Shown here: piece after piece, positions 1-64,000 of the stretch
Layout: each line of letters starts with the position of its first letter
Numbering within the stretch: position 1 is the stretch's first letter
Assembly (NCBI GenBank): GCA_003116875.1
Contig: BCKT01000005.1
Location: forward strand, 1,674,001-1,738,000
Reading direction: 5' to 3'
Source of the DNA: Takashimella koratensis
Lineage: Eukaryota > Basidiomycota > Tremellomycetes > Trichosporonales > Tetragoniomycetaceae
DNA: 64,000 bases
Position numbers and translations under genes: made by a program
The notes under the pieces: model-generated
What the model was told of the DNA's origin: nothing
Seen by the model: the letters and a program-made list of their open reading frames with translations, nothing else
Databases searched by the model: none

Positions 1-587
1 ACAGAGCCAGGATAGAACCATGCTTCATCAACTCACTGCTTGGACAGCGAATACGGATCCTCCTGGTTAGGGCGTTAGCTTTGAGTTGCAGTATTCCAGC
101 CTCCCCTACTCACACCCTGGTATGCGTCCGTCTCAGCGAAAGGGATCCGCGCATACTTGACATGCTCTGGGGGAGTATATGATAGCCCCACGGCATTTAC
201 CGAGCTCGCCTGGACGATCCGATCGATTCCCTTTCCCGCCGCTGTCCGAAGAACATTGTAACTACTCGTCACGTTAAGATTGTGCACTAGCCTACCGTCG
301 TGCCCGCCTGGTTTCGGGATCGCCGCCATGTGAACCACCCCGTCGATCCTCCCACTGCCTGCTTGGCTGTGAGCCTCTGCGCGGTCAAAGAGCTCGTCGA
401 TTTGCTTGATGTCTGTCAGGTCGGCAGGGTGGAACACGACCTTGTCGTTGTCGGTCGGAAGGGTGCGAGGAGTGACTACGTCGGTCGCTAGTACTCGGTG
501 ACCCGCAGCCGCGAGGTACTTCAGGACGTGAGAACCGATGGTTCCCGCCGCCCCGGTGAGGAGTATGTTACGAGGTGCGGGTAGCAT
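1..587 (-). CDS. NAD-dependent epimerase/dehydratase-type SDR (3' part outside the window)
   Basis: Extended short-chain dehydrogenase/reductase. The first exon (114-587) opens with a Rossmann nucleotide-binding loop, TGAAGTIG at residues 11-18, and later has VVHMAA and SSVNAVG, the usual NAD-binding and active-site serine strands of epimerase-like proteins. A GTGAGT donor follows at 113-108. The next exon (37-62) reads EDPYSLSKQ, which supplies the catalytic Tyr-x-x-x-Lys, so the family call is secure. A second GTGAGT donor at 36-31 begins an intron that runs off the window edge. Substrate unknown; many fungal relatives are annotated only as NAD(P)-binding epimerases. The start at 587 is the first Met and sits five residues before the first beta strand, as is normal. 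Confidence 0.85.
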
Positions 588-805
588 ATCAGGCGAGTGA
601 GAAAAGATGAGTGAGATGGACGCAGCGGTGGGTTTTGTCGACTGGTACAGTCGGATGACGTCGGCATGAGATCGGACCGCGACTCGGGCAATTCTTCAGT
701 TGGTTCTGCCGTGTTGGCCTCCGGCTTGCTCAGCGTCCACAACATCTCCGAACGGCTTTCCCTAGAAGATCACTCCCATACATAGCCAAGCTCGATGGGA
801 AATGA

Positions 806-2836
806 CTACAGTAAACCCCGCTCCCTCGCCTCTCGCAACGCCCGCCCGTCGGGGCCCGGTTCGTTGATTACCTCAGTCCAATGCGGCGGCCCCCTGCGTA
901 GCCTACTATGGGGCAGCTGCGTGAATGCGTCTTTCTCCGACCATGAGTATCCCTTCTCGACGCGTCTAATCGTGGGTGTCCTCGTAGTGACTGCGGATAG
1001 GACTGCGAGTGCTCGTTGACGAACGTCTCCGGGTCTGAGTCGTGACGTTAGCTGCTAGGGTCTCAGAGGAGAGTGCAGGTACTCACTTGAGACGGTAAGC
1101 TGGCGGGGTCATGCCTGATCCAAAAGTCCCATCGACGTGGTTGGAACACAGCAGGGCGATTATGATCGCGAGGATGTGAAAGGGGACGATGGAGAACGCG
1201 ATAGTGTAGAACGCTGTCAAGGAGCTGGCTTCGAACCCCATCCAGCTGGCTTTGCATCCTGGGAGGTTGGTACGAGGGTAGCACATGCCCGAGAGCACCG
1301 CTTCATCTGGGTCGGTGTCAGCTTATACCGCCTGGCTTTAGAAAAGGTCGAGGGTAGGCTATACGGAATGATGGCCACTCACGTAATGGGCTGTAGTAGC
1401 CACAACACATCAGGTACCCCTGGATCGTAAGTCTATCTGACTGGGAGAGGTATTGGCTCCACGCCTGGTTCAGCTTTCCTGATAGGTTCAGGTTGTTTCG
1501 CTTGTAGCTCGGGTACCCAACCAGGCAGATGGATAGGAGACACGGCCAGAGAAGGAGATTGTAGAAGGCGAGGATGGGGCGGGAGTTCAGGAGGGTACCG
1601 AAGAGGCCAATGAAACCGGCGAGTATGAGAAGGACGCAAGCGAGAGACAGGTCTGCAGCGTAATGTTAGCAGGCAGTAGGGCATGAGACGGAGGGGAGGA
1701 TGGAGAGGAAGACGTACAAATGACGAGGTCTGGATCCGAGGCGAGAATGACTTGTGACCCGTCTTCGGATCTCGACAAGAGGACCACGGCCCATATGCTT
1801 CCGGTCACCGAGTACGTCAACTCCTGTTATTTCTCAGCTCTATCGTCGTCGAGGGGGTTTATCATCTTCCTTGTGAACCTACCATGATTACTGAGAAGAG
1901 CAGGGCCCACTTGTATCCTGACCATTGGGGTTTCTTCTCCAGCACCGCGAGGGGGAACTTGTCTGTAAGGTTGGAAACACCCGAAGCCGTGCTGGCTGAG
2001 GACGATGTCGAGGCCACCGAGGCTCCCGAGTCGCTTTGTGACTTCTCAACTACATTGGAAGGCTTACACACCACTCGTGGGAGGTTCGCTGACGAGGTGT
2101 ACTTGGGAAGAGGTGGATGATAGGCCGGTAAATCCGTTGAGGAATCGTCGAGTATATATGGGTTGGTGTCGCGAGACCAATTGCGAGAGATGGACAGTGC
2201 TCGGAAGGGGTTACGAAGGTTGAGAAGTCTAGGGAGGTCGGACTGACGTGGTGTAGGTAGTTTGGAAGGTACGGAGGAGGTGGTGGTTTCGTTGGTCTCG
2301 GCTGAATGGACGGATGCGAGGGATGGGGAGAGAGATGGCGTAGTATCTTGGTCCCTCTCCCGCCGGAACAGATTGAGAGGGAGAGGAGGAACCGGTCGGT
2401 CGAGGTAGTTTTGCGCAAAGCGGATCGGCGCGGTGTTGGTTCTTCGTGCTAAGGGAGGTGGGGGTGGAGACGTTGGTGGGAGTGACGTGGGCCCAGCGAT
2501 GGTGGATACGGGTGAGAATGGAGGATAGGAGTGAATCTCGGGATATGCATGGGAGGGAGAAGGAACGATTCGGATCGTGGATGCACAGTAGGATTGAGAG
2601 TGAGAGAGGCGGGGAGACGGACGGTGATATCGTTCTGTCAGATCGGCATAGCCAACTGGGTTGGGCGAGAGGTCGGGTGGAGTAGGGATGGAGAGAGGAC
2701 TGAGGTGGGTGTTATTTGTGCTGTGGGTGGACGGGGGTTGGGTAAGAGAAGGAGAAGAAGAAGATGAGTGGGGCGAGTTGGGGTTGGGAGAACGGCGCCG
2801 AAGCCCGTTGAAGAGGTCCATCTGGTCGGGCGACAA
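806..2836 (-). CDS. Tetraspanin, basidiomycete Tsp2 type
   Basis: Four-pass membrane protein that organises membrane microdomains. I splice five exons: 1883-2836, 1718-1823, 1383-1652, 1087-1306, 806-1034. Exon 1 encodes a long Ser/Pro-rich cytosolic N-terminus (about 300 residues) running into TM1. Exon 3 carries TM2-TM3 and the extracellular CCG motif (MCCGYYSPL), exon 4 a second cysteine pair (CYPRTNLPGC) and TM4 followed by LCSNHVDGTFG, the hallmark end of fungal Tsp2 proteins. The last exon adds a charged cytosolic tail ending in ALREARERGLL and a TAG stop at 806-808. A stop directly after exon 4 (TGA at 1083-1085) is not the end: it overlaps a GTGAGT donor. In Cryptococcus, Tsp2 proteins affect cell separation and stress responses; whether that applies here is inference. 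Confidence 0.88.
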
Positions 2837-3208
2837 TGGTCACTGTACAGAGGAAGTGGCAGCGGTGTCGATGACGATGTCAGAAGCTGTCGGCGTCGTC
2901 AACGAATGTGTCAATGTCAGGTTGGTACCAGCACAGATGTTGATTGTTGGTATAGTTACACGTTGCATGCATGCATATGCGTGTGGTTAGACGTCGGTCA
3001 AGTCGGTGTTGAAGATCTAGGTGGCGAGTCTCGGCGGGTAGCACAACGGCGGTCGGTCGGAACTGAAATCAGTCAGTCGATTGCTTGGCAGACGTATCGG
3101 TCAATTCGGTGTCAGGACTTGACGATCAGGTCTGGTAGAGTTCATGTCATGCATTCACCTTACGATAAAGCTTTCATTCAGAGCAGGCCAGATCTATAAT
3201 AGGTGTGA
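2837..3208. other. Intergenic stretch upstream of the tetraspanin gene
   Basis: No gene seen. It holds the tetraspanin promoter and the 3' flank of the glucosidase, both on the minus strand. It includes a short TGCATGCATGCATATGC alternating tract near 2964-2981. Open frames here lack any recognisable domain or splice context. Confidence 0.5.
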
Positions 3209-5747
3209 TTAGGCGAGCAGGTACACCCTCCCTTCCCACGGCTCCAGCTCCACGCTCTGAGTCACTTCCGAGCCCTCCTTGGCGCTTCCATTCGTGATGA
3301 GCAACTTGGACCCGGTGACCTTCACCTCGGGCGGGACAATGAAAGTCGACTTGGCGCCGCGGCCTGAGCCACGAGAAAAGTTGAGGATGACGAGGACAGT
3401 TTGGGAGATTGTCGAGTCTGTTCGAAGCCAGGCGTAGGTCTCCTCGTTGGACTCGTCGAGCGGCTTGAACGCGCCTATGCGACTGTCAGCGCTGACTTTG
3501 AAAAGCAAAGAGTGGGAAGCTTGAGCAACAATCCGACCCACCGTAGATCAGCGCAGGGTAGGCCTTTCGAACCTTGAGCATCTTCTGCCAGAATTTCCAG
3601 ACCGACGCCGGGTCTTCCATCTGACCGGCCGCGTTCCAGTCGGCATAGTCGTCGTGTACCCTCATCCATGGCTTGGACTTGGAGAATCCCGCGTATTCGG
3701 TGTTGTCCCACTGTATTCTCATCAGACAAGCCCTTTTACCCCTCTTTTCAACTCTCCGATCCAACTCACCTGCATCGGGGTGCGCCCATTATCCCTCGCT
3801 GTCCTTCTGATACTCCTCAACACATCACTCATATCCGGATCCTTCTCTCCTGTGGTCTTCCGCCTGTACGCCCTCTCCCCTGCCATATTCTGGATCGTCT
3901 CGATGTCTTTGTACTCCTCCTCACCCCATTCTCGGGGGACGTTGCACAACCCAATCTCTTGGCCTTGGTAGATGAATTGAGTACCGCCAAGGGAAGAGTG
4001 GAACATGGAGAGGAGCTTGGCGGATTGCGCTCGGTCAGACGGATGGTCCGATGCCAATCGGGTGATCGTGCGAGGCTGGTCGTGGTTTTCGAGGCTAGAT
4101 CGCCGCCAAGGTAAGCTAATGCACAAATATCAAGATATCATAGTCTGGGTCGACCAATGAGCAGCTGGACTCCGTCACCTACTAGTTGCTGTTCCAGCCC
4201 CCGAGCTGCTCCATCTCAACTTGCCAAGCATTGAAGACCTTCTTCATACTGGAAAGCTTCCAGTCTTCCTTGGCAGTCCTGCCAAACCCTCCGTCCTCTC
4301 GGTCAAATGCGAAGCTGTGTACGTCAGTGTCTGCTGGCTTCTCACAGTCCCACAATTAGTTAGCTGTGAGAAACTCCGACGTACTGGTGGAAGTGGAAGA
4401 CCATCTGGAGCTCTTTCTCGGACGGGACCGAATACGGCGCGTACGTCACGATCGGGTCATTTCCTGGAGTTTCTCCAACCGCGAAGCAGTCGTAATGCTG
4501 CCCACCCAACACATCAGGTGTCAACATTGATTGAAATGGTGAATGGTAACACCAGATACCAGACTCACGACAAGGACCTCGCGATTCATCTCCTTGAGCC
4601 ACTCGTGGACCTTGGGACCGTTCATCGAGAGATTGCCAAAGTGCTGGTAGTCCCTGCCCGGCTGGGTGATAGGTGCATCCGGCAGACCCGGTGCCTTGGA
4701 AATGAAATTGATCTGGGAGGCTCAGTGTTCCTTTCCTCTCTTGAGGTGGATATATGTAGACTCACCACGTCCATGCGGAACCCGTCGGCACCACGGTCAA
4801 GCCACCACTTCATAGTGTTCCATACCTCTTGCCTCATCTCTGGATTCTCCCAGTTGAGGTCGGGTTGCTCGGTGAGGAACAGATGGAGGTAGTACTGCTG
4901 TGTGGGCTCGTCCCATTCCCAAGCCGAGCCGCTGTAGTCGTCAGCTGTCTCATGGTGTTTGTATCCACGTGCAGAGAGTCTTCCGGTGCAGTGCAGCATG
5001 TGGGTAGTGCTAGGTGTACGCAGGCCGAACTTACTCGCCGAACACAGACTTCCAGTTGTTGGGGGGGATACGAGCACCAGAGGCGTCCTGCTTGGCATCT
5101 CTCCAGATGTACCAGTCGCGCTTGGGGTTAGTCTTTGACGACTTGGACTCGAGGAACCACGGGTGCTGCGGGCGACATGGTCAGCTGTGTCCTCCCTCAT
5201 TCATAGCACATCTCGTAGCTAGGTGAAGGTCAGAGTCACGAGTCACCCACTTGGTCGCTCGAGTGGTTCACTACCAAATCCATGACCAACTTCATCCCCT
5301 TCTCATGACATGCGTCCCTCAACTTGTCCCAATCCTGCAACGTCCCATACCTAGGGTCGATATCACGGTAGTTTGAGATATCATACCCCATGTCCGCTTG
5401 GGGAGAGGCATAGATAGGGCTGAGCCAGATGATGTCTACCCCGAGGGAGTGGAGGTAGGGGACCTTGGAGAGAATGCCGAGGAGTGTCCCGTGTCCGTTG
5501 GACGCGTGGTCGGCGAACGACGCCTGTAGGGGGAGGGTAGGTCAGTGAGGCGTGTTGAGAGCAGTCAAGCTTTGGGATATGTAGATAGCAGGGGATTGCA
5601 CAGCATGTATCTAGTGGAGACACGGACATACCGGATACACTGCAACAAGTCAGTTCGACCCCTAGCAGCTCCAGCTCACAACTCACCTTGGTACACGATC
5701 GCCTCCTTCCACCACGCTCGATCAGAAGGCTTGGTAACAGTGAACAT
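3209..5747 (-). CDS. GH13 alpha-glucosidase, isomaltase-like (oligo-1,6-glucosidase)
   Basis: Hydrolyses terminal alpha-linked glucose from short oligosaccharides, probably in the cytosol (no signal peptide: the protein begins [20 protein letters not shown]). Multi-exon gene with all GH13 landmarks in order: [19 protein letters not shown] (Asp nucleophile), AVGETPG (Glu acid/base) and ENHDQPR (transition-state Asp), then a C-terminal beta domain ending [11 protein letters not shown]. After splicing, the residue following the nucleophile is Val (MDVINFISK). In yeast enzymes Val at this position marks isomaltases, whereas maltases have Thr, so I prefer isomaltase activity. No maltose permease or MAL regulator lies next to it, so it is not in a classical MAL cluster. 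The start is the first Met before the conserved WWKEAIVYQ. Confidence 0.92.
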
Positions 5748-6437
5748 TTTAACGAAGATATGCAAGAACAAGCAGTCTCGAGGATGGGGAAGAGTGAAGA
5801 AACGCGATGACAACAGCGCAACTGCTATCTCAAGCTGGAGTGAGTTTTGGCAGATGACACGAGCGCAACTCGAGCACTACCACGGTAATTGGGGATGGGG
5901 TCGGACCGATTCAGCGCCGGCGGTAGCCATTGCCAATAAAGTGGTTTAAAAATGTCCAACAGGTGGAGGAGCCCTGAGAGTGACCATTTTTAAGACCACA
6001 GATGTGTCACAGGTCGACCTGGTCGCGCTATGGATGCATGGGCAGCCCTGCTTTGCACTCCCCTCGCGGTCGTCTAGCTTCCGCGGACAACGCTACGCCA
6101 CATGCAGTCTCTATCATCCTCCGGCGCGGCCGTAAGCTCTCCGTGGCGTGTTTTGTGGATTTTGGTGATCAAGTTTGCTCGCGTGGTATTCATGTGGTCG
6201 GAGCGTTGGCGCATGTCATCGGTTTGTCGAGAGATTACATCATACGCCGGCGGTCGGTGGGTTCATATACAACATCGTCACATCTGCTAGGGGGGTCAAC
6301 TGGTCACACACCACTGACGTCTATACCAGTCCTCATCGAGGGAACGGGTACGTACATGCCATGTATAAATCTCGATATGTGTTCAGCGCTGTGTTTCTGC
6401 AATTCCCAAGTATCTTCAGCCAACCTTTGCTCGAATC
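5748..6437. promoter_or_regulatory. Divergent promoter region, glucosidase (-) and 6PGDH-like (+)
   Basis: 690 bp between two head-to-head starts. A TATAAAT element at 6364-6370 lies 74 bp before the plus-strand ATG at 6438 and is a plausible TATA box. Overlapping open frames at 6002-6514 have no coherent protein signal. I see no other feature. Confidence 0.55.
6364..6370 (+). promoter_or_regulatory. TATA box candidate for the 6PGDH-like gene
   Basis: TATAAAT, 74 bp upstream of the ATG at 6438, at a usual fungal distance. Sequence match only. Confidence 0.45.
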
Positions 6438-8480
6438 ATGGGCAAGCTCGATCAGGACGTGCACGATCTCGAGGTCGGAGTCATCGGGGGAGGCTCTATG
6501 GGCGGTGTGAGTAGATATTTATGAACAGGGACGTCCCTCTCGGCTGAACGTTGCAGGGTCTAACATTGCTTGCGGCCGAGCATGGGAGCAAAGTCGGGCT
6601 GTACGATTACTCGCAAGACGCAGTCTCAGGTATCCTCGCCAACGCAGAGAAGGACAACAAGGTCGATTCCTCCCTCGTTCACGGTTTCACCTCGCTCGAG
6701 AAGCTGGTTGCTGCATTCAAGAAACCTGGTGACCGTATCCTCATCCTCAGTCTGCCGCATGGGAAACCGGTCGATGGGATTCTGGACGATCTCGAGAAAG
6801 TATTGGATAAGGGCGACATCGTGGTAGATGCGGGAAACGAGTGGTGGGCCGAGACGGAGAGGCGACAGGCGCGGGCGAAGGAGAAGGGGATTGAGTGGGT
6901 TGGAATGGGCGTAAGCGGCGGATGTGAGTTTGGGTCAGGAGGGCGGGAAGGATCGGGTGAGAGGAAGAGCTGATGAAGATACAGATCAAGCAGCGCGTCA
7001 CGGACCGTCAATGTCTCCAGGGTGCACGGATGCAGCGTGGAAGCGAATCCAGTCGTACCTCGAGAAGTGGTGTGCTCATACACCGAAGGGAGAGCCCTGT
7101 GTCGCACACATGGGTCCAGGTGGTGCAGGTCACTGTGAGTAGAAACGGCAAGATCGAGAGTGCATCAGCTGACGGAGATTGAAGACGTCAAGATGATCCA
7201 TAACGGTATCGGTGAGCTCTACCTTGTCTGCCAATGTTGACTTCAGAACACGCCCACCTGTCGATTCTGTGCGAGGTGCGAGGTCTTCTCGTCCACTGCC
7301 TTGGATTCAGTAATGACGACGTCGCCAACCTCTTCGAGTCGTGGGTTACCTCCTCGACCGATCCGCTCAGGGGCAACTTCTTGCTCGGGATCGGGTACAA
7401 GGGACTCCGATTCAAGAAGGGTGATCATGTCAAGAATCAAGAAGGGATTGTTGAGAGTATCGAAGACAAGGTGACACAAGACGTCGATCTCTCTGAGGTA
7501 AGTACAGGAGTCGAACGTGAGAGGAGGAGCCAGATAGGGCACGGGTGGCCGAGAAGCCGATATCTAACCTCTTTGCGTACAGGGCACGGGGACGTGGTCG
7601 ACACGAGAGATTGCCGAACGTCACATCGCAGCCCCGGCGATCGCAGCATCACACCAGCTCCGTGTCATCTCTGCAAACAGGGACGAGCGACTCAAGGTGG
7701 TTAAAAACTTCAAGGTCCCCCAGCCCCACAAGCTTGACTCAAAACACACCGACGGTCTTCTTCAAGATATACATGACGCGGTGTACGCCGGTATCCTGAG
7801 TTCTTTCGTCCAGGGCTTGGAGGTGAGCTCGAGCTTTTCTTCTCCTTGTGCCTCCCTCTCACACGAGGCACGCTCACGCAGCTCAGATGATCACTCGCGC
7901 GTCGACTGATCAGGAGTGGAATGTCTCGCTCAAGGACTGCCTCCTCATCTGGCGAGCAGGCTGTATCATCCAGTCCGGTAAGCCAGGATACGGCGGACAA
8001 CGCGCTCGAGCTATGCTAACCCTTACTAGACGGTATCACGGACCTCCTCCTCCCTCTTGTCTCACCATTTCCCCCGTCCAAACCCATCAACCTCCTCTCC
8101 TCGATCCCCGATCTCGCTGCTGAGCTGGCCAAGACTTATAAAGCGACGAAACGCGTCTACTCTCTGACGATTGAGGCGGACGCGGTCGCACCTGCTCTCG
8201 GAGCGACATTTGAGTGGATGAAGAGTATTGGTGGGAAGGACTTGCCGACTGACTTTGAGGAGATGGAACTCGACTGTGAGTGGGTCTGGATAGTTCCTTA
8301 CCTCGGCAAGCTACTGACGACAACCCCCTTTGACCAGACTTTGGACACCACAAGTGAGTCCTTTGGCCAGTGTCATGGGTTCAGCAACACTGACTATCCT
8401 TGCGCAGCTACGACATCAAAGGCAAGCTCGAGCCTGGACACGAAAAGGGCAAGTACCACACCGAGTTCCAGCCGGTCTAA
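6438..8480 (+). CDS. 6-phosphogluconate dehydrogenase-like protein (divergent paralog)
   Basis: NADP-dependent dehydrogenase fold. The protein starts MGKLDQDVHDLEVGVIGGGSMGG; an intron splits this Rossmann motif. It continues with ILSLPHGKPVD, VVDAGNEWW, the substrate-binding MGPGGAGHYVKMIHNGIE signature (with Lys-x-x-His-Asn-Gly), and an all-helical C-terminal domain ending GKYHTEFQPV. The order and length (roughly 500 residues over about ten exons) match Gnd1-type enzymes, which catalyse the oxidative decarboxylation of the pentose phosphate pathway. However, the nucleotide loop is GGGSMGG rather than the usual GLAVMG, and the ending differs from housekeeping Gnd1. I read it as a second, divergent member; its substrate may not be 6-phosphogluconate. 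Confidence 0.82.
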
Positions 8481-8846
8481 GAGGTTGTCCTGTTGTTCTG
8501 CTCCCTCTCGACTCGTGCCTTTCTTGTCTGCTCCCGTACACTGGTGTAGAGTAAGACGTAGCTGCCTGACTCCATTGTTCTTTGATCGTGGTTGATCCAG
8601 GCTACACGATAAATCCTAATAAGACTCCTTTGGATGCATTACAAATCTGCTTCCGCTCTTAATGCCTGCCCCATTGATTCCTAATTGGACCTCCTTAACT
8701 CCGGGAATCCGGCTAAGTGCGATGCGATGCGGTTACATGCGGTCATCTGATAACAATCTAAAAGTACAGGTATCCATCCATCCCCTCGACCCAACCCCAC
8801 CCCATCCACAATCCTCACCATCGCTCACCACGTCCAAGCCACCACC
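8481..8846. other. Intergenic, promoter of AMS1
   Basis: 366 bp between two plus-strand genes. Rich in CCATCC/CCACC runs just before the AMS1 ATG (8765-8846), typical of a pyrimidine-rich fungal leader. No gene seen. Confidence 0.4.
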
Positions 8847-11800
8847 ATGGACAGAGCTCAGGGCAGCATGGCCCATCCAGCAGCGCACAAGAAGCACCAC
8901 AACTATCCTGTCCTCAATCACGAGGCCCGTGAGTCGCTCCTTCTCCGTCCAATCACTGTTCTCGCTCCACTCATCACTCAACATGCTGCGCAACGAGATA
9001 CCACTGACACCACCGTTCAGGCTACAAGCACCTCGATTCGACTCGTGGGAGGCTCGGCCAGTTCATCGTACGCTCTCCATCCATACTGTCCTCCTCCACA
9101 TCGTACTGACCCATCGTCCAGGGCGGCCACTTTGCATCAGTCAACCTCTCTGCTCTCCACTTTGCGCACAGACTAGACGACGAAGATCACGTCAAGCTTG
9201 AAGTCTGGTCAGCCCCGGGTCACTCCAAGCCTACTTTCGAAGAGGCCAAACGACAAGTTTATAAGCCAGCCAAGAAGGGCGACAGGTTTGGGCCCAGCTG
9301 GGTAAGTCGGAGCCCACGAGACAAGCGTGGATGCTGACCGAGGGCACAGACCAACCACTGGTTCAAGGTAACCCTGCACATTCCAAAGGAGTGGGAGGAG
9401 TATGAGCGAGTTCAACGTGAGTTCAGCGTCCCTATGACGCTCATTTTGGATTGTGCTGAATCTTTGACCAGTCGAGTTTGACTGCTCTGGCGAGGCCATG
9501 GTCTTTGACACCAATGGCGAGCCGTACCATGGTGAGTCTTGATGATGGGTCATACCATCACCACTCCCTCCATCCCTCCATCCCTCCATCGCAGACAAGA
9601 TCCCGGTAGAACCCTTACTAACGATGCCCAGGTCTCACTGGCGGCTTCGACGGCGACCGCCGCGTCGAGTTCATCATCCCTGACACCGCTCGCAAAGCCG
9701 GTGTCGCGCACTACTATATCGAAGCCAGCTGTAACGGCATGTTCGGTCAAAACGGAATGGACCCACCCGATCCCAACAAGTATTACAGCCTCAACAGCGC
9801 CGACCTCGTTGTTCCCAACATGGAAGCCTGGAGGCTCATGTGGGACTTTGATACCCTCCGCCAAATCGTGGACAATATCCCCGGTGACTGCTCGCTCTCC
9901 CAGCGGGCGCTGTACGCGGCCAATGAGATCATGAATGTCTTCCAGCAGGGTGAACTTGAGAGTGTACCGAAGGCACGCAAGGTTGCCGACGCGGTTCTGG
10001 GCGAGGCGTGGGAGTCGGAGATCTTCAAGGAGAGTCGTAAGGCGGCAGAGCAAAAGGGCACCCTCTGGGGCGTTGGTCACTGGTAAGCTGACCTCTCTCC
10101 ATGTTTGTCAAGACTCCTCACTGACCATTGCTAGCCACATTGATACCGCTTGGCTCTGGCCATTCTCCGTCACGCAGCAGAAGGCCGCTCGCTCCTGGTC
10201 GACCCAGTGTGATCTCATGGATCGGTACCCGGAACACCGCTTCTCTGCCACTCAGGCGCAGCAGTTCAAGTGGGTCGAACAACTCTACCCGGGCTTGTTC
10301 CAGCGTATCAAGGACAAGGTCGCCGTCGGGACATTCCAGCCTCTTGGATGCACGTGGGTCGAGATGGACACCAACATGCCTTCGGGCGAGGCGCTGTGTC
10401 GGCAGTTCCTCTATGGGCAGAGGTACTATGAGAGCAGGTTTGGATTTAGGTCAGAGACTTTTGTCCTTCCTGATACCTGTGAGCTGCTTCCTTCGGACCA
10501 TACCTGGCTTTCTACTAACACGAGCCTGCAGTTGGGTACTCGAGTCAGCTACCTCAGATCTGTCGACTTTCTGGCGCTCCCAACTTCTTCACCCAGAAGT
10601 TGTCTTGGAACGCAATGTGAGTATATCAAAGTTGGGAAGGAGGGTACAAGCTAACCACTCATTAGCAACTCGTTCCCCCACTCGACTTTCAACTGGGTCG
10701 GCTTGGATGGATCTCAGATTCTCGCACACATGACCCCGGTTGACAACTACAACAGCCAGTGAGCGTCAACGTCTGGCAATGCACTGACTTACTCAGGTGC
10801 AACATCGATGACATTCGTCGAGGCATGACCGGCCACAAGAACCTTGAAGTGACGTGTGAGTTAACCAGCTTATGAGAGAGAAGATGAAAAGCTAACTTAA
10901 TCTAGCAAACGCGCTGCTCTTGTTCGGCAACGGTGACGGCGGTGGTGGTCCCACTCCCCCGATGCTGGAAAAGCTTCGTCGTGCTCGCGCTGTGAGCAAG
11001 CAGAAGGACGCTGGTGGACAGTTGCCATTGGTTAAGATGGGCGGAAGCTTTGACGAGTTCTATACCGCTGTTCGCGACGAAACAAAGGGTGGATCTCTTC
11101 TTCCCATCTGGTACGTCTGGTGAAGCGTGAAGGGGGTTTAGGCTTGTCTCATCACTAACGGACAATAGGCGCGGAGAGCTATACTTCGAGCTTCATCGAG
11201 GAACCTATACCTCGCACGGATCGATCAAGAAGGGTAACAGGAAGAGTGAGATCTTGATGCGTGAGGCAGAGTTCGCCACCGCCATGGCGAGCCTCGTCGA
11301 CTCGTCGTACACATACCCTACAGAGGTGAGTTAATGTACATCAGTGAAGACACGCTGATCATCAGAAAATCCATGCGGCGTGGGAAGACCTCCTGCTGTG
11401 CCAGTTCCACGACGTCCTCCCCGGTAGCGCCATCTCTATGGTGAGCGATTCTGGCAAATTACAGATCTCCTTCGATGTCAACTTACACCATATCGCAGGT
11501 CTACGAAGATGCAGAGGAGAAATACCTCAAACTTCGTACTGCTATCGGCGATGTCATCGAAGAAGCTCGTAAAGTCCTCTTCCGCAACTCGGGCATCCGC
11601 GACGAAGTTGGGAAGACCGATGTCGGAGTCGTCGGCTCCGTCTTCGCTGTCAACTCGATCCACGGCTACCCTCGTCGTGAAGTCGTATGGTCTCAGCTCT
11701 GGCCGCAGGCTGGTGCCGAGAGCCACTTTGGCCAGATCTCACCCCATAAACGCGCAGGATTCATGGTCGTGGAGACGGATGAGAGTGGGCTAGGCGTGCC

Positions 11801-13634
11801 GTGCGCATTGCCCTCTGGTATCGAGTCAACGTCGGGTGAGTCCATTAAGCTATAGACAAAATACCACCAGAAGCTGATGTCGGCTCGAAGCTGCCCAACT
11901 CGGTGTTGGTGCGTTCATGTTGAAGAACGGCAACGTGTCGATGAAGATTGAAGATGGGCGAATCACTAGCATCATTGATGTCGCTTTGGAGTGGGTGTTG
12001 CGGTCTTAAAATGATTCGTTTAGACAGCCACTGATGCCTGCATAGCAAAGAGCTCATCCCCAAGGGCCAAACCGGTGGCTTGGTGATCATGGAAGACCAC
12101 CCGAACTGGTGGGAGTGAGTACAGCTCTGGTCGATTTGGCCATGGAAAACCGAACAGTGTTGACATTCCAACTCAGCGCATGGGACGTCGACCCCTTCCA
12201 TCTCGAGAAACAGACTCACCTCAAGTTTGAAGACGTACGGATCCAAGAGGCTGGTCCTCTCCATGCGACGCTCATGACCACCGTCCGACACGGGAAGAGC
12301 GAGATCTTTGTCGAGGTGAGATGATTCGCGGTGGGCACCCCTGGGTAGAAGGCTGACGCTGTGTAGATCTCGCTCGACGCTGTTGCGGCGTCCATGAAGC
12401 CTGATGCGCGCAGTTTGATCAGGTTTGACGCGGTCGTGTGAGTCAAGCAGTCATGTCGCTAGTCAGCACTGCTGACACTCCTACAGAAACTGGCGCGAGA
12501 AGCACAAGTTCCTCAAGTGTGAGTAAACTTTCTCCAGTCGCATAAATGAAACTTACAGTCTCCTTCCAGTCGAGCTCCCGCTTGAGATCTATAGCGACGT
12601 CGCGACCTACGACACGCAGTTCGGGTGCTTGACTAGACCGACTCACCGCAACACCACCTGGGACGCTGCCAAGTGAGTCAAGCTGGTATCATTCCAGCAA
12701 TCCAGCTGACGTCGATGTCGCCAGGTTCGAAGTCTGCGCGCACAAATTTGCCGACTTGTCCGAGGTGAGCTTCGTCGATTTTGTGCTCGACGCGAAGCTG
12801 ACAACATCAGTACGGATACGGTGTCGCTATTATCAACGATTGCAAATACGGCTAGTAAGTCATGTTGCGGTTCGTATGCACGAGACGTGTATCTGACCAT
12901 CTACACCAGCGCCACCGAGGGCAACGTCATGCGACTCTCGCTGCTCCGTGGGCCGACTCTGCCAGACCCCGAGACCGACATGGGCCACCACTCGTTCTCG
13001 TTTGGCATCTACCCGCACGTCGGCACCTACTCCGAGAGCGACGTCTCTGCCGTCTCTATCGCGTTCAACTCCCCCCTCCAAGGTAGGTCGTGAGAATGAT
13101 AGCTGCCTGTAGCAAACGGATAGCCGGCTAAAACGCCATTAGTGCGATTCTCCAAGTCGCCCAACTTCTCCACCGCCGATATCGCCCACCTCCCCACCTT
13201 CAAGGTCACCGGCGCCCCCAATGTCTTCCTCGAGACCATCAAGCGAGGCGAGGACGACGTGTTTGCCGAAGGCGAGGCTCAGACTCTCGTCCTTCGTACC
13301 TACGAGCAGTTCGGCGGCCACGCCAAGGCCAAGCTGAAGATGTAAGCTTCCCCTCCATAGCCTCAAAGTGTAGAAGCTGACGCAGCCCAGTACTGGATTG
13401 AAGATCATCAACGCCGAGATTGTCAACGTCCTCGAAGACCACGTATCCGACCTCAAGATCCACCCAGGGGACAAGGAAGGTGACGTTCATGTCAATATCG
13501 ACTTCCGCGGGTTTGAGATCAAGACGGTCAGGTTGACTGTTGAGGCGCTCGCTCCGGTCAAGGTCGAAGCGGGCGTGCCTACTTCGGCCGCTGCCGAGAG
13601 GCGTATGTCCAGCAGCAGCTGGGTAAAGGTATGA
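8847..13634 (+). CDS. AMS1: Vacuolar alpha-mannosidase, GH38
   Basis: Degrades free mannose oligosaccharides in the vacuole; in yeast Ams1 is delivered by the Cvt/autophagy route and has no signal peptide, and none is seen here (start [16 protein letters not shown]). More than twenty short exons give about 1,100 residues, normal for the family. Catalytic-domain landmarks: [12 protein letters not shown] (zinc ligands His and Asp), [13 protein letters not shown] (nucleophile Asp), and [12 protein letters not shown] (zinc His). The C-terminal beta domains end SSSSWVKV with a TGA at 13632-13634. An intron near 9532-9631 is unusually long and contains a CCCTCCAT tandem repeat. Downstream it is convergent with the DUF726 gene. 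Confidence 0.93.
9563..9592 (+). repeat. Short tandem repeat (CCCTCCAT)n inside an AMS1 intron
   Basis: Three to four adjoining copies of an 8-bp CCCTCCAT unit lie near the 3' part of the longest AMS1 intron. Visible directly; probably just polymorphic filler. Confidence 0.6.
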
Positions 13635-14033
13635 GGTGACGTTTGTGAGCGGCAAGCACTGTATACAAAGCAAGAACAATTGAACAGGTTGAAAACAAGA
13701 CAAAAGGAATAAACGAAAAGCAAATGAGGTTCGGAGGAAAACACCAAAACCCAAACAAACGAGGAAAGCTGTGATCTAGTTGTGACAGAAGGCAGAAGTG
13801 AAGCACGAGCCGTAAGGTCTGTGACCGGCGGTATCGACGTAACCGTTGTGATAAAGTGAGAATGCAAAACTTGTGGACATTGCTTTCGGTGATCAAAGAG
13901 ACGGCAAAGGATAGATACTATACATTCAGATTTTCCTCAGATCATTTCGGTACGATTCTTCGATTACTTCTGACTTGTGCTTCTGACGTTCACTTCTGAC
14001 TAGTCACTTAGTCTCTCACCAAGCTCTCGTTTC
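13635..14033. other. Convergent 3' flanks of AMS1 and the DUF726 gene
   Basis: 399 bp, locally A/T-richer than the coding neighbours (AACAAACGAAAAGCAAAT-like), as expected for two 3' UTRs. Antisense open frames across it have no domain support. No gene seen. Confidence 0.5.
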
Positions 14034-16523
14034 CTACGCATCAACATCAAGCAAAGTCAAGATCTCTCCCAACTTGGCATGAATCTCGAAATGACCTCTG
14101 ACGACACTACTCATATCCACATCCTCCACTCCAGGCTGATGTACGGGACCTAGTCCAGCCACTTGAATCCCACTGTTCCCTACCGCGGCACGGGAGACGA
14201 CTTCGTGAAGCCGGACGACACCGGCAAGGACGAGGTCAGCGTCGGCCCATCCGTTTGTCAAGCGGCGAGCGACGACGGAACGCGCACGAGCCCATTCGGA
14301 GGCGGTTGGTGAGGATGGGAGGGAGATTAGGTGGGCAGACTCGACGTGCGTCTGGAGAGGGGTCGGGAGGGTGGAGAGGTACAGAAGAGCGTGGAGGACG
14401 GTGAGAGCGCCGACGGAGGAGCCGATCTGCAAAGTGGATCAGTAAGGCTATATCTGGGATAGGGAGGATTGAGACGACTTGCCAGAATGACCGGGCGTTC
14501 CCCTTGGACACGCTTCTCAATGACCTCGCCAAGCAGTCGACCAGCTTTGACAGCACGATCCTGTGCGTGCATCCAAGTGTTATCGAGTGTCATCGTCGCC
14601 ATGGAATAGACGGACCTACGCTCTGTGTCAGTGATGACTCATGCCCTTGTATGAAGCCTAGTAAGGCCAAGTAAAGGTAGCTCACAAAGGGAGAGCGACA
14701 GCAGCGTAGTATGCACTGAGAACGGTGCGCTTGATGATCTCCTTCTTGACGTAGCCCTTCAACTTGCTCGCGACTGTACGAGGTCACAAGTCATTGATCA
14801 GCTCTCTTAGACGCCGTAACTGGTGGAGCTGAGCGTTGACTCACCCCAGAAGTCGACGTCGCGACCAGTCTTGAGCATCGCCGCAGTTTCGTACCGTAGC
14901 AGATACACGTCTCGACCGTCTTTCAAACCGGTCTTGGTCCCAGTCGTCGGTGCTTCAACAAGGGCATTCTCCTCCTTAACCTCCTTTGCTTCTTTGTCTT
15001 TTGTCTCCAGCCCACTGCCCTCCTTTACCGGCTCGCTGCTGATACCGAGGCCTGTGACGGCTGCTCGCGGCTTGTAACTCTTGGGCGGTGCGTTATCCGC
15101 ACACAGCGCACGCCATGCAGTGATAGCTTCCGTCTTTGAAACGCTGAGAAGACCGGGGACGACGATGGTCGCGGTTAGACTCGGAGGCTTCGATGACTCG
15201 GCGATAGCCTTCTCATCCCTCCCCGAAGCGGTGTCAAGGGACGCACGAGGCGAGCCGGCGACCGTAGGTGACGCGGAAGGTGTTGTTGCTGCGGAAATAC
15301 TGGCTCGAGTACCTGCTTCCAAGCTGAGAGCGAGAAGCTTCGCCTCCAGTTCCACTCGGGCGGCGTCGACATCATTCTGCGCATCGGCGTCGGTATGTTC
15401 CTTCTCCTCTGGACTAGCAACAGCAGTCGTACTCGATGTCTCGGTAACCTTGCTGTCCTTCTCATCGATCGATAACTTCGCTACACCCTCCTCCGCCTCC
15501 TTGCGCTTCTGCGCTGCCTGCTCCTCCTCGCGCTTCTTGATATCCCTCCTCGCGGCGTTCAAATCATCAATCTCCTCTTTCGTCGCTCTGGTGCCTGCTC
15601 CAATCTCGACAAACCCAAACTCGTCCACACCGCGCCACCGCTCACGTACGCGTCGACCGGCCAGACCTCCACCGCCGACGCCGAAGAGGGTACCGAGAAC
15701 AACGGGCGCGGCGCCGGCAGACAGGATGGAGCCGATACCCAATGGAGCGAGGACGGCGGCGATGGCAGGTGCGGCGAGACCTCCGGTGACTCCAAGCAGC
15801 ACGCCACCAGCGATGACACCGGCACCAGTTGCTGTAAGTAGGCAAAGTCAGCCAAGAACGCCAAGACCAGCAGCAGCGGTTGTGGCCGGATCTCCACTCA
15901 CCAAGGGATCGCCCAAGGGACCCGCCCCAGCCTTGGCTATGGGCCGCGCGCGTCGATTCAACCTTCTTATCGGCCTCTTCAGACGCCGCCTTGAGTGCTT
16001 TGAACAGCGTCGCGGACAGATTCTTCTCCGCAGCCGGAAGGATGTGCTCCACGTCCAAACCCAGCAAGAACAACGCTCGATGAGATGCTGCCCTTGCTTC
16101 GGCTGTGTACTTGATCATCTCCTCCTTCTTCTCCTTCTCCTTCACTCCCGCCGATGGGTCTGGCTTGTTCGATTCGGGCGTTAAGCTCGCTTCGACGAGT
16201 ACACCAGCCATCCGCGCCCGTTCGGTGTCGCTCCACTCCTCCCGCTGCGCATCCGCAGACAGACGCACGGCGTTCGGTTCAACATCGGTAGGTAGTACAG
16301 CTGGGTCGAGTTCGAGAAGCTTCAGGACGGCGGAGAACCAGTTTGAAAGCTGCTGCGGAGATTTGGGTGCGGTTGGAGCGGTGGATTTGGCGACGTTCGG
16401 AGCCGGTGCCGGGTAGGTTGGATGTAAAGTCGCGCTGAGCGCGGCGAGGCCGAGGAGGAGACGGATTGGGGAGGCCAGAGGGTCGGGTGGTTTGGGAAGG
16501 TCAGTGGCGAGCTTGTCAGACAT
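14034..16523 (-). CDS. DUF726 / TMCO4-type membrane-associated serine hydrolase-like protein
   Basis: Family of proteins with a glycine-rich transmembrane hairpin followed by an alpha/beta-hydrolase-like domain (human TMCO4, yeast Mil1/YFL034W). Starts MSDKLATDLPKPPDPLASPI. The hydrophobic hairpin follows (AGGVLLGVTGGLAAPAIAAV, then LGIGSILSAGAAPVVLG), then a Lys/Glu-rich coiled coil and Ser/Thr/Ala-rich disordered insert of about 130 residues. The hydrolase part begins at TIVVPGLLS, and a GSSVG motif (Gly-x-Ser-x-Gly) comes from the last exon. The intron before it (14427-14482) has a GC donor; only the GC-AG reading joins RPVIL to IGSSVGALT. Ends LGEILTLLDVDA. Yeast Mil1 is linked to AP-1 trafficking; extension to this protein is inference. 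Confidence 0.85.
14427..14482 (-). other. GC-AG intron in the DUF726 gene
   Basis: Donor GCAAGT, acceptor TTTGCAG, 56 nt. Splicing here makes VILIGSSVGALTVL, the conserved strand-nucleophile elbow. No GT donor nearby gives that frame. Confidence 0.8.
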
Positions 16524-16693
16524 GGTGAAGTAAGGATGGAGTGGATGGGGTGGAGTGGAAAGAAGTGAGATGGGTAGACTCAAATAGATAGATGCATGAA
16601 AATGGACGAAAATCGCGAGTGGAGCACCTCCACTCTTTGACGTCACTCAAAACTATCCGCAGATCGCCACTTCACCCTAAGTCCGTGCTCCTA

Positions 16694-17267
16694 CTACAAG
16701 TCTGTACCTCCAGGCTTGCTCGCTTCCCACTCCATTTCACACCCAGTGGGTATCCAATCCATGGTACTACTGCTACGTGAAGAAAGGGCCCCAGGATTAG
16801 TTGCAGAGTTGGCTTGATCCCTGTTGACAGTCAATATGCCCAAGATCCCTGCGCATTCGAGCCACCCTTCGTTTCCACCAAACATCTCGCAATAACCAGG
16901 CGCTTGTTTGACTGTTTTGAGCAGCTCGCTGAGCGGAAGACGAAGAAGATAATCAGCTTTTTCCTTCGGGCAAGACGAGAAGTTCTGCACAATCTGCTGT
17001 GCAGTGACAAGCTCAGATGGAATCCCGAGCGAAGCTGTGAACGTGTTAGCTGACAACTGCGAGCCATTACGAAATTTGAATATGCGTGAAATGATCAAAC
17101 ATACTTAACGCTTCCGAAAAGTATCTTATCCCTAAATCGAGAGATCCGCTAGGATCATGAATTCTTTCTTTTACTGACTTCCTGTGCAAAACTTCGAGCT
17201 GACCTCCGAGGACTTCCAGCATATCTGATGCCTCGTCCGTCGTGAAAGGGTTGGTGATTGTCGACAT
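16694..17267 (-). CDS. Tandem array gene 1 (unknown helical 'WFF' family), single module
   Basis: Not recognised. Two exons, 17105-17267 and 16694-17034; donor GTATGT, branch CTAAC, acceptor TTCACAG, intron phase 1. About 167 residues. Exon 1 (MSTITNPFTTDEASDMLEVL...) ends FSEALT; exon 2 has AQQIVQNF, LLRLPLSELLKTV and a C-terminal ECAGILGILTV before a Ser-rich tail with TMDWIP. It aligns by eye with the next gene over its full length, including the NPF near the start, the intron position and the M-D-W in the tail. No signal peptide or membrane segment is obvious. The family's Trp and second Phe are absent, so this is a divergent member. Confidence 0.6.
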
Positions 17268-17918
17268 TGTATATGATGGTCGGTTTGTGACCAGAAGTTA
17301 TCTCTTAGCTTCAGAAAGATTGGCAAAGAGACATGAGGGTGAGGCGAGAGAGGGAAAAGGCTCCCTACATATGCAAGAGCTAGGTGCTCTCCTTGCCCGT
17401 ACAGCTGTTGTCGCTCGTCGGCAAACGGTCAAAGGGAGCTAAGACATGACAAAAAAGGCAGGCATGAGAGTCGAGTATTCAGCAGATAAACCCACCGCTC
17501 TCGAAAGCAGCAGGCGCCTTCCCATATTGGCAGCCGATCCACCTGCCAATGGCGCGAGGATTCAAGTCAAAGGAGCGTACAATACGATCCCGAAAACCCC
17601 GATACTTGAAAAGGTTGGTGTAGGTGAGCGCAGCCCTTGGGTGCGACCCGTCTCCGACCCGACCATACTCTACGAGTACGAGTATCTGCTCATCAAACCT
17701 GACTGGGGGGATGCACATGCGGGTTTTACCTCATCGGTCGAGGATATTTGTTGACGCGAACCTCATCTTGTATTGGTTTGGAAACGATGCATAGAGCAGA
17801 CTCTGATTTGAAGCACGTGCGGATGAGTGCAAAAGCTGTGTCCGACACGTCTAACTGCGAAACACACTAAAGAAAACGCGGAAGCAAGTTGCAACACAGA
17901 AAGTATGTCCTGCCAACA
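17268..17918. other. Gap between array genes 1 and 2
   Basis: 651 bp. It must hold the promoter of array gene 1. Open frames on both strands (for example 17446-17754 +) have no recognisable content and no homology to the array module. I see nothing else. Confidence 0.4.
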
Positions 17919-18496
17919 TCACACGCTCATACAGGAAGGTTGCTTACAGCCTGGCTTGCCGCAGCTAGTCCAAGTCGGATGATGAAGCTTATTTACCTTG
18001 TCGTTATCGGTATTTTCCCAATCCATTGGGGTCGGGTCAATCGGCTGCTTGGACGCGGAGTCGGCTTGGGTGGTGGATTGTCCGCTCTGAGCGATCAACA
18101 TCCCAAGAATCAATCCGCTTTCCGCCCATGGCGCACATGTCGAAAAGTCATCGTCATCTTCAAATTCCCCCACAGCCTCGTTGGCGACTTGATCAAGTGG
18201 GATTCGAAGTAGATTCTTCATATTATCTACGGACTTCTTTTTAAAATGGCTTACAACTCTATCCACGGTCCAACCCGGGATTTTTGCACTCGCTGGCTCA
18301 TTTCAGCATAGGCGTTCCCTAACAGCAGCAGCTAGAACTTACTCAAGGCTTGCGAAAAAGACGTCTTCGCCTCAGTGAACGCATCAGTTGCATTTCCAGA
18401 AGTTCTCGTAGATACGTTGCTGTATAGCGTCTCCAGCTTGCTTCGCAAGTTGGATCCTATCTTTGATGCCGAATGTGAGAGGAAGGGGTTAGCCAT
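17919..18496 (-). CDS. Tandem array gene 2 (unknown 'WFF' family), single module
   Basis: Not recognised. Exons 18343-18496 and 17919-18292, phase-1 intron at the family position. Exon 1 starts MANPFLSHSASKIG and ends SFSQALT. Exon 2 begins SAKIPGW then TVDRVVSHF, NLLRIPLDQV, an acidic EFEDDDDF stretch and LILGMLIAQSGQ, ending with a PTPMDW-containing tail and four cysteines. Closest to array gene 1: shared NPF start, IP after the intron, LLR-I/L-PL and L-G-hydrophobic-L near the end. The acceptor was chosen because it restores this match; an earlier TTAG acceptor would run into a stop. A possible further intron after the DNDK codons could change the last 30 residues. Confidence 0.58.
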
Positions 18497-19232
18497 GGTG
18501 GGCAAAATATGTACTTTATAGAAATTGTTGAAGACGGTAGCGAAATAGCGAATGATATGCGATATCAGCGGCTTATGTATAGGCCTGACTGCCATGACAA
18601 GCGCTTGTATCACCCGGGTCATTGGGATCAAAGCTGATATCGAAATCGTATTGAAAGGTATTTCTAAACCGCCAAGCGCCCAGCTGAACAAAGGACTGAG
18701 CTTGTACGCCTGATGTGGCGGAGCTTGACAAGGAGCTGTGAAACGGGGAGCTGGCGACGTGTGTAAGGAGCGGCATCGATAAAGGAATGCACGAGCATGC
18801 CCCGAGCCGAGGCGGGATTTTCCAGCGGCGTGGGGATGGTCAATACAAAGCGGTGTGCGAAAAGGGGATAGCGAGAGACCAAAAGAAGGCGTACATAAAG
18901 GATCCGCCGCCACGCCTTGAGGCTACCCGTCGGCTGAAGGAAAGCGGTCGAGTTGCTCGGGTGACCTACTCCGTTGACAGTCACAGTATCTACTCCGCTG
19001 TGGGCCGTGTTCTAGCAGAGCAAGTGATAACAATAACTTTTGGGGGGTTCAACTATGTCGATCTCAGATAGCTTGGTGTCAGATGCATGTAGCGCTGGGA
19101 GTGATATACTTCTGCCTGGGGAAGAATCATAGCTCAGTTTTGATCGAACTGTCATAGGGAGTCTCTACCCAGGCCCCCCATCTCTGATACGAACAGGAAT
19201 ATCCGAAGTGTACTTCCCTGCTGTAGCGCTCA
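18497..19232. other. Gap between array genes 2 and 3
   Basis: 736 bp. Promoter of array gene 2 plus sequence with only unconvincing open frames (18664-18984 -, 18787-19071 +). Nothing supported. Confidence 0.4.
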
Positions 19233-19789
19233 CTAAGCAGTCTCCTGGACTCCCTCCATACTCTCCTCTGCATCGGTTGACGTGGCTGAGCGTTCAACGA
19301 TGCCCAAACCATCCCCGTATCGATACTGAATCGAGCCCATCAACTGCAAAGCTCTCGGTCAAGTCTCATTGTAAGACATCAACTTGATAGGTAGAATGCA
19401 GCTCTGGGGGAGCTCGTTGGGATTCTCTTTGATACATTCGCGCAACGTCTCCTGTAGGTCCTCGGTTGGAGTGTTGGTGAACGTCTCATAATCTTTATCG
19501 TTCCACTCGTCGAAGAAAGGCCCGATTGTCTTCCAGGATGTCTGAGGAGCGCCTGACACATCTTCATAGTTTTAGCAGAGTGATTCAGCATCGGAGACTC
19601 ACCAGAGGCAAAGTCGAAGCACTCTGTCGCTAACATCATCATGGCACTTGCCGCTGCCAAGCGCTGATCAATTGCGTCTACCTTTTGCTGCAGAAACTTT
19701 ACTAGCGTCCTGCCAGCAGTTTGGGTCAAGGGGGAGCTGGACCAAAGTGGGCTCGGTTGAGCGAACGAGTCAGCATCAGTTTCTGACAT
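19233..19789 (-). pseudogene. Tandem array gene 3 (unknown 'WFF' family) with an in-frame stop
   Basis: Exon 1 (MSETDADSFAQP... to FDFAS) and exon 2 are joined by a phase-1 intron with a GTGAGT donor. Exon 2 has the clearest family motif, SWKTIGPFFDEWNDKDYETF. The frame then hits TGA at 19359-19361 after LMSYNET, giving about 125 residues. The same frame continues open from PRALQLMGSI to a TAG at 19233-19235. That downstream piece matches the C-terminal helix of other members, such as FRIMGLILMRA in array gene 4b. I therefore read the TGA as a nonsense mutation in a once longer protein; the shorter product may still be made. An upstream Met at 19846 is an alternative start. Confidence 0.6.
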
Positions 19790-20552
19790 GTGGTGGAGTA
19801 CGAAGATGTTGGACAAGTGTCTTAAGACCAATATCAAGAGCTTCAAGTCTCAGTACAGGCGGACAGCGATGGGTGGTACTGGATGGGTAGCTGGAATATG
19901 GATGGGGACAGTCTTTGGGTAGTTTAGCGACCGTCATATAGCCTGCGTGCTCTGATCCTGACTGTTGCCGTAGTGAGAGACCGCTTCCAAACGGCTGTCG
20001 ATCTTGATGTCACCAACTCGAAAGGATTCAGTCAAGACCGGATCACCGTCAATAGAGCACCATACCCAAAAGGCAGCTTTTGTAGCCCAGATTTACAAGT
20101 ACAAAGGCAGAAAATGGGAAAACATCCTCCCTTTGAAACTTCCTAAGCGCTCGCTGTGAAAAGAAAGTGGTTGCGGCTAGTAAAGAAAGGAATTTGATCC
20201 TTTGATATTGTCAAGAATGAACTGTCATGAGACTTGCCTTATCGCTGTTGTTGGTATGTGGGACCGTACAGCTACTCGTAGGCCTGTGTAAACAATTTGG
20301 CCTGAGCCGCCAATGAGCACGATAGGGTTATCTCATCGCAGCTTTGAACTATGGACACGTATTTCTCCAGTCAGGCAGTGGAAGATTTCCCCCTGTAGAT
20401 ATCCACGCTGTATTTCAATGGCGAGACCCGGACAGTATCGACGCTCACAAACACACCCCACCCATCGCCCAAAGTGTCTACTTCAGAAAAACTCTCCAAT
20501 ACGCTCTCCTTGAAAGGTGTCCACATCAGGCAATGTACCGTTTACCTGATCA
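19790..20552. other. Gap between array genes 3 and 4
   Basis: 763 bp, A/T-richer in the middle. Open frames at 20313-20592 (+) show no domain. No array module found on either strand by eye. Nothing supported. Confidence 0.4.
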
Positions 20553-21172
20553 TCAGTTGTCTTCCATGTCCGAATTTTCCTGCGACTCGTGATCTCCCGC
20601 CATCACACAATCCTCCTGCTCCTCCTCCACCTTCATGTCCTTGACGGCATTGGTGACTGCGGCGAGAGTACAAGTTGTGTTCCTGCTTGTCTGTTCGTGA
20701 GCTCTCATCAGGATAAGACCCATGATCCTGAAACAGTTTGACAAGGTGTCGTCTTTCGATATTCTCTGAAGAGCGGTCTTGTACTCAGCTTCGACATTCA
20801 TATCAAAGCTGCTGGCTTTTTGTTCAAGCTCCTTCCGAATGTCACCGACGTCGTAGTCGCAAAATTCATACCATCTGTCGTCATTCCAGCCCGAAAAGAA
20901 AGGGGATACGACGCGCCAGATGTTTGAACTTCCGGAGTCGGCTGCACAAGTCATCAACTCATATTCTCTACTCCACTGGACTCACCTCCAGGAATTGGGA
21001 GGTCGTTAAAGACTTGGGCCCCCGTGTGAATCCCTGCGATGGCAGTACGAAGCCCGCCCTCCACGTCGTCCAGGATAGCTTCCAGGCATTCAATGGGGGT
21101 CCCTTCCGGCAATTTGCTTTGTTTTTGGTCCCAGCTGGACCCTCCAGCCTCCGTAGAGGTGCCGTCTTTCAT
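20553..21172 (-). CDS. Tandem array gene 4b (unknown 'WFF' family), second module of a probable two-module gene
   Basis: Exons 20986-21172 and 20553-20941; GTGAGT donor, TTGTGCAG acceptor, phase 1. Taken alone it starts MKDGTSTEAGGSS. Exon 1 is helical (CLEAILDDVEGGLRTAI). Exon 2 has the family motif IWRVVSPFFSGWNDDRWYEF, then KTALQRISKDDTL and FRIMGLILMRAHEQ, and an acidic tail. Upstream its frame stays open through 21241 and beyond into sequence homologous to the C-terminal half of module 4a (LLMRLSAYDPWMKVVRRM). This suggests that 4a and 4b are one two-module gene like array genes 5 and 6, split by a frame change. Confidence 0.6.
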
Positions 21173-21233
21173 ATCGATATCTTTCTGCACCCGAATGGTA
21201 CAGAGAGTACACGAGCTGTGTTTGGAGTGAAGG

Positions 21234-21670
21234 TCAGCCATTCGCCGCACCACCTTCATCCATGGGTCGTAAGCGGATAGACGCATCAAGAGTACTTCCG
21301 TATTTTTCGTGAACGGATCCCAACGGCTGCGCAATGCGTTTGTTTGTCCAAACTTCGCTCGCTTGACACACCGTGTAGGCGCAAACTTCTTCATAGTCTT
21401 CGTCCGTCCACCCGTCAAAGAAAGGGGTAATCATCTCCCAAGTGACACCCGTCTCGGTGAAGCCTTTTCCTTGAACCGTTAGTCACCATGACAAGTACAA
21501 TTGCTCTCACCCATCGCCATCTCAAAGTTTTGCACACAGAAAGTCGACTCGGCGCACAGAGAATCGGAACTTTGATCATCCTTCACGTCATCTGCGCCCT
21601 GGACAGTGTCTTCAAGTATCTGAAATATCTGGCCCCACCTATCGTCACCTGGCTCAGCTGGACTGGACAT
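21234..21670 (-). CDS. Tandem array gene 4a (unknown 'WFF' family), frame-broken first module
   Basis: Start MSSPAEPGDDRWGQIFQIL; phase-1 intron (GTGAGA donor, TTCAAG acceptor) at the family position; exon 2 reads VTWEMITPFFDGWTDEDYEEV. The frame ends at 21234 after LRPMDEGGAANG, which does not match the family. The overlapping frame reads TEVLLMRLSAYDPWMKVVRRMADLH, which does. So either a one-base frameshift has occurred near 21300-21340, or there is an unrecognised 43-nt intron with a weak GTGTCA donor. In the restored order the protein would continue straight into array gene 4b. Confidence 0.5.
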
Positions 21671-22569
21671 TGGATCGGTGACGGAGAGGTTGAGGCGAGG
21701 GGTCGCGATGTTGTCTGTGGTGAATGTCCAGGGTAAAGGGGATGTGGAAGACCAAATGTTGTTGTGGAAGGGTGAAATGTAAGTAACGTTTATGCGGGTG
21801 TGGGGCATATCAGTAGTGGTTGTCCTGAAGTCTACCGGGAGTAGTGAGAAAATTGGGGGCGGGGGTGAAGAGCGCAAGGGAGAAGGGCTGAGAGACCCCA
21901 GTTTTTGCCTTCACCTGACGCGCATTACAACGCTCTTACAAACAAAAAGGTTCGTCATGGGTGCTCCAATATTTTTAAAAGCCGAAGTTGTCTGGACCAA
22001 GTGAACTTGCTTTGACACGGGTCACTCCTTTGCAGTGTCTCACTGCTTGGAGAATGCTCGCACATTCTAGATGAGGACCCTATAGCGTCATGAGGCTTTA
22101 TGGTGGCGTGGAAAGCAAGACTTCAGTATCATTTGTAGGGGTGGCCTCATTCCATGCTACCCAGAGTGAGAACGCACAAGATTGCCTCCCACTGAAAATG
22201 AACAAGAATACAGAGATGAACGGCGAAACGCTGCTCGGCATAGCATAGAGCCCTCCCATGGCCCTTGCATCCGGAATGATCTTCACGATAATAAGTGCCA
22301 TCCATATTACATCCTCCAGCGCCCCGCTGAGACCGAGAATTGTGGTGTCGTTCGGGGTGTCCTCAATGTACTGTACGCGAGTGCTTGGTGGTATGTCAAA
22401 GATTCCATTCGTGTCAATCGCAAGGAATCTCCGCCTAGTCCGCGTTTGCGTCAATCTCCATTTCCCGACCCCGTACAGAAGGAAATCGCTGCAGACTGTC
22501 GATGTGCACCATGCCCTGCAAAGCTCCTCTCCACGCCGCGCTCGGCAGTATCTCTGAGAGTGGAGCAAC
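21671..22569. other. Gap between array genes 4 and 5, possible relic
   Basis: 899 bp. The minus-strand frame at 22098-22568 contains GALEDVIWMALIIVKIIPDA, which faintly resembles the C-terminal helix of the array module, but no WFF motif or exon 1 could be placed. I leave it uncalled; it could be a decayed copy. Confidence 0.3.
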
Positions 22570-23420
22570 TTAAGCGGCCAAAAGATCCTTCCCGATGTCG
22601 TAACTTTCTGTGAGAGTCTGTTTCATCTGCGTATCAGAGTGGCTGTCAAATTTCGCGTAGTGTTCTTGATTCCAGTCATCAAAGTAGGTGGAGAGGTCGT
22701 CCCATTTGAATGTTGCTGATGTTCCCGCTGTATCGAAAGTCAGATCCAGGTACCCTTGATCGAAGACTTACCACATGCCTTGTTCAACTTGACAACGGCG
22801 GCTTCGAAAGCGTGGCTGGTGCTGGTGAGTCCTTGAGTGGCGCTTTCCAGTTGCTTTTGGAGGATTGCGTTGAGGAGCTGCCCAGCAACCTCGGTGACAA
22901 CGTTTCCCTTGACCGTGGACTCAAGATCACTGGGAGCGGAACAGAAGAGAAAAGACGAAATGCTTTGCACCACAGCCATCCAGCTCTCATCGAAGGATGA
23001 GGTGTAAACGGAAAGCCTGACACGGCTGGTGAACTCTTTGCTCCTTTTGATCATGAACCGGCGCAGATTCTCTCCAGCAGCAGTGGGCTGGACCATCGCA
23101 AAGGCGTAGTACATCGGAGGAGTGAAGCTGAGGAAGTAAGGAAGCAGCTCATCCCAAGAGACTCGCTCCGCTTCATAGGCTAAGAATGTGATTAGCTCAG
23201 CTAGCGATTCGCAAGACTCACTGAGGTCGTCGAAGCTCTCTCTGGCCCACGAATACTCATTCAAAGCCTTTGCAGAACCTTTGTCGACTTGGAGAAGAAC
23301 GTTGCGTAAAATGGTTTGGAAATCTTGGCGCTCTCTTGCCAACTCCTCCTTGAACGAACCGTCGCTGGGAGAAGAAACGCTAAGACGGGTGTCCGACCTG
23401 TAATTGCTCACTTCAGCCAT
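22570..23420 (-). CDS. Tandem array gene 5 (unknown 'WFF' family), two modules
   Basis: Three exons. Start MAEVSNYRSDTRLSV. The first intron (near 23176-23221, in-frame length, so easily missed) follows ESFDDL; exon 2 starts with YEAERVSWDELLPYFLSF, the module-1 motif. The same exon continues with SVYTSSFDESWMAVVQSI (module-1 C-terminal helix) and then a new helical segment (LLNAILQKQLESATQGL). The second phase-1 intron follows NKAC. The last exon begins AGTSATFKWDDLSTYFDDW, the module-2 motif, and ends YDIGKDLLAA with TAA at 22570-22572. Both introns sit at the same place within each module, which is the best evidence for an internal duplication. Function unknown; no signal peptide. Confidence 0.65.
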
Positions 23421-24260
23421 CTGAGATGAGGTGAATGCCGAGAAGATAAGAGTATGGCAGAGGGTGTGTGATATGCGCAAAAGCAATGTGGAACGGGGGT
23501 TCCAAGAGAAGAGAAAAAGTACAGCCCTGACAATGTTTTCGGACGAGCAACAAGAGGTAAGAAGGGGGTGTACAGTACAACACACCGGGCACTGCCATTG
23601 ATGGCGTGCTCACCGCACTTGCGCTCCACAACAGAAAGGAGGGTATGGACCAGCTTAGCTGTCCACGAGAACAAAGGTCAAAATGTACTCTCCTTGATGA
23701 GAGTTTACGCTTCATTGAGAGTGCCATTTGCTGGCGGGAGAGCTGCTGGAAGTTTTATGGACAGGCGATCAGTACAGCCACCAACGACTTTATACCGTCA
23801 CAAGACTCCACCAGCCCTACTCCTGGGTGTGTCGTTTAGAGAACCAATTTGTGTTCAACCCGCAAGCACCGTGAAGCGGGGAGAGGCTACCAGTACCATG
23901 TTCGCAATCACCAGTCGTTCGTTCGATGGGGCAAGGTACAAGGCAGCTGGTTAGCGTTCACGATAAGCGTGTTAAAAAGTCGACGTGAGCCAAGGAGACA
24001 TCTTGCATTCAAAAGGAAAACGTCACAAGAGGATACATGTGGCGCGCCCCAGCCTTCAGGTGACAACTTATTCCATCACTCAACTCCTCGGAATAACGAC
24101 AATCCGAGAGATGAACCTGCTCTCCCTCAATGCTCATCCTCTACCTTCACCAGCTTCACCTTCCCCACAGTATCAGTAGCCGATTGACAGTTTGAAGCAA
24201 GGAGTGTCTGGCCTTATTCGACGACTTCGACCTTTATCACATTTGACATGTCGTCCCCTG
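23421..24260. other. Gap between array genes 5 and 6
   Basis: 840 bp. Promoter of array gene 5 and the 3' flank of gene 6. Plus-strand frames at 23568-24187 are open but featureless. Nothing supported. Confidence 0.4.
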
Positions 24261-25182
24261 TTACTTCGTGTCGGCCTCCTGGGCGAGATGACGGTACATC
24301 CAAAGAGGCCCCATTGTGAGGAACGCGCTCGTCAGATCGGCGGTTCGAGCGATTGTGTCAAGGGCGGCAGCCCGAGTGTTGTTGGGGCCTTCGCGAAGCT
24401 TGGATGCTTCTGATTCGAGCATGGCCACGCATTTGTCGGGTTCTTCGGCGTAGAGCTCGTGCTTGTCCGCATCCCAACCGTTGAAGAAGCCAGAGAAGAC
24501 CGTCGTCCACTCGATCTGGCTGTGAAGGCGGGCTAATGAGTAGTTCAGTACGTCTAACTTTCGATATACTCACACATCTGGTATTCGAATATCTCGAGCG
24601 CGTCCCCGTACGCTGAAACTGCCGACTTGTCCGCCAGGCATTCGTCAAGGAGTCCAACCAGCTCCTGACCCACGCCCTCGGGACTTTTCTCTTCACTCTG
24701 TTCTTCGTTTGAAGGGGACGAGTCACCGTCTGATTCCATCTCGTACTGCCTCTCATGCCAGCGCGCAGCGCACCCGTGGTGTTTGTCTTTGACTTGGGTC
24801 ATGAGGTAGATCGCTTCCGTCAGGTCCTGGGTGTTGGCAATGTTCATCACTCTTGTCCTGAATTCCTGGCTCCATTCGTCATTCGAGACAATCTTCGATG
24901 CTGAGCTTTTCAAAATGCCTTTTGCATGAGCAGCCGAGAGAATCGGGTTTTTCCCGAGTGCGTCCTTGACAGTCATCCAAGGTACATCATAGCCGATGAG
25001 TTCTTTTAAATGTTGTCAGCTCAGCCGGCAATTGTTGCCTCACTCATCGTCTCATCGAACTCCGTCTCGGCTTTCGAGATTTCTTGGCATTCTTCGTACA
25101 CTAATGTATGATCCTTGTCCACACTCGCCTGGAGATAGGCTTTCAGAGCCCGGCAAGCTTTCTCCACGTTGTGGCTGGACAT
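24261..25182 (-). CDS. Tandem array gene 6 (unknown 'WFF' family), two modules
   Basis: Three exons. Exon 1 starts MSSHNVEKACRALKAYLQ and ends FDETM; a phase-1 intron (GTGAGG donor, TTAAAAG acceptor) leads to KLIGYDVPWMTVKDAL, a divergent module 1 with EAIYLMTQVKDKH as its C-terminal helix. An acidic Ser/Glu linker follows, then helical GQELVGLLDECL and ALEIFEYQ. The second intron (24534-24575 region; best read as phase 2) leads to IEWTTVFSGFFNGWDADKHE, the module-2 motif, and LTSAFLTMGPLWMYRHLAQEADTK before TAA at 24261-24263. Function unknown. The promoter contains a 17-G homopolymer. Confidence 0.62.
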
Positions 25183-25795
25183 GGAAAAAACTTGGGCTTT
25201 CGCGGGAGATGAAGAGAACGATGTTGAGTACGAGATAAAGCTGTAGGTCTGCGCGGGTGTGGAATGACGGGTAGGTATGCTTCTGAGTTGTGTGTTTGGA
25301 GAAGGGGAATGAAGCGTAATTTGAGCTGGAGGGGGGGGGGGGGGGGGACGCATGAACCATGGACAGAGAGACTTAGCCTCAGAGAGGGATTGCGTGCTCG
25401 CTCAAATCGAAGTCTTGAGAAATTCAGACAGAAAGGTTCGCAGGCAGCAAGCGCGTAGTCACTCCAAAAAACCTGCAAAGTCTGAATCCAGCAACGTTTC
25501 CTCAACATGTGACTCTCCTTTCAACTTCTCCTGAAGGGTTTAAAAAAATGGACCGAGGTGAAAGACCAGAGGACTAACGCTGATTTGAGCAAACATGCGT
25601 GGAGCTGAAGCTCAAAGTTCGAGTTTGAAGACCTCAAAAGAGTGTGGCCTAACCCCCAGAGCTCAGAAGTCGTACCAGAGGTTTGTTCAAGAGCAGGCAA
25701 TGTGTCTGTAGGAGAGAGAGGGTGAGTGCAATGGTGTTCATGATCAGGGGTATACAGTACGAAGCAAGTAAGTACTACAAGGCACTATTCAATCC
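25183..25795. other. Gap between array gene 6 and the secreted-protein cluster
   Basis: 613 bp marking the border of the two tandem arrays. It holds the array gene 6 promoter (with the G tract) and the 3' flank of the first barrel protein. No gene seen. Confidence 0.45.
25331..25347. repeat. Homopolymer of 17 G
   Basis: Seventeen consecutive G on the plus strand, about 150 bp upstream of the start of array gene 6. Length is likely to vary between isolates and could be a sequencing or assembly weak point. Confidence 0.9.
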
Positions 25796-26939
25796 TCAAG
25801 TGCAGCTAGGGACAGCACCATTCATGGTACAAGTATTGCACGTGTCAAGTACAACCCATGCTGAATAAATGGCGTGCGTCAGCTAGGGTCACGGACGTGT
25901 TGCAGATACCCAGAGTCACTTACCTGTACCGACGTTGTTGCATTGCTGGAGGACGTTTCCAGCACACTGGTAGGATCCACCAGTACAGGTACCACCGCTC
26001 GTGACTACTGTGGGGCCGGCTGATGCAGGTGCAGATTGTGATGATGACGCTGCTCCTGGTGACTGAACGGCACCGTATGCAAACGAGGTGGATTGGGGAG
26101 TGAGAGGCTGAGCGCTTTCCGGATTGATGATCTGGTTATCAACGACTTGAACTTTGAGGCCCGAGGCATTCGCGTCGCAACTTCCTGCAACTGCGATCAA
26201 CCCAAGAGCTAGAAGGGATGAATCACGGTCAACGATGATACTATGATGCACTGATGAGGGGCAGTCATCATATTCACCTGACATATCAACAATTGGAGCT
26301 TCCGAAGCCGCCTCGCAGCCGTCCCATAGATAGAATGGACCTTCATCCAAGACTTTTTGGTTCCCGGCGGAATCGAAGATCAGGACCCTGTTGATGATTT
26401 AGTGCGATGTGGATGAAGTCAAAAATAACCTTGCTGTTACTTACTCTTTGCCACACCAATACGGCAGAAGCTCCTTGTTTGCCTCGTAGCCTCCGAGGAG
26501 GTTGTAGTTCAGAGCTAAGACAGGGAGTATGATGTATAACATGTGGATGCAGGGGGTGGAGAGCGATCACTGAGCTCACCAACGATACGACTGGTGCCAA
26601 TGTCGCTCATCGTGTCGCCGGAATAATAGGAACACTCGGGAACTCCCAAATTAGCGTTGGCAGACCATCCCTTCTGTTCCATGGCTCCTGATGTGGCACA
26701 CACATCATTCGAACTCGTCTCGGTTACATCATAGTATCTAATTTTGTCAGTGGTCTTGTCCAATGGTAGGGTACTGTTTCAGACACAGCTTACACAGTAC
26801 CGTCGGCATCGTCTATCTCGAAGAGAACGGCGCCAGAGCCGGCGCGAGGAGTGAGTGTGTTGTTAGCGAACGTGGGTGTTGGATTGGGAAGGGCATATCC
26901 CGAGACAGCGAGATGCAACAAGAGCGCCAGCGCAAACAT
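25796..26939 (-). CDS. Secreted double-psi beta-barrel (RlpA/expansin-like) protein with C-terminal Cys module, copy 1
   Basis: Five to six exons. N-terminal signal peptide (MFALALLLHLAVSGYALPNP). The barrel domain runs from TVYYDVTETSSNDVC through GWSANANLGVPECSYYSG, SRIVGALN, LLPYWCGKE and DEGPFYLWDGCEAA to VDMSG and GSCDANASGLKVQVVD, the usual strand order of DPBB proteins (plant barwin/expansin, fungal secreted inhibitors). A short Ser/Ala linker leads to a cysteine module, CTGGSYQCAGNVLQQC, and the last exon adds WVVLDTCNTCTMNGAVPSCT. This resembles small chitin/glucan-binding modules, but I cannot name the family. Probably an extracellular or wall protein. The last exon is found because a GTAAGT donor follows NNVGT and the spliced ending repeats in copies 2 and 3. 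Confidence 0.78.
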
Positions 26940-27466
26940 ATTGAAGAAAAAAGAACAAGCGGGGAGTGTCGGGTGATACGACGGATCGGATCATACTTAT
27001 GTAGCGATCTTCGGCGATCACCTCGCTGAGACCATCGGTGGTCCCCGTGCGGAGCTGGTGAAGGGAGCATGAAAGGTAGAGGTTTCACCTGTCCTTTGGC
27101 ATGTGTCAACGTACGGTGGTTGGTCGAACTCTTCAAAGGAATGGTTAAGGGTGACTCGGGCCCCGAGCGGCGCCGCCCACTGAGCGAGCCGTCCATGTCG
27201 AATGCCGAAAAGACTTCTTTTTAAGCCTCTTGGTCAACCGGCGTATCACCAGACCAGCAATGGCGTGATTCGCTTGAGGATTGACAGATGCGCACAGCAG
27301 TCACAGTGTAGGCCTACCCGTAAGCCGGCTCAGGATCAGCGGGGACAAACCGGTGGATGTTCATACCAGAGGAATGACAGTTTTTGAGATCAGGGGCGAA
27401 GGAACATGGGAAATTCACCACGAGGTGTATACTGTAGTAGACAATCTGGGAGACAAGCGATAGTCT
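26940..27466. promoter_or_regulatory. Promoter region of secreted barrel protein copy 1
   Basis: 527 bp. Contains TACATAAG (minus strand, 26996-27003), 57 bp upstream of the ATG, and a 20-bp block at 27081-27100 that recurs upstream of copy 2. No gene seen. Confidence 0.5.
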
Positions 27467-28609
27467 TTAAATGCACTTAGGAACTACGCCGTCCATCGTA
27501 CAAGAATTGCAATTGTCAAGGACAACCCAAGCTTTATTGGAGAAGTGGTGTTAGCTAATGTCGCAGCTGCATTTCGAATAGCGTCGACACGTTGACTCAT
27601 CTGTACCGACGTTCTTACATTGTTGTAAAACGTTACCAGCACACTGATATGCGCCACCGGTACAAGTCCCTCCTGTTGTGCCGACAGTGGTGGGTCCCGC
27701 TGCAGCGGGAACTCATGGCGAGGATACCGACGACGCGGCGGTGGTCGGGGAAGTGGCAGGAGTGAGAACAACAGAGGTCGATTGAGGGGTCAGCGGTTGA
27801 GCGTTTTCAGGATCGACAATCTGATTGTCAATGATCTGAACTTTGAGACCTTGAGGGTTCGACATGCAGTCGCCGTTGACTGCAATGATACCTAGGGCTG
27901 ACGCGGCGTGTGTAGCTGTTAGCGCTGATATTCATCTCTACGAGAAGTCTAGTCTTACCTGACAGATCGACAATCGGTTTGTGCGTCGCCGCTTCACACC
28001 CGTCCCATAAGGAAAATGGGCCCTCATCCAGGGTCTTCTGGTTGCCGCTGGAATCGAAGATCCGAACTCTAATATCAAACACTTTTGAGCAACACGCCTC
28101 TTGAGAAACACAGACGATTATTCACTCACTCTTTCCCACACCAATAAGGCAGCATGGCTGGATTGACAACTGCGCCTCCGACGAGGTTGCGGTTCAAAGC
28201 TGCATTATGAGTTAACAGACGAGATTGTAGAGAGACAGATGTAACTCGCCAACGATCCGACTGGTGCTAATGTTGTTGAGAGTCTGGGCCGAGTAATACG
28301 AGCATTCCGGTATCCCCTGATTGGCATTGAAAGCCCATCCTTTCAATTCTTGACCCTGTGGCTCGGCACATACATCGTTCGTGCTCGTTTCAGTCACATC
28401 GTAGTACCTAGTACGCTGGTTAGCCAAAGTTTTTTGACGAGTTCTGTTAAAGCCTAAGCTGTTCAAACCCACACAGTGCCTGTCGCGTTGTCTATCTCGT
28501 AAAGGACAGCACCGCTACCGGTCCGAGAGGAGAGTGTGCGGTCACTGATGTTGTTGGGAAGGGCGTAACTCAGGATAGCAAAGTACAGCAGGAGCGCCAG
28601 CGCCAACAT
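27467..28609 (-). pseudogene. Secreted double-psi beta-barrel protein copy 2, C-terminal module lost
   Basis: Close paralog of copy 1: signal peptide MLALALLLYFAILSYALPN, YYDVTETSTNDVC, GWAFNANQGIPECSYYSA, DEGPFSLWDGCEAA, VDLSG, QGLKVQIID. Two lesions affect the end. In the linker an in-frame TGA lies at 27713-27715. Further on, where copy 1 has a GTAAGT donor after GGTACAG, copy 2 has ATGAGT, so the last intron could not be spliced normally. The downstream CTGGAYQCAGNVLQQC and WVVLDNCNSCTMDGVVPKC sequences are otherwise intact. The product as encoded is a secreted barrel domain ending in its linker (27713-28609), which may still fold and work. The full ancestral span is given here. Confidence 0.68.
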
Positions 28610-29015
28610 GCTGCGAGCAGTAAAACAAAGTGAGATTGGGGAGAAGTGAGGGTTTCAGTGACGGGTCGCAGTGAGCTTATATAGCGACCCATCTGTGCTA
28701 TTCATCATCTGACCGGTGATCTCCCCCGTGAGGAGACAGTGGAGGGAAATAAGAAAAGAGGAGGTGGTTTCGACTGTCCTTTAGTGTTACACCATGAGGC
28801 GTGGTGTTTCGGGCACGGAGGCACAAAGGAACGAGCCAGGGTGGCTCGGGGCTCGAGCAGAGCGTTGCCCCCGAGCCGATGGGCGACCGTGTGACTAAAG
28901 ATACATACATGGTGTATACAATACACGTAGCGACCCGCGCCCTGCCCCCGCCGGTGGAGCAAGCTGGATGTATCTAGTACCTAAACGAATGTTCAAACGG
29001 ACAAGCCGGTGCCCG
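28610..29015. promoter_or_regulatory. Promoter region of secreted barrel protein copy 2
   Basis: 406 bp. Holds the TATATAAG element and the 28766-28785 block shared with copy 1. Remaining sequence is the 3' flank of copy 3. No gene seen. Confidence 0.45.
28676..28683 (-). promoter_or_regulatory. TATA box candidate of secreted barrel protein copy 2
   Basis: TATATAAG on the minus strand, 67 bp upstream of the ATG at 28609. Copy 1 has TACATAAG at the matching position. Confidence 0.5.
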
Positions 29016-30296
29016 TTACTCGCAGTCAACGCTACCAGTGTCCGTAAAGCTGCACGTTGTCTCGCAGGTGGTGATGGTCTCCCAAGCTGCGTCACACTGT
29101 CAGCACCTGTATCTATATCGGTGACGCTCGACACGACTTACCTAGGCTCGTCGTCGAGACGTAGTTGCAAACTTGCAAGGTGAGACCGTTACACTGCCAT
29201 GTGCCGTAGGTGCATGATGAGCCGGAGTCGAGGGACACGCTGGCCGAAGGAGCAGAAGAGGAGGTGGATGTTGGTGCAGTTGTTGATGTGGTCGGGGCGG
29301 AGACAGTGGAACTGGATGTGGGAGAAGAGGAGGTTGTCGAAGCGACGAGAACTCGGACGTTGTCAAGTGTATCCGTCCCAGCTGCGGACGAGGAGGACCA
29401 CCACGAACTAGTCCCACGGATGGAGTACGAGCTCAAGGTAGACGAAGGCGCAACCGCTGCTGGAGACGACGAGGTGGACGGTGTTGCAGTCGCAGTCGCA
29501 GTCGCCCCGCTACCACCCGTGATCGTGCCCGAGGGTGAAACGTTGGTGTCGAGAACCTTGACAGTGAGACCGCTGGGGTTGTTGCCTGAACATGTCCCGC
29601 CTTTGATTTGAGTAAACGCTTTCGCGGAGAAATCGACCTTGACCTCAATCGCACATTCCGCGCAAGCATCGTAGACGACGAAAGGACCCTCGTCGAGCAC
29701 GATCTCGTTTCCGTCCGAATCCCACACCTGAACCCTGGGCACGAGTCAGTATTGACCGGTGGATATTTTCATCGCGCAGTCACTCACTCTTTACCACACC
29801 AGTAGGTGGGATCGGATTTGACCATTGTCGCGTTCAAGGCTGCGTAAGAGGGGTGGAATCAGCATTCGTCGCAGTGGAAAGGCGTTTGATGGGTGGGAAG
29901 CAAAGGAGGGTTTGACGCGTGAGTGTGACGGTTTCGGTGGTAGCCAACTCACCAACGATGCGGTTGCTCCCAAGGCTTTCAAGAGTGTAGGCAGTGGCGT
30001 CCGAGCCCTGGCAGTAGGTGACACCTCCGTTGATACCCGACGTGATTGCCCAGTTGGCGACATCGGGTCCGCCGTTCTCGACCGAGCAGACATCGATTCC
30101 GATCTCCTCGTCGAGGTCGTAGTAGCTGGGCGGGGTTAGTTGAGACGCACATGATGTGTCGAGATCGCAGATCCCCCATGATCCACGCGATGCGAGATAC
30201 TTACAAGGTGCCAGTGACATCTTGAAGGTCGAGAACGACGGTTTGGGCGCGAGCGAGAGCGGCCAAGAGAAGGAGAGTGAAAGAGGTGGCAAGCAT
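29016..30296 (-). CDS. Secreted double-psi beta-barrel protein with long Ser/Thr linker, copy 3
   Basis: Signal peptide MLATSFTLLLLAALARAQT, then barrel domain TLYYDLDEEIGIDVC, SRIVGALN, YWCGKE, DEGPFVVYDACAECAIEV, VDFSAKAFTQIKGGTC and GLTVKVLD. This copy keeps the most typical DPBB signature (DAC-x-x-C ... D-x-S-x-x-A-F). The linker is much longer than in copies 1 and 2, rich in Ser/Thr/Ala and probably O-mannosylated, about 110 residues. The C-terminal module is CTYGTWQCNGLTLQVC, completed by a last exon WETITTCETTCSFTDTGSVDCE after a GTAAGT intron. TAA at 29016-29018. More diverged than the other two, so an older duplicate. Confidence 0.8.
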
Positions 30297-30700
30297 GGTT
30301 GATTTACTAGGGTGGTGCTGAGGGAATGCAAAGCGAAAGTTCGAGGTTGAGACGTGGTGTCGTACAAGTGAGGGATTGATTTAAAACACGTTATTGAAAG
30401 AGCGTGGAGGAGTCGTGGAGAGTCGCGCCAGGCGAATGGTCGGTGAAGAAGACAAGGAAGGAGGAAGGATAGGGTGTGTTGAGCACGAGTCGACCGTGAA
30501 AGAGCGTGTTGAAGAACGAGTGGACGAGGTATTGACCTCTGCGCGGAGGTGGTTTGGTGAGAGTGGTCGTGAGGCGCCGTGGGCGAGGTGGGTAAGATTG
30601 GTGAGTGAGAGGTGAGGAGAGGATGGGAGGGATGAGACGTGTCGGGAAAGCGTTGTGTTGTGAAGGAGATGGATGGAAAAGAAAAGAAAGGGAAGAGGAA

Positions 30701-30725
30701 ACACACACACACACACACACACACA
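30701..30725. repeat. (AC)n microsatellite
   Basis: Twelve uninterrupted AC dinucleotides. Directly visible; likely length-polymorphic. Confidence 0.95.
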
Positions 30726-30973
30726 AGAGGACAAAGCGGTCAATGCGTCTCATCACCATCATTCCAAAGGATGCACATAGTCCACCGCCCACACACCAAA
30801 GGAAGGGGAAATGATGGATGACCCAGTGTGAAGGTGATGCGCCGAGTACTTGAAACGCGACTACCCTGAATCCTCCCATCAAAATTGGGCCATCACCCAT
30901 CACACCCTGGAACTCCCTTTGACAAGGGGCGCTGCCGTCTCCCGCCTAGCAGGTCCCTTTGGATCCGGGCTGT

Positions 30974-30993
30974 ACCCTGAATTATTTCAGGGT
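30974..30993. repeat. Perfect inverted repeat ACCCTGAA-TTAT-TTCAGGGT
   Basis: Eight-base arms with a four-base centre, in the divergent promoter about 215 bp before the GNAT ATG. The half-site CCCTGAA recurs twice nearby. Could be a dimeric factor site. Confidence 0.6.
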
Positions 30994-31206
30994 TCCTCCT
31001 CCGCCTCGCACATCCTCACAACGCCCCATCCCGCCCTGAAACGCTAATGCCGGAGTGAGTCACGTGCTCTGCTCTTACCATGAGAATTCGACTCGTTTAT
31101 CGTCTTTGCTGTTTACAATCTATCCGGCCTGGCCCTTATAATCTTCCCCGTCACACTACTAGACCTCAAGACTCTCCCTTGTCCTTCTCGCCTGATCCAC
31201 TCAATC

Positions 31207-31806
31207 ATGGCCGCCCCCGAACCCGGACACGCAGCGCCAAGCGTCGACACTCCCACCTCGTTTCCTGGCACCCCTGACAACGCGTCCCCAATCATCTACC
31301 GCCGCGCAACCACTGCGGACGCTTCGGCCGTTGCCTCTCTCATTGGTCGAGTGTGGTCCATGTTCTTCGGCTACTCGGTTTCCCCGTCGGACCTCGAAAC
31401 GTACCTCACCACGACTCTCTCCCCCGAACAGCTCGAGCGGGATATTGCCAATCCCCGACTCCGGTTCCTGGTTGCTGTCACCACGGTGGACAATGCAATC
31501 GTCGGTGTTGCTCAGCTCGTCACGAAATCTACAGAACCGTGCCTCACATTGCCATCACCAATCGAGTTGCAACGGTTATATGTGTCGGAGACACTGCACG
31601 GACGCGGCGTAGCCAACGCGTTGATAAAAGGGTCCGAGGAGATTGGCAAGGAGGAAGGCTGCGAGTCGATGTGGCTGGGAGTTTGGGAGGACAACCCGAA
31701 GGCGCAAAGATTCTACACCAAGATGGGGTTCAAGACGGTTGGAGAGCACAAGTTCTTGGTGGGCGAGTCGGTCAGGCGGGACTGGATTATGGAGAAGAGC
31801 ATATAG
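31207..31806 (+). CDS. GNAT-family N-acetyltransferase
   Basis: Intronless, 199 residues, unusual here where nearly all genes are split. Starts MAAPEPGHAAPSVDTPTSFP; the GNAT fold begins at IIYRRATTADASAVASLI. Motif A, the acetyl-CoA pyrophosphate loop, is LYVSETLHGRGVANALI with the Gly-Arg-Gly-x-Ala core, and motif B is MWLGVWEDNPKAQRFYTKMGF. Similar fungal proteins are small-molecule or aminoglycoside-type acetyltransferases of unknown substrate. No membrane or targeting signal seen. Its stop at 31804-31806 is convergent with the DUF1348 gene. Confidence 0.88.
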   Translation: MAAPEPGHAAPSVDTPTSFPGTPDNASPIIYRRATTADASAVASLIGRVWSMFFGYSVSPSDLETYLTTTLSPEQLERDIANPRLRFLVAVTTVDNAIVGVAQLVTKSTEPCLTLPSPIELQRLYVSETLHGRGVANALIKGSEEIGKEEGCESMWLGVWEDNPKAQRFYTKMGFKTVGEHKFLVGESVRRDWIMEKSI

Positions 31807-31945
31807 AAGAGTGTAGATCGTAGACTGCATCACGTGAGCATGAGTGGTGACTCCAATATCATAACGCTATCATGTATTTTTCCATCCAACGCTATTTTAC
31901 TGAAGCGAGATGTGGCCACGAGGGACCTCGCCGCTCTGAGCTGGG

Positions 31946-32670
31946 TCAGCCGAGGTATGTGCGGCTGTTTGCCGGGACGCTCAAACTCACATTCACATCC
32001 ACGCCGTCCTTGAACCACCGCTCGTCTTGGCTAATTGGCACGGTGTTCCCGCTCATCTAAGGATGGTCAACATCATCATCAGTCATTCACAGGTTGCAAA
32101 GCGAGCCGCAATAAGATACCTGGCGTGACTTCATTCTGCCGTCCTCGGCGAACACCTGCAAGTCAGAACGGGAACCACCTTCATACTTACCCAGTGTTCA
32201 AGTCCGTACGTCCGGTACCACTGACTCTGTACATCAGGCGTCTCCGAGTGCTCATACCAGAATTCCACAGCGCTTCACAGGTTGTCAGCGCATTCTACCC
32301 CACCCCATGACGTCCCACTTACATCCTGTTGTCCGCAAAAGCAAAGAGTTCCTTGCGCAGCCGGTAGTTGTGCTCCCTCGCCCACTTGTCGGTCAAGAAC
32401 TCTTCAATGGCTGCGGTACCAACGAAGAACTTGTCCCGGTTGCGCCATTGTGAGTCTGAAGTGTATGCAGGCGACACAGTCGCTGGGTTCCGGGTGTCTG
32501 GCGGAGTCGTCAGCCTCGATCAGAGACCATGACCTACTCCACTTGTCCTGAGCGGCTTTCACTTTTCTGCAACGGCTGTCAGCTGCGCAATCGCTGCTGC
32601 TCGATGTCACGGAAGCTCACTTGAGCGCTGTCTCGGCGGTGAAAGGCGGCACGGGGGGTAGCGGGGACAT
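31946..32670 (-). CDS. DUF1348 (NTF2/SnoaL-like) protein
   Basis: Small conserved protein of the NTF2-like superfamily, function unknown. About six exons. Starts [19 protein letters not shown]; the family body is [60 protein letters not shown] and [18 protein letters not shown], ending in [16 protein letters not shown]. After DVN there are two possible ends: reading through gives a TGA at 31946-31948, while removing a last GTGAGT intron gives a tail ending at 31830. I use the simpler one. Divergent from the F-box gene, start-to-start 227 bp. Confidence 0.82.
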
Positions 32671-32897
32671 GGCGTATGCTGTTGTCGACCAGGCGGAAGT
32701 CCTTGAAGGGTCGCTTACCAAGAACCAAGAATAGCCATGACGACTCGGGATTTAGGTGGGCAGAGCATATAAAGACTCGCAGTCTTAAAGTCAATCGCCG
32801 CCGTCAACATCTGTTCCCAGGCATCACTCGTCTGGCAGGACCGATACCACTGCGTTACCTACTGTGTATATACCCCGCGCCGATGTAGGTTGCAGCG

Positions 32898-34484
32898 ATG
32901 GCGTCGCGTATCACATCGTCAGAGTGGACCTTGGCGACTTTACCCCCCGAGGTCCTGTTAAACATTGCCGAGTTTGTCGACCACAAGTCGGGTCTCAGCC
33001 TCGCACAGACCTGTCGGGCGCTTCGACAGCCTGGGACCGCGGCTGCATGGCGTACCGTCTCGATTGATTCCAGATCAACCCGTTAGTTCTCGCTCAGCGC
33101 GTAGATAGAGCTCTATGGGAAGCTGTAGTCCTGTCCACTGACGTTTCTCCTACGTCAGGACTGTCGGAAACCATCCTCGAGGTATGCAAACGCCGTGGTG
33201 AGGCGCTATTACAGGCGGTCCGTGACGAGCCTCTGCTAGCAGAGTATATTCACACCCTCGTCCTCGATCTCACCTATGCTCCTGGAGAGCTCGTGATTCG
33301 CCTCTTACGTACCGTGGGGAAGAGCATGTCGTCCCTCGTTATCGAACTCGCCGACCTCAATCCAAGGATGCGAACCTTTGACGATGCGTACGACTTTTTC
33401 GGTCGAATCCAGATGGGTCTACCGAACCTACCCAATGTCCGTCATCTCACGATCCAAGCTCTGTGCCCGCAACATGTCGTCTCTCTCCTCCGGCGTCTTC
33501 CGGAACTCATCAGCTTAACCCTCCTACCGATGATCGGGTTCGAAAGGTTCACGGCGTCGATCACTCCTATCCCTGTCAATAACCTGCGGCGTTTCCGCTT
33601 TCTCGGCGATCACCAGAGACCACTTGTCGTCGATATCGTCCGTGCGGGTGCGAGCTTGCACGAGATCGAGCTTCAAGGTCGATTGACGAGTCAGATTCTG
33701 GACCGACCGATGATAGACGCCATCAGCAAGTCAATCAGCGTGCGAAGGCTGCGAGTGCCTTACGTTGACACCGTCGCCGCGGAGAACAACCTCTTGCCCC
33801 TCTCCGACAAAGTAGAGCACTGGCAACTGTCTACTACGCTCAAGGACAGAGGTGTATACGCGCCCTTGGCCCTGGAAGTAAGTCGACCGCCTATTGTTAA
33901 GCCAGAGCTGACGGAAACTTCAGAACATCTCGGTCCCACCATTCCCAGAGATGAAGCGACTGTCGCTGCTGTACAGCCGGTTCTGTGACCATCGCCGCTT
34001 GTGCGTCGCTCCGGAAGGATTCCGCGTGACGTGCGGACACGCAATCAAATATCTCGACAAGCTCAAACAAGCGCCCAGTCTCGAAGTCGTGGAGTACTTC
34101 TTCTCTATCGAAGGATTCCCAGATACAAGCCCCCACCCGACAATGTGGGCAGACCTAGGCCTTGAGGGGATGGTGGTTCGTTCGTACAAGCTCCCCGGGG
34201 ACGACGACTACTTCTACCACCTACGCGTCCACTCGACGATCGTGTTACCTAATCGCAAGGATGTCTCCGGGACTGAGCGGGACTGGATGGGGGTCTGGCA
34301 CGACTTTACAGATTGGCGCGGGAAGGTAGTTCCGAAGCATGTGTTGAAGCGATTATATGGTGAGGTCCTGGGCCAGTCAGAGGAGTGGTACGATGGAGGG
34401 AGGGATCTGAATCTGCCTCTGGCGGGATGGGAGATGCTGCAAGGGATCGGAGTGGGTTCAGTAAGATCAAGTGCTCATTTCTAG
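32898..34484 (+). CDS. F-box protein
   Basis: Three exons. Starts MASRITSSEWTLATLPPEVL; the F-box is LPPEVLLNIAEFVDHKSGLSLAQT followed by CRALRQ and AAWRTV (residues about 15-55), which would bind Skp1 in an SCF ubiquitin ligase. The first intron (GTTAGT donor, GTCAG acceptor) joins STR to LSETILEV; the second (GTAAGT) joins LALE to NISVPPFPEM. The rest, about 430 residues, has leucine-rich-like helices (NVRHLTIQAL, ELISLTLLPM) without clear repeat units. Substrate unknown. The stop is at 34482-34484, convergent with ALG12. Confidence 0.8.
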
Positions 34485-34538
34485 TTGTTGTTGTATGGGT
34501 AGGGAGCATCCTTTGTATCTTTTGTTCTATGACATCTA

Positions 34539-36490
34539 TCACGACGACATTACTGCGAGCTTTGTACCGAACTGCAGGTGAACGTATGGCCACTCTTTCA
34601 TCAATTTGACGCCTTTGAAACCATCAACCTCAGCAGCTAACTTCCACCCATCCGCTTGGAAGGTTACCCAGTCGTCTGTGACTGCCCACTTGACGTTCTC
34701 ACTTCGGAGCCACTCTGGGGACGCCCACGGAGTTGAACACGCTGAGTGAGCTGACTCTGGACGGAGGTAAGAGCCATGGCCTTTGTATTCAGGGATCGCA
34801 GAAAACATCGCCCTATGAAGTGACGTGTCTGAACCCTCGATTGTGTTTGGCAAGGTGAAAAGAGTGACTCCCGAATGCAAAGCGGCAGCGGGAAGCCAAA
34901 CGGTCTCTGATATATCAGCAACACAGAAAGGCAATGTGGCCTACCATTGAGAGACACGAGATGTTCTGATTGTATGATGACTTGACCACAGGGGTAGTTG
35001 TACCGGCTGACCATAGTCATGAACGTCGTTGCTGACGCCTGAAGTAGTAGAAGAGTGATGAGACATAGTCTCACGAGACGCGTTCGGACGGTCCAGGTCC
35101 ATCTGAGCCGATAAGAGTTTTGCTCAGAAGAACGATTGGAAACGTTCACTCACAGCTGGCAAGCGACACGAGCGGCGAGAATGTTGAGCAATGGTACCAC
35201 GTAGACGACAAAACGCCATTCCTGGAAAGTTAGTGTATCATCGTTATCGACGACACTCACTTTATGCCCAACAAGGCTCAGGGTAGCTACCATCGCCGCT
35301 GCCGGAGCTACCAGCATCGCCGTAACACGATCGCGAGGTGCAAACAGCGCCAGAGGTCCAGAGGCCATGAGGAGTTTCACGACTGCGGGTAGGTACGACC
35401 ACGCCGGGCTTGTTCCCCACTCCGACGACTTCCCTTGGACGATGTTGAACACTGCAGAGGAGAGTTCTGGCCACCAGGTGTATGCGAATCCTGGGTTCCC
35501 TCGCAAAGTGGAGAGGTAGAATTGATCGATAGTCGCGGTCATGGCGAGTGCAATCACTCCGCCGATAAAGCCGTAAAGTACAACGTTCCGAGCTCGAGAA
35601 TTGTCAAAAGCGATTGAAAGCAGTGCGAAAGCGAGTACGAGTGGCGCCAACTCCAAACGAATCATAGTGGTTGTGAAGCTCAAAAGCGCGAACGGCCAGG
35701 TCATTTTGCCTCGTAGAACGCCCCCGAAGGCAAACATGACTGTGTTTGTCAGCTGTGTTGCAAGAGATTTCTCACCCAACGGAAGAGCCAGAAAGTTTGG
35801 AAGTGTTCTCCCCGCGTAATACGGGATGTGAAATTGTGTAACACCGAGCAATGTGAACCACCAAGCGTTCCTGAGTCCGTATAGCATGGTGATCGTGTTT
35901 GCCAAGTACCAGTGGCTCAAAGAGTACATGGCTGCTAGACACACTCGAACTGTGCTCGTCAGTATAGTAGCGAGATTGTTGTTGACAACTTACCGAGTAT
36001 CTGAACATCAAGAGGTGTACGAATGTCACCTAAGAACTTGCTGAGAAACGCAAAGGGATACGCCACGACAGATAATGCCAGAGCTGGAATGAGGGAACGA
36101 GCTACTGCTCCAGGATACACAATGTTGTCAAACTGGGCGGGTTAGAGACTTGACGATGATCTGTCCGCAGAGTCACGCACTCACAGTCGCCGGCGAGCTA
36201 CCAACAAGAAAATCGTACACCGCATGAAGTGCAGGGGTCTCCTCGACTTTAGTGTAAGGCGCTACAAAGATGTCAATGGTGGTGACGACGAGTGGGAGCA
36301 GGAAGTGGCCGATGTTTTCAAAGTCTACAACTCTAGACTGTCTCGAGATGGATGAACTATGTGATGTGAAAGCGGGAAGAGTGTCGATCAGTGATATGTA
36401 TTGAGTCGTCCATGTGCCTGAGGAGGTTGTGTTGACTTTGGATCGACGTTGTCTCAGATTTGACGCCTGCAGTGTGATCCTCATGTTCAA
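34539..36490 (-). CDS. ALG12: ALG12-type dolichyl-P-mannose alpha-1,6-mannosyltransferase (GT22)
   Basis: ER membrane enzyme adding the eighth mannose to the lipid-linked N-glycan precursor. N-terminal lumenal motif APYTKVEETP (family: YTKVEES), then after an intron FDNIVYPGAVARSLIPAL, then a multi-TM region with QFHIPYYAGRTLPNFLALPL and the family signature around FQEWRFVVYVVPLLN. The C-terminal exon (ETVWLPAAALHSGVTLF to LAVMSS) forms the lumenal end. Length about 560 residues over several exons. The 5' start is less certain: Met at 36490 or 36484, since about 70 hydrophilic residues precede the first TM. Confidence 0.85.
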
Positions 36491-36901
36491 GAGTAGTCAG
36501 CTCCCTACAAAGTGGGAGACGTTGAGTGTTGTTGAAGCTGTCTGCTGCGAAGACAACCTGTCTGAGCGCAGGCAATACCTCATACATGGGAATCTTGGCA
36601 TTCGCCTCCACTCAAAGGAAACTCCTTTGTAGGACGCCACCCAGGCAGACCAAGGAGATCGAGCTATTGTGTAAAGAAAAGATCCGTATCGTGAATCGAA
36701 GCACCTCTAGCCGATCTCTGGAAGAGACAATGAGACAGAGATGATGACACAAAGGCAGGGAATGGAAAAAGTCTCGAGCTCTACACCTTTCATACGACCC
36801 CCCGCTAGTGAACACTCCTTTATGGGGAATTCACACGGCTGGTACATTTCAACAAAGGTGGAATTTCTTGATCACTGCTGTCCTTACACTCCTTGACCTC
36901 T
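36491..36901. other. Gap between ALG12 start and the Ser/Pro-rich gene
   Basis: 411 bp, ALG12 promoter and 3' flank of the next minus-strand gene. No gene or motif recognised. Confidence 0.4.
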
Positions 36902-38284
36902 CTATTCTCCCTGACCCCCGGATTGCCACCATGTTCCTCCTTCCATCTGATTCAACCGAGGAGGCCGAGCAATGATCCATCGGGGTCCCTCGGGCTCGGG
37001 CGAAAGTGGGATGGCCTCGCTCGTCCATGGTACACCGTACGTCCGCATCAATGGTCCCTCGCGATCGACGGGTGGCATGTTTCGTACGCCCTTCGGGTAC
37101 CCGGGCGGGATGTAAACTTGCTGTAAGGGCGCACCGCTTCCCGGGGACAGCAGAGTGGATGGTCGGTCGTAGCGCGGGGGAACTGCAGCGGCGGGGTGTG
37201 CAGTGTACCGGTCGTATCCCTCGGTCGATAACGGCGAGATGTATCCTTGCGGAGCGTCCCGAGCTATCGCACTCGAGGTCAAACCGTCGTCTTCATCCGT
37301 GTTAGAGCCAGCCATGAAGTCCATTGTCGAGCCGGGAGGGGGTACGCTAGCCTTCTCTGGGTTGGATAGATGGCGAGTTCGAGCAGCATTATTGGATGGA
37401 GTGGGTGGAGAAGACTGGAGCGGCTCGTGGGTGTGTCGACGGCTGAGGGAAGGGCGCGTGGGTTCGGGTGGTGACTCTCGTCTTGTGGTTGGCTTGACGG
37501 TCGGCTTGTAATATGAACTGGCGGTGGAAGGGGGCTTGGTGGAGACCGATTTTGTTCGAGCGCGATCGAGAGGGACTGGAGTGGGAGCAGGATCCGGTAG
37601 GCTCTCGGCACGTGGTCGGTGTACGGTCCGTTGGTTAACAGAGTGATAGTCTGCCTCTGGTTCGAGCGGTTTCGGCGCGCCTGCTTGTTTTTCCCAAAAG
37701 TCTCCAGGCCAATACCCTCTCCCGTAATGGAACATGCGTGCGGAAGACATCGGTGGTGAGACTGGGGTGAGAGACGGCGTTAGTCTTGGGAGCTTGGGCG
37801 GGGAGACGCTGCCACCGTTCACGGAGATAGGTGGGTCAGAGTTGGTTGATTGGGTGAGGGTAGGGGCGTGCCAGCCCGGGTGGCCAGTGGATGCTCTGGT
37901 TCGAAGGGCGAAAGAGCGCTGAGGGGTGAGATGGATGGGGAAGAGGGGAGAGGTGATACCGTACGACTGGACAGTAGGTGGAGAGGAGGCCCCGGGGACA
38001 GGGTTGGTCATTTGCGCAGCGGAGGCGATCGGGTGAGAGGAAGGTCGCCATGAACCTCCTCGAGAGAGGGTGGGAATGTGACCCGCCATGTACGCGTCGG
38101 CGTCAATGGGCATCGTCAGTGGATGGGAGGGGATGGGAGGTGGATGAGAGTCGTTGTTGTGGTGACCGCTGAAAGAGCTTGTCGAGAGACGGTGACGCTC
38201 GGGGTGGTCAAGATTGGTCGATCGAGGAAAAGGGTTGGAGTGGGGAGATGAGGTGGAGAGGAGGGGCCGCTTGTCAGTATCCAT
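36902..38284 (-). CDS. Disordered Ser/Pro-rich protein of unknown function
   Basis: Single exon, 460 residues, starting MDTDKRPLLSTSSPHSNPFP. Almost the whole sequence is Ser, Pro, Thr and His rich with many S/T-P pairs (possible proline-directed kinase sites). The only denser segment is ARMFHYGRGYWPGDFWEKQA in the middle, and the C-terminus has aromatic PRWIIARPPRLNQMEGGTWW. No signal peptide or membrane span. Not recognised. Coding status is supported by the long open frame that ends normally and by the absence of an equally good competitor. Confidence 0.65.
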   Translation of the reverse strand: MDTDKRPLLSTSSPHSNPFPRSTNLDHPERHRLSTSSFSGHHNNDSHPPPIPSHPLTMPIDADAYMAGHIPTLSRGGSWRPSSHPIASAAQMTNPVPGASSPPTVQSYGITSPLFPIHLTPQRSFALRTRASTGHPGWHAPTLTQSTNSDPPISVNGGSVSPPKLPRLTPSLTPVSPPMSSARMFHYGRGYWPGDFWEKQAGAPKPLEPEADYHSVNQRTVHRPRAESLPDPAPTPVPLDRARTKSVSTKPPSTASSYYKPTVKPTTRRESPPEPTRPSLSRRHTHEPLQSSPPTPSNNAARTRHLSNPEKASVPPPGSTMDFMAGSNTDEDDGLTSSAIARDAPQGYISPLSTEGYDRYTAHPAAAVPPRYDRPSTLLSPGSGAPLQQVYIPPGYPKGVRNMPPVDREGPLMRTYGVPWTSEAIPLSPEPEGPRWIIARPPRLNQMEGGTWWQSGGQGE

Positions 38285-38951
38285 CTCGTGCTTATCAGTG
38301 AGTGGTCGTTATCAACTCGTCAAACCGATAGCTTATCAGCAAGTCTTGCGTGGTAGAGTAGTGACCATGGCGACAGATAAGAGCATCAAAGGAGACTCAG
38401 CGCGCCGTCCATAGCGCCATGGAGGTGGGATGTCGCGTAATCATCCCTTCCTTTGACTCGGGCGCAAGCGCAAAGCCGAGGCGTTGGCCGGACCACGACC
38501 ATCAGCGGCGGAGCTAGCGTAAGCCCCGCGTCAAAGGATGTCTGGGCTCTGATCGTCGGCGAGTGTGACATGTGAACTGGACTGAGACATGAAGCACAAC
38601 AAGTCATCGGAGTCTGTCAGAGCCGTGTGAGAAACAAACACGCTCATTTGCTTTCTTCGTCCGCCCTTCTGGTCCGTGAGTTTCAGCCAGGCGGACATGC
38701 GCGTCGCGATGCTTCACCCCGGCTGGCCGCGGGCGATTTTTAGGCTCTGTTAAACTCGGGAAAAACCTGTCCCCCGAGCCAAGAAAGACTGGGGATCGGG
38801 CCGACACCCGCACCGAGCGCTGTAGCCGGGAACCGTCAAATCCCGTAGGGGGTAAAACAGTTCGGTAAGTCGGAACGACCCCACAGAGTCGGTAGAGTCA
38901 GCCTACTGAGAAGCGGTTATCAGTACCACACCATCGCTCATTCATCTTACC
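38285..38951. promoter_or_regulatory. Divergent promoter, Ser/Pro-rich gene (-) and dehydratase (+)
   Basis: 667 bp with no gene. Contains CTCGGG/CCCGAG words around 38753-38777. No TATA-like element that I would trust. Confidence 0.4.
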
Positions 38952-41080
38952 ATGGCTCCTTACTGCGACGACTGTACTTGCGGACGCCGCGAGGCTGAGC
39001 AAGACCAAGCTGAAGTCATCGCCCAGAACGGCGCTCGATCGTTCACGGCCCCGTCAAACTACGTCGAGCCCACCGAGGGCATCGAGCCAGCCGTTCCTCT
39101 TCGTTCCAAGCAATGGTTCAACAACCCAGGTGACCGTGAGTCAGAGTATACCCAACATTTGCTGACCTCAGACATGGTCGGCGCCTACGTTGAGCGTTAC
39201 CTGAATGGTGGCCGCACCCTTGCCGAGCTCGCCGAGAAGCGCAAGCCCGTTATTGGTATCGCCCAGACCGGCTCCGACCTTGCCCCCTGTAACAGTCACC
39301 ACGTTGAGCTTGCCAAACGCATCCGAGATGGTATCATCGCTGCCGGTGGCACTCCACTCGAGTTCCCTTGTCACCCTATCCAAGAGACGGGCAAGCGCCC
39401 GACAGCTAGCTTGGACCGTAACTTGTCCTACTTGGGGCTGGTTGAGATCCTCATTGGATACCCTCTGGACGGTGTTGTCCTTCTCACGGGATGTGACAAG
39501 ACGTGAGTCGTGTTGCCAAAGTTGATGCTAACATCGCCAGAACCCCCGCGTTGCTCATGGCTGCTGCAACTGTGAACATCCCAGCGATCTGCATGGTGAG
39601 ATCACGTGCTTTATACTCCGCTAACCGTCCAGAACGTTGGCCCTATGCTCAACGGCTACGTCGGCAGGAGGCTCGTTGGCTCTGGCACTGTCCTCTGGGA
39701 TGCCCGTGCCGAATTGGCCGCGGGTAACATTACAGAGGATGAATTCCTGAGGCAAACCGCCGTTTCGGCGCCAAGGTGAGCTCCATTTGTGACGTGTGCT
39801 AATTCGTATCAGTCTGGGTCACTGCAACACCATGGGTACCGCCTCCACCATGAATGCGCTGGCAGAAGCCCTTGGTATGGCTCTCCCAGGTTCTGCTTCC
39901 ATTCCGGCTGTCTATCGTGAACGTGGAGCTTGCGCCTATGCTACCGGGCAACGTATCGTTGAGCTCGTTCGGGAGGATCTCAAGCCCTCGGAAATCATGA
40001 CCAGAGCCGCCTTTGAAAATGCCATCGCATGTTGTGCCGCTATTGGTGGTTCTACAAATGCCCCTATCCACCTCAACGCCGTTGCCAAGCACATTGGCGT
40101 CAAGCTCGACTGTGACGACTGGGAGCGTGTCGGCTACCACCTCCCTCTCTTGGTCAACATCAAGCCCGCAGGAGAGTACCTCTGTGAAGAGTACCACCGT
40201 GCAGGAGGCCTGCCAGGTATGTACAGTATCTTATTACCGCTAACAGTTAGCCATCGTCGCCGAGTTGCTTGAGAAAGGCAAGTTGCCCCACCCTGACGCA
40301 CTCACCGTCACCGGCCGCTCTATTGCCGACAACTGTCGAGGCGACTTTTCCCAAGATCGACGCGTCATTCTTCCCTTCGACAAGCCAATGAAGACGGACG
40401 CCGGTTTCCTCAACCTCAAGGGATCTCTGTTCGACAGCGCCATCATGAAAACATCCGTCATCTCTGCCGATTTCCAGAAACAGTACTTATCCAACCCGCA
40501 AGATCCGATGGCGTTTGAGGGACCGGTCGCCGTGTTCGACGGACCCGAGGATTACAATCACCGTATCGAGAACGAGCCATCTATCCAACCAGGGACCATC
40601 CTGATCATGCGTGGTGCCGGACCTGTCGGGTACCCTGGCGCTGCCGAGGTGGTTAACATGATTCCTCCTGGTGCGTTGTTTCTTGTAAAGGTAACACTGA
40701 CGGCCACAGGGCGACTCATCAAGCAGGGTATCGAGCTCCCCTGCATCGGTGACGGACGCCAGTCTGGAACTTCAGGCTCACCTTCTATCCTGAACGCCTC
40801 GCCAGAAGCTGCTACCGGCGGTATGCTGGGCTACCTCAAAGACGGCGACCGCATTCGAATCGACCTCTTGAAGCGAACGGCCGATGTCCTTTCATCCGCG
40901 GCTGAGATCGAAGCGAGGAAGAAGGAGATGGGGGCCTTCAAGTACCCGGCGCACCAAACTCCCTGGCAGGAAATCTACCGCAACCAGGTTAGTGAACTCA
41001 GTGAGGGCATGGTCTTGAAAGATGCCGTCAAATACCAGAGGCTGGCCCAGACCGTTGGCGTCGGCAGGGCGAACCACTAA
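38952..41080 (+). CDS. IlvD/Edd-family dehydratase, probably acting on a sugar acid
   Basis: Iron-sulfur dehydratase. About six exons, roughly 600 residues. The cluster cysteines are in [26 protein letters not shown] and [12 protein letters not shown]; the C-terminal half has [15 protein letters not shown] and [16 protein letters not shown]. The GCDKTTPA form, the lack of a mitochondrial presequence (start [16 protein letters not shown]) and the C-terminus are closer to pentonate/hexonate dehydratases than to Ilv3 of valine synthesis. The next gene is a FucP-like sugar transporter in the same orientation, which supports sugar-acid catabolism. The exact substrate cannot be read from sequence. 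Confidence 0.88.
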
Positions 41081-41820
41081 GCCTCTGCCCTAGTTTTCAT
41101 GCACCAATTCAAATCTTGCGGAGCGAGGTTCCTACCCCCACAGGGGTGGGATGGGTCTTCTGACGTATGTAAGCGTTCGCGGGAAGGATTGTGGGACCCC
41201 AGGGCGTACGTGCTGTCAGGATACTTTTACGATTGTTCCGGGCTGCCTCCGCGTGTTGCTGCTAGTATGACTCCCGTGCTGGTGCCTTGTGCGGAGAGTT
41301 CGCATCCAGGACGTTTTTGGGTCCTCTGTGGTCACTTTTAACGAACATGTGGCCACTTTTAGCGCCAGGGATTGGCAATTGATCGAGGGATTTGGCATAA
41401 ATCGCGGCAAGCGACCTGCCCGCTGACATTTACAAGCGACTTACCGTCTCCAACGGCAACTCCGCGCACTGTCGTAGGCTGATCTACAGGAACATATATC
41501 CGGAAACTGGATCTAAATCGGGACGCTAAGCGAGTGTCGACGCCCCCGTGTACGTGATGGTATGCGGCATCAGCCCCAAGGTCGCATGTCTGTCAGTTCC
41601 GGCGGCATATTCTGGGAAGCCCTAGCGGGGCTCAATTCCCAATACTCGTCCCACAAACCTAGATCACGGGGCATTCGACCTGCCCCAAAGATCTGCTGAC
41701 TGCCGTGCGCGCCTCCACAGGCCCCTCGATCGGGGGGGGGTATAAAAGGTCGCCTCCATCGAGTCGCTTCTCTTGTCAAGCATCAGCTTTCTCTCTTCTA
41801 TCACTACTACTCGAAACAAC
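41081..41820. promoter_or_regulatory. Promoter of the FucP-like transporter
   Basis: 740 bp. Near the 3' end a G9 run (41732-41740) abuts TATAAAAG (41741-41748), a strong TATA box 80 bp before the ATG. No gene seen. Confidence 0.55.
41741..41748 (+). promoter_or_regulatory. TATA box of the FucP-like transporter
   Basis: TATAAAAG 80 bp upstream of the ATG at 41821, directly after a run of nine G. One of the best core promoter matches in the window, consistent with an inducible gene. Confidence 0.65.
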
Positions 41821-43524
41821 ATGGCAGGCGGCGCAACTGTTGCTGGTGGCTCTGGCGGAAACCCGATCCGCGATGGCTTTGTTCAGAGGATGTATCGTGA
41901 GTGGCATCAGAACGATGACGTGAAGCAGAAGCTCACTCAGTACAACAGTTTGGGCCTTCATCCTCGTCACCTCTCTCTTCTTCCTCTGGGGCTTCGCCTA
42001 CGGACTCCTCGATGTCCTCAACAAGCACTTCCAACAGGTTCTCAACATCACCAAGCTCCAGTCCACCGGTCTCCAGGTCGCTTACTTCGGTATCGGTTAC
42101 TTTGGTGAGCAGCTTCATACTTTCAGTCAAACTCTGGCTAATCCTTCCTAGCGTACTCCCCCGTCGCCGGCGAGGTCTTGAAACGTCGCGGTTACAAGTT
42201 CACCATCATCATGGGCCTGAGTGTGAGTTTGATTAGTGTGTTAGTGACCAAATTGACCCCTCGCAGCTCTACAGTCTCGGTGCCATCCTCTTCTGGCCGG
42301 TCGCCAAGTTCTCCGCCACGTCCAACCCACACGCCATCTTTGGAGGGTTTGTGGTTTGCACTGCGGTTATTGCGTGCGGCCTTGCCACTCTCGAAGTCGC
42401 TGCCAACTCTTACGTCTCGGTCATGCCCCCTCACAACGTCGCCAACTTCCGCCTCCAGTTCTCTCAGTCCTTCAACGGTGTCGCCTCTTTCTCGGGCCCA
42501 TTGATTGCGTCCAAATACTTCTTCACCGGCGAGAACTCGAACAACCTCGACAACGTCCAGTGGGTTTATCTCGCCGTCTCGGGTATGGGTGTCGCAGTCG
42601 CCCTTGCCTTCTTCTTTACCAAGCTTCCTGAGGTCTCAGAGGAGCAACTTCAGATGGAGGCTGAGGCTTTGGCCGAGACGACTGGTCACGGCGATGCCGC
42701 TGCCCTTCAGCCGTTCTGGAAGCAGACTCGCGCCATCACTGGCTTCGTCGCTCAGTTCCTTTATGTCGGTGCCCAGGTCACCATCGGTTCCTTCTTCCTC
42801 AACTACTCTGCCGAGAACGCCGACATCCCAGACGACCGAGGATCGCAACTGCTCTCGTACGGTTTGATCACCTTCACTGTGGCTCGATTCGTAAGTTGAT
42901 GTTTTTGACCATGAGCTCACCTTTTCAGATTGGAACGGCTTTGTTGGCTGTCTTCCAAGCACCTGTATTGCTCGGCGTCTACGCCTTCGCTGCTTGTGTC
43001 GTCGCCATTCTGATCGGTACTCTGCACGGAATGGCCGGTGTCGCCTGCCTCATCGTCATCATGTTCTTCGAGTCGATCATGTACCCGTGCATCTTCGTAT
43101 TGGGCACCACCGGTCTCGGACGACACACTCGACGAGCATCTGCGTTGTTGGTCATGGGTGTTTCGTGAGTTGTCACATTCATGTTTTTTGCACTGTGCTA
43201 ACAAAAATCAGTGGCGGTGCCGTCTTCCCCCCGATCCAGGGTGCCATTGCCGATAAGTTCACCACCCGTACCTCCTACTACCTCGTCGTGCCTTGCTTTG
43301 CCTACATCTGTCTCTGGGCCCTTTGGGTCTGGAACAAAGACGGCCGCAAGGTGCTTGCCAACACGGGTGGTGCCATTGAAAGGGACGTCGAGCGCCGCAT
43401 CTCCATGTCTGAGGGCGTGCCTCCTGCGGGAGCTGTCAATGTCCTTGGCTATCAGCCGGAGGCCGGGCCGTCGGCCGAGCTGGACGACAAGTATGCTCCT
43501 GAGGACCAGATCGAGAAGGTGTAA
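41821..43524 (+). CDS. MFS sugar transporter, FucP/FHS family
   Basis: Proton-coupled hexose/deoxyhexose importer of the plasma membrane. Exon 1 (41821-41896) encodes MAGGATVAGGSGGNPIRDGF; a phase-1 intron joins it to TM1, WAFILVTSLFFLWGFAYGLL followed by DVLNKHFQ, the signature of fucose-galactose-hexose permeases. Conserved features follow: GYKFTIIMGLS, CGLATLEVAANSYVSVM, SFNGVASFSGPLIAS, SIMYPCIFVLGTTGLGRHT and GGAVFPPIQG. Twelve membrane segments; hydrophilic C-terminal tail ends APEDQIEKV. Next to the sugar-acid dehydratase, it probably imports the sugar that the enzyme's pathway consumes. Confidence 0.9.
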
Positions 43525-44374
43525 ACTCAGAATCATGTAGTGAAAAAGGGCTGGTAATAATAGTTTCTCAAATGCAAAGCGAATGCTTGGTACAGGTCAT
43601 GGCTGAGTGGGGAGGTGACCCTCGAACTGCGTTGCCAAGAACAAGGAGGGGGAGTGAGAAAGTGGAGTTTGCGTCCAACTGAACCGCAGTCTCTCAGTAT
43701 TAGCTCCAACACGGGTACGTAAAGTGACCAACGTGTGTCCACATTGCTTGGCATGTTTTTGGGGTTCTACTTCGGGTCTATCAGATACTGGCCGGTGGTG
43801 GGACGTCTTGCGTGGTTTGTACAAACCGGCAATGACGGGGTACACTGGGGTCCCGAGTTCCAGTGCTAAGGTGGATATGACGATTTGCTTGAACGTGCGT
43901 GAAAGCGCGAATAGAAAGACGATCTGCCGCTGCCAAGCTTCTCAGATCGAGACTTTGCGTAGGCACCCCGGTGAGCGATTCTCGATTCAGGAACGGATTT
44001 TCTTGGCATCGAGCTGCTGGGAGGCCGATCTCAGTCTTTCTGATCATTCACGTGACTTGGCTCTCGCCATCTGCATGGCGAGCAAACCGTTAGTCTTGGC
44101 ACCAGCATTCGACCTAGCTGCAATCATGCTTCCTCTCTCTTAGTACGTATCTCTATCACACACGTTCTTTCGAGATGAGTGTGGAGATGGAGCAACGTTG
44201 GCCTCGACCTCTCTGGAACGGTCGCCATGTTGCTCGACCTGGAAATGATCAAAGTGCGCAGGGCAAAGACGAGCATAGATTTACCAGAGTCCAAACTCTG
44301 TTCGGCGCTACAAAAAGAGACCACCACAGCGCTCCTATTCAGCGAGGATCCCCACTTCAAGACGAATACGAACA
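43525..44374. other. Gap before the alkaline phosphatase gene
   Basis: 850 bp with several weak open frames (43724-44143 + being the longest) but no domain, no consistent splice pattern and no homology visible. I take it as 3' flank plus promoter. Confidence 0.45.
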
Positions 44375-46428
44375 ATGTTGTCTCTCCTCCTTCTTCCGCT
44401 TCTCGCCTCCACGGCGTTCGCCCAGACGTTCCGCCGTACCGCCGCCTGCCCCAAGCTCGGCTGTATCTTTCCTCCCGACCAGGTCGACTTCATTGCTGGC
44501 CGTAGGTTTCCCATCGTTGTTCCAGCTGACGCCAGAAACCTTTGACATCCGTGTCGAGGTCCAGGCACCCGTCAATGGCTCCCAAGCCTACAACGGGGGC
44601 AAGCCCGCCACCGACTTCTCGCTGAAGATCGGTGGTGAGGGCGCTCAGCTCATCGATGTCACCCAGTTCTTCGGCATCGCCGACCCTGCCGTTGTGTCCT
44701 ACAACTTCACCTACTACGAGGACCTCTTCGCCCAACAGCAAGGTGCCAAGACCCCCGTCAACGTTCTCTCCAAGTCATACCGCAACGTCCAACTCCACAA
44801 TCCCGGCACTTACAAGCTCCTCTTTTCTTACAACAACGGCATGACCACTGAGGCTACCTGGATCGTTCGACCCCTCGCGGAGAAGAAGGCCAAGAACATG
44901 ATCTTCTTCGTCGGTGACGGTATGGCCACTTCCATGATCTCCGCTGCTCGTCTCTTGGCCCACAAGACCATCAACGGCAAGTACCAGTCTAAGATGAAGA
45001 TGGACGAGGCTCCGGCCTACGGTGCCCAGATGACCCACTCGCTCGACTCGTTCATCACCGACTCGGCCAACTCTGCCTCTGCTCTCTTCACCGGCAAGAA
45101 GAGTGAGTTTAATGGTACGACTTCGCTGACCTATAGTGACCGTCAACGGCCTCAACGCGTACACCGACTCCTCCAGCAACGCCTACGCCAACGCAAAGGT
45201 CGAGACCGTCTTTGAGATGTTCCGTCGTATCACTGGTGGCCAGGTCGGCATTGTCTCGAAGGCTTACATTGCCGACGCCACCCCCGCCGCTGTCTGCACC
45301 CACACTTCGCTCCGCTCGCAGTACACTGCCATCATCGAGCAGTACCTCAGCGGTGTCACCATGAACTCAACTTGGTTCCCTTGGGGTGGTGTCGACGTCC
45401 TCTTCGGTGGTGGTGCCGAGAACTTCCTCGCTGGACCCGGCAACGGCAACGTCTCCCAGTTTGAGCGTTGGGGCACTTTCGGCTACCAGGTCGGCTACAA
45501 CAACACCCAGCTCCAGGCCTTTGACAACTCGAAGCGCGCTCTCGGTCTCTTCACCCAGGGCAACATCTCGACCTGGCTCGACCAGAACGTCTACAAGTCG
45601 ACCCTTGACTTTGCTGTCCAGGCTCGTGGCACCAAGGGCGCTTACGACCAGCCGGGACTCAAGCAAATGACCCTCAAGGCCATCGACATCCTCTCCACTC
45701 GTGCCAAGTCTCGCGGCACTGGCTGGACTCTCATGTCTGAAGCCGCTCTCATCGACAAAGAGATGCACGTCCAGGATGTTGACCGTGCACTCGGCGACCT
45801 CCTGGAGCTCGACGACACCCTCCGTGCTACCCTCGAGCACCTCGAGAAGATTGGCGAGCTGGAGGACACTCTCGTCGTCGTCACCGCCGACCACGGACAC
45901 GGTTTCGACGTCTACGGTTCCGCCGACACCCAGTTCCTCGCTGCGCAGAATGCCGACCGCGCCAAGCGCACCGCTGTCGGTGTCTATGTCAACTCGGGTC
46001 TCTCTGGCTACACCGTCCCCAGCAACGTCAACCCCCAGAACCAGACCATCTTCACCTCGCCGCAGGGTGATGGTTTCCCCGTCACCTGGGACCCGCGCTG
46101 GACCATCGCTCACGGCTGGGCGGCCATCCCCGACAAGCGTGAGGACTTCAAGGTCAACGACTTCCACGAGCGTATCCCGGCTGTCTCCAACTCGTCCGGC
46201 TACTTCTTTAACCCCCAGGACAACCCGGCTGGTTTCGCCATGACCGGCAACATCGACCAGACTGAGGGCCAGGGTGTTCACTCCCTTGTTGACGTTCCCA
46301 TTTACGCTTGGGGCCCGGGCCACGAGCTCTTCCGCGGCGTTATGGGCAACGTCGACATTGCTTTCGCTGTCGCCGCCGCTCTCGGTCTCGGCAAGACGTC
46401 GAACGTCACCTCGTCGTACACCAAATAG
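44375..46428 (+). CDS. Secreted alkaline phosphatase
   Basis: Extracellular phosphomonoesterase of the alkaline phosphatase superfamily. Signal peptide MLSLLLLPLLASTAFA, then QTFRRTAACPKLGC. The first intron (donor GTAGGT after IAG, acceptor CCAG) joins IAG to QTFDIRVEV. Catalytic landmarks: IFFVGDGMATSMISAAR (metal Asp), SLDSFITDSANSASALFTGK (Asp-Ser nucleophile), VVVTADHGHGFD (metal Asp/His). A second short intron follows TGKK. The protein has several N-x-S/T glycosylation sites and ends TSNVTSSYTK without a GPI-like tail. Codon use is strongly biased to C-ending codons, suggesting high expression. An unusually long antisense frame across it (45367-46584) reflects that bias. Confidence 0.92.
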
Positions 46429-46576
46429 AAGCGTGAGATATCGCTGGGGTAAGCAGGTGCAAGCAAAATCGCACAAGGAATGCGAACCAGTTAGAGCTCG
46501 TAGATTAGCTCCCTTATAATGCAGACATGCGTAATTGCAGTGGAGGTTGTTTGCTACATCGATTGATCTAGGCACT

Positions 46577-47611
46577 TTAAGCAAACTTCATCTTGCTCGC
46601 CCGAGTTCTGGCGATCAAGCCGATCCAAATCATCGGCAGGGCAATGTAGAAGGCCACGACACGAACAGCAACGAATTCAGGGCCTCGACCAACAGCCCAG
46701 TCAGAGTATCCGCCAGCCAGGAAGGCAGTAGCGAGACACAACGTCAAGAGAACGTATCCGGACAGACTGACAGTCAGTCCTGGCTGGCAGTCCGACCTAC
46801 CGGTGGTATTTGTACATGGCCATCGCTTTGGCCCCTCCACCAAAAGCTTTGCCTCCAAACCAGACGGTCGCTCCTCCGATAAGAGCTTGAGCAAGCTGGA
46901 GGTGATCAGCGATTACGTAGATAGTGGAAGACGTACAACCCAGATAACAGTCGCTACGCCGAACCACGCGTGCCAAGTGGTGAAATGCTTCGCATTGTGG
47001 ACATGCTTGTTCCACCACATGCTCGCCGTTCCGAGGGCCATAGCTGGAATAGCGACGCCCAACAAAATGTTTTGATGGGTCATCAATCGAACCGCACGGG
47101 TGGGAGCGGGAGGCGTAGGCGGCTGCAACGGAGTGACACCTGTTCTTTTTTAGCAACCAACTAGGGCGCAGCAGACTCATGCGCAGTGCATGGGACTCAC
47201 CCATGATGAATGCTGTGATAGCAAGGCTCTGGAGGGGTGGATGAGGAGCAAACCACCCCATCGCCTTGAGGTTTCCTGTCAAAACGAGAATCCAGGTGAG
47301 GGGAAGAAACAACGCCAGGCCCGCCTAAACAAACGTGTGCGATCAGGAATCGCGCCTCAGTCAGCAGGGGTGCACGATTGACGTAATGACGCAGCGTTCC
47401 ATGGCATGGTGCTCACCCCAACAAGAAGCAGGGAGATCTTGTCTTTCGATGTGGGAGCCATGTCGAACGGGATCAAGAAGCGTTTGCGAGAACCAAGTGG
47501 AGCCTGCTGCGGGTTGGATGAGCGTCCAGCGAGAAGGGGATCACTTTCAGCCACCTGCGATTGAGGAAGCTGTTCGCTGTCGTATTGATCGTTGACCTGG
47601 CCTGAAGACAT
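46577..47611 (-). CDS. Cytochrome b561-domain membrane protein
   Basis: Four to five exons. Starts MSSGQVNDQYDSEQLPQSQV; hydrophilic first 50 residues, then TM1 (LALFLPLTWILVLTG), TM with TAFIMG, and a loop entering THQNILLGVAIPAMALGTASM. The cytochrome b561 core has the expected paired His residues in NKHVHNAKHFTTWHAWFGV and further TM segments, ending LIARTRASKMKFA. These proteins move electrons across membranes, often in ferric or ascorbate reduction; a DOMON domain is absent. Exon 1 is joined to the next exon after LLLVG, phase 0. Confidence 0.82.
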
Positions 47612-47890
47612 CTATAGGATAGTGTTGTGCCGGAATGACTCTGAGACTGAGGCAAAGTCGATTGTAGAGATATGAGCGGAGGTAGAAGAGTGGATTACCA
47701 AGATCGATGGCCGCCCCAGAAGGGCAAGATTGAGGGATGATATCCGCCGAATTTCAGTGGTCGATGAGGAAGGCCGAAGTGCTGAGTCAGGGACGCCCCT
47801 TAGTAGAGATGTTTTAGTCCAAGGGGCACTGCAGTGGGGAAAATGCGATAATAGATGCATGCGATCGAGAAACGACTGATGAAAGTGAAG

Positions 47891-48730
47891 CTATTCAAAC
47901 CCGTTCTTGGCAACACCGGTGGCCAAGATCGCCCCAACCCAGGCATTTACATGGGGGAGAGACTCGTGGTTCCAGATCTGCTCGGCAGCCTCCTTGTTAA
48001 CCTGACTGAAGCCGTACCATCCAAACACCACTGCGTCGGCGTGACTAGGCGACGTTCCGGCGAGGAACGGGGTTTTCAGGGCAGCGAGGTGAGACTCGAC
48101 CAATTGGAGTTTAGCGCGAGCGGAGGCGGTCTGAGCAGAGACCCAAGTCGCGTCGCTCAACCGTTCAACCATCTCCGAGAGCTTGTCCTCATCGCCGCCA
48201 AACTTGACCTTGAGGAAATAGGCCTGGGTCTCGTGGTCCTGAATGGTGTAGAACTGCGGTGAGCGACGGTATACGAAGAAGCTTACCTTGGGCGCAACCA
48301 AAGGGCGGATCGTGTCTCCCAAGTCAGTGTTTCCCCAGATCTCGAGGAACTTGGCGAAAGCCTTGCCCTCGAGGCTCCCAAACAGGCTACGGTTGTACTT
48401 TTGCTCGAGCTATCTGGTCAGCGTTGCCTTCTCCCACAAACTTGCCCATTCGGCAATCTTCCACGAGTCGGTAACATATTCCCCATCTGCCTCGATAGTA
48501 GGCACGGTCACTGCATCGTCGCCACACTGGGTTGCCAAAGGTCCTCGGATTTGCGGAAAGGTTTGGCCCACAACCTCATACTGAAGGCCCAAGATGCTAC
48601 CATGTCAGCCAGGCACGGCGGGGAACACTCACGCCAAATCGAGCTTGGTCTTCCACACATGCGGAGAGACGTTGGCAGCTGTCGTCGCATCCGCGACACG
48701 AGGAACGAGCTCGTATAGCTTGAGCGACAT
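47891..48730 (-). CDS. Glutathione S-transferase-like protein (etherase/Ure2-like)
   Basis: Cytosolic GST. Starts MSLKLYELVPRVADATTAAN, with NVSPHVWKTKLDLAFLGLQY and VPTIEADGEYVTDSWKIAEW forming the thioredoxin-like domain (glutathione binding around V-P-T-I and D-S), then the helical domain with SLFGSLEGKAFAKFLEIW. The frame seems to hit a TAG after WEKATLTR, but this lies within a 36-nt GC-AG intron (48410-48445): removing it makes IAEWLEQKYNRSLFG, as in relatives. A second intron follows VAPK. Ends ATGVAKNGFE. The VSPxxWK form is typical of etherase-related fungal GSTs. Confidence 0.84.
48410..48445 (-). other. GC-AG intron in the GST gene
   Basis: Donor GCAAGT after the TGG codon, branch GCTGAC, acceptor ATAG; 36 nt. 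Contains the apparent in-frame TAG. Splicing restores AEW-LEQKY. Confidence 0.85.
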
Positions 48731-48875
48731 GGTGGCGGATGATGGGGTTGGTAGTCACTACTACTGCAGCTGTTAAAGCAAGTTGTCCTCAGACATGTCG
48801 GACTCTCGCCGAACTTTGTTTCAGGGACGGCCGAACCGGTCGCATCCTCGGGTTTAAGGGTACGGAGTTAGGGTC

Positions 48876-48886
48876 TAAGCGACCGG
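48876..48886 (-). promoter_or_regulatory. Cluster motif site 1 (CCGGTCGCTTA)
   Basis: One-base variant of the shared 11-mer SCGATCGCTTA, in the 260-bp divergent promoter between the GST (-) and the MFS gene (+), 105 bp before the MFS ATG. Confidence 0.55.
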
Positions 48887-48990
48887 CTGAGAGGTCTGCG
48901 GGGATTATCGGCCAAGTCCTACGGCAGGTGAAGTCCTGTACAAAACGGGTTGACTGAAGCGACGCGAACCCAGTCACCGACTCAAAATCG

Positions 48991-50505
48991 ATGGCGACAT
49001 CACCAGAAATATCAAATAGCCAAAAGTCCCTCTCGCTCGAGGACGGGTCAGGCGAAAAGACCGTTGACGCTGTCACATGTCACGAGTTAACCCCAGACGA
49101 TGTGGGGCCACCCCCAGATGGTGGCACCGAAGCATGGCTTTGCGTTGCTGCCACTTTCTTAATTCTATTCTGCGTCTTCGGCTTTGGTGAGCGACACTTC
49201 ATGAGCAGTTCTAACGATAGTCACCAGCATGGGCCAGCTGGAAACGTATTACCTGGCCAATCAATTATCGCAGTACTCGAAATCCACAGTAGCGTTCGTG
49301 ACCGTCCAGATTGCATCGCTGACAACCAGGTGGATCGCGTCGGTGCAGTCAACACTTACGTTCATTGGATCAATTTTCGCTGGCCGCTACTTTGACGCTC
49401 ACGGCGCTCGACTGTTGGTCATTGTTGGCACGACCACGTCGGTCGCGTCTCTGGTCTGTGTGGCGTTCTGCAAAGAATACTATCAATTCTTCTTGGCGCA
49501 TGCCTTGTTTGGAGTGGCGGGCTCGCTTCTCTACTCGCCGGCTACAGCTGTCGCTGGTCATTGGTTTCAAAAGCGACGCAGTACGGCAGTGGGAATCATC
49601 GTTTGTGGAAGCGGTCTAGGCGGAGTCATCTACCCTATTCTGTTCCAGCAGTTGTTCGAGAAGCTTGGTGAGATTCGCCGGGAGAATGGTGCTAATGGCA
49701 GCTTTTCGTGATGCCGTCCTAATTGTTGCGGGGATCAACGGCATTCTCTTACTTCCCTCTTGGGTGTTTTTTAAAGCGAGACTACCCCCAAAAGAGGTTC
49801 CACCTTTTCGGGAACTCGCCAAACCTTGGAAGGACCACAGATATGTCTTCCTGGCCATTGGGGGGATCGTGTTCACTTTCAAGTATGTCGACAATACTTT
49901 TTCCTGTTCTGACAGCAGCTTCTTCTCTCCTTACTTTGACGCTATCATCCTCGCCAACGGCAACAACGTACCGTCGAACATCTCCGCGTACTCCATCGGT
50001 ATCCTTCAGGCGGGATCTTTCATTGGCAGAGGCACAGCAGGCTTTCTTGCGGATGTCTTTGGAGTTTTCACAGTCTCCGGGATCATGGGCTTCAGCAGCT
50101 CGCTTCTCATCTTCGCTTTTTGGGTGGGCACTCCACTTGGCACTCCTGCGACCATTATCGGCATGGTTCTTTTTGGATACACCAGTGGTGCATGGGTCAC
50201 GCTCTTGTCGGCGACGACTGGTTCGATCAGTCCCCCAAGAGAGTTTGGTATGCGGCTGGGTATGCTATGGTCTTTGACGTCCATTCCAATGCTGGTCGGA
50301 CCCGTCATCTGTGGAAGTAAGTCAATCTGTCGCTCACTACTGATACTCAGGCTTGATCACTGCGGGCGGAAACAAGTTCACGTACGCAGGGATTTTCTGT
50401 GGGATCACGATGGGGTTGGGAGAAGCAATCATTCTCTACCCTAGTATGGTTGAAAAGATTCAGTCTTGGCATCGGCGACGACAATTAGATTTTGCAGAAG
50501 TTTAA
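48991..50505 (+). CDS. MFS monocarboxylate-type transporter (MCT/Mch family)
   Basis: Plasma-membrane transporter with 12 TM segments. The N-terminus has the family signature PPPDGGTEAWLCVAATFLIL. First intron: donor GTGAGC, acceptor GATAG, giving FGFVTSMGQLETYY. A second, in-frame intron (about 49294-49331, donor GTTCGT) is likely, because its removal yields STVAWIASVQST, the family's conserved loop before TM2. Later parts: YSPATAVAGHWFQKRRSTAVGI, IGRGTAGFLADVFGV, FCGITMGLGEAIILYP. Ends RRRQLDFAEV. Relatives carry monocarboxylates, riboflavin or related acids. Its position and motif site suggest uptake of the substrate or export of a product of the neighbouring lactam-type pathway. Confidence 0.86.
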
Positions 50506-50653
50506 GCATTTTATTTTCTCGCGATGTAATGTAGCAAAGGAATAGATTTCAGACAGTTGAACAATGCATCGGTCACAGACAGACATGCTGACAATGAGAC
50601 TTTGGAAAGAGGGTAGCCTGTTACTGAGATTGTCATTAAGGCGACACTTATGC

Positions 50654-52354
50654 CTAGCCTTCACGAGCAACCTGCTCCACAGCGGCGGTAAAGATAGAAA
50701 TAGCTTCATCCATTTCGGCTTGGGAGACGACCAGAGATGGGATGAATCTGTTCGTCAGCGAGACATCCATCACATCCTTACCTGATGGTATCAAAGCAGC
50801 TGGTCGTGAGGATGAGTAGCCCGCGGTCCAAGCAGTAGTCCTGGACCCGCTTGCCAATGTTCATCGGGATGTGAGTTCCCTCTGGAAGACCGTCGTGGGT
50901 AAGAGCGTCGGTAGGCGAGCGGAATTCCACCGCGGCCATGAGCTATGTATGGGATTAGTGTCTGCCTTGGAGCTTCTATTTTGTGACTTACGCCAACACC
51001 ACGGATGTCGGCGATCAGAGGCTGGATTTTCGGTTTCGCGGCGAGAGTGTTCAGAGCCTGGTAAAGCTGAGCAGACCTGCAATGTCAGTTGTGTTCACAT
51101 CGCTGCTCGTACCTTTCCTCTACGTTCTTCCCAATGTCCTCTGTTTGGAAAACGTCTTGCACGGCGACACCCGCAGCACATGCCACCGCGTTACCGGCGT
51201 AGGTTCCACCAAGGGAAGCCGAGGTGACCTTGTCCATCAAATACTTTGGGGCAACAATGCCGCTCAATGGGAAACCGTTGGCGACACCCTTGGCAAAGAC
51301 CATGACATCTGGTCGGAAGCCAGGAACGTGTTCAATAGCAAAGTATTTACCCGTGCGGAAGAAGCCGGTCTGCACCTCATCGACGACGAGAAGGATCCCG
51401 TGCTCGTCACAGACCTTCCGGAGGTGGATGAGGAACTCGGAGGGAATGGGGACGTAGCCGCCTTCACCTTGAACGGGCTCGACAAAGATGGCGGCGACGT
51501 CGGTGGGGTGAACCTGTTGCTTGAGAACGAGATCCAATTGGTGCTTGGCGAGGCGTACGAGTTCCTCCTCGGAGGTTGAAGGGACGAGTCCCATAGAGTG
51601 CCAGTAAGGGAAAGCGGTGGTATAGACGCCGTTCTGACCATTAGCTACTCTCTGTAATTCGTCACCCACCATCAACGGTCCTGTTCCCTGGGTGTAAATC
51701 GGCTTGGAGCGGGTAAGGGAGCCAGAGCCAAAAGTACGACCGTGGTAGCCACCCTGGAAAGTGATGATGTTCTGCCTTCCAGTGGCTTGACGAGCAAGTT
51801 TGATGGCGGCTTCGTTGGCCTCGGATCCGGAGTTCCAGAAGAAAAAGCTGTCCAAAGACGGATCAGGCATGATGGGGAGAAGTCGCTCGATCAGCTGCAG
51901 ATACGGTGCAGAGAAGGCGATTGAGCATTGCATGTGAACAATGGAGTGAACCTGATTTGCAGCCGCTTCGCAAACAGCAGGATGAGAGCTACGTGTCAGC
52001 TCAGCATGTTAAGCCGACTTACTGGCCGAGGTTGACAACTCCGATGCCGCTGGTGAAGTCGAGCAGGCGTTCACCTTCGGTCGTGAACAGTTCCAGTCCC
52101 TTTCCCTTCACAACGACATGGTCACGGAGTCGAGCAAGGCCATGAGTGACATGTTGACGCCCAAACTCTTGCCATTGTTGAGTTGTCCGAACTGGTGCGG
52201 GCATGTCTTCAAACGGTGAATCTTCAACTGCCAAAGCGGCGGCGGGGCGAAAAGGTGGTGCGGTGCTGGTGATAGACCTTGTTACGGGAGCCCGGCGGGA
52301 GGTAGCAGCGCGCAGCGAGCTTCGAGTGAGTAGGGCTTGTCGGATTGCGGACAT
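50654..52354 (-). CDS. Class III PLP aminotransferase, GabT-like (4-aminobutyrate-type)
   Basis: Transfers the terminal amino group of an omega-amino acid to 2-oxoglutarate. Starts MSAIRQALLTRSSLRAATSR, an Arg/Ser-rich presequence without acids that looks mitochondrial. Core motifs: LLDFTSGIGVVNLGHCHPAV, FWNSGSEANEAAIKLAR, GGYHGRTFGSGSLT, FVEPVQGEGGYVPIP, LLVVDEVQTGFFRTG (cofactor Asp), VFAKGVANGFPLSG (Schiff-base Lys) and LGGTYAGNAVACAA. These match prokaryote-type GabT/omega-transaminases better than the Uga1 type usual in ascomycetes. Six or so exons; ends AAVEQVAREG. Next to LamA/LamB homologs, it would convert GABA or a related product to a semialdehyde. Confidence 0.87.
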
Positions 52355-52666
52355 TGCGCTGGATACAATGTTGTTATTGGGCTCGATGCAAGCTGAAATC
52401 CCAACTTTTGCAGACGTGTCGAATGTTTAGCGATGCATCCCGGTCAAGCGTCCGGTAACGACGATCGAGAGTGGCGTCTAGTGTTATGCGATCGCTTAAC
52501 GTGAATGCAGCCGTTCGGGCTACGGGTCTTCAGTCGCGCCAATCGGCGACCACCGGTGGACCAATCAGAACAATCATGAGACTTGCCGAGGGTAAGATTC
52601 AAAGTAGGCCAGGCCCTCTCCTCTGTGTTGGTCGTCGCATAGTTGCATTGTCCACGTGCTGTGCCA
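52355..52666. promoter_or_regulatory. Promoter of the aminotransferase gene
   Basis: 312 bp between the aminotransferase ATG and the LamA-like stop; contains cluster motif site 2. No gene seen. Confidence 0.5.
52488..52498 (+). promoter_or_regulatory. Cluster motif site 2 (GCGATCGCTTA)
   Basis: Exact SCGATCGCTTA match about 135 bp upstream of the aminotransferase ATG. Flanks make it almost palindromic (TATGCGATCGCTTA). Confidence 0.62.
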
Positions 52667-55600
52667 TTATTCTATGTATGCTAGGACACCACCGGGAATC
52701 ACCGCGTCTCCTTCGTCTACAGCAAGCATGGTCACTCGCTTCCCCGCGGTCCCTTCCCCTGCAGGGATCATGACCTGTTGATCAGCCGAGGTCGTCTACT
52801 TTGGGCTTACAGATGTTTTCATCGCTTCGAGCTCAATAATGGGGGTATCGTCGGAGGCGACGGTATCTCCGGTTTTGAGCAAGACCTTGTAAACCGTTGC
52901 TGCCAGTGGAGATCTCACTGGGATGGAGCTTGATGACAGTTCACCCCCAACGAGCCCTTGTTTGACGCCAGAGTCTCGCTCTCTGATGAACTGCTCGAAA
53001 AAAATCTCCTCTCTGTCACATTAGCTGAGGCATCTTCACGAGCTCACTCTTGGGCGAGTGCCTGACTGGCATGCAACTGTTTGGTTTTGAACGCCGCGTT
53101 CTCTTTTTGTGATTTTGTTACCATAGCCTTATACTCCTCAAGTTTAAACACGGTCGACCGTTTTGGGGGCTTCCATGACCCTGCTTTGAAAGCACGTTCA
53201 GTCTGTCATCAGCGATCGTCAAATCGTTTCTCACTTCAATGAACTCCTCTTCGGAGACGGGGTAGAATTCGATCTGGTCAAAGTTATCCACCAGGGAGTG
53301 CTCATCACCCCATGCTTGCCACGTTGATAGAGTTCTACCGAGCAGCTGGTAGCCTCCTGCCGACTGTATGGGGTAGATTCTACAAGTCAGAGTAGGCCAC
53401 TTGGGTAGCTTACGAGCCTATCACTCCGGCCAGGCCGATTGCACCCTCGGGTGTCCGAGTGCGGGTGGGATTGTATTTCTGAGCAACCAGTCGTCGTTTT
53501 GGGTCCAGCTATATGTCAGGCTCGCTTTTGGGCATTGATCTTACAGGCTGCGAATGTTAGTAATCGACATACTAAGTGGTACTCACGACAAGGAATGGCA
53601 GCATCGCAAAGAAACCACGGGCCAGAACGAGCCAAGGTGTCTTAGTCAACGCATCAACGACGTCTTGAACCTGAACTCCGTTGTTGCGTGCCACGTATTC
53701 CTACAGTGAGCAGACGACATACCTAATGCCTACAATGTTGCTCGGCAAGTAGACTGCCTCCTTGCGACTGGTCTTCATGTAGAATTCCACTGCTTCGCGA
53801 CACCAACGGTCATCTGGGACGACCGGCAGTCGGATAATGTTGATATTCAGATTGATGTCTCCCAGATCAGATAGGCCGCTGTCAACTTCGAGCATCGTGG
53901 CAAGCAAATCTCGGGAGGAAATTATGGTAGGATCGAACTGAACCAAGCACGATCGAATGCAAGTGTTGAAAGTGATCACGCCCTTCAATCCGCGTGATCG
54001 CATGGCCCGCTCCCAGAGTTCAACACGAACACGGTCTTGCAGGTCAAATTTCATTGAACCGACTTCGTAGAGGATGAACCTGTCCCCTGCTTGCCGAAAA
54101 GTTGTGTGTAATGTTTTCTGTAGTACAGAGGAGCTGAGCAAGTTGGAAGGCAGCGAGGCCTTAGAGGAGGGTGCGGTAACAGATTTATCGGTCGAGATTG
54201 AATCGAGCCAAATATCGTTTGCTTTCGCCAACTTTGGTGTATCTTCAGCTTGAACAAACACAAATCGAAGCGCATCCCCAGGGCGGACCTGTCCGAGTTT
54301 CCATACGCTCCCAGTAGCAACAGCCTAGAGTCAGCGACGCCCCAGCAAAAGACCTACCAAAACACACGCAAAGCCGCCCATATCTGGCCCATCGACTCCA
54401 AACAAGACAGGAGTGTCTCCATTCATATTGAGAGCGGCAAACGAGTAGCCTTGGGATTAGCGGTGATCCAAGGATGGTTGCCTACCTTGATCAATGACAC
54501 TGCTAGGGTGACTGCCTCCCTCACCGCCATCCGGTCGAGCCCATTGAACTCGGGGTCCTTCTAGACGGAGCCCAGAGCGGTTCGACGCCGTGGAGACGTT
54601 CCATCGTGTTTGTAAAAGCATGTCCCTGCCCGCCTGGGAAAGAAATTCTGGATCCCATTGCGGTCCAGGACACACTTCCACCTCCCAATCGGTTTCGAAA
54701 CTGGGGATGACGCCTGCCGTTACAGACTTTTCGCTGAATTCAGACACTAACGTAGGAGTAATCTCCAACAAGTCACCAGCAAGAAGTGCTCGACCCTGAT
54801 GGCCACCGAGACCAGCATCTGCGAATGTCGATTTGCTGTCCATGAACGTTGCAGCTTTGGGGAAGCCTCCGCGGACCGCCAGATACGCGCGCATTCCGCT
54901 TGTAGCCTACGATTAGCATGCTTCGCAAGAGTCACTCACAGCCTGTCCGACTTGCAATGATTGGCCCGCTGAGACATGAAGTGAAGACCATTGCTTCACT
55001 GCCACGCCGTCCACAGTGACGTTCATGTCACACCCGGTGACCGCGATAACGGCGTCGACGTGAAAGAGCAGCTTGGCTCCGAGCATGGTCATCTCCAGAG
55101 CTTCCCTGAAACGATCGTTTCCAACGAGAAGGTTGGCTGCTTGGAAGGACAGATCGTCAAATGGCCCACCTCGGGGGATACCCAGACCAACATATCGTCC
55201 AGGAAGATCTTGTATAGTAGTTGACAGACCCGGAGTGATCACTTCGATCGCACTAGGAGTGTATGCAAAGGTGTTGAGGTACGTCGTGTAGATCGAGGCG
55301 TCCGAAAAGTCTAACGTCAAACACGCTCAAGTTGACACTCACCATTCGTGGACAAGATGGCGCGGCAATAGTCAAGGTTTGTAGGGGGGCCGAGGATCTC
55401 CGATTCCGACAAGACGTTGATCATCTGAGCAATAGCCTCTGAGCGGGTGGGTGCATGGACGATGACTTTGGCAATGAGGGAGTCGTAATGCGGGGTTACT
55501 GTTGTTCCCGTCTGGCCGTTAACGAAGAATGTATGTACAACTTACGCTGACCCAGGTATCGACTCTGCCACCTGTTCCCACATCACCCCAGGTCACTTTG

Positions 55601-56915
55601 TGAAGCTGACCAGGACTAGGTTTGAATCCAGCTTTGGGGTTCTCGCAGTTGATTCGCGCTTCAATGGCATGCCCGACAAAGGACATGTATCGACTCTGAT
55701 CCAGGAGGCTAGGGTCCAGAGACCCACTAGGCGACATCCCCTGTCGGATCATCAACTCGACGAGGTCGAGACCAGGATGGGTCGCTTCGGTAATACCATG
55801 CTCCACTCTGGCTGTCAGCTATGCTGGAACAAGATACTTGCTGGATTCGCGCGTTCAGTTCCAGGAAGTAAAACTCGTAGTCTGCCGAGTCAACATCGAG
55901 GATGAACTCGACCGTTCCTGTGGTTAGCTGTTGCTGAGATGACCCGCCTACCGGCTGAGCGATACTTCATCAGCTTGCCGAGACTGATGGCCGCCGCGTA
56001 CATCCTCTCACGGACCCCTGGTCGTCAGCTGCGGCTCATCACCAGACTCACGTTGTCCCTTCTCCGACGCAAAGAGGGAGCAAGGTGCCTCCTCGATGAC
56101 CTTTTGGTGTCGACGCTGCACAGAGCATTCTCTTTCTCCCGCGTGGATGACGTGGCCCTCACCGTTGCCAAAGATTTGGACCTCAATATGCCGAGCCCGG
56201 GTGATGAACTTTTCAAGGAACACGGCAGGTTCTTTGAACAGCGCCTGAGGGTTAGCAACGTAATGCTGCAAACTCACAGCACCTTTCTCCCGCGTTGCTT
56301 CAAAGTTGGCAATGAGATCCTTCTCGTCTTCGCGTCAGCCTTGTACCGACTTCTTGCTCACCTTTACAAATGGTCAGGCCCATCCCACCCCCACCACCAG
56401 ATGCCTTTACCATTACCGGGTATCCGATACCCCGCGCCAGCTCGATAGCTTCGTCAAGGACTTCGACGACGCCACCTGATCCAGGGACGACTGGTACACC
56501 AGCACTGACAGCGACAGCACGCGCCTCGTGCTTGAGACCCATTGACGTGATTTGGAAAGGAGTTGGGCCAAGGAAGACCATCCCGTTAGTCTCTACAGCC
56601 TCGGCAAAGGTCTGCATGTCAGCGAAACCGATACAATCCACTTACAGCATTCTCAGACAAGAAGCCGTAGCCAGGTGCGACCATGGTCGCTCCAGCCTTG
56701 ACGCCGATGTCAACAATCGCTTCAATGTCGAGATATCCACGGGGGTCGAGCCCATCTCCGATACAATACGACTCGGTAGCCTCGGTGACATGAGGACTAG
56801 ACGCGTCGGCCAAGGTGTAAATGGCGACGGTAGGTACACCGAGCTTGACCGCAGAGCGGATGATGCGCAGAGCAATCTCTCCTCTGTTCGCAATCAGAAT
56901 CTTGGGTTGACTCAT
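52667..56915 (-). CDS. Urea-carboxylase-like biotin enzyme (BC + KipA/AHS2 + KipI/AHS1 + BCCP), LamA-type
   Basis: Large biotin-dependent enzyme of about 1,200 residues in many exons. Biotin carboxylase domain at residues 1 to about 450: [28 protein letters not shown] (ATP-grasp glycine loop), [42 protein letters not shown] (the last joined across a GC-AG intron). Next the AHS2/KipA part ([40 protein letters not shown]), then AHS1/KipI ([38 protein letters not shown]). The C-terminal biotinyl domain has the ELEAMKTS motif; an intron falls right after it and the last exon ends GGVLAYIE. Unlike yeast Dur1,2 there is no amidase (allophanate hydrolase) domain. The partner LamB gene is divergent, 151 bp away. 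Either urea carboxylase or an ATP-dependent lactam/oxoprolinase; the neighbourhood favours the latter. Confidence 0.85.
55808..55841 (-). other. GC-AG intron in the LamA-like gene
   Basis: Donor GCAAGT, branch GCTGAC, acceptor CCAG, 34 nt, phase 2. Only this reading joins NARIQ to VEHGITE, the conserved ATP-grasp motif. The overlapping GT donor (GTATCT) gives a wrong frame. Confidence 0.85.
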
Positions 56916-57066
56916 GGTTGTGGATGTTGTTGTCGCTTGAAAGAGGAGGAGGGAAGATAAATATGCGCCCAGGAAAAACGGATAAATCCTAGCCGTTTTC
57001 GATCCGATCGCTTATCGCGTCCTTTTCCACTCCTGCCCTGGCAATGGGAACGTTTCAACCGCACAA
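56916..57066. promoter_or_regulatory. Divergent LamA/LamB promoter
   Basis: 151 bp between two ATGs, so both genes must share control sequence. Contains cluster motif site 3 and an A/T-rich TATTTAT (minus strand) about 40 bp before the LamA ATG. Confidence 0.7.
57004..57014 (+). promoter_or_regulatory. Cluster motif site 3 (CCGATCGCTTA)
   Basis: Exact match in the divergent promoter, about 90 bp from the LamA ATG and about 55 bp from the LamB ATG. Confidence 0.65.
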
Positions 57067-58099
57067 ATGCAAGTGGGCCGCTTCTCTCTCCGGCGCTGGC
57101 CAGCAACAGTGACTCTACGGAGAGCAATGTCCTCCAGCATTCCCCGCGTGACGATCAACTGCGACTTGGGCGAGGGCTTTGCCCGATGGGCGCTTGGTCC
57201 CGACGAGGCCCTGCTTCCCCTGGTCGATTATGGTAAGCGCAGGTTGTAAATTGAGCACTCACTGCTCAGCGAACATTGCTTGCGGGTTCCACGCTGGTGA
57301 TCACTCGACCATGTTGAAGACGGTCAGAGCAGCAGTCAAGAACGGCGTGAAGATTGGAGCGCACCCTGGCCTCGATGATATCAAAGGTTTTGGCCGACGA
57401 CGAATGGACGTGTCCGTCGACGAGGTCTACTCTTTAGCATTGTGGGTCGAACTGCCGAATGAGCTGACCCCCAAGGTACCAGATCGGAGCATTGAAAGCC
57501 ATCGTCGAAGCTGAGGGGAGTGTGTTGTCGCATATCAAGGTAAATGATGTGCGTGAACATGCTGATGCTAGGTCCATGGCGCACTGTATTTCATTCTACG
57601 AGACAAACCGGATCTCCTGCGATCTTTTCTCCGCGCCCAACTCTCGTTCACCAAGGGAGCCGCCCCCCTCCCCTTCTTCGGACTTGCCGGTACGGCGCAC
57701 GAAACAGTGTGTGAGGAAATGGGTGTCCCATTTGTACCGGAGCTGTTTGTCGACATCGATTACAACTCGGAAGGCAAGCTTCTCAGCGTTCCAGAGAGCA
57801 AGATGCCCACGGAGCAAATGATCAAGGACAAGTTGTCACGCGTGCTGAGTTCAGAAGAGAGTGAGCAGAATAGTAGTGCGGGTTTGCTCACACGCAGCCT
57901 TGGATGTCGACGGCAACCCTCTGGCTCTACCATTCCTCCACCGACCTCTAACGATCTGCCTGCATTCTGATATGCCGACGGCGTTGGCCAATGTCGCCGC
58001 GTGAGTGCAATCGCTCGGCCGATGTTGACCTCCCTTAGGAGCCGTGCTATGGTGGATGTTTGGAAAGCAGCACGGGCGCAAAGTGGGGGAAGCACATAG
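57067..58099 (+). CDS. lamB: LamB/YcsF family protein (5-oxoprolinase subunit A, PxpA-like)
   Basis: Metal-dependent deacetylase-like TIM barrel; bacterial PxpA with PxpB/PxpC hydrolyses 5-oxoproline, and Aspergillus LamB is needed for growth on lactams. Six exons. Landmarks: [99 protein letters not shown]. The third intron has an AAG acceptor so as to read [14 protein letters not shown] at 58097-58099. Two starts: 57067 gives an Arg-rich, acid-free leader ([20 protein letters not shown]) like a mitochondrial presequence; the inner Met at 57127 gives the bacterial-length protein. I use the longer form. Confidence 0.88.
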
Positions 58100-58273
58100 A
58101 GATATCATGTGGCTCCGATGCATGTTCTCTACAAGCTCAGGGTTTCGGTTTGGTCCAGGTCTCCGGAGGCTATCCAATAACGTTGATCCGGGATTGGGGT
58201 CTTATCTTTGCGCTTTGGACAGACAGCGTCTCGATACTTTTTGCAATTGTACTATTGCTCATCTCACGCCAAC

Positions 58274-60502
58274 ATGGACATTCCTCTTGACATGGACCCC
58301 GCCGCTGTGGCCGATCTTTCAGGCTTCACGCTTCGCGATTTCAACATGACAATGGATCGAGGTGTCGTTTCGTTTCAAAGCAGTTCAACCCCTACGGGAA
58401 CCTCGGCAGCTGCATCGAGTTCTCGATCGAAAGTGTCCATAGGTAAATAACTAGACGAGTACATGCTAACTCAACAGAATCACAAGAGTCGAGGATGAAG
58501 AGGCGACGCAAACAGCGATACACTCGTTCGCGGACAGGTTGCCTCACCTGCCGGCGTCGTAAAGTCAGGTGTGATGAGGCAAGTTCATTAGCAGCGACGT
58601 CTAACTGTGACAGGCACATCCAATTTGTACCCGCTGCAGCGACTTGGAACTTGATGTATGTGAAAGTTGCTTTTTGGCACTGACTTGCAGTGCGCCTGGA
58701 AATCGCAGGAGCCGACGTCTGCGATGTCAGAGGCCCCTTCTGAAGCACCCTCGGAAGAGAAAGAAGACACGTCGCCGACTTCACCCACTGGTACCGACAA
58801 CGCCGTCGACCTCTCCTTTTTATCCGCGGAGTCAGCTGCTGTTCCCGACTTTGAACCCACTGCGGCACCCGACTTCTCCTCCATCGACCTAGACTTCTAT
58901 AACGATATGTTGGTCAACATGTCGCCCGAACAACCTCAACAACAGCCGCCGATACCATCCATTACATCCGTTGTCGGTCCCATCACGAGCACTGGATCGA
59001 ACGCACGCTCTTTGTTTCCGTGGGTACCTGCCGTGGCCGCCCCCTCCAGCCTGTCAATCTCAACATCGGCTCTCGCATCACGGCGAGCTCAAGTCTGCCC
59101 GATACCTGTGACGATCCCAGTCATCACGGTACCCCCATCCGTCACGCTCGAACCGTTCATGCACGCCTTCCCTTCTGCGTCGGCTCGTCGGCTGTTCCAC
59201 CATTATCTCACATCCACCTCCACCATAGTCATCGCAATGGGTAACAAAGACGATGTCAGCAAGAACCCATTCCTTGCTGTCTCTCTTCCCCTCATCTCGT
59301 TGAACACGCAATCACCGGCACGAGCTGCCCTCCGGCTCAGTTTGCTCAGCGTGGCTGCCGCACATCTCCACCATCTTCATCCTGGGTCAAGCAACGACAA
59401 CGAGATGCTTATCGAAACACAACGCGCAAAGCGCCAGGCTACCGCCAAGATGGTTCTCAGCTTGATCAGAGAGGGCGACGTCGAACTCGACTCCGTTTTG
59501 GCCACGTGTGTCATTCTCATGACAAGGGACGTTCTCAGTGCGGACCCAAGCTGGCGTGAGAACCTGGAGTTTGCGATGCGGTTGATCCAGAAGTGCGGTG
59601 GTCCCCAAGCTATGCTTGCCGAAGACGCCAGCAACTTTACGCGGCGTTTCATCTTGGAACAGGTGCGTCAATGGTAGTGTTTCGCTGATGCCAGCTTGCA
59701 ACCCACGATGTGTTTGGTACATTTACCACTGGTCAAGAGCCCACATTACTGGGAGCGTGGGCACCGTGGTGGTTTGACTGTGAGAAGAACTCAAAGAGCA
59801 GTTTCCAGTGGGAAAGTTGCGAGCGTCAGTTTGGCGTCTCTCGTGGAATGATCGATGTGGTTGCGAGAGTAAGTTGGTCTCCGTGGGCTTGGCTGATGGC
59901 AGTGTCGTATTGTTGCCTACCGGAAGGCTCGTTTAGGTGACGACACCGATGCCGATCCAGAGCTGGAGAACATTGCGGACATCATCGATCGAGAAGCATG
60001 GACATTGATTGATGAGCTGCGTATCTGGGCCATCTCACAACAGGACTCGCCCCGAAAGGCTCGTGTACAGGTGGGTCGATACTTGGAATGATGATTGACA
60101 ACAGTTTGGTGACCACATCTACCGCCACGCAATGGTCGTCTACCTGTTGTGTGACGTCCTGGGACAAGAATCTACAGAGGAGCGAGTGCAAACTGCTGTC
60201 CATTGTGTACTAGAGCTCTGCTCAGAGGTATCAACCGAGCCGGTCATGCTCATCTGGCCGTTGATGATTGCTGGAGCCGCCGCCATGGGTGACGATCGTC
60301 AATGGGTGCGACAATTATTTGACGCGTTTGGATTTCAGTACTGTTATGATCTACCAGCGGCAGTGAGTTCATATGTCTGCCGTAACTAACCTGCTAGCGC
60401 CGCGTGCTCGAGGAACAATGGAAACGAATAGACTCTGGTGATGGGCGAGTACCCTGGGACGTCCTCATGAAGGACATGGACTGCTCCGTGCTGCTCATTT
60501 GA
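58274..60502 (+). CDS. Zn2Cys6 transcription factor, probable cluster regulator
   Basis: Binuclear zinc cluster activator of about 620 residues. After a Met-rich acidic leader and a basic stretch (MKRRRKQRYTRSRTG), the finger is CLTCRRRKVRCDEAHPICTRC plus SDLELDC, with perfect CX2CX6CX6CX2CX6C spacing. This is obtained only with a GC-AG intron at 58579-58613 and a GTATGT intron before the last Cys. The middle homology region runs from ARRLFHHYLTSTSTIV through RLSLLSVAAAHLHHL to EERVQTAVHCVLELCSE, ending MDCSVLLI. Additional introns lie at about 59662, 59869, 60070 and 60362. It sits inside the lactam-type cluster and is the natural candidate to bind the shared promoter element. No such element is seen in its own 174-bp upstream gap. 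Confidence 0.86.
58579..58613 (+). other. GC-AG intron inside the zinc finger
   Basis: Donor GCAAGT after the GAG codon, branch CTAAC, acceptor GACAG; 35 nt, phase 0. Reading it restores CDE-AHPIC and the CX6C spacing; using the overlapping GTTCAT donor destroys both downstream cysteines. Confidence 0.88.
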
Positions 60503-60584
60503 TACTGTATGCTTGAACCACCATAGATGCATTCGTTTGTCGTCGGCCTTTGCCGCCCACACGTGATAAAACCCTGATTTTTAG

Positions 60585-60595
60585 GCGATCGCTTA
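60585..60595 (+). promoter_or_regulatory. Cluster motif site 4 (GCGATCGCTTA)
   Basis: Exact match 69-79 bp upstream of the SDR ATG at 60664. Flanked as TTAGGCGATCGCTTAGG, nearly palindromic. Confidence 0.62.
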
Positions 60596-60663
60596 GGTCA
60601 AGGCACTTCTTCCGTTTTAAATAATCCCGACAGAGTTTGGGACAGGACTTCCATCAACTCACC

Positions 60664-61577
60664 ATGGTCTCCTACCTGATCACCGTAGGTCATGTCTTTT
60701 GAGCGGCGTTGACATCAGGGAGCGAACCGGGGCATTGGCCTTGAAAGTAAGAGCTAGACTCACAGCCGATCCTAACAACAGTGGTCACGCAGCTTGCTGC
60801 CCGACCAGATTCGTATATCCTGGCCGGCTCGAGAAACCCGTCATCTTCTGCCGACTCGGCGCTGGATGTGTTGGCCGAGAAGTATGCTCCTCGCATCAAG
60901 ATTGTTAAACTCGACGCTACCAGCGACGCAGATGTCGAGGTGAGCCTGACACGGGACTGTGCTGAGAAATCAGGGAGTTGTTCAAACGGTGAACAGCTGG
61001 GAACACACTAACGGGCGCTTGAACGTGCTTATCAACAATGCGGGGTGAGTGGTGAATGGGGCCATCGCTTAGTTTCAGATCGTTCGCCGGTGGATGGTCT
61101 CGGGCTCAGGCAACGGCCCTTGCCGATTACTCGACCAACCTTGATGTCAACCTCTTAGGTCCGATTCGGCTCACTCTAGCACTTCTTCCTGCGCTCCGTC
61201 TCGGCGGATCGCCAATTCCCAGCCAAATTTACGTCGTTTCCTCGAGAATGGGGGCTTTTGGTTGGACTCTTGATACTGGTAACGCCGACTCGTCATCGTA
61301 TTGTGTCTCCAAAGCGGCTGTCAACATGTGGCTAGTCATGTTGGATGCTGAGCTGCGCATTGCGGGTGAGAAAATCGTCATCAAGGCGATCCATCCGGGA
61401 TATGTTCGTACCGACTTCACTGGATCGGGAGAGATCGATCCACCCGAGGCAGTCGAAGGATGGTGAGTGGAAACAGATTGATCGAGCTAAGATCTCAGCC
61501 TGAAGGTGATTGACTCGGCCGAGGAGGGAGACAAGTGCTGCCTGATGTCTTATACAGGGGAGAGAATGGCTTGGTAG
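60664..61577 (+). CDS. Short-chain dehydrogenase/reductase (classical SDR)
   Basis: About 255 residues in seven exons. Spliced start MVSYLITGANRGIGLEMVTQ gives the TGxxxGIG cofactor loop; then RLNVLINNAG, the active-site strand IYVVSSRMGAF and the catalytic YCVSK (Tyr-x-x-x-Lys), then IHPGYVRTDF. The last exon ends SYTGERMAW. Tyr, Lys and the N-terminal loop are intact, so the enzyme should be active, probably NAD(P)-linked. Its motif-bearing promoter places it in the regulon; a role in reducing or oxidising the semialdehyde made by the aminotransferase is possible but unproven. One intron also holds a weaker ATCGCTTAG word at 61064-61072. Confidence 0.85.
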
Positions 61578-61793
61578 TGTGAGATGTGATGTTGTCCACC
61601 TGGAGCGTTTCTTGGACATGATGTGAGATATTCTTCCAGCCTCGAATGTCACTGTTCTTGAGCAACGTTCTTCAATCATCTTGCATTCGTTCTATAGAAA
61701 AAACCCCATGTAACTTTAATATAAACCTTTGAGGGGGTGAAACTTCTCATCCCCGCTTTATACAACTTCCGCTCCGTCTAGAAGTGTAAGAGC

Positions 61794-63720
61794 TCACGCC
61801 TCAACGACTTGGATTTCAGAGCCCGCTTTCTCATCATCCATCTTCTCGTCTGCTTCACGTGGTGCGACAGCCCCCTCAATCGCTGCGGCCGTCGGGTCAT
61901 CCATACCGTAGTCACCGTCCCAGTTGTCAGGGATCGACTCGAAGGGTGCATCAATCTTCGTGTCGGCCGACTCGGGGAAGATAGCGTAGAGTCCGAGATA
62001 GATGACAATGGCACCAACGACTGTATGTCAGTACCACTCACTATTCTCTACTCACAAGCAACAGGGAAGGCCATGGTGTAAACCTCGGTGGCTGCCGCAG
62101 AGATGATGTACTTAGAGTTGATTGATCCGACAAATCCAGGCATTGGAGCGACCAACGATAGGATAAATGCAGCCATAGCTCGCCAGTTGACACCTCGAGT
62201 GTAGGCGTATCGACCGTGCGCCTTGTACATGTCAACGACAGAGTAGTTACCGTTCTTGATGACGAAGTAGTCAATGATCATGACGGCAGTAATGGGGGCA
62301 CAGAAGAATCCGTAGCCGTTAAGGAAAGAGATGAACGCGGTGGCGCTGACAAGGATCTTCCAAGGGCAAAAGGCGAAGGACAGGATGGTGCAGATCATCT
62401 GTCCTCGGACGAGGTTGACGTATCGAGGGCTGACGGTCAGCTTGGTGGAGAAGGTTACTCACAAGAGAGCGGTCATGTCACTCCCGAAGGGCAGAACGTT
62501 GGTCGCGATGGAAGAACCGAGAATGCCGAGAGTGAACGACGTCGAACCAAGGAATATGGCGAATCGCGAGCCACTGTCGGTGTAATGGTCCATCATGGCG
62601 TTGAAAAAGTCCCACAGGTTCCAGTACGCAGTACCCCAAAAGACTTTGCAAGCAGACGAGACGAGAATGCCGAAGAGCATAGGCAGGGCGGAGAAGATGG
62701 AATAGGCGATGATCTGAGACCAGAACTGGTCGCTAGGACGGCGAGCGTAACGAGCAATGTCGGCCTGGTTGACAGTGAGGGATGCGCAAGCCCCAAAGCC
62801 AGTGTTGAAGGCTTTGATCCAAGTCCATGCAAGGGTTGAGCCAGCAAGAGTGATGTTGTTCTCGTAAGGGAATGAAGCGCCGTGGTTCTTCATCATGGCC
62901 CAAGCCAGGACACAGAAACATGCCGTGGTCATCATGAAAGCTTTGACAACGTAGAACCAACGGAGGGTGTGGGCTAAAAGTTAGTGGTTTTCAATGGGAT
63001 GGCTTACGTTTGAAGCAGTTGAGAATCATACTGGCAAACCAGAACAGGGTGAACCCAGCGAGGTTCTTGGTGGTGATACCCGCAGACACTGGCAGAGTGT
63101 TTGGAATGTCGTTCCAGCTTGGCCAGATGGAGCGGATGACACAACCCAGAAGCTGACCTCCATAGTAGATTTGGACAGCCGCCCAGACGATGGACGCGAT
63201 GGCACGAACAACGACAGCAAAGTAGGCACCGTACACGCCGAACGATGCACGCACAGTAGCCGGGAAACCAGTGTGGTATCGCGCACCGGCACGACCGTTG
63301 TAGACGATGATGATAATTGAAAGGATGTGGGCGATGACGAGGGCGATCCAAGCTTGCCACCATTTCATACCAAGCTGGACAATGGAGGAGGCGGACGACC
63401 AGGTGGTGGTGTTCATGGAGTAACTTGGGTCAGTGAGGCTAGAAAAGGCAGACTCACGCTCCCCAGAAGGCAGCAAAATGGAACCAAGTCCACGTGCGGG
63501 TCTCGGGGGGTGTCGGCTTGAGATCAGGACTGAAGAACTTCTTATCGGCTGGGTCGACATTTTCAAACTCTCCCGCGGGCACAAGAAGGAGCACTGGGAT
63601 CAGTACTGACGTGGACTAAAACATACCATTATCGTGGAAGGCACGCCAGGAAGACATGTTGGTCTTCCACTGAGCGGCCATGGCCGAGCGCTGAGACTTG
63701 GTAGGGATAGGCGACTTCAT
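61794..63720 (-). CDS. NCS1-family permease (nucleobase/allantoin/hydantoin type)
   Basis: Cation-coupled importer of the nucleobase:cation symporter-1 family, about 550 residues, 12 TM segments, plasma membrane. Cytosolic N-terminus MKSPIPTKSQRSAMAAQWKT, then TWTWFHFAAFWG and MNTTTWSSASSIVQLGMKWW (TM1 region), GARYHTGFPATVRASFGVYG, AAVQIYYGGQLLG, LTVNQADIARYARRPSDQ, GFFCAPITAVMIIDYFV, RGVNWRAMAAFILSL, and an acidic tail ending SEIQVVEA. The family takes up heterocyclic amides such as uracil, allantoin and hydantoins; a lactam would fit chemically. TGA at 61794-61796. Confidence 0.9.
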
Positions 63721-63890
63721 GACGGTTGAGGGTCGGTGGGTGAGCGCTCAAATCCGAGGACCACTGTTGCTTTTAAGTTGTGTGTTGATGATCCCATGTA
63801 CCGTTGCCGACCGCTTGATTGACCAACGGGAATCGAGGTACTCAGGGCCGGAAGGAACTGGACCCTGCGGGCTTCCCCGATACCGCAGAG

Positions 63891-63901
63891 CCGATCGCTT
63901 A
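63891..63901 (+). promoter_or_regulatory. Cluster motif site 5 (CCGATCGCTTA)
   Basis: Exact match about 171 bp upstream of the NCS1 permease ATG at 63720. Beyond the permease start no further gene is seen to the window end. Confidence 0.62.
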
Positions 63902-64000
63902 AAGAGGCTTCTTTTGGTCTCCGTGTCCCTGATTGGCGCAACGGCGGACGCCGTGAATCACAGCCGACCGCATTGCGGAGGTTCAATGCTGCCTATCTCT

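Follow-up and report, generated by a model that had tools for sequence, protein, structure and literature searches.

Nine copies of one helical module were found in six adjacent genes (g1 to g6) on the minus strand, at positions 16694-25182 of a stretch of Takashimella koratensis DNA of 64 000 nucleotides (contig BCKT01000005.1, 1,674,001-1,738,000; called the window, as a whole, in what follows). Modules carry the number of their gene (e.g. m1a and m1b in g1). We give about an even chance to the explanation that the array is an old tandem family, restricted to one lineage, which consists of intracellular helical interaction modules and is losing copies. Besides this fungus, only relatives that have not been sampled or can no longer be recognised would have it. 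The array would have been built by gene duplication and by the fusion of two modules within one gene, each module keeping its phase-1 intron between the first helices and the W..V..FF..W helix. Orphan (lineage-restricted) tandem gene families are a known kind, with one locus, a shared structure and both open and damaged copies. This family matched no library searched.

The genes were rebuilt as the first-pass annotation, made from the sequence alone, had described them (six minus-strand genes with nine modules), and the features that it reported (modules both single and double, copies that are broken, a shared gene structure) were all present (Table 1). Splice sites were picked by hand for an open frame, so all gene models are predictions. 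Two modules were counted in each of g1, g2 and g3 and one in each of g4, g5 and g6. Gene g1 is open (279 aa) and has two GT-AG introns of 41 nt, both in phase 1. Genes g5 (175 aa, with an uncertain C-terminal end) and g6 (172 aa) are also open. The g2 product has 254 aa and its second module is truncated by a TAA at 22572-22570. A module consists of a helical exon, a phase-1 intron and an exon which, in the five clearest copies, contains the motif W-x-x-[VIL]-x-x-[FY]-F-x-x-W. All nine module introns are GT-AG introns of 41-55 nt (41, 41, 42, 44, 41, 44, 41, 50 and 55 nt). As modelled, eight of the nine are in phase 1, as had been noted before. The exception, the second g3 intron, prints as phase 2 because of the frame change in the first module of that gene; with the downstream exon setting the frame, it is in phase 1 as well, and the array is then more uniform still (9/9). 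The first g2 intron (23180-23221, 42 nt) is in frame and free of stops (open frame 22740-23609), and its retention would yield an isoform with 14 additional residues.

Table 1. Predicted genes of the array and positions of the five clear core motifs
Feature	Position	Strand	Exons or first W	Remarks
g1	24261..25182	(-)	25182-25044, 25002-24574, 24532-24261	double module
g2	22570..23420	(-)	23420-23222, 23179-22772, 22727-22570	double module
g3	20553..21670	(-)	21670-21511, 21469-20986, 20941-20553	double module; frame switch in first module
g4	19233..19789	(-)	19789-19603, 19561-19233	single module; TGA in frame
g5	17919..18496	(-)	18496-18343, 18292-17919	single module
g6	16694..17267	(-)	17267-17105, 17049-16694	single module
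core motif m1b	24474..24509	(-)	W at 24509	12 residues, one extra
core motif m2b	22672..22704	(-)	W at 22704	
core motif m3a	21408..21440	(-)	W at 21440	
core motif m3b	20886..20918	(-)	W at 20918	
core motif m4	19503..19535	(-)	W at 19535	

The motif had been described for the modules in general. It was clear in the five copies of Table 1 and partial in m2a and m1a, where the first W is kept and the second W is lost; in m5 and m6 it is much weaker. The motif W lies 7-10 residues past the split codon in eight copies, m6 being without a W there, and an F lies 4-5 residues ahead of the split codon in 7/9 modules. Written as a 33-base DNA pattern, the core occurs seven times in the 25.1-Mb genome of 24 contigs (four in the array and three outside), against 16 occurrences of the reversed control. 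The pattern was derived from the array copies, and therefore only its rarity elsewhere is informative. A broader DNA pattern of the motif was discarded as too common (276 matches vs 251 in the control).

Common descent of the modules was assessed by leave-one-out scoring, in which each module was compared with a profile of the other eight and with 2000 shuffles of itself (module ends were chosen by hand and the shuffles do not preserve helical patterning). Eight of the nine modules outscored all of their shuffles. The scores were 16.3 bits for m1a, 24.0 for m1b, 16.2 for m2a, 35.8 for m2b, 31.4 for m3a, 33.0 for m3b and 41.0 for m4; m5 reached 7.1 bits, barely above its best shuffle (6.9). The eight-module profile failed to recover m6 (-0.6 bits, 153/2000 shuffles as good). 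With exon 1 alone, i.e. without the W motif, fewer than 6% of 1000 shuffles were as good for 7/9 modules; the same comparison failed for m1b (439/1000 as good) and m6 (435/1000). In pairwise comparison, 14 of 36 module pairs exceeded 3 bits and the best was m3b-m4 (23.3 bits). The pair m5-m6 scored 14.4 bits, and no pair of m5 or m6 with any of the other seven modules exceeded 3 bits. Because they pair together but with none of these seven, m5 and m6 form a separate branch, linked weakly to the rest by the m5 profile score and the shared gene structure.

The whole genome was queried with nine protein sequences, two to four candidates being scored per query, a depth at which remote copies elsewhere could be missed. 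Non-self matches were obtained from five of the nine queries and every one lay inside the array (m3a to m3b, E 0.0057; m3b to m4, 0.0075; m3b to m3a, 0.0078; g4 to m2b, 0.015). Genes g5 and g6 were each other's sole non-self match (g5 to g6, E 1.2; g6 to g5, E 0.42), and the g1, g2, m1b and m2b queries matched only themselves. In the 64-kb window, the best profile match beyond the array had an E value of 0.35. The genes are adjacent paralogues of common descent, as in an orphan tandem family. Like such families, the array has one locus, one orientation, paralogues that share a structure, and open and damaged copies; no outside relatives emerged from the searches described below, which may miss fast-evolving ones. 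It differs from them in its internal module doubling, its fixed phase-1 intron and the almost complete disappearance of DNA similarity. The earlier view of a strongly diverged family with a kept gene structure is supported. Common descent can still be seen from the gene structure although DNA similarity has been lost almost completely.

The age of the copies was judged from DNA similarity and from substitutions in the core. Self-comparison of the DNA at 16001-26500 gave two short matches at E<=1. One, of 35 nt, is common to the m3a and m4 cores and is the sole match between modules; the other, of 25 nt, joins g3 to the neighbouring DUF726 side. Synonymous (pS) and replacement (pN) differences per site were calculated for the five clear modules over 17 codons of the core; to align them, m1b and m3b were each shortened by one codon. 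Values of pS were 0.53-1.06, near saturation, and values of pN were 0.19-0.45. In the comparison of dN/dS type that had been suggested between copies, pS was greater than pN in 10/10 module pairs, which are not independent of each other. The core is constrained in the five clear copies, the motif being maintained at the protein level. Because of the single 35-nt match between modules and the core pS, the duplications are considered old. The 'fast turnover' proposed in the first-pass annotation is not supported, the near-saturated core pS and the near absence of DNA similarity being those of old copies. Only the loss of copies may be recent.

Codon usage was scored against 17 training frames chosen by length (Pfam confirmed four of them and did not confirm two; a search for relatives confirmed one). 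Among the three forward frames, the proposed one scored highest in 17 of the 18 stretches, the exception being g5 exon 1. Over all six frames it was the best in only 10/18 stretches, with one tie. The signal was weak in g5 and g6.

Half of the genes (g2, g3 and g4) look damaged or cut short. In g4 a TGA stands in frame at 19361-19359. In g3 the core frame stops at 21236-21234 and a different frame leads into the second module. The tail in this other frame resembles the m3b tail (19/1000 shuffles as good), and its spacing from core to helix equals that of m3b and m4 (25-26 residues, hand count), which favours a short indel over an additional intron. Nine candidate introns could bridge the frame change. 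One of them, of 43 nt, has an ordinary length but would remove 13-14 residues of the module (hand count), and the change is therefore better explained by a frameshift or an error in the assembly. The defects of g3, g4 and g2 may all be sequencing or assembly errors. As continuations of the module, the stretches after the stops were weak at most in profile comparison (33/2000 shuffles as good for g4 and 113/2000 for g2). In pairwise comparison they gave no signal for g2 against g4 (770/1000 as good) or for g4 against three other tails (230-790/1000). Met followed by Asp or Glu was seen in six of nine acidic or Ser/Thr-rich tails (80/20000 shuffles as good, the tails being cut by hand and including post-stop and other-frame stretches), namely the tails of g5, g6, the first module of g1 and the second module of g3, and the post-stop tails of g2 and g4. 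This is only a lead. Met-Asp-Trp is common to the g5 and g6 tails.

A dispensable, mostly decaying family under weak constraint, having no recognition role, would account for the frame change of g3, the TGA of g4, the shortened module of g2 and the weak codon signal of g5 and g6. We regard this reading as rather unlikely in view of the excess of pS over pN in every core pair and of the long open frames of g1, g5 and g6.

Relatives were searched for in a set of 5.8 billion proteins. None was obtained at E<=1, either with the exon-2 alignment (0/69 candidates) or with the full-module alignment (0/2417). This search requires shared 5-residue words, misses fast-evolving relatives and may leave out near-host records; for exon 2, its length rule favours mainly short proteins. 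As a control, the same set was searched with a nearby acetyltransferase frame (31207-31803), for which 295 of 417 candidates were relatives. In the list of 120 of these, the best four with a name came from Cryptococcus sp., Saitozyma and two Kwoniella (49-54% identity), whereas proteins without a name reached 63% identity. This list probably includes no close named relative of the host. The set searched does contain Tremellales proteins. In Pfam, NCBIfam, PHROGs and PADLOC, no family matched more than one of the nine members. Weak matches, each touching 1/9 members, were rejected: eight families in Pfam (best ORC4_C, E 0.016), eight in NCBIfam (best E 0.0025), 11 in PHROGs (best E 0.023) and one in PADLOC (typeIV_Cas11, E 0.0028).

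A PDB sequence search with the g1 protein gave no match, and the 12 PDB matches of the full-module profile (E 0.061 upward) were not credible. The exon-2 profile matched PDB 7rdr (Circular tendon repeat protein, E 1.1e-8); this was rejected as a repeat artefact, no stretch being significant alone. In viral contigs, from which near-host records may be left out, 18 stretches fit the core pattern and none encodes a relative. No account of such a family was found in the literature, as judged by titles and the openings of abstracts. The family had been called unrecognised, and indeed no credible relative emerged from the four family libraries, the PDB, the viral contigs or the protein set, nor any credible profile match to a well-known domain in the libraries searched, although such searches miss relatives that evolve fast.

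These searches could have missed a known helical family of which the modules are a very divergent branch, short all-helical modules being hard to place and the protein search depending on shared words. This was judged quite improbable: the families of the four libraries match at most one member in nine, and the best Foldseek E value in the PDB was 2.5, obtained with a partial model. That model, of m3b exon 2 (128 residues, pLDDT 73.7, pTM 0.52), has five helices and no strand, and its fold search of the PDB returned nothing usable. The structure prediction that the first-pass annotation had recommended gave only this partial model, a second one being too poor for a fold search (pLDDT 51.4). 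The spacing W-x-x-[VIL]-x-x-aromatic-F resembles that of the BH1 helix of the Bcl-2 family. The BH1 motif has a glycine after the tryptophan. The modules differ at this position: the residue after the W is R, T, E, K, D, D and M in m3b, m1b, m3a, m4, m2b, m2a and m1a, respectively, and never glycine. Bcl-2 was also absent among the Pfam matches of the modules.

No transmembrane-like stretch was detected in g1, g2, g4, g5 or g6 (highest 19-residue Kyte-Doolittle mean 1.26). The hydropathy of these five genes agrees with the earlier statement that transmembrane spans are lacking. From the sequences and the partial model, the W..V..FF..W segment would be a packing or binding helix. On the simplest reading, the module would be a small all-helical intracellular adaptor for protein interactions. 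Its conserved helix would hold the fold or a common partner, and its remaining surfaces would differ from copy to copy.

An array for self/non-self recognition or genetic conflict (incompatibility, spore killing or defence against mobile elements), whose copies would diverge by chasing partners or opponents, was considered unlikely. The tandem position at one locus, the single and double modules, the strong divergence outside the core and the damaged copies beside open ones would all suit it. However, the duplications are old rather than recent, the constrained core is the reverse of an excess of amino-acid change, and no effector or recognition domain common to more than one of the nine members was found in the Pfam or PADLOC searches. 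The wtf spore-killer proteins of Schizosaccharomyces pombe span membranes and the wtf genes are scattered. The array resembles the wtf family in its multi-copy, diverged, lineage-restricted genes with broken members, but the five genes tested have no transmembrane-like stretch and the copies found sit in one array. A new protein family acting as a one-locus intracellular recognition repertoire was held to be quite improbable too; its single and double modules would each have a partner of their own, bound by the variable faces, with the W..V..FF..W helix keeping the fold together.

If the preferred reading, an old tandem family of interaction modules, is confirmed in sister species, the array would represent an unnamed protein family with a defined module and an intron marker. 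Its single locus could be deleted whole and its function asked directly. On the g6 side the array adjoins a DUF726 open frame (14810-15847, minus strand, E 2.7e-10). This gene probably starts near 16523 and is a useful anchor for the locus in relatives. At 25919-26398 and 29116-29745 (minus strand) lie two open frames that are paralogues of each other and match no Pfam family. Their VLDEGPF-containing stretch is identical at 18/42 positions and their cysteine-containing end at 14/25, and both products may be secreted.
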